Below are positions 1 through 49,725 of a stretch of DNA of 49,725 nt, piece after piece. The notes under the pieces are model-generated. The model was not told the DNA's origin. It saw nothing but the letters and a program-made list of their open reading frames with translations, and did not search any database. This DNA comes from Candidatus Elulimicrobium sp. (GTDB taxonomy: Bacteria; Patescibacteriota; Minisyncoccia; Phycocordibacterales; UBA918), in NCBI GenBank assembly GCA_022730015.1, contig DZBU01000005.1, positions 1 to 49,725 on the forward strand, read 5' to 3'. How positions within the stretch are numbered: the first letter of the stretch is position 1; every line of letters begins with the position of its first letter. Both the position numbers and the translations under genes were made by a program.

Positions 1-53
1 GCTTTTTCAAGAGTGATATACTTCTCCATAATGATGCATCATGTCATGTTTCT

Positions 54-419
54 ATGAATGAGTCGATCGCACAAAAGAAAACAAAACCCCGTATTGCCAT
101 CTATTACGACAGACAATGTGGCTTTTGTCGGCGGGCGGTAGCGCTGATCGTACGCTGGTTTATGGTGCGTGTGTCACACACTGGACCCGCGCAAGCCGAG
201 GAAGAAATATACAAACTTATGCAGGCCCACGACTCTTGGGTGGTCAGAAACGAAAAAGGGGAGACTTTCACCACTTTTCAGGCTGGAGTTGAGATAGCGA
301 GACACTCACCAGTACTGTGGGTGTTGGTACCTTTGGCACGGCCACGCTTCATACAGCGATTTGGGGAATGGACTTACCGAAAAATTGCTCGAAACAGACA
401 CCGTATTTGGTTGCCCTAG
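54..419 (+). CDS. DCC-family (DUF393) thiol-disulfide oxidoreductase-like protein
   Basis: 121-aa ORF with N-terminal YYDRQCGFCRRAV (DxxCxxC motif typical of the DCC family). Confidence 0.75.
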   Translation: MNESIAQKKTKPRIAIYYDRQCGFCRRAVALIVRWFMVRVSHTGPAQAEEEIYKLMQAHDSWVVRNEKGETFTTFQAGVEIARHSPVLWVLVPLARPRFIQRFGEWTYRKIARNRHRIWLP

Positions 420-616
420 TCGCCAAGCGGTGATCCTCCTAGGAAGGAATTCAAAATTAAGAGTAAAATAAACCCTCCAAGCACCATGAGTACATATTTC
501 ATATTGTTTAAGTATAACAGACTGCTTGTCTATGCGACCAGATTTGACAACAATATTTAATTTATTTTCTTTTCATAGTATACACAGGTTTTTTAAAGGA
601 TATATTAAATAATTGC

Positions 617-622
617 TATAAT
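617..622 (+). promoter_or_regulatory. Putative extended -10 element (TGCTATAAT) for the S74 surface protein
   Basis: TGCTATAAT at 614-622, only 6 nt before the GTG at 629. Confidence 0.5.
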
Positions 623-628
623 GAAAAG

Positions 629-3600
629 GTGAAATTTGTGACGACAATGATGCTGGTCGTTTTTTGGTGTGGATTAACTGTTCCGTCTTTTGCTCATGCC
701 GAAACAAAGGATTCAAATTTATTTTGTTCGGTTTTAGGTTGGGTGGTCAAGCCAATTGGTTTTTGTAAGGAAGAAATTATTCCAGAAATTTCTCCAAACA
801 CTGAAAATTCTGTAACAAACCCAGTTGTCCAAGGACCAACTGTACCAACTCCTTTTTCTTCTACTGATGAGATATTGGAAGTTAGACCAATCGAACTAGG
901 AAATACTCTAGAATCCGATTCAGTGCCAGTAACGATCGTAAAGGAATACGTTACAGTGAATGGAAGCGGTGTTTCAGAAGCATATGTTGATCAGCGCATC
1001 AGAGAGCTTTTGATCTACATAAATTCCTTTCCTCGTACAACAGACCTCTTGGCGATGGATAGAAATCCATCAGAACTTGTTGATGCGAGTGATTATGTGA
1101 CGAGAGAGTATATCTATAAGACCTTAGACAAAGTCGATAACCAGATCGACAATGCGATCGATAGTCTTAAAGATAGTCTCACGTCTGAGCCTATCTTTAC
1201 CAGCCCGACACTGGTTGATGCGATACTAAATGGCACTACTTACGTAAACGGCAGGTTGGGATTGGGGACCTCAAGTCCTGCTGACCTTCTTGCGGTTGAG
1301 GGCGCTGTCTACCTAGCAGAGACCAACCCAACTCAAGTTGATGATCGACTATATAATTTTGGTGGAGATCTGTATTGGAATGGTTCAGTCGTGACGAGTG
1401 CCGCGCTCGGTAATTGGTCAGCGAGCGGCAGCGATGTGTTTAGACTGGCGGGCAATGTTGGTATCGGCACCACCTCACCGTACGCCAAGCTTTCCGTGGT
1501 GGGTAATGTAGTAGCTGATTCATACATGGCACTTTCTACGACTTCTACTTCCACCTTTATGGCGGGGGTGGATCTCGGTGCTGGGAATGGATATTTCATT
1601 GGAGGTTATAATGTTCTTTCCGGAAGTATAGCTGGCGGTGTTGTTGGATTTGATAATACTAATAGCTCTGGTGGAGTTGCAATAGGAATGTCAAACAACA
1701 GTACTGGTTTTTCGGGGACCGCTATAGGAATGAGTAATATAACGAGCAGTACAATTGCAACTGCGATTGGTTTTGGTAATGATGCAAGTAATTTCTTTGC
1801 GACGGCTATCGGATACAGTAACATCGCAAGTGCATTTGGTTCAGTTGCGATTGGTTCAGGTGTAGAAAATAGTATCGCAGATTCCCTCATGCTCGGTCCT
1901 TCCGACGCAGCAAAGTTGACCATTCTTTCAAGCGGCAATGTTGGTATTGGCACTACGACACCAGATAGCGAACTTACCGTCGCTGGTGACCTTTACCTCA
2001 CCGGAGCTTTTAAGGACTCTACCAATGCTGCAGGTACCCTTGGTCAAATACTCAGTTCTACGGGTGCGGCAACGGTCTGGACCTCTACCTCTAGTCTTGG
2101 TCTTGGCAATGGCACCTTCCTCGGACTTTCTGATACACCATCCTCATATACTGCCAACCGTCTCATCTTTACCAATAGTGGTGGTACAGCGTTGACCGAT
2201 TCCGCCAACCTTGTGTTTGATGGCACAAATTTTGGTATTGGTAGCAGCACACCAGGTAACAGATTTTCGGTTGGTGGCAACTCTTATCTCGTTGGTGGCG
2301 GCAGTAGCTCCGATGTCGCTCTTACAGTTAAAAGTGGTTATGGTTTTGATTCTGCCAACCTGCAAGACTGGCGAAAATATGATGGAACTCTCGTGGCTTC
2401 AGTCTTAGGTACTGGAGGATTAGCAGTCAATCGTTCATCTACTGGTGGATACTCGCACTTCGGCCCCGATACAACTAATCTAACTGTTAGCGACGCTATT
2501 GATTCATTGGTTGTAGTAAAAAACGATACCTTAGGTGTTGGTACATACAGAGCACTAACTGCTGCAGTCGAGTTTTCGGCCCCAATAGATTCTGCAGGCA
2601 GTCACTTTGGCTTAAACGGCTTTGCTTATTTACAGAGTAATAACAATTTAACGAGTTCTTTGGCTACTGGAGCTGGCGGTCTTTCTGGTGGTCGTTACGC
2701 AATACGTATCGGCAGCGCCGTGACTGCAACACCCTTGATTTCTCTAGCGACTGGTGCCTCATCTGGATTTACGGATTCAAGTAGTGCTGGTGTAGCTAAT
2801 ATTACAGACCTTGCTTTATTTAATGCCGAATCGACTACTGTATATAGTTCAAACATTACCAATCAAAGTGGCTTACGAGTCATGAATGCTTCTGATTTAG
2901 GAGGAAGCATCACCAATCAATACGGAGTCTACGTAGACAATCTGACATCTGGTACAAATAATTACTCTATTTATGCAGGTACTGCCCGGTCATACTTCGG
3001 TGGCAATGTTGGCATCGGTACCACATCACCGTACGCCAAGCTTTCTGTTGTTGGTCAAACAGTCGCAGACTACTTTACTGCAGCAAATACAAATGCAACT
3101 AGTACTTTTTATGGTGATCTCGCAGTCGGTAGTACGGGTGTGACAGGTGCACGTTTAACAATTAATAAAACAAGTGTCTCAACAGCTGCTGGCAGTGAGT
3201 TTGGTATTAGCAATACGATAAGTGATACTGGTGTCACGACAAGTGGTACAGACAGTATTTTTGGCCTGAGTAATGTCATTACGCATGGTGGTGCAACAGG
3301 AGGAACTAGTGATACGTATGGTGTATACAACAGCATGTCCGTGGACGATGTCGTGTCTGGTGCATCAAACGCATATGGAATATATACACTCGTAAATCAG
3401 GGTCCTAATGCAACTATTCCTGACAATTCTTTTGGTGCATACGCGAATCTCGTTGGTACAAATGCATATGGTTCAAGGCTGTACTTTAATAATGCGGCTG
3501 GTGTTGGTACTGGTTACGGAATGCGTCTTACCCCCAGCGCTCTTACTGGTACTGGCATGAGTGCTGTCTATGGAATGTATGTTGATAATTTCACTAATGC

Positions 3601-6600
3601 GACAAACGTTACCGGTCTCTATGTTGCTGACCAAGGCACTAGTGCAACACACTACGGTGTTTATACTGACGGTAGTACGAAATCATACTTCGGTGGCAAT
3701 GTTGGCATCGGTACCACATCACCGTACGCCAAGCTGTCGGTGGTCGGTAGTGTGGTTGCTGATTCATATACGGCACTTTCTACCACAGCAACGTCTACTT
3801 TTACCGCGGGAGTGAATGTGGCCATGGGAATTGGATACTTCATCGGAGGTTCAAAGGTGCTTAATCAAGACGCTTCAAATAATTTCACGGCTGGTATACA
3901 AAATACTGTCAGTAGTGCTAATACTTCTGTAGCAGTCGGCAGTTACAATACCATATCTTCGATTCTTGCAACGGCAATCGGATTTGCGAACACAGCAAAT
4001 AATATTAATGCAACGGCAATTGGAAACCAGAATATCGCTTCTAGCTCTTCTGCCACTGCACTTGGTTTTCAAAATATTGCTTCTGCAGCAGGAGCTGTCG
4101 CCGTCGGTAATGGTGTCAGCAACTCAATCGCCAGCTCGCTAATGATCGGTCCGTCTAACAGTTCAAAGTTGACCATTCTTTCAAGTGGCAATGTCGGTAT
4201 TGGTACAAGTTCACCATGGGCAAAATTGGCTGTGCAAGATGCTTATGGTTCGCAGGCGCCCCTGTTTGATGTTGCGTCAACAACTTCTTCTGGTTTTGCA
4301 ACTAGTTCAATTTTCTCGGTAGCTGCTTCTGGTGAGGTGAAGATCAAAGGTGTAAATTCTACTTTTGCTTTACTTGGTCCAAATCTCTTTACTATCGCAT
4401 CTTCGTCGGGTACTAGCATGGTGTCGGTAAGTCCGTTTGGTAAAGTTAATATTAATCGTGGTGATATTACTTACGCATCAGAATTTGGCGCAGACAAACA
4501 AAGCAGTTTGAACGTAAAAAGCACAAGAACCAGTGGCTCTGGTTTGGGCGGATACTATGACACACCAAATACCAATATCTCCTCAGTCTTCACGTATAAC
4601 CCGACAGCTGATGACAGCGAGTACTATGCTGGCAATTTCTCCAGACTCATCTTTGGTGGAGTGGGAGACAGTATTTTCGGAAGTGTTTCAGGTTCGGTCA
4701 ACAATGTTAGGAAGACAAATACCGGAACGGCGGCAGAGGTCAATGGAGTGGTTTCTTATGTAGATATAGACGCTGGAATAACCAATAGTGCTTTCGGTAT
4801 CAATAGTCTGGTCTATAATGACAGTATTGTTGCAAATAGCGTACAGAATGCTTACGGAATTTACAGCTCAATTGACGGCATTGCTGCATTCAACGATGTT
4901 ATCACCAATGCATATGGTCTTTACACTAATTTTGATCTTACAAACATCACCAACGCATACGCCATATATACGAATGGTTCAGCAAAATCATACTTCGGTG
5001 GCAATGTCGGTATCGGCACCACTTCACCGTATGCCGAGCTCTCGGTGGTTGGAGATGTCGTCGCTGATTCATACATTGCTCTTTCTACTACTTCTACCTC
5101 TACCTTTGCGGCAGGAGTAAATGTGGGTTCAGGCAGTGGTTACTTTATGAACGAAAAACTAGCACTTAGTGGTGACATTGGTTCAGATACTGTCATTGGT
5201 TTTGGAAATACTGTCAACGTGAGTGGTCTCGCGATCGGTAACAGCAACACAGCATCAGCTTTAAGTAGTGTTGCTGTTGGTCTAAGTAATAATGCTTCAT
5301 CACTGGCTGCTGTGGCTATGGGATACACGAACATAGCAAGTAATTTATTTACCAGTGCAGTCGGGTATGTAAACAGTGCCACGTCATCTGGCGCTACCGC
5401 TCTCGGCTATATCAATAATGCTGGAGGATCTAATTCTGTAGCGATTGGAAATAGTAATAATGCATATGCTGCGGGATCAATCGCGATCGGAAGGTCAATC
5501 ACCAACACTATTACAGATTCTCTTCAAATTGGACCATCTAACACTGCAAAGCTCACTATTCTTTCAACTGGTAATTATGGTATCGGTACTACCTCACCAA
5601 ACGCAAAATTAAATATCTATAGTAACGTTACAACAAATGGTCAAATCGGTGGATTGAGTACGGATCTCGTATCGTCATCACTTGCTGGCGGTGCTGTCTA
5701 TGGAAACAAAACTACTTTATCTAGTATTGGTGGAGTTCCTCCAGACACATCGGTGTATCTTAATCACACTGCTTCAACGGTAAGTTGTTTTGGTTGCGGA
5801 TTAGTAAAATTGTATGGAAACTACGTTTCGTTTGCTAATGATAGCTCCAACAGTCAAAGGTACGGTTTTTATGCTGATTCTGCTGGTTCTGGATTTTCTA
5901 CAAAATCATTTTTTGCAAACCTAGATGATAATAGTGGTGCTGTCGGGTACACCGCTAGTTCAACTGCCAGTTTCTCGGGTGATTATTTGAACTTCACAAA
6001 AGGCAACAGTACCATACTGACAGTTGAAGGTGGCGGTAATGTTGGTATTGGTACATCTACACCAGCCAAAGCCTTGCAGGTTATCGGTGACATCCGTACC
6101 GGTACCACGGGAACAAACGGTTGTATTGAAAACTTTGCTGGTACAGCGCTCGCCGGAACCTGTTCATCAGATAAAACACTGAAGAAAGACATTACACCAA
6201 TCGGGAATATTCTTTCAAAACTTGCCCAGATCACCCCGTCTACATTTTATTGGAATGATCTAGCTGCTAGTACGCTACAAAATTCTACCGAGACGATCAA
6301 CTATGGCCTGGTTGCTCAAGATGTTGCTCCAGTATTTCCTGATATGGTCTCAGTGACCAGTAGTGGCTATTTAGGGGTCAATTACTCCATGCTCCCGATT
6401 CTTACCTTACAGGGTCTGCTTGATATGAATGCAATGGTAGAGAGCCTGTCGTCAACTACAGCACCACTCACTGATGCTTCAGGAGAAAAGACTTTTGCTG
6501 GTAAATTCTTTGACCGTTTGACTGGGTGGTTTGCCGATAGAGCAAACGGAATCCAGGATCTCTTTGCGAATCGAGTACGAACCAAGACGCTCTGTATTAG

Positions 6601-6958
6601 TGACGAAACTGAAGGCGAAACATGTATCACAAAAGATCAGCTTGATAAGCTATTGCTAGAGGTTACCAAGGAAACTGCAAGTGGCAACCAGTCAGTGTCT
6701 GGGTCAGCTAGTGTTCCAACTGAATCCGTCGAAACACAAGTAGTAGCATCATCTACTGACACTGTCACTGCCACCAGTACAGTTTCTGAGGAGCTGCTAG
6801 CTGAAGGTAGTGTTGAAGTAGTTGCTCCAGATCAGACAGAAGGTGCTAATGAAGAAGGGGTGATCACTGAGCCAGCACTTTCGGAAGTGGTGCAGGTTGA
6901 GGCTGAGGTGTTGCCAATTGTCGAACCAGCTGCTGAAGATCCTAGTTTGATCGAGTAG
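629..6958 (+). CDS. Giant secreted/surface repeat protein with YadA-like head repeats and a peptidase S74 (endosialidase chaperone) domain
   Basis: 2,109-aa ORF with a signal-peptide-like N-terminus; repeated GNVGIGTTSPYAKLSVVG modules; repeated ATAIGxxNxAS head motifs; SSDKTLKKDITPIGNILSKLAQITPSTFYWND is a typical S74 start. An alternative GTG start lies at 638. Confidence 0.9.
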   Translation: MKFVTTMMLVVFWCGLTVPSFAHAETKDSNLFCSVLGWVVKPIGFCKEEIIPEISPNTENSVTNPVVQGPTVPTPFSSTDEILEVRPIELGNTLESDSVPVTIVKEYVTVNGSGVSEAYVDQRIRELLIYINSFPRTTDLLAMDRNPSELVDASDYVTREYIYKTLDKVDNQIDNAIDSLKDSLTSEPIFTSPTLVDAILNGTTYVNGRLGLGTSSPADLLAVEGAVYLAETNPTQVDDRLYNFGGDLYWNGSVVTSAALGNWSASGSDVFRLAGNVGIGTTSPYAKLSVVGNVVADSYMALSTTSTSTFMAGVDLGAGNGYFIGGYNVLSGSIAGGVVGFDNTNSSGGVAIGMSNNSTGFSGTAIGMSNITSSTIATAIGFGNDASNFFATAIGYSNIASAFGSVAIGSGVENSIADSLMLGPSDAAKLTILSSGNVGIGTTTPDSELTVAGDLYLTGAFKDSTNAAGTLGQILSSTGAATVWTSTSSLGLGNGTFLGLSDTPSSYTANRLIFTNSGGTALTDSANLVFDGTNFGIGSSTPGNRFSVGGNSYLVGGGSSSDVALTVKSGYGFDSANLQDWRKYDGTLVASVLGTGGLAVNRSSTGGYSHFGPDTTNLTVSDAIDSLVVVKNDTLGVGTYRALTAAVEFSAPIDSAGSHFGLNGFAYLQSNNNLTSSLATGAGGLSGGRYAIRIGSAVTATPLISLATGASSGFTDSSSAGVANITDLALFNAESTTVYSSNITNQSGLRVMNASDLGGSITNQYGVYVDNLTSGTNNYSIYAGTARSYFGGNVGIGTTSPYAKLSVVGQTVADYFTAANTNATSTFYGDLAVGSTGVTGARLTINKTSVSTAAGSEFGISNTISDTGVTTSGTDSIFGLSNVITHGGATGGTSDTYGVYNSMSVDDVVSGASNAYGIYTLVNQGPNATIPDNSFGAYANLVGTNAYGSRLYFNNAAGVGTGYGMRLTPSALTGTGMSAVYGMYVDNFTNATNVTGLYVADQGTSATHYGVYTDGSTKSYFGGNVGIGTTSPYAKLSVVGSVVADSYTALSTTATSTFTAGVNVAMGIGYFIGGSKVLNQDASNNFTAGIQNTVSSANTSVAVGSYNTISSILATAIGFANTANNINATAIGNQNIASSSSATALGFQNIASAAGAVAVGNGVSNSIASSLMIGPSNSSKLTILSSGNVGIGTSSPWAKLAVQDAYGSQAPLFDVASTTSSGFATSSIFSVAASGEVKIKGVNSTFALLGPNLFTIASSSGTSMVSVSPFGKVNINRGDITYASEFGADKQSSLNVKSTRTSGSGLGGYYDTPNTNISSVFTYNPTADDSEYYAGNFSRLIFGGVGDSIFGSVSGSVNNVRKTNTGTAAEVNGVVSYVDIDAGITNSAFGINSLVYNDSIVANSVQNAYGIYSSIDGIAAFNDVITNAYGLYTNFDLTNITNAYAIYTNGSAKSYFGGNVGIGTTSPYAELSVVGDVVADSYIALSTTSTSTFAAGVNVGSGSGYFMNEKLALSGDIGSDTVIGFGNTVNVSGLAIGNSNTASALSSVAVGLSNNASSLAAVAMGYTNIASNLFTSAVGYVNSATSSGATALGYINNAGGSNSVAIGNSNNAYAAGSIAIGRSITNTITDSLQIGPSNTAKLTILSTGNYGIGTTSPNAKLNIYSNVTTNGQIGGLSTDLVSSSLAGGAVYGNKTTLSSIGGVPPDTSVYLNHTASTVSCFGCGLVKLYGNYVSFANDSSNSQRYGFYADSAGSGFSTKSFFANLDDNSGAVGYTASSTASFSGDYLNFTKGNSTILTVEGGGNVGIGTSTPAKALQVIGDIRTGTTGTNGCIENFAGTALAGTCSSDKTLKKDITPIGNILSKLAQITPSTFYWNDLAASTLQNSTETINYGLVAQDVAPVFPDMVSVTSSGYLGVNYSMLPILTLQGLLDMNAMVESLSSTTAPLTDASGEKTFAGKFFDRLTGWFADRANGIQDLFANRVRTKTLCISDETEGETCITKDQLDKLLLEVTKETASGNQSVSGSASVPTESVETQVVASSTDTVTATSTVSEELLAEGSVEVVAPDQTEGANEEGVITEPALSEVVQVEAEVLPIVEPAAEDPSLIE
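1441..5610 (+). repeat. Degenerate internal repeats: four GNVGIGTTSPYA(K/E)LSVVG modules, three followed by YadA-like head blocks ending GPSxxxKLTILS
   Basis: Module copies near 1450, 3000, 3700 and 4998; head-block ends near 1890-1930, 4145-4190 and 5530-5575, visible in both DNA and translation. Confidence 0.85.
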
Positions 6959-6961
6959 GGG

Positions 6962-7624
6962 TTACCAATTTATTTTTGGTAGCAAATTTTGCGCAAGGTA
7001 TTCGTTGGTCTGACTGAAATGTTTGCAGCCGAAAAATCCATGATATGCAGAGAATGGCGAAGGGTGTGGCGCTTCAAGTACTAGGTGCTTCGATTTATCT
7101 ATGAGGGCAGCTTTGGATCGGGCAAAATTGCCCCAAAGCAGAAAGACCACGTGTTCCTTTTTGTCAGAAATAGTTTTTATAACCGCGTCAGTGAACGTCT
7201 CCCATCCAAGGCCTTGGTGTGAGCCGGGCTGGCTCTGTTCCACTGTGAGAGTCACGTTGAGGAGGAGCACACCTTGTTTTGCCCAACGTTCGAGGTTGCC
7301 ACTTTCGGGTATCTCGACGCCAAGATCATTTTTGATCTCTTTGTAGATATTTTGTAGTGAAGGTGGGGTCTTGATTCCATTTGGTACTGAGAAGGAAAGG
7401 CCGTGCGCTTGGCCTTCACCGTGATACGGATCTTGTCCCAAGATGACCACCTTGACCTGATCAAACGAACACAATGTAAATGCTTTTAAAACATTTTTTG
7501 GGGAAGGGAAGACGACACGAGAGAGATACGCTTCTTTCATTGCTTTAGAAAGGTCAGCAAAATACGGCTTTTCAAATTCTGCTTGGAGCGCTTCCTTCCA
7601 CGATGGTTCGATGTTTACATCCAT
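6962..7624 (-). CDS. ung: Uracil-DNA glycosylase
   Basis: VVILGQDPYHGEGQAHGLSFSVP and HPSPFSAYHGFFGCKHFSQTN motifs; likely start MDVNIEPSW (internal Met of the longer ORF 6962..7690). Confidence 0.95.
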   Translation of the reverse strand: MDVNIEPSWKEALQAEFEKPYFADLSKAMKEAYLSRVVFPSPKNVLKAFTLCSFDQVKVVILGQDPYHGEGQAHGLSFSVPNGIKTPPSLQNIYKEIKNDLGVEIPESGNLERWAKQGVLLLNVTLTVEQSQPGSHQGLGWETFTDAVIKTISDKKEHVVFLLWGNFARSKAALIDKSKHLVLEAPHPSPFSAYHGFFGCKHFSQTNEYLAQNLLPKINW

Positions 7625-7666
7625 ATAAGAGACAGTATAGCAAAGATAAAAGTGAGAAAATCTTCT

Positions 7667-7694
7667 GAAAATAGCGGCCACGGCCGCCATTTTC
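7667..7694 (-). terminator. Hairpin between mutM and ung (possible terminator/attenuator)
   Basis: GAAAATaGCGGCCacGGCCGCcATTTTC, a near-perfect inverted repeat abutting the mutM stop codon. Confidence 0.5.
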
Positions 7695-8557
7695 TATTTT
7701 TGGCACCCTGGGCAGTAGTGGGTGCCACGACCGGCACAGCGAATTTTTTTAATGGTGGCGCCACAGCGTTCACAGGTCTTGCCGTGCTGGCCAAACACCT
7801 TCAAATGGTCTGTAAAATTTCCATTCTCTCCACCAGTATCGACGAAATGTTGAAAGGTGGTACCGCCGACGGCGATGGATTCCTTCATGACGTCTCCGGC
7901 GGCGGCGCAAAGCGCCGCCGCCTCCTTCTTGGTAACTCTATCTGCTCGCCTGGTCGGCCTCACTTGCGCACGCCACAAAGCTTCGTCGACATAGATATTC
8001 CCGAGACCAGCGATGAATGATTGGTCGAGCAGCGCCGCCTTGATAGATGTTTTGCGGGCTCGCACTTTGCCAACAAACCACTCACAGTCAAAGTCTAGTG
8101 CAATCGGCTCTGGGCCAAAACAAGCTCGCGCCCGCTCTACTTCCTCTGCACTGGCAATTTTTGTATAGCCAAACAGACGCATGTCGTTAAAGAAAAGGGT
8201 GGTGCCGTCGGTAAAGTGAAAGGCGATGCGGGTGTGCCGGCCGGGAAGGGTTCGGTCGGCGACAGTGGCAGAGTGACCGCCGCCGACCACCCTCCTATCC
8301 TTCCCAACATAAAAAAACTGCCCAGTCATCTTGAGGTGTGCCAGCAGAAATAAATTATTTTCTCCAACAAATGAGAAGATTAATAATTTACCTATTCGGT
8401 CGATATCGGCAAGGGTTTTACCACGAAGTTTTTCCTCAATCTGATCATCAAAAACCACTGTCTTACTATGAAAAACCTCGACACGGTCGATCGTTTTTCC
8501 AATCACTTTATGTCGCAGTTGCATACGCACCGTTTCTACCTCAGGGAGTTCTGGCAT
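7694..8557 (-). CDS. mutM: Formamidopyrimidine-DNA glycosylase
   Basis: MPELPEVETVR N-terminus and C-terminal zinc finger CERCGATIKKIRCAGRGTHYCPGCQK. Confidence 0.97.
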   Translation of the reverse strand: MPELPEVETVRMQLRHKVIGKTIDRVEVFHSKTVVFDDQIEEKLRGKTLADIDRIGKLLIFSFVGENNLFLLAHLKMTGQFFYVGKDRRVVGGGHSATVADRTLPGRHTRIAFHFTDGTTLFFNDMRLFGYTKIASAEEVERARACFGPEPIALDFDCEWFVGKVRARKTSIKAALLDQSFIAGLGNIYVDEALWRAQVRPTRRADRVTKKEAAALCAAAGDVMKESIAVGGTTFQHFVDTGGENGNFTDHLKVFGQHGKTCERCGATIKKIRCAGRGTHYCPGCQK

Positions 8558-8564
8558 GTTTTGT

Positions 8565-8570
8565 ACTATA
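8565..8570 (-). promoter_or_regulatory. Putative -10 element (TATAGT) 7 nt from the mutM ATG
   Basis: Minus strand reads TATAGT-acaaaac-ATG. Confidence 0.45.
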
Positions 8571-8626
8571 CCACCACCCCTGAATTTTGCAGGTTGAAAT
8601 CGCCGTAAAAAACTGTAGAATAGCAG

Positions 8627-8648
8627 CTACTTACGATAATGTAAGTAG
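8627..8648. repeat. Inverted repeat upstream of tRNA-Asn
   Basis: CTACTTAC-gataat-GTAAGTAG, perfect 8-bp arms. Confidence 0.6.
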
Positions 8649-8661
8649 ACCACCCATATAT

Positions 8662-8733
8662 TCCTCGGTAGCTCAGCGGTAGAGCAGTCGACTGTTAATC
8701 GATTGGTCGCAGGTTCGAATCCTGCCCGGGGAG
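8662..8733 (+). tRNA. tRNA-Asn (anticodon GTT); CCA not encoded
   Basis: Cloverleaf: acceptor TCCTCGG/CCGGGGA, D arm GCTCAGCGGTAGAGC, anticodon loop CTGTTAA, T arm GCAGG-TTCGAAT-CCTGC. Confidence 0.95.
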
Positions 8734-8740
8734 CAATAAT

Positions 8741-8763
8741 AAAACACCCTTTTAGGGTGTTTT
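8741..8763 (+). terminator. Rho-independent terminator after tRNA-Asn
   Basis: AAAACACCCT-ttt-AGGGTGTTTT. Confidence 0.85.
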
Positions 8764-9082
8764 ATTAAAGATTTTAAGTGAAAAGTTTCAGGTTTGTGCT
8801 GCCGCCGATGCTCCAGCTGTATTTGCTGCCCTTGAATGTGAAAAATCCGATATTGTTTTATTGGATCTGATTTTGCCTAGTATAGATGGGTTTGAGATCT
8901 TGACTCGACTCAAAGCAGATCAGAATTGGAGGTCTATTCCTGTGTTGATCTTGTCTAACCTTGGTCGGCAAGAGGACGTTGATCGTGCTATGTCACTTGG
9001 AGCAGAGGGTTTTATGATAAAGGCTAATTTTACTCTGGATGAAATTGTGCAGCGCGTGAAAGAAATTTTAGATGTTGAATGA
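8756..9082 (+). pseudogene. 5'-truncated response-regulator receiver domain (callable ORF 8861..9082 from TTG)
   Basis: Open-frame translation ILSEKFQVCAAADAPAVFAALECEKSDIVLLDLILPSIDGFEIL...LILSN...GFMIKA is a receiver domain lacking beta-1 and its acidic pair; in-frame stop TAG at 8753 inside the terminator. Confidence 0.7.
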
Positions 9083-9084
9083 GA

Positions 9085-9103
9085 TGAATCGGGGACGATT
9101 TTT
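9085..9103 (+). terminator. Weak terminator after the receiver remnant
   Basis: AATCG-GGGA-CGATT followed by a T run. Confidence 0.45.
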
Positions 9104-9226
9104 TTGTAATAATCTGATGAAATACTGTGAGCTGGCTGGACAGAGTAGGAAAATAGTGTTAATAAAAGTCGTTCCTTTTTAAGGATAAGCCAGTTATTTA
9201 ACTTCAAAAGACAAGGAGAGTATCGA

Positions 9227-9424
9227 GTGATCAGCAAGATTACGTACCTTATTGCTTTTCAGTATCATCTCAGTGGATTTGAGTTGGGTTTCGGGACTAT
9301 GCAAATGGTCTTGGAACACCCGATCAAACCTGCTGATCTACCAAATATCCAAAGACAGGTCAGAGAGCACTATGATCAGTCGAATCTCATAGTCACCGCC
9401 TTTTCCAAGTTTGAGCTTGGATAG
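9227..9424 (+). CDS. Small hypothetical protein (65 aa)
   Basis: GTG start with a good Shine-Dalgarno (AAGGAG, 9213-9218), followed directly by a terminator. Confidence 0.6.
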   Translation: MISKITYLIAFQYHLSGFELGFGTMQMVLEHPIKPADLPNIQRQVREHYDQSNLIVTAFSKFELG

Positions 9425-9459
9425 CCCACCAGCAGAAACCTGCCTCGGTGGGTTTTTTT
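9425..9459 (+). terminator. Rho-independent terminator
   Basis: CCCACC...GGTGGG followed by TTTTTTT. Confidence 0.75.
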
Positions 9460-9564
9460 GTAAAACAATAGAGTTTTACACTACATTAACAGGGAGGGCT
9501 TTATTTTTGAGGTTATTTTTGTTACTATGCGGCCGGCTTCGGGAACCTGGGCCGTTTCAATATT

Positions 9565-10335
9565 ATGTTAGTTGCACACGCAGCAGAAGAGGGAATTGCG
9601 ATCCATCTGGCACCGCCAGTCTTGGGGCACTTTTTTGGTATGCCAGTCACTAGTACACTGGTGACCGCCACGGTGGTGATGCTCCTCCTCACGCTATTTG
9701 CTATCTTCTGGCGAAACAAATTAACACTCATTCCGGGTAAGACTCAGGTTGTCATCGAGATGATCGTCGGCGGAGTATATGAGTATGTAGCGGATGCGCT
9801 CGAGAACCACGAGACGGCTCGTCGATTCTTTCCGCTTATTATGACCATCTTCATCTTCGTGCTTTCAGCGAATTGGCTAGGCCTTCTCCCGGGTGTGAGT
9901 TCGGTTGGTATCTATGGTGAAAATCATGGCGAACCAGGTCTTATTCCATTTTTCTATCCTGCTAGTACCGACCTCAATATCACGCTTGGCCTAGCGCTCG
10001 TGTCCTTCTTGGTTATTGAGATCGCTGGTATCGCGTATCTCGGACTTCGCAAGTACGGCGGCAAATTTTTCAATTTCTCATCACCACTCGCGTTCCTTAT
10101 CGGTATCATCGAACTTTTTAGCGAGCTCGCTAGGCTTATCTCCTTTTCATTCCGTCTCTTTGGAAATATCTTTGCGGGCAAGACCCTCATTGTCGTAGCG
10201 ATTTTCTTCGTACCGTTCATCTTGCCGGTACCACTCTTGGCCTTTGAGCTGTTTGTTGGTTTTATTCAGGCTTTCATCTTCGCGGTCTTGACGTTATTCT
10301 TCATCAAGCTCGCCATCCAAGAACCGCAGCATTAG
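9565..10335 (+). CDS. atpB: F-type ATP synthase subunit a
   Basis: Subunit-a motifs (ELFSELARLISFSFRLFGNIFAGKTLI; FELFVGFIQAFIFAVLTLFFI); first gene of the atp operon. Confidence 0.95.
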   Translation: MLVAHAAEEGIAIHLAPPVLGHFFGMPVTSTLVTATVVMLLLTLFAIFWRNKLTLIPGKTQVVIEMIVGGVYEYVADALENHETARRFFPLIMTIFIFVLSANWLGLLPGVSSVGIYGENHGEPGLIPFFYPASTDLNITLGLALVSFLVIEIAGIAYLGLRKYGGKFFNFSSPLAFLIGIIELFSELARLISFSFRLFGNIFAGKTLIVVAIFFVPFILPVPLLAFELFVGFIQAFIFAVLTLFFIKLAIQEPQH

Positions 10336-10339
10336 TGGC

Positions 10340-10377
10340 TAACTGAAGACCTGTGGTATACCGTTGGTCTTCAGTTA
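10340..10377 (+). promoter_or_regulatory. Strong intercistronic hairpin between atpB and atpE
   Basis: TAACTGAAGACC-(14 nt)-GGTCTTCAGTTA, perfect 12-bp arms, no U tract. Confidence 0.7.
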
Positions 10378-10408
10378 TCCGTTAATAATAATTCGATAAC
10401 ACATTTAA

Positions 10409-10648
<240 letters not shown>

Positions 10649-10657
10649 TTTACTCGT

Positions 10658-11110
10658 ATGCAAGAAATACTAGGCGCATTTGGTGTTGACTGGAGACTCG
10701 TCTCTGTCCAGATATTTAATTTCCTGATCCTCATCGGTGTCTTGTGGTATTTCTTATATACACCAGTATTGCGGATAATTTCTGAGCGAGAGCAGAAGCT
10801 TAAGAAAGGTGTTGAAGATGCTGATAAGGCAGCGGAGGCTCTTAAAGAAGCTGATGCGGAGAAGACCACTATCCTCAAAGAAGCACATGTTGAAGCTTCT
10901 CATATCGTAGAACGTGGCACTCGTCATGCCGAAGATAAAGAGAAAGAGATCATTGCTGAAGCGCAGGCCAAGGCTGCTCGTGAGATCGAGCGGGCTAAGG
11001 AGAACGCGGAAGAACTCAAAGCTAGAGCGCTGAAGGAGTCTGAAGCTGAAATTGCTCGCATGGCCATTTTGGCGGCAGAAAAAGTTCTCCAAAAAGAACT
11101 TTCACAATAG
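10658..11110 (+). CDS. atpF: F-type ATP synthase subunit b
   Basis: N-terminal TM helix followed by a long charged helix; operon position. Confidence 0.92.
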   Translation: MQEILGAFGVDWRLVSVQIFNFLILIGVLWYFLYTPVLRIISEREQKLKKGVEDADKAAEALKEADAEKTTILKEAHVEASHIVERGTRHAEDKEKEIIAEAQAKAAREIERAKENAEELKARALKESEAEIARMAILAAEKVLQKELSQ

Positions 11111-11112
11111 CT

Positions 11113-11505
11113 ATGTATATCAAAGATTACGTAGAAGCCACCTATGCCACGCTGGTAAAACAGCCTGGCACCAACACAGCACTCGCTTCGCTGCAGCGGT
11201 ACCTCAGTAAACGCGGACTCACTAAACTTTACCCGGCCATCTTGCGTGGTCTGGCGGAAAAAATCCGCCGTAAGCAGGTGAGCACCCTGCCGGTCGTCAT
11301 GGTCGCGAGAGAAGCAGACCTCAAGCGACACGAGATTGAGATCGTGCAAGCCCTCAGTAAGCTAACAAGTGGAGGAGAACACGAAGTACGTATTGATAAG
11401 ACCATGATTGGCGGGTTTGTGATCAAGAATAGAGACACCCGTATCGACCGTAGTTACAAGAACACCTTATTACACGCATATCACAGATTAACAGATCGAG
11501 TATGA
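11113..11505 (+). CDS. atpH: F-type ATP synthase subunit delta (short)
   Basis: C-terminal [21 protein letters not shown]; operon position; 130 aa. Confidence 0.85.
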
Positions 11506-13061
11506 GTACCATCATTGAAAGAATTAAAAAGGAGCTAGAAGCCATCGAAACCACTACCGCGACCGAAGAGATCGGAACGGTCATTGCTGTCGGAGACGGT
11601 GTGGCCGAGATCGAAGGCATCAAAGACGCCCGTATGATGGAGATGGTGCTCTTTGATGATGGCGAAGGAAAGTCACTCAAGGAGAGTATGGAACATACCT
11701 CGGTACTCTTTGGACTCGTGCTCAACCTTGAAGAGGAATCGGTCAAGGTGGTGGTACTTGGTGATGGTGCTCGTGTGCGTGAGGGTATGCTTGTGCGTCG
11801 TACGGGTAAGCTCCTCAGTATCCCAGTCGGGAAAAATATTGTTGGACGAGTAGTAAACCCTCTTGGAGAAATACTTGATGGTAAGGGCGCCATCACTGCG
11901 GAGCGCGACATGCCGATTGAGCGAGTCGCCTATGGTGTGATGGAACGTTCTGCAGTGAATGAGCCGATCCATACTGGTATCAAGGCGATTGACGCGATGA
12001 TCCCGATCGGTCGTGGTCAACGCGAGCTCATCATTGGCGACCGGGCTACCGGAAAGACTGTGGTAGCGATCGACACCATCATCAATCAGAAGTACGAACC
12101 GAAGGAGACTCGTCCGATCTGTATCTACGTAGCAGTTGGCCAGAAGGATTCCAAGACCGCGCGTATCGTGCGCGAGCTTGAGGAGCACGGCGCGATGGAA
12201 TACACCATCGTGGTAGCAACTTCAGCGGCTGATCCTTCACCGCTCCAGTTCCTTGCACCGTTTGCAGGAGCAGCTATTGGAGAATTTTTTATGGAACAAG
12301 GGATGGATGCTCTCATTGTGTACGATGATCTTTCTAAGCACGCAGTGGCGTATCGTCAGATGTCGCTCCTTCTGCGCCGTCCACCAGGACGTGAAGCGTA
12401 CCCGGGAGATATCTTTTACCTCCACTCCCGCTTGCTCGAGCGCGCGGCTAAGCTTTCAGAAGAACTGGGCGGCGGTTCGTTGACTGCGCTCCCAATCATC
12501 GAGACCCAGGAGGGTGACGTGTCAGCATACATCCCAACCAACGTTATTTCGATCACCGACGGTCAGATCTTCCTCGAGACCGACCTCTTCAACAAAGGTA
12601 TCCGACCAGCACTCAACGTTGGTATCTCGGTATCGCGCGTAGGTTCTTCGGCACAGACCAAGGCGATGAAGAAGGTGTCAGGTAAGATTCGCTTGGAGCT
12701 CGCGCAGTTCCGTGAGCTTGAAGCCTTCATGCAGTTTGCTGGTGACCTCGATGAGGACACGAAGAAGCGCATCGAAAGTGGTCGTCGCTACACCGAGCTC
12801 CTCAAGCAAGATCAACATGCGACCATGCCGTTCCAGAAGCAGGTCATTTCGATCTTTGCGGCCAATGCCGGTATTCTCGATGGTGCGCCAATCGCGCAAG
12901 TGCGTGTCATCGAGCAGGAATTTCTTGCGCTCATCGAGCGAGACAAGGCTGTGTTCGAGAAGCAGATCGAGACTGAGCGAGCAATCTCTGACGAGGCAGC
13001 TGCTGAACTTACGCAGATGATCGAGGAGTTCAAGAAGACCTACGCACACCTCTACGCATAA
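11502..13061 (+). CDS. atpA: F-type ATP synthase subunit alpha
   Basis: [19 protein letters not shown]-loop and alpha signature; ATGA overlap with atpH. Confidence 0.98.
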
Positions 13062-13067
13062 TCACCT

Positions 13068-13979
13068 ATGGCGCTCAAGCATATTAAAAACAAGATCAAA
13101 TCAACTGAACGTACATCCAAGGTAACTAAAGCCATGGAGGCGGTTTCGGCGGTGAAAATGCGCAAGAGTCAGGAGCGCGCGCTTGGCGGCCGACCATATG
13201 CTGAAGCAGCCTTTCGCGTACTCCAAAACATCGCACGGAGCGTTGATATCAAGCACCATACCTTCATGACTCCGGGCGAAGGGAGTCATGACTGCATTAT
13301 TGTCATTACTTCAGATAAGGGTCTGGCAGGTAGTCTCAATAGTGCGATCTTGAAAGAAGCAACGGCAATCCTTCGCGATGTTCCGAAGGAGTCAGTCGAC
13401 CTGGTGTGTTTTGGAAAGAAGTCCTACGACCATTTTTTGCGTCGCGGATACAACATTCCAAGACACTATATCAACATTACAGATAATGTTGATATCAATG
13501 CGGTAGAAGAGGCGGTTGATTTTATGGCCACTCAATTTAAAGAAGGTCGATATAAATCAGTTCGAATTGTTTTTCAAAATTTCATTTCGACTTTTGAACA
13601 GAATGCAGTTGTTCGACAGGTACTTCCAATCGATAAAGAGCAAGTTCGCTTAATGATTGATGATATTGTGCCGAAGAAAGGTAAGTATGCGGAAGAAGTT
13701 AAGCATGAGCCAATGATCATCTATACCGCAGAGCCAAGTCGAAGACGCTTATATGATCTAGTCTTCGTTATGCTCGTGGAGATCATGGTCTACCATGCGC
13801 TCCTCGAGTCAAAAGCGAGCGAGCACTCGGCGCGTATGGTGGCAATGAAGAACGCGACTGATAAGGCTAAAGAGGTTACCAAGGCTCTCACGCTTCTCTA
13901 TAACAAAGAACGTCAGAGCGTCATCACTGCAGAAGTATCAGAAATTACGGGAGGAATCGAGGCCATGAGGAACAAGTAG
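13068..13979 (+). CDS. atpG: F-type ATP synthase subunit gamma
   Basis: IKNKIKSTERTSKVTKAMEAVSAVKMRK N-terminus and EITGGIEAMRNK C-terminus. Confidence 0.96.
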   Translation: MALKHIKNKIKSTERTSKVTKAMEAVSAVKMRKSQERALGGRPYAEAAFRVLQNIARSVDIKHHTFMTPGEGSHDCIIVITSDKGLAGSLNSAILKEATAILRDVPKESVDLVCFGKKSYDHFLRRGYNIPRHYINITDNVDINAVEEAVDFMATQFKEGRYKSVRIVFQNFISTFEQNAVVRQVLPIDKEQVRLMIDDIVPKKGKYAEEVKHEPMIIYTAEPSRRRLYDLVFVMLVEIMVYHALLESKASEHSARMVAMKNATDKAKEVTKALTLLYNKERQSVITAEVSEITGGIEAMRNK

Positions 13980-14005
13980 CATTTATTTATAAAAGTAACG
14001 CATAG

Positions 14006-15421
<1,416 letters not shown>

Positions 15422-15429
15422 TCATCGAC

Positions 15430-15678
15430 ATGAAACAAGAAGCCGTATTTACCCTGACGATCACGAAGATCAACGAGCAACTCTTCACCGGTGAAGCGAA
15501 TGCTGTGACAGTGCCTGGGTCTGAAGGGGTGCTGACGGTCTTGGCACATCATGAACCACTCGTGAGCTTGCTCAAGACTGGGACTATCCGCGTTCGAAAA
15601 GGAGAGGAGATTACTGAATTCCCGATAGAAAAAGGCTTACTTGAGACGAGCTACAATCAAGTGACGATACTGGTGTAG
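15430..15678 (+). CDS. atpC: F-type ATP synthase subunit epsilon, beta-sandwich domain only
   Basis: 82 aa; N-terminal epsilon domain (GSEGVLTVLAHHEPLVSLLKTGTIRVR); no C-terminal helical domain. Confidence 0.9.
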   Translation: MKQEAVFTLTITKINEQLFTGEANAVTVPGSEGVLTVLAHHEPLVSLLKTGTIRVRKGEEITEFPIEKGLLETSYNQVTILV

Positions 15679-15785
15679 GGGTTATAAAAACAACGCGCCT
15701 CCCTTAGGAAGAGGGTCGTCTTTTTAGTTCGTGCAAAATCATTACTAGAGGTATATAATCCGCCAGTTGTATTTTAGCTCTAGGA

Positions 15786-17525
15786 TTGGGCGCCATTTTC
15801 AAGATTACCATGACAACTTTGACGAGAAAGCTATTTCCCTTTATCAATTGGATCCACACGGTCGATCGTTCGGTCCTCAAGAAGGATGCTATCGCTGGTT
15901 TGATCGGCGCTATTATCGTGTTTCCGCAAGGTATTGCCTTTGCGACGATCGCCGGCTTGCCACCGCAGTATGGTCTCTATGCGGCTATAGTTCCAGCGAT
16001 CATCGCGGCACTATGGGGGTCATCGTGGCATCTTGTCTCTGGCCCGACGACGGCTATCTCTCTCGTGGTCTTTGCTTCACTTGCGCCAATCGCTGAACCA
16101 GGTAGTGAGACGTATGTTGCACTCGCCATTACCTTGGCAGCGCTGGTTGGTCTTTTTCAGTTTTTGCTTGGTATCTTTCGGTTTGGTACGTTGGTTCGAC
16201 TTATCTCACCTACAGTTGTGGTTGGCTTCACCGCTGGCGCGGGTTTTCTCATTGCTACCAGTCAGCTCAAGAATGCGCTCGGACTACCAGTGCCAGCTGG
16301 TAGTAGCTTCTACGAGACGTGGCACTATGTCTTTACGCATCTTTCCCATATCAATCTGTATATTGTAGGGGTCGTCATTATCACTCTAGCGGTTGGTATT
16401 GCGGTCCGTCGATATCTACCAAAGATACCGTACATGATACCGGCTATTTTGTTTGGTAGTATCGTCGGATTTGGATTCAATGAGCAGTTTGGCGCGGCTG
16501 TAACCGGTATTACTACCATCGGCGCGCTGCCAGTCTCTTTGCCACCGGTATCACTACCGGCTATCAATGTCGAGATCATTCGCGAGTTGTCCCTCATTGC
16601 GCTCGCGATCACACTCCTCGGACTTACCGAAGCGGTCGCGATCGGTCGTTCGATTGCTACTCGTTCCAAGCAGGTCATTGATGGCAATCAAGAATTCATT
16701 GGGCAGGGACTGTCTAACATCATCGGTAGTTTCTTTTCAGCCTATCCTTCAAGTGGATCTTTCAATCGTAGCGGTCTCAACTACGAAGCAGGTGCTAAGA
16801 CCCCACTTGCGTCAGTGTTTGCGGCATTGTTTCTCATGATACTCATCCTGGTCCTCTCTCCGCTGGCGGCCTATATGCCGTATGCGGTGATGGCGGCTAT
16901 TCTCTTTTTGGTTGCGTACGGTATTATCGACACACATCACATTTCATACATATTCAAGAGTGATAGAAAGGAATCTGCTCTCCTGATCATTACCTTTCTC
17001 GCGACGCTTTTTGTCGAGCTCGAGGAGGCGATTTTCATTGGTGTAATACTCTCGCTCGCGTTCTTTGTGCAGCGAGTAATGTTTGCGGAAGTGACCGAAG
17101 TGGGAGAAAGCAAGTACCATGAATCACTGGTTTCTTTGGACGAAGCACATGATGTGGAGCGCATCTTTGGCGTACTAATGGTTCGTATTGATATGTCGAT
17201 AGTCTACATGAACAGCGACGCGATTGTCGAGCGCGTCAATGAGCTGTTCATGGAGCGAGAGAAGATGGAGGGTAAACCAGTGCATACGCTCGTGCTTGAT
17301 TGTTCTGGAGTGAACTACATCGATATCGCGGGAATCGATGTTCTCAAAGGTCTTGTGGATAATTTACGCTCTAAGGAGGTGTCCCTTGTTATCACTGGAA
17401 CAAAACACAGGGTACGCAAGGCATTGCTGAACAGTGGCCTTTGGGATTCGTTTACCAACTACAAAAATGTTGATGCTCTTCGATCTGCGATACTCGAGCG
17501 AGTGATCAGGCTTCGTTCAAAGTAG
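15786..17525 (+). CDS. SulP-family anion permease with C-terminal STAS domain
   Basis: AIIVFPQGIAFATIAGLPPQYGLYAAIVPAIIAALWGSSWHLVSGPTTA; C-terminal STAS (TLVLDCSGVNYIDIAGIDVLKGL). Alternative ATG at 15810. Confidence 0.93.
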   Translation: MGAIFKITMTTLTRKLFPFINWIHTVDRSVLKKDAIAGLIGAIIVFPQGIAFATIAGLPPQYGLYAAIVPAIIAALWGSSWHLVSGPTTAISLVVFASLAPIAEPGSETYVALAITLAALVGLFQFLLGIFRFGTLVRLISPTVVVGFTAGAGFLIATSQLKNALGLPVPAGSSFYETWHYVFTHLSHINLYIVGVVIITLAVGIAVRRYLPKIPYMIPAILFGSIVGFGFNEQFGAAVTGITTIGALPVSLPPVSLPAINVEIIRELSLIALAITLLGLTEAVAIGRSIATRSKQVIDGNQEFIGQGLSNIIGSFFSAYPSSGSFNRSGLNYEAGAKTPLASVFAALFLMILILVLSPLAAYMPYAVMAAILFLVAYGIIDTHHISYIFKSDRKESALLIITFLATLFVELEEAIFIGVILSLAFFVQRVMFAEVTEVGESKYHESLVSLDEAHDVERIFGVLMVRIDMSIVYMNSDAIVERVNELFMEREKMEGKPVHTLVLDCSGVNYIDIAGIDVLKGLVDNLRSKEVSLVITGTKHRVRKALLNSGLWDSFTNYKNVDALRSAILERVIRLRSK

Positions 17526-17603
17526 TGTAGTCACAATAAATTTGACGTAAAATTCAGAAAATGTAGTTATCAAGCTTTGAAGAAATTTGCTACAGTTAAT
17601 AAC

Positions 17604-17984
17604 ATGACAGACGAACGCTTCGAGACTTTGGTGGATGAGTGTGTTACTGAGTTGCCACCGTGGGTACAAGAAAAAATGGTGAATGTCGCAATTGTCGTTC
17701 GACAGCGACCAACCGCAACACAGCGGCGCGAACATGAGCTTATGGAAGATGAAACCCTGTTTGGCTTGTACGAAGGCGTACCGCTGCCAGATCGAGGTGT
17801 CGAAGCGCCGCTTATGCCTGACATCATCACTATTTTTCAAGAACCAATTTTGGAGACGTACACCACTGAAGCGGATGTCAAAAAAAGTATCGGAGATACC
17901 TTGTGGCATGAATTGGCACATTATTTTGGCTACGATGAACCTTGGGTGCTTAAGGAAGAACAGTTGCGTGGGAAGTTGTTTTAG
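17604..17984 (+). CDS. Metallopeptidase family protein (minimal zincin, HExxH)
   Basis: DTLWHELAHYFGYDE motif; ATG at 17604 preferred over the TTG at 17577. Confidence 0.8.
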   Translation: MTDERFETLVDECVTELPPWVQEKMVNVAIVVRQRPTATQRREHELMEDETLFGLYEGVPLPDRGVEAPLMPDIITIFQEPILETYTTEADVKKSIGDTLWHELAHYFGYDEPWVLKEEQLRGKLF

Positions 17985-18093
17985 TAAAGTAGATCGGTGA
18001 TGTCAGGATGCTCCATCACCCATGGGTCCGCTTGTAAGGATTTGTTATGGGTGGGGGAATGAACGTAAGAACGCCATCGAGATATTAGAAAAG

Positions 18094-18114
18094 TCACCTT
18101 TACTGGTGATTTTT
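18094..18114 (+). terminator. Terminator downstream of the metallopeptidase
   Basis: TCACC-tttact-GGTGA followed by TTTTT. Confidence 0.55.
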
Positions 18115-18129
18115 CGTTATAGTGTTCAT

Positions 18130-18400
18130 ATGGGTGTACTTAAAATAATTGGATAGATTATGGTGCTATCGATGAGAGTATTTCTGGTCGTCTTTGGTGA
18201 ACATGATGATAGTCCCAATGCGCAATTTCTCGGGCTACTAATAGCTATAGCCGCTGGCATTCTTTGCCTTAAAGATCTCATTGAAGGCGTACAAGCTCGG
18301 TGAAAGATCTTGGGTTGTTTGGCTTGGTATTGTTTCTTCAATTTTGATCGGATTGCTTTGGATTTTGACGATTGTCGGAGAATTTGTATTTCCGCACTAA
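18130..18400 (+). pseudogene. Decayed small membrane protein gene (in-frame TAG plus frameshift)
   Basis: MGVLKIIG*IMVLSMRVFLVVFG...FLGLLIAIAAGILCLKDLIEG, then in another frame KAYKLGERSWVVWLGIVSSILIGLLWILTIVGEFVFPH*. Confidence 0.5.
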
Positions 18401-18529
18401 AATTGAAGTAAGCAAAATTCAAGGTCACTGTAGTAGCGATGCCTTTACAACGCACAAAAAATAGTGCAGAATTTCGGCTGGTTTGTCGTCATGGTCATTT
18501 ACAGTAGCTAATATAGAAGGGGGTGCAAA

Positions 18530-19825
18530 GTGGAGCATGATCTATTAAGTAGTTGGGTGGGCGTTTCGGCGCTCAGTATATTCATTGTTGCGTATCTCTT
18601 CGTGATGGTTGAGGAGTACACTAAATTCCGTAAATCAAAACCTGTGCTTCTTGCCGCTGGCTTGCTTTGGCTTTTTGTCGCAATTGGTGTACAGGGCACA
18701 CCAGCCGCGGCGGAGGTTCACGAACACTTCCGCCATACCTTCTTGGAGTATGCAGAGATCCTGCTTTTCCTGATGGTGGCGATGTCCTACATCAATGTTC
18801 TTGAGGAGCGACGGGTCTTTGCGGCATTACGTTCTTACTTGGTGCGAAGTGGGTGGAGCTACCGGAAGCTTTTTTGGCTCACTGGTACGCTGGCTTTCTT
18901 CATTTCACCGGTGGCTGACAATCTCACTACAGCGCTCCTGATGGGAGCTGTTGTGGTGGCGGTCGGCGGAGCATACTCCAAGTTCATTGCGCTCTCGTGT
19001 ATCAACGTGGTCGTGGCAGCTAACGCTGGCGGAGCTTTCAGTCCGTTTGGTGATATCACAACGCTGATGGTGTGGCAGAAGGGAGTAGTTAAATTCTCTG
19101 AATTCTTTGCCCTCTTCGTCCCATCATTGGTGGTGTGGTTTGTGCCGGCGCTCATCATGTCGCGCTTTGTCTCGACCGAGCCAACAACGGCAGGGGAGGG
19201 AGAAGCCGCGGTATCGATGAAGCTAGGAGCGAAGCGTATGATGTTGCTGTTTCTGCTCACGATCGTCACGGCAGTTTTGGGTCATAACTTCCTCCATATG
19301 CCCCCTGTCTACGGGATGCTCTTTGGTCTGGGGTACATGAAGGTTTTCGGGTACTACCTCAAGATCAGGTCGACTGAAGACGGTCCGTTTGATGTGATGC
19401 ACCATGTGCAGCGCATTGAGTGGGACACGCTTCTGTTCTTCTACGGCATTATCATGTGTGTGGGGGCACTCGGGTACATTGGGTATCTCGCAGAGCTTTC
19501 GCAATTTGCGTACGGGGAACTCGACCATACGGTCGCTAACGTAGGAGTTGGTATCTTGTCAGCTATAATCGACAACATTCCAATCATGTTTGCGGTGCTG
19601 TCGATGAATCCTGAAATGAGTCATGGGCAATGGCTCTTGGTTACGCTCACGGCTGGGGTTGGTGGCTCGCTCCTTTCAATTGGTTCTGCTGCTGGAGTAG
19701 CCCTCATGGGTGCGGCACATGGTCACTACACGTTCTTTAGTCATTTGCGATGGACGCCAGTTATTGCACTTGGGTACGGTCTTGGTATCTGGGTGCATCT
19801 GGTGCTTAACGCTCATCTGTTCTGA
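18530..19825 (+). CDS. nhaD: NhaD-type Na+/H+ antiporter
   Basis: SPVADNLTTALLMGAVVVAVGG and NVVVAANAGGAFSPFGDITTLMVWQKGVV motifs; ends in TGA. Confidence 0.92.
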   Translation: MEHDLLSSWVGVSALSIFIVAYLFVMVEEYTKFRKSKPVLLAAGLLWLFVAIGVQGTPAAAEVHEHFRHTFLEYAEILLFLMVAMSYINVLEERRVFAALRSYLVRSGWSYRKLFWLTGTLAFFISPVADNLTTALLMGAVVVAVGGAYSKFIALSCINVVVAANAGGAFSPFGDITTLMVWQKGVVKFSEFFALFVPSLVVWFVPALIMSRFVSTEPTTAGEGEAAVSMKLGAKRMMLLFLLTIVTAVLGHNFLHMPPVYGMLFGLGYMKVFGYYLKIRSTEDGPFDVMHHVQRIEWDTLLFFYGIIMCVGALGYIGYLAELSQFAYGELDHTVANVGVGILSAIIDNIPIMFAVLSMNPEMSHGQWLLVTLTAGVGGSLLSIGSAAGVALMGAAHGHYTFFSHLRWTPVIALGYGLGIWVHLVLNAHLF

Positions 19826-19837
19826 TGTGATCTTTCG

Positions 19838-19866
19838 GCCGCTAGCTAACGCTAGCGGCTTTTTTA
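19838..19866 (+). terminator. Rho-independent terminator of nhaD
   Basis: GCCGCTAGC-taac-GCTAGCGGC-TTTTTT. Confidence 0.9.
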
Positions 19867-19871
19867 TATAT

Positions 19872-19896
19872 AAAAAACCCCACAAAGTGCGTGGGG
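19872..19896 (-). terminator. Terminator of the minus-strand ORF 19909..20220
   Basis: Minus strand CCCCAC-gcactttg-TGGGGTTTTTTA. Confidence 0.7.
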
Positions 19897-19908
19897 ATTG
19901 AATATATT

Positions 19909-20220
19909 TCAGGTTGTGACAGTCTTCACGATGCCTTTCTTCATAGCTTGGGCGAGCGTCAACTTTTTCTTTTTGGTAAACGGCCAGATTTTCACTGGAC
20001 CATAACGCCCTTCGCGATAGAACACCCGAAAGTGCAGGTTGAGTTGGCGTTCATTACACAAAAATTTTGCAACCGTTGCGTACCGACATTCCCAAAAATC
20101 ACGCTTGATCCCATCTTGGCAGAGAACGCCTTGCTTCGTCATCTCGGATGGAATTTCACCGGCCATCACTTCATTTGTGTGTGCATCGAGTGCTTCCAAG
20201 TACCAAACTTTATTTGACAC
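19909..20220 (-). CDS. Hypothetical protein (103 aa)
   Basis: Intact minus-strand ORF ending at its own terminator. Confidence 0.65.
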   Translation of the reverse strand: MSNKVWYLEALDAHTNEVMAGEIPSEMTKQGVLCQDGIKRDFWECRYATVAKFLCNERQLNLHFRVFYREGRYGPVKIWPFTKKKKLTLAQAMKKGIVKTVTT

Positions 20221-20330
20221 GATGTGCTCCTTCTAAAACAAGACTGTGAAAAATGTACAACAAAAATTCAATTTTGTGAAGGTGTTTGCTTTGTGCACGC
20301 CTACGATCCTCACTTGATATACCGAATTCG

Positions 20331-20726
20331 ATGCAAATGAATAATTGGTACCAAACACTTATTAAGCCAGAATGGGCACTGTCGTCTTGGTTGTTTGGTC
20401 CGGTGTGGAGTGTGCTTTATGCCATCATCGTCGTATCGTTTGGATATGTGGCGTATCCTCACTTCAAGGGAGTGATACCATTCGCGGTCTTACTGCCGTT
20501 TCTACTCAACCTCAGCTTTAATTTCGCTCTCACCCCGCCGCAGTTTGGACTATAGAGTAATGTGCTCGCAGTGATAGATATTATCTTTGTACTTGTTACT
20601 TTGATCTGGGCACCTCTAGTCATTCACCAGTATGCGCCAGTAGTCGCCTACATGAACATTCTGCACTTGTTGTGGGTCTTTTTCGCGACCGTGTTACAGC
20701 TCACCATCACGTATCTTAATTTTTAA
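20331..20726 (+). pseudogene. tspO: TspO/MBR-family protein interrupted by an in-frame TAG at 20553
   Basis: NNWYQTLIKPEWALSSWLFGPVWSVLYA...LNLSFNFALTPPQFGL-TAG-SNVLAVIDIIFVLVTLIWA...LLWVFFATVLQLTITYLNF*; same frame on both sides. Confidence 0.8.
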
Positions 20727-20750
20727 GCGCGAACGATCTGATCCAAATGA

Positions 20751-20772
20751 AAAACACCCTCCGGAGAGGGTG
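20751..20772 (-). terminator. Terminator of the minus-strand ORF 20789..21097
   Basis: ACACCCTC-cgga-GAGGGTGT; T run on the minus-strand 3' side. Confidence 0.75.
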
Positions 20773-20788
20773 TGGGTTTTGTGAGAAG

Positions 20789-21097
20789 TTATTGGTCGTG
20801 CGATTGCGGCATGTCACGCTTGGTGACGTTGAGGTCGCGGCGATTCAAGAGATCGATCGCCATGACCTCGAAGTCATTCTTGTCGATACTGAACGCCGGA
20901 CCGCGACGGCCGGAGGGCCAAATGATATAGGTGTCGCCGATCTCGGACGAGTCGGGACTGTTGACCTGGGTTCCAGTCGACAGGGTCTTGCCATGGTGTG
21001 TGGTGATGGTGTCCGGCATGATGCTGTTCGGATCGATCATCACCGTGTTGCCATTGATGCAGATCGGGATGAGTTTCTGGTTACGGTTACCACTCAT
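20789..21097 (-). CDS. Hypothetical protein (102 aa)
   Basis: MSGNRNQKLIPICINGNTVMIDPNS...; SD AGAGGAG just upstream of ATG at 21097; own terminator. Confidence 0.6.
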   Translation of the reverse strand: MSGNRNQKLIPICINGNTVMIDPNSIMPDTITTHHGKTLSTGTQVNSPDSSEIGDTYIIWPSGRRGPAFSIDKNDFEVMAIDLLNRRDLNVTKRDMPQSHDQ

Positions 21098-21275
21098 AGG
21101 TTTCTCCTCTTTAAAGAACATCGATCCACCATTGGATCGAGCGCACAGATTACCAGAGGAGCAAAAAAAGTCAACAGGACAACGAACAGGACTGGGTACA
21201 TCTTGTATAAAGATATTTTTTATTGTATGGTTTTCACGTTTGGACATTTTGTTCTTTTTAACTAGGAGGTGTTCC

Positions 21276-21836
21276 ATGTCATTGAAAAGTCGTTTCATTA
21301 CTCTGGAGGAGGCTGCGACACTTTGTGCTCAGCTGGCTGAGCGCGCGAAAGAACTTCGGGTGGACTGCGTGGTCAGTATTGAAAGTGGGGGGTGGTTTGT
21401 AGGCGATCAGATTGCGCAACGTCTAGAACTTCCTCATTTTCCAATTACTGTACGGCGATTTCCTGACGAGCAAACTTGTAACAAAAGGAAAGTACCGTCG
21501 CTCTTTAGTCGCTTTTGTACGGCGCTTCACCATGATCTCTTGCGTGCTGCTCGCGTACCGCAGGTACTACATAGCATATCTAAACCTGAATTGGTGCAAG
21601 GGAAGCGAGTCCTGTTGGTTGATGATGCTATCCATTCGGGAAAGACCATCACTGCGGCTCGGAATCACTTGTTTCAATTAGGTTCAGTAGCTGTACCAGT
21701 GGTTGCTCTAGCTAATGTGCGAGGTTTTCGGGAACCATACCTCTGCATGCTCGAGGGTCATCGATGCTACCCATGGTCGGTGATCTCGCCAGAATACGAA
21801 CAATTTCAAGCCATCTATCAGAGAGGTCACGAGTAA
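21276..21836 (+). CDS. Phosphoribosyltransferase-domain protein
   Basis: KRVLLVDDAIHSGKTITAA (PRPP-binding loop); SD TAGGAGG before ATG at 21276. Confidence 0.8.
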   Translation: MSLKSRFITLEEAATLCAQLAERAKELRVDCVVSIESGGWFVGDQIAQRLELPHFPITVRRFPDEQTCNKRKVPSLFSRFCTALHHDLLRAARVPQVLHSISKPELVQGKRVLLVDDAIHSGKTITAARNHLFQLGSVAVPVVALANVRGFREPYLCMLEGHRCYPWSVISPEYEQFQAIYQRGHE

Positions 21837-21853
21837 ATGAGTGCATTATTATA

Positions 21854-21885
21854 CCAGGTTAGTATACAAAACTAACCTGGTTTTT
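21854..21885 (+). terminator. Rho-independent terminator
   Basis: CCAGGTTAGT-atacaaa-ACTAACCTGG-TTTTT. Confidence 0.9.
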
Positions 21886-21953
21886 CTTTCCCCTAGACAA
21901 TTTTTGTTAGTCGTCGACTGTCGTATATACTAGTGCACACACTAAATTCAATT

Positions 21954-23477
21954 ATGAAAAATTTACCGAAAAAACCTGCTGTACTGATCGTGCTTGATGG
22001 ATGGGGTCATCGCGATGAAGTGGATGATAATGCGATTGCTGAAGCACCAACCCCATTTTTTGACCATTTGTGGAATACGTATCCGCACGCACTTTTAGAT
22101 GCTAGTTCAGGCAGTGTGGGTCTGCCAGAAGGACAAATGGGTAATAGCGAGGTGGGACATATGACCATCGGCGCCGGGAAGATAATCGACACCGACCTGG
22201 TCCGTATCTCAAAAGCCGCTCACGAGCATGAGTTTGCAACCAATCCAGCCTTTGTGCAGCTGTTTGACCATGTGAAGCACTATGATTCTACTCTGCACGT
22301 GCAGGGGTTGGTTTCATCGGGGGGAATACATAGTCATAGTGAGCACTTGTTTGCATTCCTGAAGGCCGCAAAAGAAGCCGGCATAACCAAAATCGCTATT
22401 CATGCTTTTACTGATGGACGTGATACTGGCCCCCGCAGTGCTGCAGCCTACCTACGTGAACTTGAAGATGTCATCGATGATCTCGGAATTGGTTTCATCG
22501 CCACGGCTGCCGGCCGACTGTACGCGATGGACCGAGACAACAACTGGGACCGGTTGGAGAAGGTGGAAAAGGCTGTATTTGAAGGGGTGTGCGACCGGCA
22601 GTATCATGCTTGCAAGCCGTCAGCTATCATGCAGGAATTGTACGAAGAGGGGGTGGTCGATGAACAGCTGGAACCTGTGATGTTTTTCGACCATGATGGT
22701 AACCACTACATTGTGCAGCCGAACGACGGCGTCTTTTTCTTTAACTTTCGGTCTGACCGCGCGCGAATGTTGGCGAGCAAGGTGTGTGAGCATGCGCAAA
22801 ATGAAAATCTCTGTTTCGTCACGCTCACACAGTACGATAAAAACCTGCCGGCGCACGTGGCGTTCCCACCGATTGATATCGATACGACGCTTGCTAACGA
22901 AGTGTCACTCGCCGGGCTGACCCAAGTGCACATCGCGGAGACTGAAAAATATGCCCACGCGACGTACTTTTTGAATTGCTTGCACGAGGGACAGTATCCG
23001 GGCGAGGAACACATCATGGTGGAGAGTCAGAAGGTGAAAACCCACGACTTGGCTCCAGAAATGCGTGCGCGAGAAATTGCCGACAAAGCGGTCGAGCAAA
23101 TAGAAAGAGGGACTGACTTTTTGTTCATCAACTTCGCGAATGCTGACATGGTGGGCCATACTGGCAATGTAGCAGCTATCAAGATCGCGGTCGAGACAGT
23201 GGACAAAGAGCTGAGGCGGGTAGTGGAAGCGACACTCGCTAAAAATGGTGTGGTCTTTGTGACGGCCGATCATGGTAATGCTGAGCAAAATGTCGACCGA
23301 ACGACCGGAGAGTGTCATACTGCACATACGACCAACCTGGTACCGGCAATAGTTACCATTGATGGAGGGGTATTGCAAAACGGTACTTTGGCGGATATCG
23401 CGCCGACGATGCTTCATATCATTGGGCTTGTACAGCCGGAGGGAATGACGGGAAAAAATCTATTTTCGGCACAGTAA
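21954..23477 (+). CDS. gpmI: 2,3-bisphosphoglycerate-independent phosphoglycerate mutase
   Basis: AVLIVLDGWGHRDE, GQMGNSEVGHMTIGAG, FVTADHGNAE. Confidence 0.97.
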   Translation: MKNLPKKPAVLIVLDGWGHRDEVDDNAIAEAPTPFFDHLWNTYPHALLDASSGSVGLPEGQMGNSEVGHMTIGAGKIIDTDLVRISKAAHEHEFATNPAFVQLFDHVKHYDSTLHVQGLVSSGGIHSHSEHLFAFLKAAKEAGITKIAIHAFTDGRDTGPRSAAAYLRELEDVIDDLGIGFIATAAGRLYAMDRDNNWDRLEKVEKAVFEGVCDRQYHACKPSAIMQELYEEGVVDEQLEPVMFFDHDGNHYIVQPNDGVFFFNFRSDRARMLASKVCEHAQNENLCFVTLTQYDKNLPAHVAFPPIDIDTTLANEVSLAGLTQVHIAETEKYAHATYFLNCLHEGQYPGEEHIMVESQKVKTHDLAPEMRAREIADKAVEQIERGTDFLFINFANADMVGHTGNVAAIKIAVETVDKELRRVVEATLAKNGVVFVTADHGNAEQNVDRTTGECHTAHTTNLVPAIVTIDGGVLQNGTLADIAPTMLHIIGLVQPEGMTGKNLFSAQ

Positions 23478-23481
23478 AAAT

Positions 23482-23502
23482 AAACCCCACAAAGTGGGGT
23501 TT
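23482..23502 (+). terminator. Terminator after gpmI, possibly bidirectional
   Basis: AAACCCCAC-aaa-GTGGGGTTT. Confidence 0.75.
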
Positions 23503-23518
23503 GATCATCATAGGAAGA

Positions 23519-23839
23519 TCATTTTTTGAAGGGCAGAACACTTGTATTGGTGCGAGTGGGATATTTTCCGTTTAGTGCGTCACGGAAACGAAAAAGCCCA
23601 TCATAAAAGAGTTCGATCATTTTGTTCAGGCGCGCAACAGGATGATGATAGTGAGACAGTTGCTGATCAATGTTCCACTGCAACGCTCGTAGACGAGCTT
23701 GATTTTCAGGCTTTGCAGTTTTGATTGTTTGTTCGATCAGTCTCTGGCGTTCTTGTTCGAACGCCACCGGATCCGTTATGAATAACTGATGTAGTTGGTC
23801 GTGATTAATCAAGGAAGTGTGTTCGTGTGCTGTATCCAT
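23519..23839 (-). CDS. Hypothetical protein, DUF3135-like
   Basis: HQLFITDPVAFEQERQRLIEQTI...LRALQWNIDQQLSHYHHPVARLNKMIELFYDGL resembles the DUF3135 pattern (recalled, not searched). Confidence 0.6.
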   Translation of the reverse strand: MDTAHEHTSLINHDQLHQLFITDPVAFEQERQRLIEQTIKTAKPENQARLRALQWNIDQQLSHYHHPVARLNKMIELFYDGLFRFRDALNGKYPTRTNTSVLPFKK

Positions 23840-23956
23840 TTCTATCTCCTGTGGTGTCGTTCTGCTTAAACAGTGCGCTTATTATTACATAATGTCAAGG
23901 ATACTACAGAGATGCTATACTCACTTCATTTGCATTTAATTTTTTAAAAATTCAAC

Positions 23957-25255
23957 ATGGTACAGATTCAACAAGTTACAGGCCGAGAGATACTTGATTC
24001 ACGTGGTAATCCGACCGTCGCGGTGCGCGTCATGCTCGAAGGCGGAGTAGAAGCGGAGGCAATGGTGCCTTCTGGAGCATCAACTGGTGCACATGAGGCA
24101 GTGGAACTGCGCGATGGTGATATGTCACGCTATGGTGGTAAAGGCGTGCTTGCTGCCGTTGAACACGTGAACACAGTACTAGCTGAAGTAGTTGTTGGAT
24201 TAGAAGCAACCGATCAACGTGCTGTTGATGCGGCCATGCTCGCGCTTGATGGAACAGAGAATAAGGGTCGACTCGGAGCGAACGCAATTTTGGGTATCTC
24301 ACTGGCGGTGGCGCGTGCAGCCGCACAGGCAGAGGGAGTTCCGCTCTACGAACACATCAATACTCTGCTTGGTACGGAGCAAAAAGTGGCGTTGCCACTA
24401 CCGATGTTCAATGTGCTCAATGGTGGAGTGCACAGTGACTCAGGTCTCTCTTGTCAGGAATTCATGCTTGTACCACACGGCATCACTGAATATAAAGAGC
24501 AGTTGCGAGCGGGTGCAGAAATATTTCAGTCACTCAAGAAGCTGCTTGCTGCAGAAGGTCTTTCCACGAGCGTCGGAGATGAGGGTGGTTTTGCACCACG
24601 AGTGAATAGCCATGCGAAGGCATTTGAATTCTTGCTCAAGGCTATCGAAGCGGCTGGCTATACACCAGGAGAAGAGGTTTCTATCGCCCTCGATACGGCC
24701 GCAAGTGAGTTTTACAACGCTGAGACAAACAAGTATGAACTTAGTCCGGAAGGGAAAACATTGACGGCCGCTGAACTTGGCGAGCAATATCGCACGTGGA
24801 TAGAAAAATACCAGGTTATTTCAATCGAAGACGGGTTGGCCGAAGATGACTGGGTAGAGTGGTCAAGCCTGACGGAGATGCTACCAAAGCAGAAGCAGTT
24901 CACTATTGCTTCACATCCAGAAAAACTTGTATCCGATCTCCTGTTAGTTGGCGATGATCTTTTGGTAACCAACCCTAAGCGATTGGAACGAGCAATCGCT
25001 GAAAAGGCTTGTACGGCAGTGCTTATCAAAGTAAATCAAATTGGAACCTTGTCTGAGACGCTAGACTGCATTCGTTTGGCACAGGAAAACGGTATCCGCG
25101 TGGTGGCATCACATCGTTCTGGTGAAACAACTGATGATTTTATTGCTGACCTAGCGGTTGGCACTGGCGCTGAATGTATCAAAACTGGTTCACTTTCACG
25201 TGGCGAGCGGCTGGCAAAATACAACCGATTATTGGCAATCGAGGCCGAGCTCTAA
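23957..25255 (+). CDS. eno: Enolase
   Basis: [15 protein letters not shown]-type N-terminus; [53 protein letters not shown]. Confidence 0.98.
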
Positions 25256-25366
25256 GCATGGTTTGACCCAGTAGACAAACTGTTTTCAGGTCTTGATTAT
25301 GAATGGTGAGCGGCGAGAGAGCGTAGTATAATACAAGAGGTTACCAGCTAACGAAGAGCCAAAAAC

Positions 25367-25678
25367 ATGCTAATACTTTACATGCGATCAACGTGTCCAT
25401 TTTGTCAGCGAACCCTGCAGATGGCGGAAAATCTGAAAGTGGAACTTGATCAACGAGATATTGATGATTCCGAAGAGGCGCTTGCCGAACTCATGGAAAA
25501 AGGGGGGAAGCGTCAGGTACCATTCTTGGTTGATACAGAGAAAAACATCTCTATGTATGAAACTGAAGATATTATCGAGTATATGCGTGATAACTGCGCT
25601 CAGACTAATGCTGGTAGTGATGCGACAAAGCCACGAGTACATGTTGGTGGATCAATGTGTACATCGTGCGAGGGTTAA
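25367..25678 (+). CDS. Glutaredoxin-like protein
   Basis: ILYMRSTCPFCQRTLQMAENL...RQVPFLVDTEKNISMYETEDIIEYM. Confidence 0.85.
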   Translation: MLILYMRSTCPFCQRTLQMAENLKVELDQRDIDDSEEALAELMEKGGKRQVPFLVDTEKNISMYETEDIIEYMRDNCAQTNAGSDATKPRVHVGGSMCTSCEG

Positions 25679-25699
25679 TGGTCTAATCAAATACATCAT

Positions 25700-26065
25700 A
25701 TGACATTTCCAACCATCAACTACAAATTCAACGATCTTCATGAGGCGCAGGCTCTGACAGATATTGTTGAACAAAAATGTGCAGCATTTGAAAAGTACCT
25801 TCACGAGAATCATGATGTGAATTGCGATGTGGAATTTAAAAAAGTTGCGCCACAGCTAAATGGTCAGGTGCATCGAGTGGAGATCAACCTACAAGTAGAT
25901 GGAACATTGTTTCGTGCAGTAGCAACAGAAGAAAGTTTTGAAAAAGCGATTGATGAAGTCCGTAGTGAACTTGATAATGAGTTACGCAAAGCGAAAGAAA
26001 AGCATGAGACTTTGAGGAAGCAGGGAGCGCGAGAAGCAAAAGAACAGATGATGAATGTTGAATAA
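25700..26065 (+). CDS. Ribosome-associated/hibernation-factor-like protein (HPF/RaiA family)
   Basis: Size and pattern of the S30AE fold (FEKYL...VHRVEINLQVDGTLFRAVATEESFEKAIDEVRSELDNELRKAKEK). Confidence 0.7.
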   Translation: MTFPTINYKFNDLHEAQALTDIVEQKCAAFEKYLHENHDVNCDVEFKKVAPQLNGQVHRVEINLQVDGTLFRAVATEESFEKAIDEVRSELDNELRKAKEKHETLRKQGAREAKEQMMNVE

Positions 26066-26073
26066 GCAAAACA

Positions 26074-26106
26074 AAAAAGCCGGCGAGCGAAGCTCGCCGG
26101 CTTTTT
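26074..26106. terminator. Bidirectional terminator between convergent genes
   Basis: AAAAAGCCGGCGAGC-gaa-GCTCGCCGGCTTTTT. Confidence 0.92.
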
Positions 26107-26985
26107 CTATTTTGCTATCGAACGTAGATAATCAGTAAAATCAGTCTCTTTCTTTCCTTCTGGAATGACGCGAAGAAGACGCAGGGTACCGCCCAAAAAT
26201 TCTGCTTTTTTTATCTTAACTCGCTTTTCATCGAATTTAAAAAAGGCATCTCCGATTCCGGCAAAAGCGTTGATCACTCGCCACGCATGCCGGCCGGCTT
26301 CGCCGGCCGGCAGATCAAACGGATCAATCATAAGCTCGCCCTGTTCCTTGGTGAGCTTGTGGCAGTAGGTCGCCATTTCGTGGGTTTGCTCTTGTGGTGA
26401 AAGCTCTCCAGCGATCCATGCTGGTATCACTTCTGCAAGTAACTCGCTGCCCATGTCTGCAAGTAGCACATCCAGTACTGGTCCACTTATTGGCCAATTG
26501 TCTTCAGAGACAAAAAATTGTTCTTGTTCAAGGATCGGTCCGTGATCCATCTCCTTATCCATAAGCATGATCGTCACTCCGACATCCTCGGGATTATTTT
26601 CTAGGATAGCAGTTCGGATCGGACTCGCCCCACGAAGTTTTGGCAGTAAGGAAGGGTGAACGTTCAAAACACCGTATTTGGGTAGAGTAAGTAGCCAGTC
26701 TGGTAAAATAAAATTGTACGCAACGACCACAAACAAATCCCATGGCTGACTTTCTAGTTGTGAGCGGGCGACGTCATCCTTATAGTTAGTTGGCTGAAAG
26801 ACGGCAATTCCTTCTTGTTCAGCCCAAAGTTTAACAGGTGGCGGGGTGAGCTTTTGTCCACGTCCTGCCGGTCGATCAGGATTGCAGACGATCAGGGAAG
26901 GAAGTAGCCCTGCTTCTTTTAGTTTCACGAGTATAGGAACCGCAAGTGGTTCGCCACCAAAAAAAACAAACGTAAGATCAGTCAT
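26107..26985 (-). CDS. fmt: Methionyl-tRNA formyltransferase
   Basis: CNPDRPAGRGQKLTPPPVK; LNVHPSLLPKLRGASPIRTAIL; 8-nt ATGACTGA overlap with def. Confidence 0.96.
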   Translation of the reverse strand: MTDLTFVFFGGEPLAVPILVKLKEAGLLPSLIVCNPDRPAGRGQKLTPPPVKLWAEQEGIAVFQPTNYKDDVARSQLESQPWDLFVVVAYNFILPDWLLTLPKYGVLNVHPSLLPKLRGASPIRTAILENNPEDVGVTIMLMDKEMDHGPILEQEQFFVSEDNWPISGPVLDVLLADMGSELLAEVIPAWIAGELSPQEQTHEMATYCHKLTKEQGELMIDPFDLPAGEAGRHAWRVINAFAGIGDAFFKFDEKRVKIKKAEFLGGTLRLLRVIPEGKKETDFTDYLRSIAK

Positions 26986-27508
26986 GTGCTTCACTTATTC
27001 CAGTCGGTCGATCTCTTTTATTCCAGGTTTCTTCAGCTCGATCAATATATAGAATTCCGTCCAGATGGTCACACTCATGTTGAAGGATCTGCGCCAAAAG
27101 TCCACCTGCGCCACGAGTGAACGGCTGACCATGTTCATCAAGAGCTTTAAGAGTGACGTTTTTATGACGCTGCACGAGACCATAGGTGTCTTGCACTGAC
27201 AAACAACCCTCACCAACAAGATGTGTTTTCTTTGATAATTTTATGATTCGTGGATTGATTGCGATGATGGTAGGGAGAGCGTCATCTCGTTCTTTGTTTT
27301 GATCTTCAACAAGAAACATGCGCTTCGCCACACCGACTTGTGGAGCAGCAATTGCGACAGCAGCATAGCCATCGACATCATATGTTTTAATAGCCGCTCG
27401 CATGCCGGCAAGAATCTTTTTCACTGTTCCATCGGCGAATTCCTCAGGAGTAACCTCTTCGGCGATACTGTGAAGCGCCTGGTGGTTTTGTGGCACCAAT
27501 TTTTTCAT
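26978..27508 (-). CDS. def: Peptide deformylase
   Basis: GYAAVAIAAPQVG, GEGCLSV, QHECDHLDGILYIDR. Confidence 0.97.
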   Translation of the reverse strand: MKKLVPQNHQALHSIAEEVTPEEFADGTVKKILAGMRAAIKTYDVDGYAAVAIAAPQVGVAKRMFLVEDQNKERDDALPTIIAINPRIIKLSKKTHLVGEGCLSVQDTYGLVQRHKNVTLKALDEHGQPFTRGAGGLLAQILQHECDHLDGILYIDRAEETWNKRDRPTGISEAHD

Positions 27509-27579
27509 AGATGTTCATACTATATCGAATGATGCTAAAAAGAAAAGGGCCAGTATATTTAGCGTTCGTACAGATAATT

Positions 27580-29472
27580 TTATACGATCCGTTCAGGATT
27601 GATCTCGATCTTTACATATGGTGGCAAACTACGTAGCTTTGCAAGTAGTGGCGCGTGCCCAGTCTGTCCATTTGGTGAGATCCTGATCAGGCCGTGTCGT
27701 TGTGCCTTTTCTTTGGTTGAGTTTGGGCTGTTGTAATATTGGACTTCATATCCAGTGAGAGCGGAAAGAATCGGCTTTTCAAGCTCAAGTACGGAAGTGC
27801 TTGTGCCGAGCCAGGTGAGTAAGATGAAAGTGCAAAATGGAGGGTACTGCAACATTTTTCGGAGCGCGATCTCGTCATCATAAAAGCGCTCGATTGCGCC
27901 ACGGGTGGCATGAATGAGAAGGGTGTCAGTTTCGGTCCTCGTTTGCACAATGACTTCTCTCGCAGTACATTCACGCAACTTCATAAGTAAACGGAATAGA
28001 GATTCGTCTGCTCGCCAAGTCGGGATCGTGCGCGCTGCATCAAGTGAAATAATGGCACTAACATCAACACCAGCACTAATGAAAGGGAGAGCAATTTGAG
28101 TGCCAATAAGCACACCAGAACGTTTTGCATAGAATTCCCTTACCAGTTTGGCAGCTTGTTTGGTGGTGGGGGCGGTTATGTTATCGATGATAGTAACGTC
28201 ACTTCCTGGCATAATCTGTCTCCACTCATCGTAAACCTGCTGAATTCCAATCCCGCGCTCACGGAGACGCCATGATCCACAATGACCACAGACATCAGCC
28301 GCCCGCACCCTTCGACCGGAAGTACTCGAAACAAACCAGCGCTCCTCGGCACCATTTTTTACTGTGCGAATCAGTGAAAAAGGGGTATTCGAGTCAGGAC
28401 AGCGGAAAATGTACCCGCAATCAATACAGGCGACAACTGGCGCGAGGCCACGACGAGCGGCATAAAAAAAGACGTGGCCTCGCGCCTCAAGTGCTCGCTC
28501 GACACTGACCAGTAATTCTTTAGAGAAAAGCTGAAATGGCGCTTCTGGTTTTGGCTTGTCGCGTTGTGTGATGATGATCAGGGGAGCGGTGAAGGCAATG
28601 CGTTTTACTTCCTCTCCATAGGTGAGAAAAGTTTCGTTTCGACGTTGGACCTCATCTTCAGTGCGTGGCACCGTATCGCCAAGCAGAATCGACCGGCCAG
28701 ATATTTTTGCGTACGTGATCAATGCTTCCTTGTGATCCAGGTACGGACGTTGTCGCGCAACGTAATGAGCACTTGCAGCTTGTTCAATGATTATTGCAAT
28801 AAGATCTGCTCGTTCGAGGTAGGCGTGAGAAGGGGTGGTAATGATGAGTTTCGCTGTTGCAACATCAGTGAGTTTTAGATAGGCAGATTCACGTTGTTTT
28901 TTAGTCTGATGAGGAGAAAAAATAATCAGACGATCCTCAATACCTTGGCTGAGTTGTTTCACTGCATTATCGACCTCAACCGCTGTCGGTACTACGATCA
29001 TGATCGAACCGCGGTGCGCAAACGTGCTGCGAATGAAACCCTGATACGCCACGTATCGATCGTCTATCCGAGCGGTGAGTAATTGGGGGGTGGTTTCTTC
29101 GTCGTGTTTGACTAATGACGTTCGGGGGTAGGGTTGACTACCGGTTCGAACATCTGGAGGAAGTAGTGCAAACAAAAGGGCACCGATAGAGGCTGGATAT
29201 TGTGCAGAAAGTGCCTCAGCTGTTTTGCGAATAGTTTCAGGCAAGACAACAGGATCAGCTTGGTGGGGAAGTTTTCGAAGCGAGAAAGTCGCAGCTTTAA
29301 GTGCGGTTTTCGTGGTGCTAACTGGTCTTACCTCAGTTACGATCGCACGTTGATTTTTTCCTCTAATTGGTACTTCAAGAAAAGAACCAATAGAATACTC
29401 AGTACTGGAAAAATAAGAGAGTGATTCAAGCTGTGTACCGCGGATGAGAGGAGTGACTTGAATGACAAACAT
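27580..29472 (-). CDS. priA: PriA-like primosomal protein with degenerate helicase motifs
   Basis: PriA N-terminal DNA-binding region, partial Cys cluster and C-terminal domain (QYPPFCTFILLTW...KIEINPERIV); Walker A and DEEH absent. Confidence 0.82.
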   Translation of the reverse strand: MFVIQVTPLIRGTQLESLSYFSSTEYSIGSFLEVPIRGKNQRAIVTEVRPVSTTKTALKAATFSLRKLPHQADPVVLPETIRKTAEALSAQYPASIGALLFALLPPDVRTGSQPYPRTSLVKHDEETTPQLLTARIDDRYVAYQGFIRSTFAHRGSIMIVVPTAVEVDNAVKQLSQGIEDRLIIFSPHQTKKQRESAYLKLTDVATAKLIITTPSHAYLERADLIAIIIEQAASAHYVARQRPYLDHKEALITYAKISGRSILLGDTVPRTEDEVQRRNETFLTYGEEVKRIAFTAPLIIITQRDKPKPEAPFQLFSKELLVSVERALEARGHVFFYAARRGLAPVVACIDCGYIFRCPDSNTPFSLIRTVKNGAEERWFVSSTSGRRVRAADVCGHCGSWRLRERGIGIQQVYDEWRQIMPGSDVTIIDNITAPTTKQAAKLVREFYAKRSGVLIGTQIALPFISAGVDVSAIISLDAARTIPTWRADESLFRLLMKLRECTAREVIVQTRTETDTLLIHATRGAIERFYDDEIALRKMLQYPPFCTFILLTWLGTSTSVLELEKPILSALTGYEVQYYNSPNSTKEKAQRHGLIRISPNGQTGHAPLLAKLRSLPPYVKIEINPERIV

Positions 29473-29557
29473 ACGTGGTGGTCATTATAGCAAACTGAGC
29501 GAGTCTGTCGGCTTGTAAAAAGGGAGGTGTCGTGGTTTCAGTTTTGCGTCAGAAATA

Positions 29558-29596
29558 AAACAGGGGCGGAAATCCTTTGGATTTTCGCCCCTGTTT
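29558..29596 (-). terminator. Terminator of HTH-murA
   Basis: CAGGGGCGaAAATCC-aaagg-ATTTcCGCCCCTG followed by a T-rich tract on the minus strand. Confidence 0.8.
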
Positions 29597-29606
29597 TGAA
29601 TAACTC

Positions 29607-31106
29607 TTAAAACTCATCAAGATATGAAATGTCAGCTCCTAAGCTGGTGAGTCGTTCTACCAATTTCTCATAGCCACGATTGATGCTGTAAATGTTGCGA
29701 AGGACAGATTCACCCTCAGCCCCGAGCATGCCGATGAGCAGGATAGTTGCTGGGCGAAGTGCGGGTGGGCAAATGAGCTCAGCAGCCCGCAGTTTGGTCG
29801 GACCAGTAATGAAAATACGATGAGGATCAGCAAGTACCGTGTCCGCGCCAAGTTTATCAAGCTCAGTGAAGTAAATGGCACGTTTTTCATATACCCAATC
29901 GTGAATAAGCGTTTGACCGGTTGCTTGAGTGGCGATGACTGCAAAAAAGGGGAGATTATCAATGTTGAGCCCAGGATACACAGAAGGATGAATCTTCTCG
30001 TGCAAGGCGATCAGTTTTGATGGTTTTGTAGTAATGTCGACAAGTTTAGTTTTACTGTTGTGGCTATAGTAAGGTTTTGATTTTTTATACTGGAATCCCA
30101 TTTTTTCTAGTTTCAGTAGCTCCAACTCCAAAAATTCAATCGGACAGCGGGTAATCGTAATACTTGAGTTTGTCACCAACGCTGTCGCTAAAAAGAACAT
30201 ACTGTCAGTGGGATCTTCAGACAGGGTGTATTCGATGTTCTGATCTATTTTTGCAAGTCCAGTAACTGTCAGTGTTGTGGTGCCAAAACCTTCGATTGAT
30301 ACGCCTAGCTGCTGTAAAAAGATGCAAACCTCCTGCACCATGTAGTTAGCGGAAGCATACTTAATGATCGTGGTCTCTGGTCGACCAGCCGCTGCAAATA
30401 AGGCATTTTCTGTTACCGTATCACCTGACTCATACAAAATGATCTCGCTCGGCTTTTTTGGCTCTACGGTCACTTCAAAGGAGTTGCTTGTGGTGTTAAT
30501 TGCTACTCCAAAATGTTCAAGTGCATAAAAGTGGGGCTTGACCGTTCGACTGCCTAATTTGCAGCCGCCAGATTGTGGAAGTGAGAATGATCGTAACTGA
30601 TGAATGAGCGGTCCGATGAACATGACGATGCTGCGGGTGCGTTCGGCCGCTGTCTTGTCGATTTTTGAAAGGTCGAACTTTTTTGGGGGTGTAATAACTA
30701 TGGTGGTGTCATGCCAATCCACTTTTACACCGATACTTTCAAGTACTTCAATAATGCGATGAACTTCTTCAATGCGAGGCATTCGGTGTAGTGTGGTGGT
30801 ACCTTTATTTAACAAAGCAGCACAAAGTAGTCCAACTGCTCCATTTTTTGAAGTATTTGTCTCAATTGTACCGTGAAGTTTTTTACCACCTCGTATGCGG
30901 ATATTAACTGTACCAGGGGAGAGAGTAATCAGGTTCTTGCCGAGTGCTCTCCCAATCCGTTTCAACATATCAGCGCTTACGTTTTGTTTACCTGATTCGA
31001 TCCGTGCAACCGCACTCTGGGTGGTCTTCAGTTTTTTGGCTAAGTCAGTTTGGGTTAGTCCTAGGGTTTCGCGAACGTCAGCGATACGAGTTCCAATATG
31101 TTGCAT
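29607..31106 (-). CDS. murA: N-terminal XRE-type HTH fused to UDP-N-acetylglucosamine 1-carboxyvinyltransferase
   Basis: HTH: IADVRETLGLTQTDLAKKLKTTQSAVARIESGKQNVSADMLKRIGRALGK; MurA: NTSKNGAVGLLCAALL, QSGGCKLGSRTVKPH, YPGLNIDNLPF, LRPATILLIGMLGAEGES. ATG 31106 preferred over the 31178 start. Confidence 0.93.
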   Translation of the reverse strand: MQHIGTRIADVRETLGLTQTDLAKKLKTTQSAVARIESGKQNVSADMLKRIGRALGKNLITLSPGTVNIRIRGGKKLHGTIETNTSKNGAVGLLCAALLNKGTTTLHRMPRIEEVHRIIEVLESIGVKVDWHDTTIVITPPKKFDLSKIDKTAAERTRSIVMFIGPLIHQLRSFSLPQSGGCKLGSRTVKPHFYALEHFGVAINTTSNSFEVTVEPKKPSEIILYESGDTVTENALFAAAGRPETTIIKYASANYMVQEVCIFLQQLGVSIEGFGTTTLTVTGLAKIDQNIEYTLSEDPTDSMFFLATALVTNSSITITRCPIEFLELELLKLEKMGFQYKKSKPYYSHNSKTKLVDITTKPSKLIALHEKIHPSVYPGLNIDNLPFFAVIATQATGQTLIHDWVYEKRAIYFTELDKLGADTVLADPHRIFITGPTKLRAAELICPPALRPATILLIGMLGAEGESVLRNIYSINRGYEKLVERLTSLGADISYLDEF

Positions 31107-31116
31107 ACTGAATGAG

Positions 31117-31134
31117 TATAGCATAGGTGCTATA
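31117..31134. promoter_or_regulatory. Palindrome overlapping the HTH-murA -10 region
   Basis: TATAGCA-tagg-TGCTATA, perfect 7-bp arms. Confidence 0.55.
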
Positions 31135-31181
31135 TCCCAATATTCTAATGTCTGTGGATGTTGAAATTGTGATGTCATGAT

Positions 31182-31193
31182 GATTGTACAATC
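31182..31193. promoter_or_regulatory. Palindrome upstream of mreB paralog 1
   Basis: GATTGTACAATC, perfect 12-bp palindrome. Confidence 0.5.
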
Positions 31194-31226
31194 CCTGAAA
31201 AAAGGTACTATTGTCGATACTAAATT

Positions 31227-32240
31227 ATGTTTGGAAGTTGGACACCAAAAGTGGGTATTGACCTAGGTACAACCAGTATTCTTGTCTTTGTGCCAGGTCA
31301 GGGGATCGTCTTGAACGAGCCGTCAGTTGTGGCTGTGTCTGACGACAATAAAGTACTTGCAGTAGGTACTGAAGCAAAACTCATGATCGGCCGCACTCCC
31401 GAGAATATTCGTGCGTACCGACCGATGAAAGATGGGGTGATCGCTGATTACCGAGTGACCGAAGCAATGTTGCGGTACTTCTTGCGTAAATCAATGAGTA
31501 AATACAATTTACTTCGCCCGGACGTTATGGTTTCAGTGCCGGCAGGAGTTACCTCGACTGAGCGACGTGCAGTGGTAGAAGCGACAATAAAAGCTGGTGC
31601 CCGTAACGCGTTTGTTGTTAAGGAACCGATCTTGGCGGCAATTGGAGCTGGAGTCCCGATCTACGAACCACAAGGGCACATGATCGTTGATATTGGCGGT
31701 GGCACCATCGACGTAGCAGTGATCTCGCTTGGTGGCATTGTGGCTGCTAACTCAGTGAAATGTGCTGGTAATCGTATCGATGCAGCCATCATTGATTATG
31801 TAAAAAAGACCCGTAATCTCTCTATTGGTGAAAAGACCGCTGAGGAAATTAAAATCACCGTTGGTTCAGCGCTCCCGCTTGAAGAAGAGTTGGTAATGGA
31901 TATCAAGGGTCGCGACATGCTTTCTGGGTTGCCTCGAACCACGGAGATCAAAAGTAATGAAGTAGTAAAGGCGATCGGAAAAGAATTACGTGAGATGGTA
32001 AAGGCGATCAAAGACGTGTTCCAAGAGACTCCTCCCGAACTGGCTGCTGACATTATTGATGGCGGTATCATCATGACTGGCGGTACTTCACAATTACGAA
32101 ATTTTCCAGAACTTATTCGTCGACGTACTGGTGTGAAAGCAAAAGTAGCCGAGCAAGCACTTTTTTGTGTTGCTAAGGGAACTGGTATTGCTCTCGAGCA
32201 TCTCGATGTATATAAACGCGCAGTGTTAGCTAAGAAGTAG
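31227..32240 (+). CDS. mreB: MreB/Mrl rod-shape actin homologue (paralog 1)
   Basis: VGIDLGTTSILVFV...IVDIGGGTIDVAVISLGGIV...GGIIMTGGTSQLRN. Confidence 0.95.
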   Translation: MFGSWTPKVGIDLGTTSILVFVPGQGIVLNEPSVVAVSDDNKVLAVGTEAKLMIGRTPENIRAYRPMKDGVIADYRVTEAMLRYFLRKSMSKYNLLRPDVMVSVPAGVTSTERRAVVEATIKAGARNAFVVKEPILAAIGAGVPIYEPQGHMIVDIGGGTIDVAVISLGGIVAANSVKCAGNRIDAAIIDYVKKTRNLSIGEKTAEEIKITVGSALPLEEELVMDIKGRDMLSGLPRTTEIKSNEVVKAIGKELREMVKAIKDVFQETPPELAADIIDGGIIMTGGTSQLRNFPELIRRRTGVKAKVAEQALFCVAKGTGIALEHLDVYKRAVLAKK

Positions 32241-32304
32241 TAAGAAAAAGTCGGCAGGGGATTATCCTCGATTCTGTTGTTCCAAGTGCGCTACTATAGA
32301 GAAC

Positions 32305-35076
32305 ATGGAAGGTGTACCACAGAAATTTACGTCTCCGGAGGAGGAGATAGCATTTTTACGTAAACAGATTGCTGAGCGAGAGCGGGCATTACTTGAACGT
32401 TCAGCGGTCATTGATCAAGCTGATGTAGAAACACTCGGTCGTGAACAGATTAGAGAGTATGTAAGTTTTACTCCGAAAATGGTGCTTGATCCATCTTACG
32501 AATTAAAAGATGAAGCACTGGTTCGATCAGTTGAGGCAGTTAGTATTGCTTCTGACCCGGTCGGTGAGGTGATGGACATAGCGTTTGAAAAAGGCATTAA
32601 AAACGCTCTTACGGTACTCGATAAAGTGAATAGCGCGTATGTTATTGACGAAGTACACCGACGTCTTATCGAACATATCAATGCTGGAGCAAAAGTTGCG
32701 GACCTAAAAGAAGGAGTACCGTCCTGGCACGTACTTCATATGACACTCTATGAGGTTGCGTTGCCAGCACAGAAAGCCAAAGATGGTCACGAGCTACAGT
32801 TAGCTGAACTGGTAGGAACGATGGAGCAATTATTTGCTGGATTACGCACTATTGGATCGGTCAAGGAGGGAAATCATTTCGCGATCGAGATTGCGGTGGC
32901 TGACAAGAGTGATGACATTATTCTCTATATTGCAGTACCCAACGAGTTTAAGAATCTTTTTGAAAAACAGACACTCTCGCTCTTTCCGCATGCGGTACTT
33001 ACTGAGCAGCCCCATGACTACAATATTTATGTCGACGGAGGTCATACCTTAGTGTCTGATGTCGTACTCAAACAACATCCGATCTATTCGATCAAAACAC
33101 ATGAGGAGTTTGCCGCTGATCCTTTTAAGGTGATGCTGAACGCCTTTTCTAAGATCGAGCGAGAAGGTGGTGGTGCGGCAATCCAGTTCATTATCCGACA
33201 TCCTCGAAAAGACTACCGAAAGGAGCTGGATAGTATTGTTAAGGCAGTTGAGAAAGGAGTTAAACCAAAAGAGGCGATTGCTCGCAGTACACTCATTGGT
33301 GATTTCTTTGTCTCCACTGAAAAACTGTTCTTTTCTAGTGAAAGCAAAAAAAAGGCAGACGGTACCGAAGAGGTAAAACCAGTTGATACGCTGGCACTAG
33401 AGATCTTTCGTAAGAAATTAGCGACACAATTGTACGAGGTGAACATTCGAATTGTTGTATCTGCTACGTTGCTGCCACGAGCGGAGCAGATCTTGTATGA
33501 GCTACAATCGACTTTTAACCAATTCAATACTACCAACAGCAACCAATTTAATTTTGTAAATCAAAAGGGAATACATTTGCGACATGCGCAGAAAGCTTTT
33601 TCTTTCCGTCAGCTGTCGCCTAAAACACTCTTGCCACTCACTACCACTGAACTTGCGACCCTGATTCATTTTCCAGCTGATGGAGTCACGTCAACTGATC
33701 AATTCAAGCAATCCTACGCGCGAACCGCAGCAATACCGACAACAATGCCCACCGAAGGGACGCTCCTTGGTATCAACAAACATCGTGGTATCGAGCGGCC
33801 AGTTTATGTTACGGAGAAGGATCGCATGCGCCACTTCTATGTTATTGGACAAACAGGTACTGGTAAGTCAGTCTTTTTGAAAAATCTCATCATCCAAGAT
33901 ATTCAGTCGGGGGCGGGGGTTTGTATGATCGATCCGCATGGTACGGATATTCAGGATGTGCTTGGGGCGGTGCCACCAGAACGTGAGCAGGATGTTATTT
34001 ACTTTGACCCGTCTCGTCTGGATCGAGTGATCGGTCTTAATATGCTCGAATATGATCCACAAAGACCAGAGCAAAAGACCTTCGTAGTCAACGAACTCTT
34101 TTCCATCTTCCAGAAACTTTATGGTGCTAACCCCGAGTCAATGGGGCCAATGTTTGAACAGTATTTCCGTAATGCCACCATGCTCGTAATGGAAGATCCA
34201 GAAAGTGGTAATACACTGATGGATATTGGACGGGTTATGGCGGACGCTCAATTTCGCCGGAGAAAACTGGAGCGGGCGACCAATCCAGTGGTGATACAAT
34301 TTTGGCGAGAGATTGCCTTGAAAGCTGGCGGTGAAGCATCGCTTGAGAACATTGTGCCGTATATTGTCTCTAAGATCGACCCGTTGACCGCCAATGACTA
34401 CATTCGTCCAATTATTGGTCAGCAGCGCAGCTCGTTCAATTTCCGACAGATCATGGATGAGCGGAAAATATTGCTCATCAACCTTTCCAAGGGTCGTCTC
34501 GGGGAGATCAATGCCAACCTCATCGGAATGATCTTTGTTGGAAAGATACTCATGGCAGCGTTGTCGCGTGTTGATGATCCGACCATGAGCTTTCCACCGT
34601 TTTATCTCCATATTGACGAGTTTCAAAATATCTCAACCCCAGCGATTGCTTCAATCCTTTCTGAGGCTCGCAAGTATAAATTAGGCCTCACAATGGCGCA
34701 TCAGTTTATTGCGCAACTGCAACCAGAGATCAAAGATGCTGTTTTTGGTAATGTCGGATCAATGGCGGCTTTCCGAGTTGGTAATGAAGATGCCCAGGTG
34801 TTGGAGTCACAGTTTGCTCCTGTTTTCACTGCTCCCGATCTTATGAATGTCCCAAATTGGAATGCTTTCTTACGAGTGCTTGCAAATGGTACTCCGACAG
34901 TGCCGTTTAGTATTGCAACCGTTCCACCACCAGAGACTGACCATGCTCGAGTTGCAACACTGATTGAGCAGAGCTACCAGCGTTACGGACGGGCACGTAC
35001 CGAAGTCGAAGAAGAGATTCGTATTCGCTATCAAAAGCCTGTACCACCCGTGCCACCTGCTTCGCTTGCAAGGTAA
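32305..35076 (+). CDS. Type IV secretion/conjugation-like ATPase (VirB4/TraD-type DNA-binding domain)
   Basis: FYVIGQTGTGKSVFLKNLI (Walker A), GAGVCMIDPHGTDIQDVL, FYLHIDEFQNI (Walker B), SEARKYKLGLTMAHQFIAQL. Confidence 0.88.
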   Translation: MEGVPQKFTSPEEEIAFLRKQIAERERALLERSAVIDQADVETLGREQIREYVSFTPKMVLDPSYELKDEALVRSVEAVSIASDPVGEVMDIAFEKGIKNALTVLDKVNSAYVIDEVHRRLIEHINAGAKVADLKEGVPSWHVLHMTLYEVALPAQKAKDGHELQLAELVGTMEQLFAGLRTIGSVKEGNHFAIEIAVADKSDDIILYIAVPNEFKNLFEKQTLSLFPHAVLTEQPHDYNIYVDGGHTLVSDVVLKQHPIYSIKTHEEFAADPFKVMLNAFSKIEREGGGAAIQFIIRHPRKDYRKELDSIVKAVEKGVKPKEAIARSTLIGDFFVSTEKLFFSSESKKKADGTEEVKPVDTLALEIFRKKLATQLYEVNIRIVVSATLLPRAEQILYELQSTFNQFNTTNSNQFNFVNQKGIHLRHAQKAFSFRQLSPKTLLPLTTTELATLIHFPADGVTSTDQFKQSYARTAAIPTTMPTEGTLLGINKHRGIERPVYVTEKDRMRHFYVIGQTGTGKSVFLKNLIIQDIQSGAGVCMIDPHGTDIQDVLGAVPPEREQDVIYFDPSRLDRVIGLNMLEYDPQRPEQKTFVVNELFSIFQKLYGANPESMGPMFEQYFRNATMLVMEDPESGNTLMDIGRVMADAQFRRRKLERATNPVVIQFWREIALKAGGEASLENIVPYIVSKIDPLTANDYIRPIIGQQRSSFNFRQIMDERKILLINLSKGRLGEINANLIGMIFVGKILMAALSRVDDPTMSFPPFYLHIDEFQNISTPAIASILSEARKYKLGLTMAHQFIAQLQPEIKDAVFGNVGSMAAFRVGNEDAQVLESQFAPVFTAPDLMNVPNWNAFLRVLANGTPTVPFSIATVPPPETDHARVATLIEQSYQRYGRARTEVEEEIRIRYQKPVPPVPPASLAR

Positions 35077-37472
35077 TGAGAAAGTACCCAGCTATGAATC
35101 AACAAGACATTTCACAACTCACAAAACAGCAGTCTCAAAAAAAAACGAGAGACGATGTTGTTCGTGATGAGTTGGATCTGTCTTCTTCGTCTGACCAAGA
35201 ACTTTTTTTAACGAGTGTTGAAAATTTGTACAGTACCGTCATGAGCTATGAAGCGATAGCGAGAAGAGAACAATACCATCAGTTATCTTTCGCTGATGTG
35301 CGAGGGGAAGAAATATTTGAGGCAGCTGGGGGACTTTGGCAAGACATACAAGGACGAATGTCTCGTTACCGAAAGCAGACTGAACAAACAACGTCTTCTC
35401 TGTCTGATCAAGAAATAGAATTATTACAGAAAAAGTACGATGATCTTCTTTTGTTGCGTAATTTACTTGAGGAAGTGTACGGTACAGACGTAACCATCTC
35501 GAAAAAAAACCGCCTAAACCGAGCTGTAGACAACGATCGTAGCAAAGAAAGTGAAAACCTCACGGAGTCTAAGCCGGTGGTACAAAGGAATAAGGACGAA
35601 AAGGTTGATAATGAAAAAATAAATGAAATCAAACGTATTTTTAAAGAGCTGGAACAAATTTTATATACAGCTGAAAAACACGTTACAGTAGTGCGGGCGC
35701 GAGTACTGAATCGTATTCCCTCGGTAGAGCGAGTTGCTGATACAGGAACGCGAATCAATGAACTAAATGATTGTGCTAATCGTTTAGTTAATCTTCGTAA
35801 ACGTATTGAATTCGCCAAAACTGAGCGGATTGAACTTTCAGTTTTACAGCAAACATTCAAAAAATATTCGAGGATGATTGGAAAACTTATTAATCGAGTC
35901 GATCATCTTGAAGAGCTTTTAGTGCAGCGCAAGATTGATGCTACACTTACTGCTCAATCAATGCCAGCAAAGATCGTTTCAAAAGTCATCCCTGATATGC
36001 CTCGAATGAATGTTCGTGATGATAATCAGGTACCAACAACATCCTCAGAACTACCTTCAGATGCTGAAGTTACAGCTTTGGCTAAAACAGTATTTGAAGA
36101 CCAATTTTACACAAGCGCTGAACGCAAAAAAACCCAAATATTGTGTGAATCACTGTATCGCTCAGTCGCAGCTGGTGGCTCGTCAACTGAATGCAATAAG
36201 CAGTATGATGCACTGCGAGAATATATTGCTGTGCTTCAAAAATCTCCGAATGTTGCCGATCTTCGAGAGCGCGCAACACGGATCATCCAACGAGTTACTG
36301 CTGGCATGACCTATGATTCAGGTATCCTGCGAACGGTACGACGATTGGAACATGACTTTCGTTCTGTGGCTGATGATCCAAAGAAAAGCGAGGAGCGAAC
36401 AAGGGCAGCCTATAGAGATCTTGAACAGTTTGTTCGCAAACACGAAACGGAATGGTTAATGATCTGTGGACTTAATGTGCCAAAGTCAGGAATCGAAGGA
36501 GTTTCTACCGCTCGAACTTTGCGAGAGACATTGCTTATCGAACGTGATCGTCACCGAATGCTCGTACAGGATCCTAAAAAACAAGTGTTGGTCGATAAGC
36601 TCATTCGGAAGCTCTCGGTTATACCCCCAACTGGTCTGTCACTCGAAACTGATATTCCCGAAATAATCAGACTGATTCGCGCCATTGATGTGCCTGATCA
36701 ACAGGGAGAATTAAACATTGTCACACGCGGAGTCGACACCCTGGCAGAAGCGCAGCCGGTGAAAACAGAAAATGAGGAAGAAGAAAGTGCACATGTTTTA
36801 TCACAAACGATTCATAAGGTGATGGATGTATCAACGGAGGACGTTGAAGAATCGGTGGAGATTAGAGTTGCCGAAAAGACGAAACAGCGAATATTTGAAC
36901 AGACACACACACCTACACAAGTACCCGCTGTTGATCTCGAGAATGAGGAGAGAGTGGTTGATAATACTCTGGTCGCTACACTGGAAAAACAGGACCCTGT
37001 AAATGCAGTAAGATCTATTTTCACCCCAAAGCTTCAGAGAGCCGCACCAATCTTGTCAGAACACTCATTGACTCGTCGGTATCTGTCAGCGGCAAAGTAC
37101 CAAGATTTTATCGCGAGGCACTATACGTCACCTGCAGCCTTTGAACGAATTTTAGATTTGACAATCACACAGATTGAAGCACAGACGATTGATGCACTTG
37201 AACGTTGGTTAGGTGAAGAACGCGCAACAGCCTTTACTTTCCTTGAAGAAATGTCTGTTGGTAACATACTGAGATTTAGTGAAAGTAATGAAATACGCAC
37301 GATAGTAACTGCAGAGAATATAAAATATGAAACTTTTTTGGTTTGGCTTGATCTGTTGCCAGAAATGTTATCAGTGGTTGGGGAAGATTTGGATCAACCA
37401 TTCGGATGTTTGTATGCAAAATGGATGATTGAAACAGAAATGGAACGAGAGAGGGCAGTGATGACTCGTTAA
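35076..37472 (+). CDS. Large helical/coiled-coil hypothetical protein
   Basis: 798-aa charged helical ORF overlapping the upstream stop (TAATG). Confidence 0.75.
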   Translation: MRKYPAMNQQDISQLTKQQSQKKTRDDVVRDELDLSSSSDQELFLTSVENLYSTVMSYEAIARREQYHQLSFADVRGEEIFEAAGGLWQDIQGRMSRYRKQTEQTTSSLSDQEIELLQKKYDDLLLLRNLLEEVYGTDVTISKKNRLNRAVDNDRSKESENLTESKPVVQRNKDEKVDNEKINEIKRIFKELEQILYTAEKHVTVVRARVLNRIPSVERVADTGTRINELNDCANRLVNLRKRIEFAKTERIELSVLQQTFKKYSRMIGKLINRVDHLEELLVQRKIDATLTAQSMPAKIVSKVIPDMPRMNVRDDNQVPTTSSELPSDAEVTALAKTVFEDQFYTSAERKKTQILCESLYRSVAAGGSSTECNKQYDALREYIAVLQKSPNVADLRERATRIIQRVTAGMTYDSGILRTVRRLEHDFRSVADDPKKSEERTRAAYRDLEQFVRKHETEWLMICGLNVPKSGIEGVSTARTLRETLLIERDRHRMLVQDPKKQVLVDKLIRKLSVIPPTGLSLETDIPEIIRLIRAIDVPDQQGELNIVTRGVDTLAEAQPVKTENEEEESAHVLSQTIHKVMDVSTEDVEESVEIRVAEKTKQRIFEQTHTPTQVPAVDLENEERVVDNTLVATLEKQDPVNAVRSIFTPKLQRAAPILSEHSLTRRYLSAAKYQDFIARHYTSPAAFERILDLTITQIEAQTIDALERWLGEERATAFTFLEEMSVGNILRFSESNEIRTIVTAENIKYETFLVWLDLLPEMLSVVGEDLDQPFGCLYAKWMIETEMERERAVMTR

Positions 37473-37523
37473 TTCACAGTCTGTGTCTGTTTGCTAATAA
37501 GTTTATAAAAGAAGAGTGTTATT

Positions 37524-39392
37524 ATGTCACATATGGTAAACGACAGTTCTTTGGTCGGAGGAAGACCGCCATTCGCATTTGATCTTGAGTCACAAAAAGG
37601 AATGATGATTCTTTTGGCTGCCATTCGTGTAAGCGAACTTGCTCCAGAACAAAAAAATGAACTCCGCGACCTAGCTTTTTTGTATACAAATGGTGGGCGA
37701 GACCAGTCTGTTCGCATTATGCTTGAACAGAAGGTGCTTGCTGCTGGACTCCAGCCACCTGCTCCGATTGCTCCACCACAGCCAGTCATAAAGCCAGCTC
37801 CTTTTGGTACATCACGTCCTGCCCCAACTTTTTCATTTGCACCAGCTAGTGTGATAAAAGACGCACAATCGCAGCCAGCTCCTTCTGTGTCACCTACTGC
37901 TGCACCATCAGTACCCGCGACCGGTCAGCAAGATCAAGCAAGAGCAGTAGTGGCATCTGAGCCAGTGCAACCAGCTGAGCCGACTCCTCGCGCCGCGCCG
38001 ATAGTAGAACCAGCAGTGGTTTCGACTCCTGTATCGATAGAGGAACCTCTTCCTGCGGATACGCAGTCATTGCCCGTACCTGAAGTCATGCCAACAGTTG
38101 TCGTTCCGACACCGTCGCCAGTAGCTGCTGAAATAAAACAGGAACCTTCAGCTTCAGTTCAAATAGAACAACCTACCGTACAGCCTGTAGTAGAGAATAC
38201 TGTTTCTGCCGCTCCTATTGCATATGATTCAGAGCAGGCAACGCAACGAATTCGAGAGATCAAAGCACTGGTAAATGAGCAAGTTGGTAACCCCGTTAAC
38301 TTAGTTGATATTAACAACGATGTTGGTCGAGAGTACATGGCCGCGCTACTTGATGCGATGAAGAAAATAAACAGTGGAACTTCTGCCATTTCAGCAATGC
38401 GCCGTCTTGAAGAATCTTTCAAAATAGTGCAAAAAACACTGGAAGCTCACAAGGAGAATGAACAGGCTCCCGCAAAAGAAGTGGTCGAATCAGTTGCTCC
38501 TGTTCATGAAGTTGCACCAGTCATCAGCCAGGAGATTGAAGACAGTTCCGTACCAGCTTCTTTTCCAGTAGTAAATGAAAATACTGCTGATAATGTCGCT
38601 ACCGATCTTCCCCCCTCACCACACTTTGCAGAAGTTATAAAAAACGTTTCTCAACAGTCGTCTCTTGGGCCGATTGTCCCACCAATTACGCAACCCGAAC
38701 CCCGCCTTGAACCAGAAGAAATACCTGAAACACCTAGCTCCGTTGAATCGATAGCAGAAGAGGCTGTCGATGATAGTAATCGAGAAGTAGTCCCACCAAC
38801 TCCAGTAATCCAAACTGAAGAAGTGCCACTGATGCCATCCGATCGACCAAATAAAGTGGCCGCGATACCAGCGGGTAAACCAGGTCCAATACCAGCTCGA
38901 AAGAATATGGACGAGATCGAGTCAGCATGGGGCCCAGCGACAGATACACTACGTGCCTCGGTGAAGTTTGGCGAAGTCACGTCCTTGGCACAGAGTGAGC
39001 AACAGTTACGTACTCCAAATGAGCTTCCTCTTGCGTCTGATTTAGCTACTTCTTCAGCTGGTGATCCGCTCTTCACTCGAGAAGTTGAAGACGGTCTACA
39101 ACAACTTTTGGCAGAATGGTCACTCTTCAAGAAGAGTGGACTCTTTGGTACTGGTCCAAAAGGACGCGAGCACCCACTCTTTAAAAAGATGGCTGGTCTA
39201 CAAATTCCGCTTCTCCTAGCTGGCCGTTTTGAGGGCGCAACTCAAGAGATCAAACAAAGCATCACTGATTATATGAATGGATGGCGTTACGAGCAGGGTA
39301 TTATCTACGAACCGGGTGAAACTTTCGAACACTACCTCCGTCGTGTCATACGTCATATTCTTGATTTGCAAAAAAAACGTCATCACTCATAA
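37524..39392 (+). CDS. Hypothetical protein with Pro/Ala/Val-rich linkers and a conserved-looking C-terminal domain
   Basis: 622 aa; short N-terminal domain, low-complexity PAP/VEP linkers, C-terminal LLAEWSLFKKSGLFGTGPKGREHPLFKKMAGLQIPLLL... Confidence 0.75.
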   Translation: MSHMVNDSSLVGGRPPFAFDLESQKGMMILLAAIRVSELAPEQKNELRDLAFLYTNGGRDQSVRIMLEQKVLAAGLQPPAPIAPPQPVIKPAPFGTSRPAPTFSFAPASVIKDAQSQPAPSVSPTAAPSVPATGQQDQARAVVASEPVQPAEPTPRAAPIVEPAVVSTPVSIEEPLPADTQSLPVPEVMPTVVVPTPSPVAAEIKQEPSASVQIEQPTVQPVVENTVSAAPIAYDSEQATQRIREIKALVNEQVGNPVNLVDINNDVGREYMAALLDAMKKINSGTSAISAMRRLEESFKIVQKTLEAHKENEQAPAKEVVESVAPVHEVAPVISQEIEDSSVPASFPVVNENTADNVATDLPPSPHFAEVIKNVSQQSSLGPIVPPITQPEPRLEPEEIPETPSSVESIAEEAVDDSNREVVPPTPVIQTEEVPLMPSDRPNKVAAIPAGKPGPIPARKNMDEIESAWGPATDTLRASVKFGEVTSLAQSEQQLRTPNELPLASDLATSSAGDPLFTREVEDGLQQLLAEWSLFKKSGLFGTGPKGREHPLFKKMAGLQIPLLLAGRFEGATQEIKQSITDYMNGWRYEQGIIYEPGETFEHYLRRVIRHILDLQKKRHHS

Positions 39393-39401
39393 TGTTGGTG
39401 C

Positions 39402-40013
39402 ATGAATCAGTATCACCACGCAACGATATTGCAGGTCGATAGAATAGATGATTTTGATCCATCCTCTTACGTCGTGTCGGCGGAGCGGCAAGTGGTGAAG
39501 GTAGCACGTTTTGGAATAGACAATGCTCGTGAGTTGGTCCGTCAGACATATCAACGACCAGCCAACGCAGATCAGCAGTTGCTAATAGTGATAACTGATT
39601 TCATCACTCATGAAGCGCAAAATGCGCTTTTAAAGGCACTTGAGGAACCTCCGCACTCGACACTCTTTTTATTTGTCGTGCCTAATGATTTTGTTGTTTT
39701 ACCAACCCTAGCTTCACGTTTTTATTTTGCGGCACAAGTTCATGAAAGGGCGACTCAAAATACAAATGAATCGTTCAAAGTTTTTTTAGACCAAACACCA
39801 AGTGAGCGTATTGCGATGGTAGAAGCGATGATTAAAAAAGATGATCGTGTTTGGCAGCGTTCAATCAAACGAGGTCTAATTGACTACCTTGTAGCTAGGC
39901 AAGCGATCGATTTTGTCGCTCCACTTGAGTATGGTGCGCGTACCTTATTGACTCGTGGCGCATCTAATAAAATGTTGCTGGAACACATCGCACTAATTCT
40001 GCCAGTCTCGTGA
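39402..40013 (+). CDS. DNA polymerase III delta'-like protein (short)
   Basis: LIVITDFITHEAQNALLKALEEPPHSTLFLFVVPN typical of delta'/clamp-loader proteins. Confidence 0.75.
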   Translation: MNQYHHATILQVDRIDDFDPSSYVVSAERQVVKVARFGIDNARELVRQTYQRPANADQQLLIVITDFITHEAQNALLKALEEPPHSTLFLFVVPNDFVVLPTLASRFYFAAQVHERATQNTNESFKVFLDQTPSERIAMVEAMIKKDDRVWQRSIKRGLIDYLVARQAIDFVAPLEYGARTLLTRGASNKMLLEHIALILPVS

Positions 40014-40063
40014 CATTTCTAAGAAAATGGTACACTGCCGGATATAATTGAAAGAAATATTCT

Positions 40064-40606
40064 ATGGATACAGAGATCAAACAACGCTTACAAGAGACAA
40101 AAGAATGGCTCCAAAAGGAGTATTCAGGAATTCGTACCGGACAAGCGAACCCAGGCTTGCTAGATAGTGTTCGCGTATCAAGCTATGGTTCGTTTATGCC
40201 CCTTAATCAAGTAGGGAGCATAGGTATTGAGGATGCGCGGACTCTTCGGCTTTCACTGTGGGACGGCTCTCAGATCTCTGCAGTTGAGCAAGCGATACGT
40301 GAGGCTGATCTCGGTGTCTCTGTAGTAACTGATTCTTCAGGGGTTCGGGTTATTTTTCCAGAGTTAACAATAGAGCGCCGTGAGCAACTATTGAAACTCG
40401 CAAAAAGCAAACTTGAGGATGCTCGAATCGCTGTCCGGGCGGTGCGTGACGAAGTAATGAAATTCATTGATAAAAGTGAAAAAGCTGGCGATATCAGTGA
40501 AGACGAAAAGTTCACTAAGAAAGAATTTGTTCAAAACGCAATTGATACAACCAATCGAGAGTTGGAACTTTTGTTTACCCAGAAAGAGCAAGAATTAAAA
40601 AAGTAA
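40064..40606 (+). CDS. frr: Ribosome recycling factor
   Basis: EYSGIRTGQANPGLLDSVRVSSYGS; ELTIERREQLLKLAKSKLEDARIAVRAVRDEVMKFID. Confidence 0.97.
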   Translation: MDTEIKQRLQETKEWLQKEYSGIRTGQANPGLLDSVRVSSYGSFMPLNQVGSIGIEDARTLRLSLWDGSQISAVEQAIREADLGVSVVTDSSGVRVIFPELTIERREQLLKLAKSKLEDARIAVRAVRDEVMKFIDKSEKAGDISEDEKFTKKEFVQNAIDTTNRELELLFTQKEQELKK

Positions 40607-40609
40607 TCT

Positions 40610-41704
40610 ATGTCTATCCTACTTTTTTTCGTCGTTCTTTTTATACTCATTCTTGTTCATGAGTGGGGGCACTTCATTGTGGCCAAAAAGACAGGGATGC
40701 GTGTTGATGAGTTTGGTATTGGTTTCCCACCAAAACTTTTTGGTGTCAAAAAGGGAGAAACAGAATATACCTTCAATGCATTGCCAATTGGAGGCTTCGT
40801 AAAGATCTGGGGCGAAAATGGTGAAGATCTAACCAACACAGATCAGTCAGTAGATAAGTCGCGTGGTTTTAATGCACGGCCTAAGTGGGCACAGGCCTTG
40901 GTGTTAGTAGCCGGAGTCACTATGAACATATTGTTTGCGTGGTTCTTATTTACTGTTACTAATATGTTGGGGGTACCAATGCCAGTTGATGAGGCCGCCG
41001 CTACTGAAGCAGCTCAACTGTATGTGGTTGGTACGGTACCAGAAAGTCCGGCAGCGGTGTTGCCGGTCGGAGCCATCATCAACACTGTTACTGTGGGTGA
41101 TGTATTACTGGATCAGCCGACTCCTTCAGAATTCACTACGGCAGTACAACAAGCCGGGGAAGTTGGCGTACGGGTCGCGTACACGCACAATGATAGTGCA
41201 GCATCAGTTGAGCTCGTGCCAACAAAAGGGCTGATTGAAAGTGATCCAGAACGATACGCAGTTGGAGCTTCGTTGTCGATGGTCGAAGTTGAAAAAATGG
41301 GCCTCATTGCCGCGGTTGCAGATGGATTTTCTACTACCTGGCATGGCTTAGTGAGTATAACCACGGGACTTTGGTCACTCCTTAGTCAAATCTTTGTTGG
41401 AGAGGCTGACTTCTCTCAGGTCGCAGGACCGGTCGGAATCGTTGGAATGGTGGGTGATGCAGCGTCGTTTGGGATCGTTGCGCTACTTACCTTTACTGCC
41501 ATCATCTCACTCAATTTGGCAGTTATAAACCTACTGCCGTTTCCAGCGCTCGACGGGGGACGATTGGTATTTGTGTTCATTGAAACAGTAACGCGAAAAC
41601 AAATTTCACCAGAATGGGCCGGCCGAGTTAATCTTGTTGGGTTTGCACTGCTAATGCTACTTATGATCGTGGTTACCTATAATGACATTACTCGATTATT
41701 GTAA
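40610..41704 (+). CDS. rseP: Site-2 protease (RseP family)
   Basis: LVHEWGHFIVAKKTGMRVDEFGIGFPPKLF; NLLPFPALDGGRLVFVFIE. Confidence 0.95.
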   Translation: MSILLFFVVLFILILVHEWGHFIVAKKTGMRVDEFGIGFPPKLFGVKKGETEYTFNALPIGGFVKIWGENGEDLTNTDQSVDKSRGFNARPKWAQALVLVAGVTMNILFAWFLFTVTNMLGVPMPVDEAAATEAAQLYVVGTVPESPAAVLPVGAIINTVTVGDVLLDQPTPSEFTTAVQQAGEVGVRVAYTHNDSAASVELVPTKGLIESDPERYAVGASLSMVEVEKMGLIAAVADGFSTTWHGLVSITTGLWSLLSQIFVGEADFSQVAGPVGIVGMVGDAASFGIVALLTFTAIISLNLAVINLLPFPALDGGRLVFVFIETVTRKQISPEWAGRVNLVGFALLMLLMIVVTYNDITRLL

Positions 41705-41707
41705 TTT

Positions 41708-42973
41708 ATGCGACAGTCAAAACTCTTTACTAAAACGAAACGTGAGGCGCCAGCCGATGAGGTGGCAAAAAACGCCCAGCTTCTGATCCGCGCAGGATAC
41801 ATATACAAAAATATGGCTGGTGCCTATTCATTCTTACCACTTGGGTTACGAGTGATCGAAAAGATCAATCGGATCATTCGGGAAGAAATGAACGCGATCG
41901 GTGGACAAGAGTTGTATATGCCAAGCCTACAGGATCCGGAACTCTGGAAAAAGACCGATCGCTGGAGTGATGAAAAAGTAGATGTCTGGTTCAAGTCCGA
42001 GTTACAGGCTGGTGGCGATATTGGTTTTGGTTGGACGCACGAAGAGGTGGTAACCGATATCATGCGTCAGTATGTTTCTTCGTATAAAGATCTGCCTTTC
42101 TCGGCATACCAAATCCAGACAAAATTTCGCAACGAAGTGCGTGCTAAAAGCGGCATCATGCGTACGCGTGAATTTTGGATGAAAGACCTGTATTCATTTG
42201 CGGCTACGCAAGAGCAACATGACGCCATGTATGAGGCTGCTGCACAAGCTTATGAGCGAATATTTGATCGAATCGGAATTGGTGAAAAGACCCACAAGAC
42301 ATTTGCGTCTGGTGGCGCATTCAGTAAGTTTAGCCACGAGTATCAAACACTTGCAGAAGCGGGTGAAGATGTTGTCTACGTTTGTGAAGAAAAAGGAATT
42401 GCTGTCAATGAAGAAGTGCTTGAAGAGGTAGACCTTTCTGAGCTTGGGGTAACTCGAGAAGAGCTGGTAAAGAGTAAAAGTATCGAGGTTGGTAACATTT
42501 TCTCTCTCGGTACAAAATTTTCAGAAGCGATTGGTCTTACTTTTAAGGACGAGACTGGTGAGAATTGTCCAGTTATCATGGGTTCGTATGGTATTGGCCC
42601 TGCTCGCTCAATGGGCACTGTTGTGGACTTGCTCGCTGATGAAAAGGGTATTGTCTGGCCAGAAAACATTGCTCCTTTTGCTGTACATCTGGTTGGTCTT
42701 AATCTTGAAGATCCGGAGGTTAATGATTGGGCAGAAGGTGTCTACAATGCATTCAGTGACCGTGGAGTAGAGGTATTGTTTGACGACCGCGACCTGCGAC
42801 CAGGAGAAAAATTTGCTGATAGCGATTTGCTTGGACTACCGTATCGAGTAGTTGTTAGCAGAAAGGGTAAAGAAGCAGGTACGTTTGAGGTTGTGACGAG
42901 AAAGACAGGTGAAGTACGAAATCTCACTGAGGAGGAGATGTACGCTGATTTCGATAATGATCCTGAGACGTAA
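41708..42973 (+). CDS. proS: Prolyl-tRNA synthetase lacking the INS editing domain
   Basis: Class II motifs (FRNEVRAKSGIMRTREFWMKDLYSF; SYGIGPARSMGTVVD); 421 aa. Confidence 0.96.
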   Translation: MRQSKLFTKTKREAPADEVAKNAQLLIRAGYIYKNMAGAYSFLPLGLRVIEKINRIIREEMNAIGGQELYMPSLQDPELWKKTDRWSDEKVDVWFKSELQAGGDIGFGWTHEEVVTDIMRQYVSSYKDLPFSAYQIQTKFRNEVRAKSGIMRTREFWMKDLYSFAATQEQHDAMYEAAAQAYERIFDRIGIGEKTHKTFASGGAFSKFSHEYQTLAEAGEDVVYVCEEKGIAVNEEVLEEVDLSELGVTREELVKSKSIEVGNIFSLGTKFSEAIGLTFKDETGENCPVIMGSYGIGPARSMGTVVDLLADEKGIVWPENIAPFAVHLVGLNLEDPEVNDWAEGVYNAFSDRGVEVLFDDRDLRPGEKFADSDLLGLPYRVVVSRKGKEAGTFEVVTRKTGEVRNLTEEEMYADFDNDPET

Positions 42974-42975
42974 AA

Positions 42976-43016
42976 GAAAAAGCGGGCGCCCCCCATAGAG
43001 GCGCCCGCTTTTTCTT
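42976..43016 (+). terminator. Rho-independent terminator after proS
   Basis: AAAAGCGGGCGCC...GGCGCCCGCTTTTT. Confidence 0.9.
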
Positions 43017-43036
43017 TTTGAGTAGCGTGTAGTACA

Positions 43037-44116
43037 ATGGCAGAAATGAACGTATTTACGCGACAATTAAACGCGCTTCTTTCGACTGTATCGACGGACA
43101 TTGCTATCGACCTCGGTACAGCAAATACGCTAGTGTATGTAAAAGGAAAAGGAATTGTACTTAATGAACCAACGATCGTTGCAATAAACAAAAAGACGGG
43201 TCAGCTGGTGGCGGTCGGCAACGAAGCCAAAGCCATGCAAGGTCGAACCCCTACCCATATTGATGTGGTGCGCCCGCTGGTGGATGGCGTTATTTCAGAT
43301 TTTGAAGTAGCTGAAGAAATGTTGGCATATCTCATCGGTAGAGTGCGAAGTGATATGCGTTCGTTAATTGCTCCTCGGATGTTGATTGGAGTACCTTCAG
43401 GAATTACGAACGTAGAAATGCGAGCGGCACGTGATGCTGCCAAAAACGCGGGCGCGCGTGATGTTTTTTTGATTGAAGAACCAGTGGCTGCAGCAATCGG
43501 AGCCAAACTCCCAATCCAAAAAGCAGTCGGAAGCATGATCGTTGATATCGGTGGCGGTACGACTGATATTGCTGTTCTTTCACTTAACGGATTGGTTGTA
43601 TCACGGAATCTACGCGTCGCAGGAGATCATCTCAATATGTCGATCATGTCGTACATACGAGATCAATTTAAAGTACATGTTGGAGAAAAAACAGCGGAAG
43701 ATGCCAAGATTGCGCTTGCTTCTATCTCACATACTGAAGCAGGAAAAGAATTGGTGGCACGAGGTCGTGATGTGGTTACCGGCTTGCCGCGTGAAGTGGT
43801 GATTACAGATGCTGATGTGCGAGATGCAGTCTCGAGTCAGGTCGATACGATCGTTGAAACAGTGAAGAGTGTTCTTGAGACAACTCCTCCTGAGGTGTTG
43901 GCAGATATTATGCAGCGAGGCATTCATCTTTCTGGTGGTGGCGCACTTATTCCTGGTCTCGCCTCACTGCTAGAACACGCGTTACAGGTGCCAGTCATTG
44001 TCGTGCCTGACCCTTTGCGAGCAGTGATCCGTGGAGCAGGGATAGTTATAGAGAATCTTGATGCTTATCAGGAAATATTGATCGATCATGAAGGTGCGAT
44101 CGCGACACAACTCTAA
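43037..44116 (+). CDS. mreB: MreB rod-shape actin homologue (paralog 2)
   Basis: IAIDLGTANTLVYVKGKGIVLNEP; VDIGGGTTDIAVLSLNG; GIHLSGGGALIPGL. Confidence 0.97.
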   Translation: MAEMNVFTRQLNALLSTVSTDIAIDLGTANTLVYVKGKGIVLNEPTIVAINKKTGQLVAVGNEAKAMQGRTPTHIDVVRPLVDGVISDFEVAEEMLAYLIGRVRSDMRSLIAPRMLIGVPSGITNVEMRAARDAAKNAGARDVFLIEEPVAAAIGAKLPIQKAVGSMIVDIGGGTTDIAVLSLNGLVVSRNLRVAGDHLNMSIMSYIRDQFKVHVGEKTAEDAKIALASISHTEAGKELVARGRDVVTGLPREVVITDADVRDAVSSQVDTIVETVKSVLETTPPEVLADIMQRGIHLSGGGALIPGLASLLEHALQVPVIVVPDPLRAVIRGAGIVIENLDAYQEILIDHEGAIATQL

Positions 44117-45008
44117 ACAGCAACGAATCTTTCGGGTTGTCGGTATTAGTATCGCAGTTATTTTGTTTGGCATGATCATGCCGCGCCTTATTTCGACAAC
44201 GGTTTCAGTAGTAATGACCCCCGTTCATGGAATCAATCAATGGTTTGAGAATTCTTCAAGCCTAGTGCCAAGTTTTTTTCGTGATCGCCGTGCTTTGCAG
44301 GCTCAGATCAATGATCTTGAACATCAGTTGACACTGTCTGAACGAAGTACACTCACCCAAGTTCGATTGGCACAAGAAAATGACAGATTGCGAAAACTTC
44401 TTGGTGCCGACGAAGAAGAGCGAGTTGTGGCAGCGATCACTGCACGACCAAATGAACTGCCGTACGATCTTCTTCAGATCGATCGTGGAGCTGATCATGG
44501 TATCGAAATCGGTGCCCCTGTTTTCATTGGTAAAGACATGGTGATTGGTCTCATTGTACACGTGACGCCAAAGTATTCTTTTGCCGAATTGATCACAACT
44601 CCTGGTTTTTCAGCTTCAGCATTTATCGCAGGAGTGAACGTTGTCGTCTCTATGGAAGGAATGGGTGGGGGAGTAGCGAGAGTGCGCGTGCCACAAGGGG
44701 TGCCGCTTTCGGTGGGTGATTTGGTGTATTTACCAAGTGTTGAGCCAGGTGTTTTTGGGAGCATTGCACATTTGGAAAACCTTCCAACACAACCAGAACA
44801 GTATGGGTATATTTCCCCTGACACATCACTCTCTAGTATTTATTGGGTAAGTGTAGGAAAACAGTCTCAGCTCGCTCGTTCACCAGCAGAGATCGACGAA
44901 CAGGTCCGTGCCATAGTCGAACAGAGTTTGTCTTTTAATAGTGAAGAAATATCAATTACTACTGCTACCGGCACCGCAACCAGCAGTGAAGAGGTGGTGG
45001 TTGAATAA
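44088..45008 (+). CDS. mreC: Rod-shape-determining protein MreC
   Basis: N-terminal TM, coiled coil, MreC beta domain (LLQIDRGADHGIEIGAPVFIGKDMVIGLIVHV); overlaps mreB. Confidence 0.92.
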   Translation: MKVRSRHNSKQQRIFRVVGISIAVILFGMIMPRLISTTVSVVMTPVHGINQWFENSSSLVPSFFRDRRALQAQINDLEHQLTLSERSTLTQVRLAQENDRLRKLLGADEEERVVAAITARPNELPYDLLQIDRGADHGIEIGAPVFIGKDMVIGLIVHVTPKYSFAELITTPGFSASAFIAGVNVVVSMEGMGGGVARVRVPQGVPLSVGDLVYLPSVEPGVFGSIAHLENLPTQPEQYGYISPDTSLSSIYWVSVGKQSQLARSPAEIDEQVRAIVEQSLSFNSEEISITTATGTATSSEEVVVE

Positions 45009-45012
45009 GCTT

Positions 45013-45276
45013 ATGGCTACGCTCCTAGCAATCGTGTTATATGTCAGTATTTGCTTCTCAATCATGCAGAATTGGCTGCTGTTTGCTAGTTTATGCATAC
45101 TCATGTTCAGTGTTCGCTATGGGGCGATCATGCTTATACCACTAGCGATAGTGCTTGATGGTTACTATGGAAATTACCACACTATTCCTTATTTGAGTTT
45201 TATAACTGTGTGGTGGTATGTCGTTGTCGAGTATATGCGACCAAAAATACTCGGTCCTGATATGATAAAAGTATGA
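45013..45276 (+). CDS. mreD: Small membrane protein, MreD-like by position
   Basis: Hydrophobic ORF between mreC and the PBP2 gene; start uncertain (longer ORF from 44941). Confidence 0.6.
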   Translation: MATLLAIVLYVSICFSIMQNWLLFASLCILMFSVRYGAIMLIPLAIVLDGYYGNYHTIPYLSFITVWWYVVVEYMRPKILGPDMIKV

Positions 45277-46979
45277 GCAGTTTAAAAGACCGATATTTAA
45301 AGCAGGTAGATGTTGATGAGGTACTTCTTGATGCCTCAAACATTCCAGCTTTTAACCATGCTCGCATGGAAGGTAAAAGAGAGTTACCAATTCATCGTTA
45401 TAGTATCTGGACAGTGGGCGGAATATTTTTGGCGGTAGCTGTGGTTTTTTGGGGTAAAATCTTTTTCTTACAGGTCGTTCATGGTGAAGAATATCGTACG
45501 ATCGCCGACAACAATAGTGTCGATAAAGCATTGATAATCGCCGAACGTGGAGTTGTTTATGACCGGAGAGGGGAGATGTTGGTTTGGAATGAAGTTGATG
45601 AATCGGGAGAGTATGATTTCCCAATTCGAGCTTATACCAATCGTGCTGGCTTGGGGCAGGTACTCGGTTATGTTAGTTATCCCAAAAAAGACAGTCGTGG
45701 TTTCTTTTTTCGTACGGACTACTTAGGGCGCAGTGGAGCAGAGCTGGCTTTTGATGGTATGCTGAAGGGTCAAAATGGCAGCAAGATCGTTCAGGTTGAT
45801 GCTCTCGGTGAGGTGATCGGGGAATTTGCTATTGATGCACCAGTTTCAGGAGGTGCAGTCACTCTTTCGATCGATGCTGAACTTTCTGAAGCGATGTACA
45901 ACATTATTGCAACTTCGAGCTTACAAGCTGGTTTCCGTAGTGGTGCCGGTGCCATTATGGATATCCATACTGGCGAAATATTGGCATTAACGAGCTTTCC
46001 TTCGTTTGATCCAGAGGTCATGGCTGATGGTGATGATACTGCCTTGATCAGTGAATACAACAGTGATGACCGTCTACCGTTTCTGAATAAGGTCATTAGT
46101 GGAGCTTATACCCCAGGGTCGATCGTGAAGCCATTTGTTGCGTATGCAGCCCTTGAACATGGCGTTATCTCGCCAGAGAAGGTTATTGTTAGTAATGGTT
46201 ATTTGCTTGTCCCAAATCCATATAATCCAAGCAATCCATCCCGTTTCAATGACTGGCGAGTACAGGGGCCAATGACCATGCGCGAAGCCATCGCCTTTTC
46301 TTCGAACGTGTACTTTTATATCATCGGTGGTGGATATGGTGAACAGCCCGGCCTCGGTATTACCAAGATGGCTGAAAATTACCGTCGTTTTGGCATGGGA
46401 GAACTTACGGGAATAAATTTAGCGGAAGAACAAAGTGGTGTGGTGCCTGATCCGGCTTGGAAGAAAGAAGTATTCGATGATGACTGGAGGCTAGGCGATA
46501 CTTACTTTACGGCCATCGGCCAATTTGGTTTTTTAACGACGCCGATTCAGATGCTTCGTGCGTACGCAGCGCTTGCAAACGGTGGTTATTTAGTTAATCC
46601 GCATGCCGAACTTGGTAAGCAAAGTGAGAAACAAGACATCAAGATCGACCAAAGTTTAATGCAGATCGTACATGAGGGTATGCGTAAGACAGTCAATTAT
46701 GACGGGGGAACAGCACGTTCGCTTGAGCGAAAGGACGTTGCGATCGCCGCTAAATCGGGTACGGCTGAAGTGGGCGCAGGGAATGCATATGTTAACTCTT
46801 GGGCGGCTGGTTTTTGGCCGTATGAAGATCCGCAGTATGCCTTCATTCTCATGATGGACAAAGCGCCACGAAGCAATGCGCTCGGTGCTACTCGTATCAT
46901 GGGTGATGTGGTGGACTGGATGAGTGTTAATCGTCCAGAGTATTTAGGAATTGAAAAAACAGACACTTTGGATATTTGA
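45273..46979 (+). CDS. mrdA: Penicillin-binding protein 2 (transpeptidase)
   Basis: SGAYTPGSIVKPFVAYAALE (SxxK), SSNVYFY (SxN), AKSGTAEVG (KSGT). Confidence 0.94.
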   Translation: MSSLKDRYLKQVDVDEVLLDASNIPAFNHARMEGKRELPIHRYSIWTVGGIFLAVAVVFWGKIFFLQVVHGEEYRTIADNNSVDKALIIAERGVVYDRRGEMLVWNEVDESGEYDFPIRAYTNRAGLGQVLGYVSYPKKDSRGFFFRTDYLGRSGAELAFDGMLKGQNGSKIVQVDALGEVIGEFAIDAPVSGGAVTLSIDAELSEAMYNIIATSSLQAGFRSGAGAIMDIHTGEILALTSFPSFDPEVMADGDDTALISEYNSDDRLPFLNKVISGAYTPGSIVKPFVAYAALEHGVISPEKVIVSNGYLLVPNPYNPSNPSRFNDWRVQGPMTMREAIAFSSNVYFYIIGGGYGEQPGLGITKMAENYRRFGMGELTGINLAEEQSGVVPDPAWKKEVFDDDWRLGDTYFTAIGQFGFLTTPIQMLRAYAALANGGYLVNPHAELGKQSEKQDIKIDQSLMQIVHEGMRKTVNYDGGTARSLERKDVAIAAKSGTAEVGAGNAYVNSWAAGFWPYEDPQYAFILMMDKAPRSNALGATRIMGDVVDWMSVNRPEYLGIEKTDTLDI

Positions 46980-47124
46980 GGCGTCCAGGAAATGACCTAG
47001 TTTTTAGTGAGAGCTCTGCTCGACCATAAAAACGGAAATACCCTTGTGGTGTGCGCTAGGGCTTGCGCAAATTCGGACGTAAGTTCGCAATAGTCAGCTT
47101 TGCCTCGTTTGCTTACTTAAAACA

Positions 47125-47152
47125 TTGACCCGGGCAACTTCCTGCGTATAAT
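47125..47152 (+). promoter_or_regulatory. Sigma70-like promoter of greA
   Basis: TTGACC - 16 nt - TATAAT, 19 nt upstream of ATG 47172. Confidence 0.75.
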
Positions 47153-47171
47153 TAGAGAAATTTTTAACGTT

Positions 47172-47642
47172 ATGAATGATACACACGCCTTTTTAACCCC
47201 AGAAAAGTTCAACGAACTAAAGAAGGAACTTGAACATTTGAAGACCGTTCGCCGCAAGGAGGTAGCAGAGTCACTCGAATATGCCCGGAGCCTTGGTGAC
47301 CTTTCAGAAAATGCTGAGTATCAAGAAGCACGCGACATGCAGGCAGCGATCGAAGAGCGAATTAGCTATCTTGAGAAAACCATCAAGGAAGCAAAGATCG
47401 TTTCACCAGATAATCATGGGGATGTTGTAGGGCTTGGTTCAATGGTTTCGATTCAAAAAGACGGTGATAAGGATAAAAAAGAGTACAACATTGTTGGTTC
47501 AGATGAAGCAAATATTCACGAGCGTAAGCTTTCATATCTCTCACCCCTTGGTGAAGCGCTCATGGGAAAGAAAAAGGGCGATGAGTTTGAGTTTGAGACA
47601 CCAGTTGGAAAGCAGAAGTATAAAGTCCTAAAAGTCGAATAG
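47172..47642 (+). CDS. greA: Transcription elongation factor GreA
   Basis: ARSLGDLSENAEYQEARDMQAAIEERI; SPLGEALMGKKKGDEFEFETPVGKQKYKVLKVE. Confidence 0.97.
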   Translation: MNDTHAFLTPEKFNELKKELEHLKTVRRKEVAESLEYARSLGDLSENAEYQEARDMQAAIEERISYLEKTIKEAKIVSPDNHGDVVGLGSMVSIQKDGDKDKKEYNIVGSDEANIHERKLSYLSPLGEALMGKKKGDEFEFETPVGKQKYKVLKVE

Positions 47643-47648
47643 GAAAAA

Positions 47649-47680
47649 GAAAAGACCGGCCCCTACGGGGCCGGTCTTTC
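47649..47680 (+). terminator. Rho-independent terminator after greA
   Basis: AAAGACCGGCCCC-ta-cGGGGCCGGTCTTT. Confidence 0.9.
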
Positions 47681-47742
47681 GTTGAAGATAGATTATCCTG
47701 TTGGCCTTGGCTTTTTTCTTTACCCACGCTAGTATAAGCAAC

Positions 47743-49236
47743 ATGTCAAACATCGAGGATCTACGAGCCGATCGCGAACGCAAGATCGCCCGCTTACAAG
47801 AATTGGGAATGAATCCCTACCCAACAAAAGCCAACATCACTCACAGTATCGTGGAAGTGGTAGATAATTTTGAAACCCTCCTAGCAGTGGCGGAAGATGT
47901 CATAGTGGGTGGTCGCGTGATGGCCTTTCGTGAACATGGTGCCATTGCCTTCATGGACGTCATGGACGGTACTGGCAAGCTCCAAGCCTTCTGTTCAAGA
48001 GAAGAAATGGGCGAAGAGTCGTTCTCGCAGCTGCTTGAAGTATTGAGTACGGGCGACTTTGTGGAAGTGACCGGCCCAACGTATCTGACCAAGCGTGGCA
48101 CCAATGCCATTTTGGTAAAGGAGTGGCGGGTACTCAGCAAAGCGCTTCAAAATATCCCGACCGAACATTTCGGTATTAAGGATGAAGAAGAGCGCTACCG
48201 TAAACGATACCTCGACTTGCTGCTCGATGAAGAAACTCGTGACCTCTTCGTCAAAAAAGCTCTCTTTTGGGATACCGTTCGCGACTTTATGAAGCGGCAT
48301 GGTTTTCTCGAAGTCGATACTCCAACGCTCGAGGTAACCACTGGTGGAGCCGAAGCGCGGCCATTCGTTACTCATCATAACGATTTCGACATGGGTGTGT
48401 ATCTACGCATCTCGGTGGGTGAGTTGTGGCAGAAGCGCCTCATGGCAGCTGGTTTTCCAAAGACCTTCGAGATCGGTCGCGCCTACCGCAATGAAGGAAG
48501 CAGCCCAGAGCATCTTCAGGAATTCACCAACTGCGAATTCTACTGGGCATACGCCGATTACCAAGCTGGTATGAAACTTGTTCGTGAACTGTATATTGAA
48601 ATTGCCGAGAAGGTGTTCGGTACAACTAAATTCGAAGCTCGTGGACACAGCTTTGACCTGGCTGATGGGTGGCGAGAGATCGACTATGTGAGTGAAGTGG
48701 AAAAGCAAACTGGCATCAATGTTCTCACTGCCTCGGAAGACGACATGCGTGCCAAGCTTACCGAGCTCGGCGTACAGTACGAGGGCGAAAACCGTGAGCG
48801 CCTCACCGACACGCTTTGGAAGTACTGCCGTAAAAATATTTCTGGTCCGGCTTTTCTTGTTAATCATCCCAAGCTCGTTGCGCCACTCGCGAAGACACGT
48901 GCCGATGGGCAGACGGTCGAGCTCTTCCAACCGATCATCGCGGGTAGCGAAGTAGGGAAGGGCTACAGCGAGCTTAATGATCCAATCGATCAACGCCAGC
49001 GTTTTGAAACCCAAAAGCAACTCCTCGAAGCCGGTGATGAAGAAGCGATGATGCCTGACTGGGACTTTGTTGAAATGCTCGAATACGGCATGCCACCAAC
49101 CTGCGGCTTTGGTTTTGGTGAGCGCCTTTTCTCCTTCCTGGCCGGTAAGCCGATCCGTGAGACGCAACTGTTCCCACTGATGAGACCGAAGCATGAAGCA
49201 AGTTCAGAGCGAAATGTAGAAATATCTAGTGAGTAG
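47743..49236 (+). CDS. lysS: Lysyl-tRNA synthetase (class II)
   Basis: ARPFVTHHNDFDMGVYLRISVGELWQKRLM; FEIGRAYRNEGSSPEHLQEFTNCEFYWAY; PPTCGFGFGERLFSFL. Confidence 0.97.
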   Translation: MSNIEDLRADRERKIARLQELGMNPYPTKANITHSIVEVVDNFETLLAVAEDVIVGGRVMAFREHGAIAFMDVMDGTGKLQAFCSREEMGEESFSQLLEVLSTGDFVEVTGPTYLTKRGTNAILVKEWRVLSKALQNIPTEHFGIKDEEERYRKRYLDLLLDEETRDLFVKKALFWDTVRDFMKRHGFLEVDTPTLEVTTGGAEARPFVTHHNDFDMGVYLRISVGELWQKRLMAAGFPKTFEIGRAYRNEGSSPEHLQEFTNCEFYWAYADYQAGMKLVRELYIEIAEKVFGTTKFEARGHSFDLADGWREIDYVSEVEKQTGINVLTASEDDMRAKLTELGVQYEGENRERLTDTLWKYCRKNISGPAFLVNHPKLVAPLAKTRADGQTVELFQPIIAGSEVGKGYSELNDPIDQRQRFETQKQLLEAGDEEAMMPDWDFVEMLEYGMPPTCGFGFGERLFSFLAGKPIRETQLFPLMRPKHEASSERNVEISSE

Positions 49237-49254
49237 AAATATTTAAAAACAAAA

Positions 49255-49287
49255 AACGGCGCCGACTTAGTCGGCGCCGTTTTTTTG
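49255..49287 (+). terminator. Rho-independent terminator after lysS
   Basis: ACGGCGCCGACT/AGTCGGCGCCGT followed by a T run. Confidence 0.92.
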
Positions 49288-49325
49288 TTCCTCGCTACTT
49301 CACTTGCCAAGTTATCCACCGAAAG

Positions 49326-49392
49326 TGGGGTGGGTGAGATTGTTAGTGGGTTAAAGTGGTATACAATGTGAGAGTGGTGGGAGATAGTGGTA
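49326..49392 (+). promoter_or_regulatory. Candidate MraZ-binding repeats and promoter of the division operon
   Basis: TGGGT/TGGTA pair at 49347 and 49357, TGGGA/TGGTA pair at 49378 and 49388 (10-bp spacing each); AGTGGTATAC twice. Confidence 0.65.
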
Positions 49393-49413
49393 TACTATGA
49401 AAATAGTAGACCG

Positions 49414-49478
49414 GAGCTAGTTTGGCAATCCGCCACAAAAATCTCCACATTATTTGTGGAGGATTGCCAGACTAGCTC
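49414..49478 (+). promoter_or_regulatory. Long hairpin in the mraZ leader
   Basis: GAGCTAGTTTGGCAATCC-g-CCACAAA...TTTGTGG-a-GGATTGCCAGACTAGCTC; 17/18 outer pairs plus a 7-bp inner stem. Confidence 0.85.
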
Positions 49479-49492
49479 GAGCTATCAAGTTT

Positions 49493-49725
49493 ATGTTAAT
49501 TGGCGAATACAAGCACACGTTGGATCCTAAGAAACGGCTGTCCTTGCCGTCTAAATGGCGCAAGGAACTTGGGAAAAAGCTTGTCGTCACCCGTGGACTT
49601 GATAACTGTCTCTTTGTATATCCGCTCAAAGAGTGGCAGAAGATCACTGAAAAAATTGGTCAACTGCCGCTCGGCCAAGCGGACACAAGAAGTTTCAATC
49701 GATTCTTCTTATCAGGAGCAGTAGA
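49493..49725 (+). CDS. mraZ: Transcriptional regulator MraZ (partial, runs off the window)
   Basis: MLIGEYKHTLDPKKRLSLPSKWRKELGKKLVVTRGLDNCLFVYPLKEWQ. Confidence 0.93.
   Translation, partial: MLIGEYKHTLDPKKRLSLPSKWRKELGKKLVVTRGLDNCLFVYPLKEWQKITEKIGQLPLGQADTRSFNRFFLSGAV

Follow-up and report, generated by a model that had tools for sequence, protein, structure and literature searches.

The DNA-binding domain of PutA has a ribbon-helix-helix fold, whereas BirA, the biotin-protein ligase/repressor, binds its palindromic operator as a dimer. In well-studied bacteria MurA is known to be controlled mainly at the protein level, by proteolysis and by feedback from UDP-MurNAc. Of the described systems closest to the locus considered here, E. 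coli PutA is a single-target trigger enzyme that acts in the putA-putP spacer, and BirA is also counted among the trigger enzymes (PMC8249747). In the open-access literature searched we found no earlier description of an HTH-MurA or of MurA as a trigger enzyme; as far as that literature goes, trigger enzymes are a known kind to which MurA appears to be a new addition.

Here we describe a gene for such a fusion in a 49,725-nucleotide stretch of DNA from Candidatus Elulimicrobium sp. (the window). We propose, with a probability of about 0.8, that its product is an autoregulating trigger enzyme, being both the only MurA of the cell and the regulator of its own gene, via a palindrome that lies over the -10 element.

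Results

The HTH-MurA gene (29607-31106, minus strand) encodes 499 residues plus a stop codon and lies in a longer reading frame (29607-31178, minus strand) that is open throughout. Homologue alignments begin at the conserved ATG at 31106 (MQHIGTRIADVRE), and the 24 codons 5' of it are unconserved and contain the operator/-10 region, so this ATG is taken as the true start. It is also the start given in the earlier note.

That one reading frame carries both an HTH and a MurA domain, as had been claimed from the letters of the window, is supported by profile searches. Residues 8-59 (30930-31085, minus strand) match the Pfam HTH_3 profile (E=1.3e-13, 51.2 bits versus a cut-off of 23), identifying a Cro/CI (XRE)-type HTH with the recognition helix KTTQSAVARIE and Thr29 as specificity residue, and the same protein matches Pfam EPSP_synthase (E=8.8e-43). 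Profiles, residues and a structural model assign the region at 29622-30905 (minus strand) to MurA (UDP-GlcNAc enolpyruvyl transferase), in a divergent Patescibacteria branch; with NCBIfam, the MurA subfamily PRK09369 is matched at 2.8e-90, over its cut-off, and the murA equivalog TIGR01072 at 290 bits, under its cut-off of 392.7. The AlphaFold model (74 homologues as input; pLDDT 88.6, pTM 0.84) comprises an N-terminal HTH of five helices and a MurA fold, between which residues 61-64 form a poorly defined linker, and its top matches on structure comparison are all MurA (TMt about 0.9). The HTH, joined to the MurA domain by a short linker, is a genuine fusion and not an assembly artefact, since it is kept in many other families and in nearly all same-genus genomes with a MurA match, the exceptions being one genome that lacks the HTH (G016) and one fragmented match.

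A genome search revealed the HTH-MurA gene as the one EPSP-synthase/MurA-family gene of the source genome. The survey across the candidate phyla radiation for which the earlier note had asked reveals that the architecture is widespread in Patescibacteria, being present in about 54 of the 381 genomes sampled (as counted from the search table), with a related MurA without HTH in about 20; the other genomes show either a conventional MurA or no match in that table, and a wide score gap separates the groups. Named records with the fusion include Kaiser-, Nomura-, Taylor-, Campbell-, Harrison-, Kerfeld- and Doudnabacteria. One same-genus genome (G022, 99% complete) has murB and mraY, with no MurA-family gene found, reflecting either an assembly gap or loss.

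In a tree of 160 MurA domains the divergent MurA forms a long, fully supported branch, the earliest members of which (families f99 and f81) are without HTH. The history of the HTH on this tree requires at least nine changes, six of them forced by well-supported branches; one reading is of a single gain followed by eight losses. In G016 (locus L022, the same as L104) the same MurA persists minus its HTH; neither a frameshift nor any other origin of the missing domain was found, the sequence upstream being the antisense strand of mreB and the genome having no further HTH match. Natural variants of this kind show that the enzyme can do without the HTH, and the repeated loss of the domain indicates that the regulation is dispensable too.

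The whole branch retains Lys22, Asn23, Arg91, Cys115, Arg120, Asp305, Arg331, Arg371 and Arg397 (E. coli numbering), and the window protein keeps K87-N88, C182, R187, D383 and R451 in its own numbering. It thus has the loop Cys/Asp115, Lys22, Asn23, Asp305 and Arg397 by which a MurA may be recognized; it lacks Asp369 and the canonical uridine-binding residues. The earlier note was right that the Cys, Lys-Asn, Asp and Arg are retained, but overlooked the loss of Asp369 and the altered uridine loop. Compared with the E. coli and conventional Patescibacteria enzymes, branch members with and without the HTH alike have CPPALRP where Asp369-Leu-Arg (DLR) is expected, and residues of the uridine/diphosphate loops are replaced branch-wide, again irrespective of the HTH (P121T, D123R/K, L124P, S162G and V163D, with D123K being the variant in the window protein). 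E188N is a further branch-wide substitution, present whether or not there is an HTH.

Asp369 interacts with ligand in E. coli MurA (PMC4790336, PMC4062475), and its absence, together with the replaced loop residues and the TIGR01072 score under cut-off, would fit a MurA domain that does not work as a UDP-GlcNAc transferase, in which case the protein would be a regulator whose enzyme domain has degenerated or changed, or would act on another nucleotide-sugar. We consider this improbable, though the best placed of the alternatives, given the branch-wide retention of the residues listed above and the observation that nearly all genomes of the branch have no MurA but the divergent one, which is accompanied by murB (74/80 genomes checked) and an mraY-like gene (65/67). 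With the downstream Mur pathway present and no second MurA, the genomic context is that of a MurA, and on these grounds a remodelled but working MurA is the likeliest reading of the sequences. In the genome of the window, which is 90.6% complete, murB was found and mraY was not. The remodelling of the active site may bring with it altered ligand handling or an altered fosfomycin response.

Two variations within the family may be recorded here. One basal HTH-less genome has a second, conventional-like EPSP-synthase/MurA-family gene (G302:C6:76152-77390) beside its divergent MurA, and two Kaiserbacteria-type MurA (L077 and L087) carry, at one and the same position in the MurA domain, in-frame insertions of ~35 residues that resemble each other (ARRG...RGVL..TTS..DGTRNKA) and look like a translated repeat element.

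The upstream regions of genes with the HTH have in common an 18-bp palindrome, TATA[G/T]CATATATG[C/A]TATA, which occurs in two forms, TATAGCATATATGCTATA or TATATCATATATGATATA, and is likely the operator of HTH-MurA, described here for the first time. It normally overlaps the -10 box of murA. In the window the predicted operator is TATAGCATAGGTGCTATA at 31117-31134 (a site without strand), an imperfect copy with a central GG instead of TA and two mismatches to TATAGCATATATGCTATA; 0.01 such sites are expected in the window, and it is the sole site in the 775 kb genome at up to three mismatches. Counting within 250 bp upstream, with a pattern derived from the same regions in which it was then counted, the operator was found at 102/121 HTH-bearing genes with up to two mismatches. 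Allowing three, it was found at 114 of the 121 (about seven thus being without a clear site), at none of 11 genes that have lost the HTH, at one of 11 basal HTH-less genes (a weak match) and at none of 13 conventional ones. A consensus-free dyad score of at least 8 within 150 bp upstream, reached by 2% of shuffles, was reached by 63/121 genes with the HTH versus 0/35 without.

On the tree, HTH differences and operator presence agree in all six independent cases on well-supported branches (p=0.03), and the HTH-less Kaiserbacteria locus L104 has retained the -10 half (TATATGCTATACT) with the other half-site gone. A control pattern, the operator read backwards, gave no matches in 64 genomes, and only about four off-target sites were found in 1.16 Mb of loci. 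That the palindrome tracks the HTH is comparative evidence for a specific operator in the target promoter, as expected for a trigger enzyme, and DNA binding by HTH-MurA is strongly supported by these sequence patterns. In five loci of lineage f55 (L038, L043, L044, L048 and L112) two tandem operator copies lie about 60-70 bp apart upstream of HTH-murA, an arrangement that suggests cooperative binding.

The recognition helix varies together with the operator. Where operator pair 5/14 is G:C, the residue following Thr28 is Thr (52 of 53 genes), and where the pair is T:A that residue is Ser (43 of 44); among the HTH columns it has the highest mutual information with that pair. Its equivalent in the 434 repressor, Thr27, contacts the operator. 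Matched changes of residue and operator fall on the same branches at L127 and at L124/L120/L102, whereas L095 is discordant. As the pattern rests on four to five changes, of which just two are independent and lie on well-supported branches, we regard the coevolution as supporting evidence.

The right half of the operator is overlapped by the extended -10 element of murA, TGCTATACT (31115-31123, minus strand), 8 bp downstream of which is the ATG, so the murA leader in the window would be very short or absent; a scan for -35/-10 consensus elements found no promoter for murA. Since each half of the palindrome reads TG[C/A]TATA, an extended -10 core, and the neighbouring gene is mostly divergent, the palindrome could be a symmetric bidirectional promoter with two overlapping -10 elements, in which the regulator is uninvolved and the HTH has some other role. 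Such pseudo-symmetric promoters are common in bacteria (PMC12825309). Several observations nevertheless make this explanation a poor one, if only slightly less probable than that of a non-working enzyme: genes with co-directional neighbours also have the site (21 genes, mean 7.7 of 9 pairs), the T at -10 position 6 is present in 91/114 homologues for the murA side but in only 40/114 for the other strand, HTH-less genes with a divergent mreB (L104 and L121) are without the site, and the site is both unique in the genome at the stringency used and coevolves with the recognition helix.

Equally, the HTH could be a dimerization or stability module that does not bind DNA, or a relic of the fusion, as its loss on several occasions with retention of MurA might suggest. 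This is very unlikely, because Thr28, Gln30, Ser31, Ala34 and Arg35 of the recognition helix are each at least 90% conserved (74 proteins) and because the operator vanishes along with the HTH. Least credible of all is that a different transcription factor binds the palindrome, its correlation with the HTH being coincidental, since the site of such a factor would need to appear and disappear together with the HTH each time independently, and to covary with a residue of the HTH that is fused to MurA.

With respect to targets, the palindrome typically lies 8-11 bp from the start codon of murA (in the lineages with mreB or glyA as neighbour, the median from operator end to murA start is 11 bp), and this, with its uniqueness in the genome, points to murA itself as the chief target. 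Where murB is the divergent neighbour the operator is mostly 8 bp before the murB start and 10 to 123 bp from murA, and by virtue of that same spacing murB is probably co-regulated in this lineage. One genome (G200) has a separate operator copy in front of murB, which is the one clear site among 40 murB upstream stretches (two of them cut by contig ends), nothing passing elsewhere; a wider regulon including murB was therefore rejected, murB being a probable target only where adjacent or in the G200 lineage.

As the earlier note observed, the gene in the window faces an mreB gene (31227-32240, plus strand; MreB_Mbl, 1.7e-129), to the start of which the operator is 92 bp distant, and mreB is a possible second target. 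The extension of this to a regulon of cell-shape functions is not supported by the gene neighbourhoods: mreB is the divergent neighbour in Kaiserbacteria and several related lineages, its place being taken elsewhere by murB, glyA, parB or other genes, and orientation does not track the HTH. Neighbours are divergent in 96/118 genes with the HTH versus 26/34 without, and divergent orientation was consequently rejected as a sign of regulation.

Other perfect or one-mismatch sites, before a PF00144 gene and AI-2E transporter, TGT, ZIP and RNase H genes, are not claimed as targets, no recurrence having been seen. Genome G031 has two perfect operators: one (locus L223, near 2018) precedes a PF00144 (beta-lactamase/PBP-like) gene, behind which lies a murC-like gene, and the other (L224) is upstream of a ZIP transporter gene. 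The window itself has two mreB paralogues, that at 31227-32240 standing alone and divergent from HTH-murA, and another at 43037-44116 followed by mreC and a gene for a PBP2-type transpeptidase. It also encodes, at 629-6958, a repetitive protein of 2109 residues with many GIGTTSPYAKLSVVG-type repeats, whose C terminus looks like an S74-type chaperone/peptidase motif and which is probably a giant surface fibre.

Discussion

Comparison of sequences supports the fusion, its status as sole MurA, the operator, the dependence of the operator on the HTH and its coevolution with the recognition helix. A metabolic-enzyme domain, judged by its catalytic residues and by its being the only MurA, is thus combined with a DNA-binding domain in one polypeptide, as in trigger enzymes. 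The earlier suggestion of a trigger-enzyme-like link between MurA and transcription now has good support, in the form of an operator whose presence follows that of the HTH; the target is chiefly the murA gene itself.

As to mechanism, we infer dimerization, repression as the sign of the control, retained catalysis and control by ligand. The two HTH domains of a dimer would bind the 18-bp palindrome overlapping the murA -10 box, and the bound HTH-MurA would block RNA polymerase, such that MurA limits its own synthesis. The MurA domain moves between open and closed states with its ligand. By analogy with PutA and BirA, its occupation by UDP-GlcNAc, PEP or UDP-MurNAc, as substrate or product, may change the geometry of the dimer so as to tune repression to precursor demand, and could either relieve or strengthen it. 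Whether this extends to the entire Patescibacteria branch, with a catalytically remodelled MurA that responds to its ligand and acts from a dedicated operator to repress its own promoter, and in one lineage murB as well, we regard as an evenly balanced proposition.

Were the proposal correct, a one-gene feedback circuit would operate at the committed step of peptidoglycan synthesis, and the trigger-enzyme concept would gain a new enzyme class. In this large group of bacteria, which are tiny and mostly uncultured, MurA, the first enzyme of cell-wall building, appears to act as transcription factor itself; its binding site is predicted, and the genomes provide a natural gain/loss experiment. The regulator, operator and specificity residue are directly testable, and the phylum is one in which genetic tools are scarce and few regulators have been studied.

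PutA, which serves proline utilization, likewise joins an enzyme to a DNA-binding domain and acts as a repressor at a single site in the spacer separating its gene from a divergent gene of the same pathway (PMC8249747), but its enzyme is a proline dehydrogenase and its control by ligand is demonstrated, whereas that of HTH-MurA is proposed here. BirA likewise has an N-terminal HTH on a housekeeping enzyme, although its HTH is winged, its enzyme domain is unrelated, its target is the multi-gene biotin operon and its co-repressor is biotinoyl-AMP. Conventional MurA (E. coli b3189 and the Patescibacteria enzymes of about 420-445 residues) shares with HTH-MurA the fold (TMt about 0.9), the reaction family and most catalytic residues, but lacks both HTH and operator, is about 30% identical, differs in the uridine loop and has Asp369. 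Cro/CI regulators of the 434/HipB type share the HTH fold and the TTQ recognition helix (434 repressor 1per match, 1.7e-4); these, however, are stand-alone phage or toxin-antitoxin regulators, whereas the HTH described here is fused to a cell-wall enzyme.
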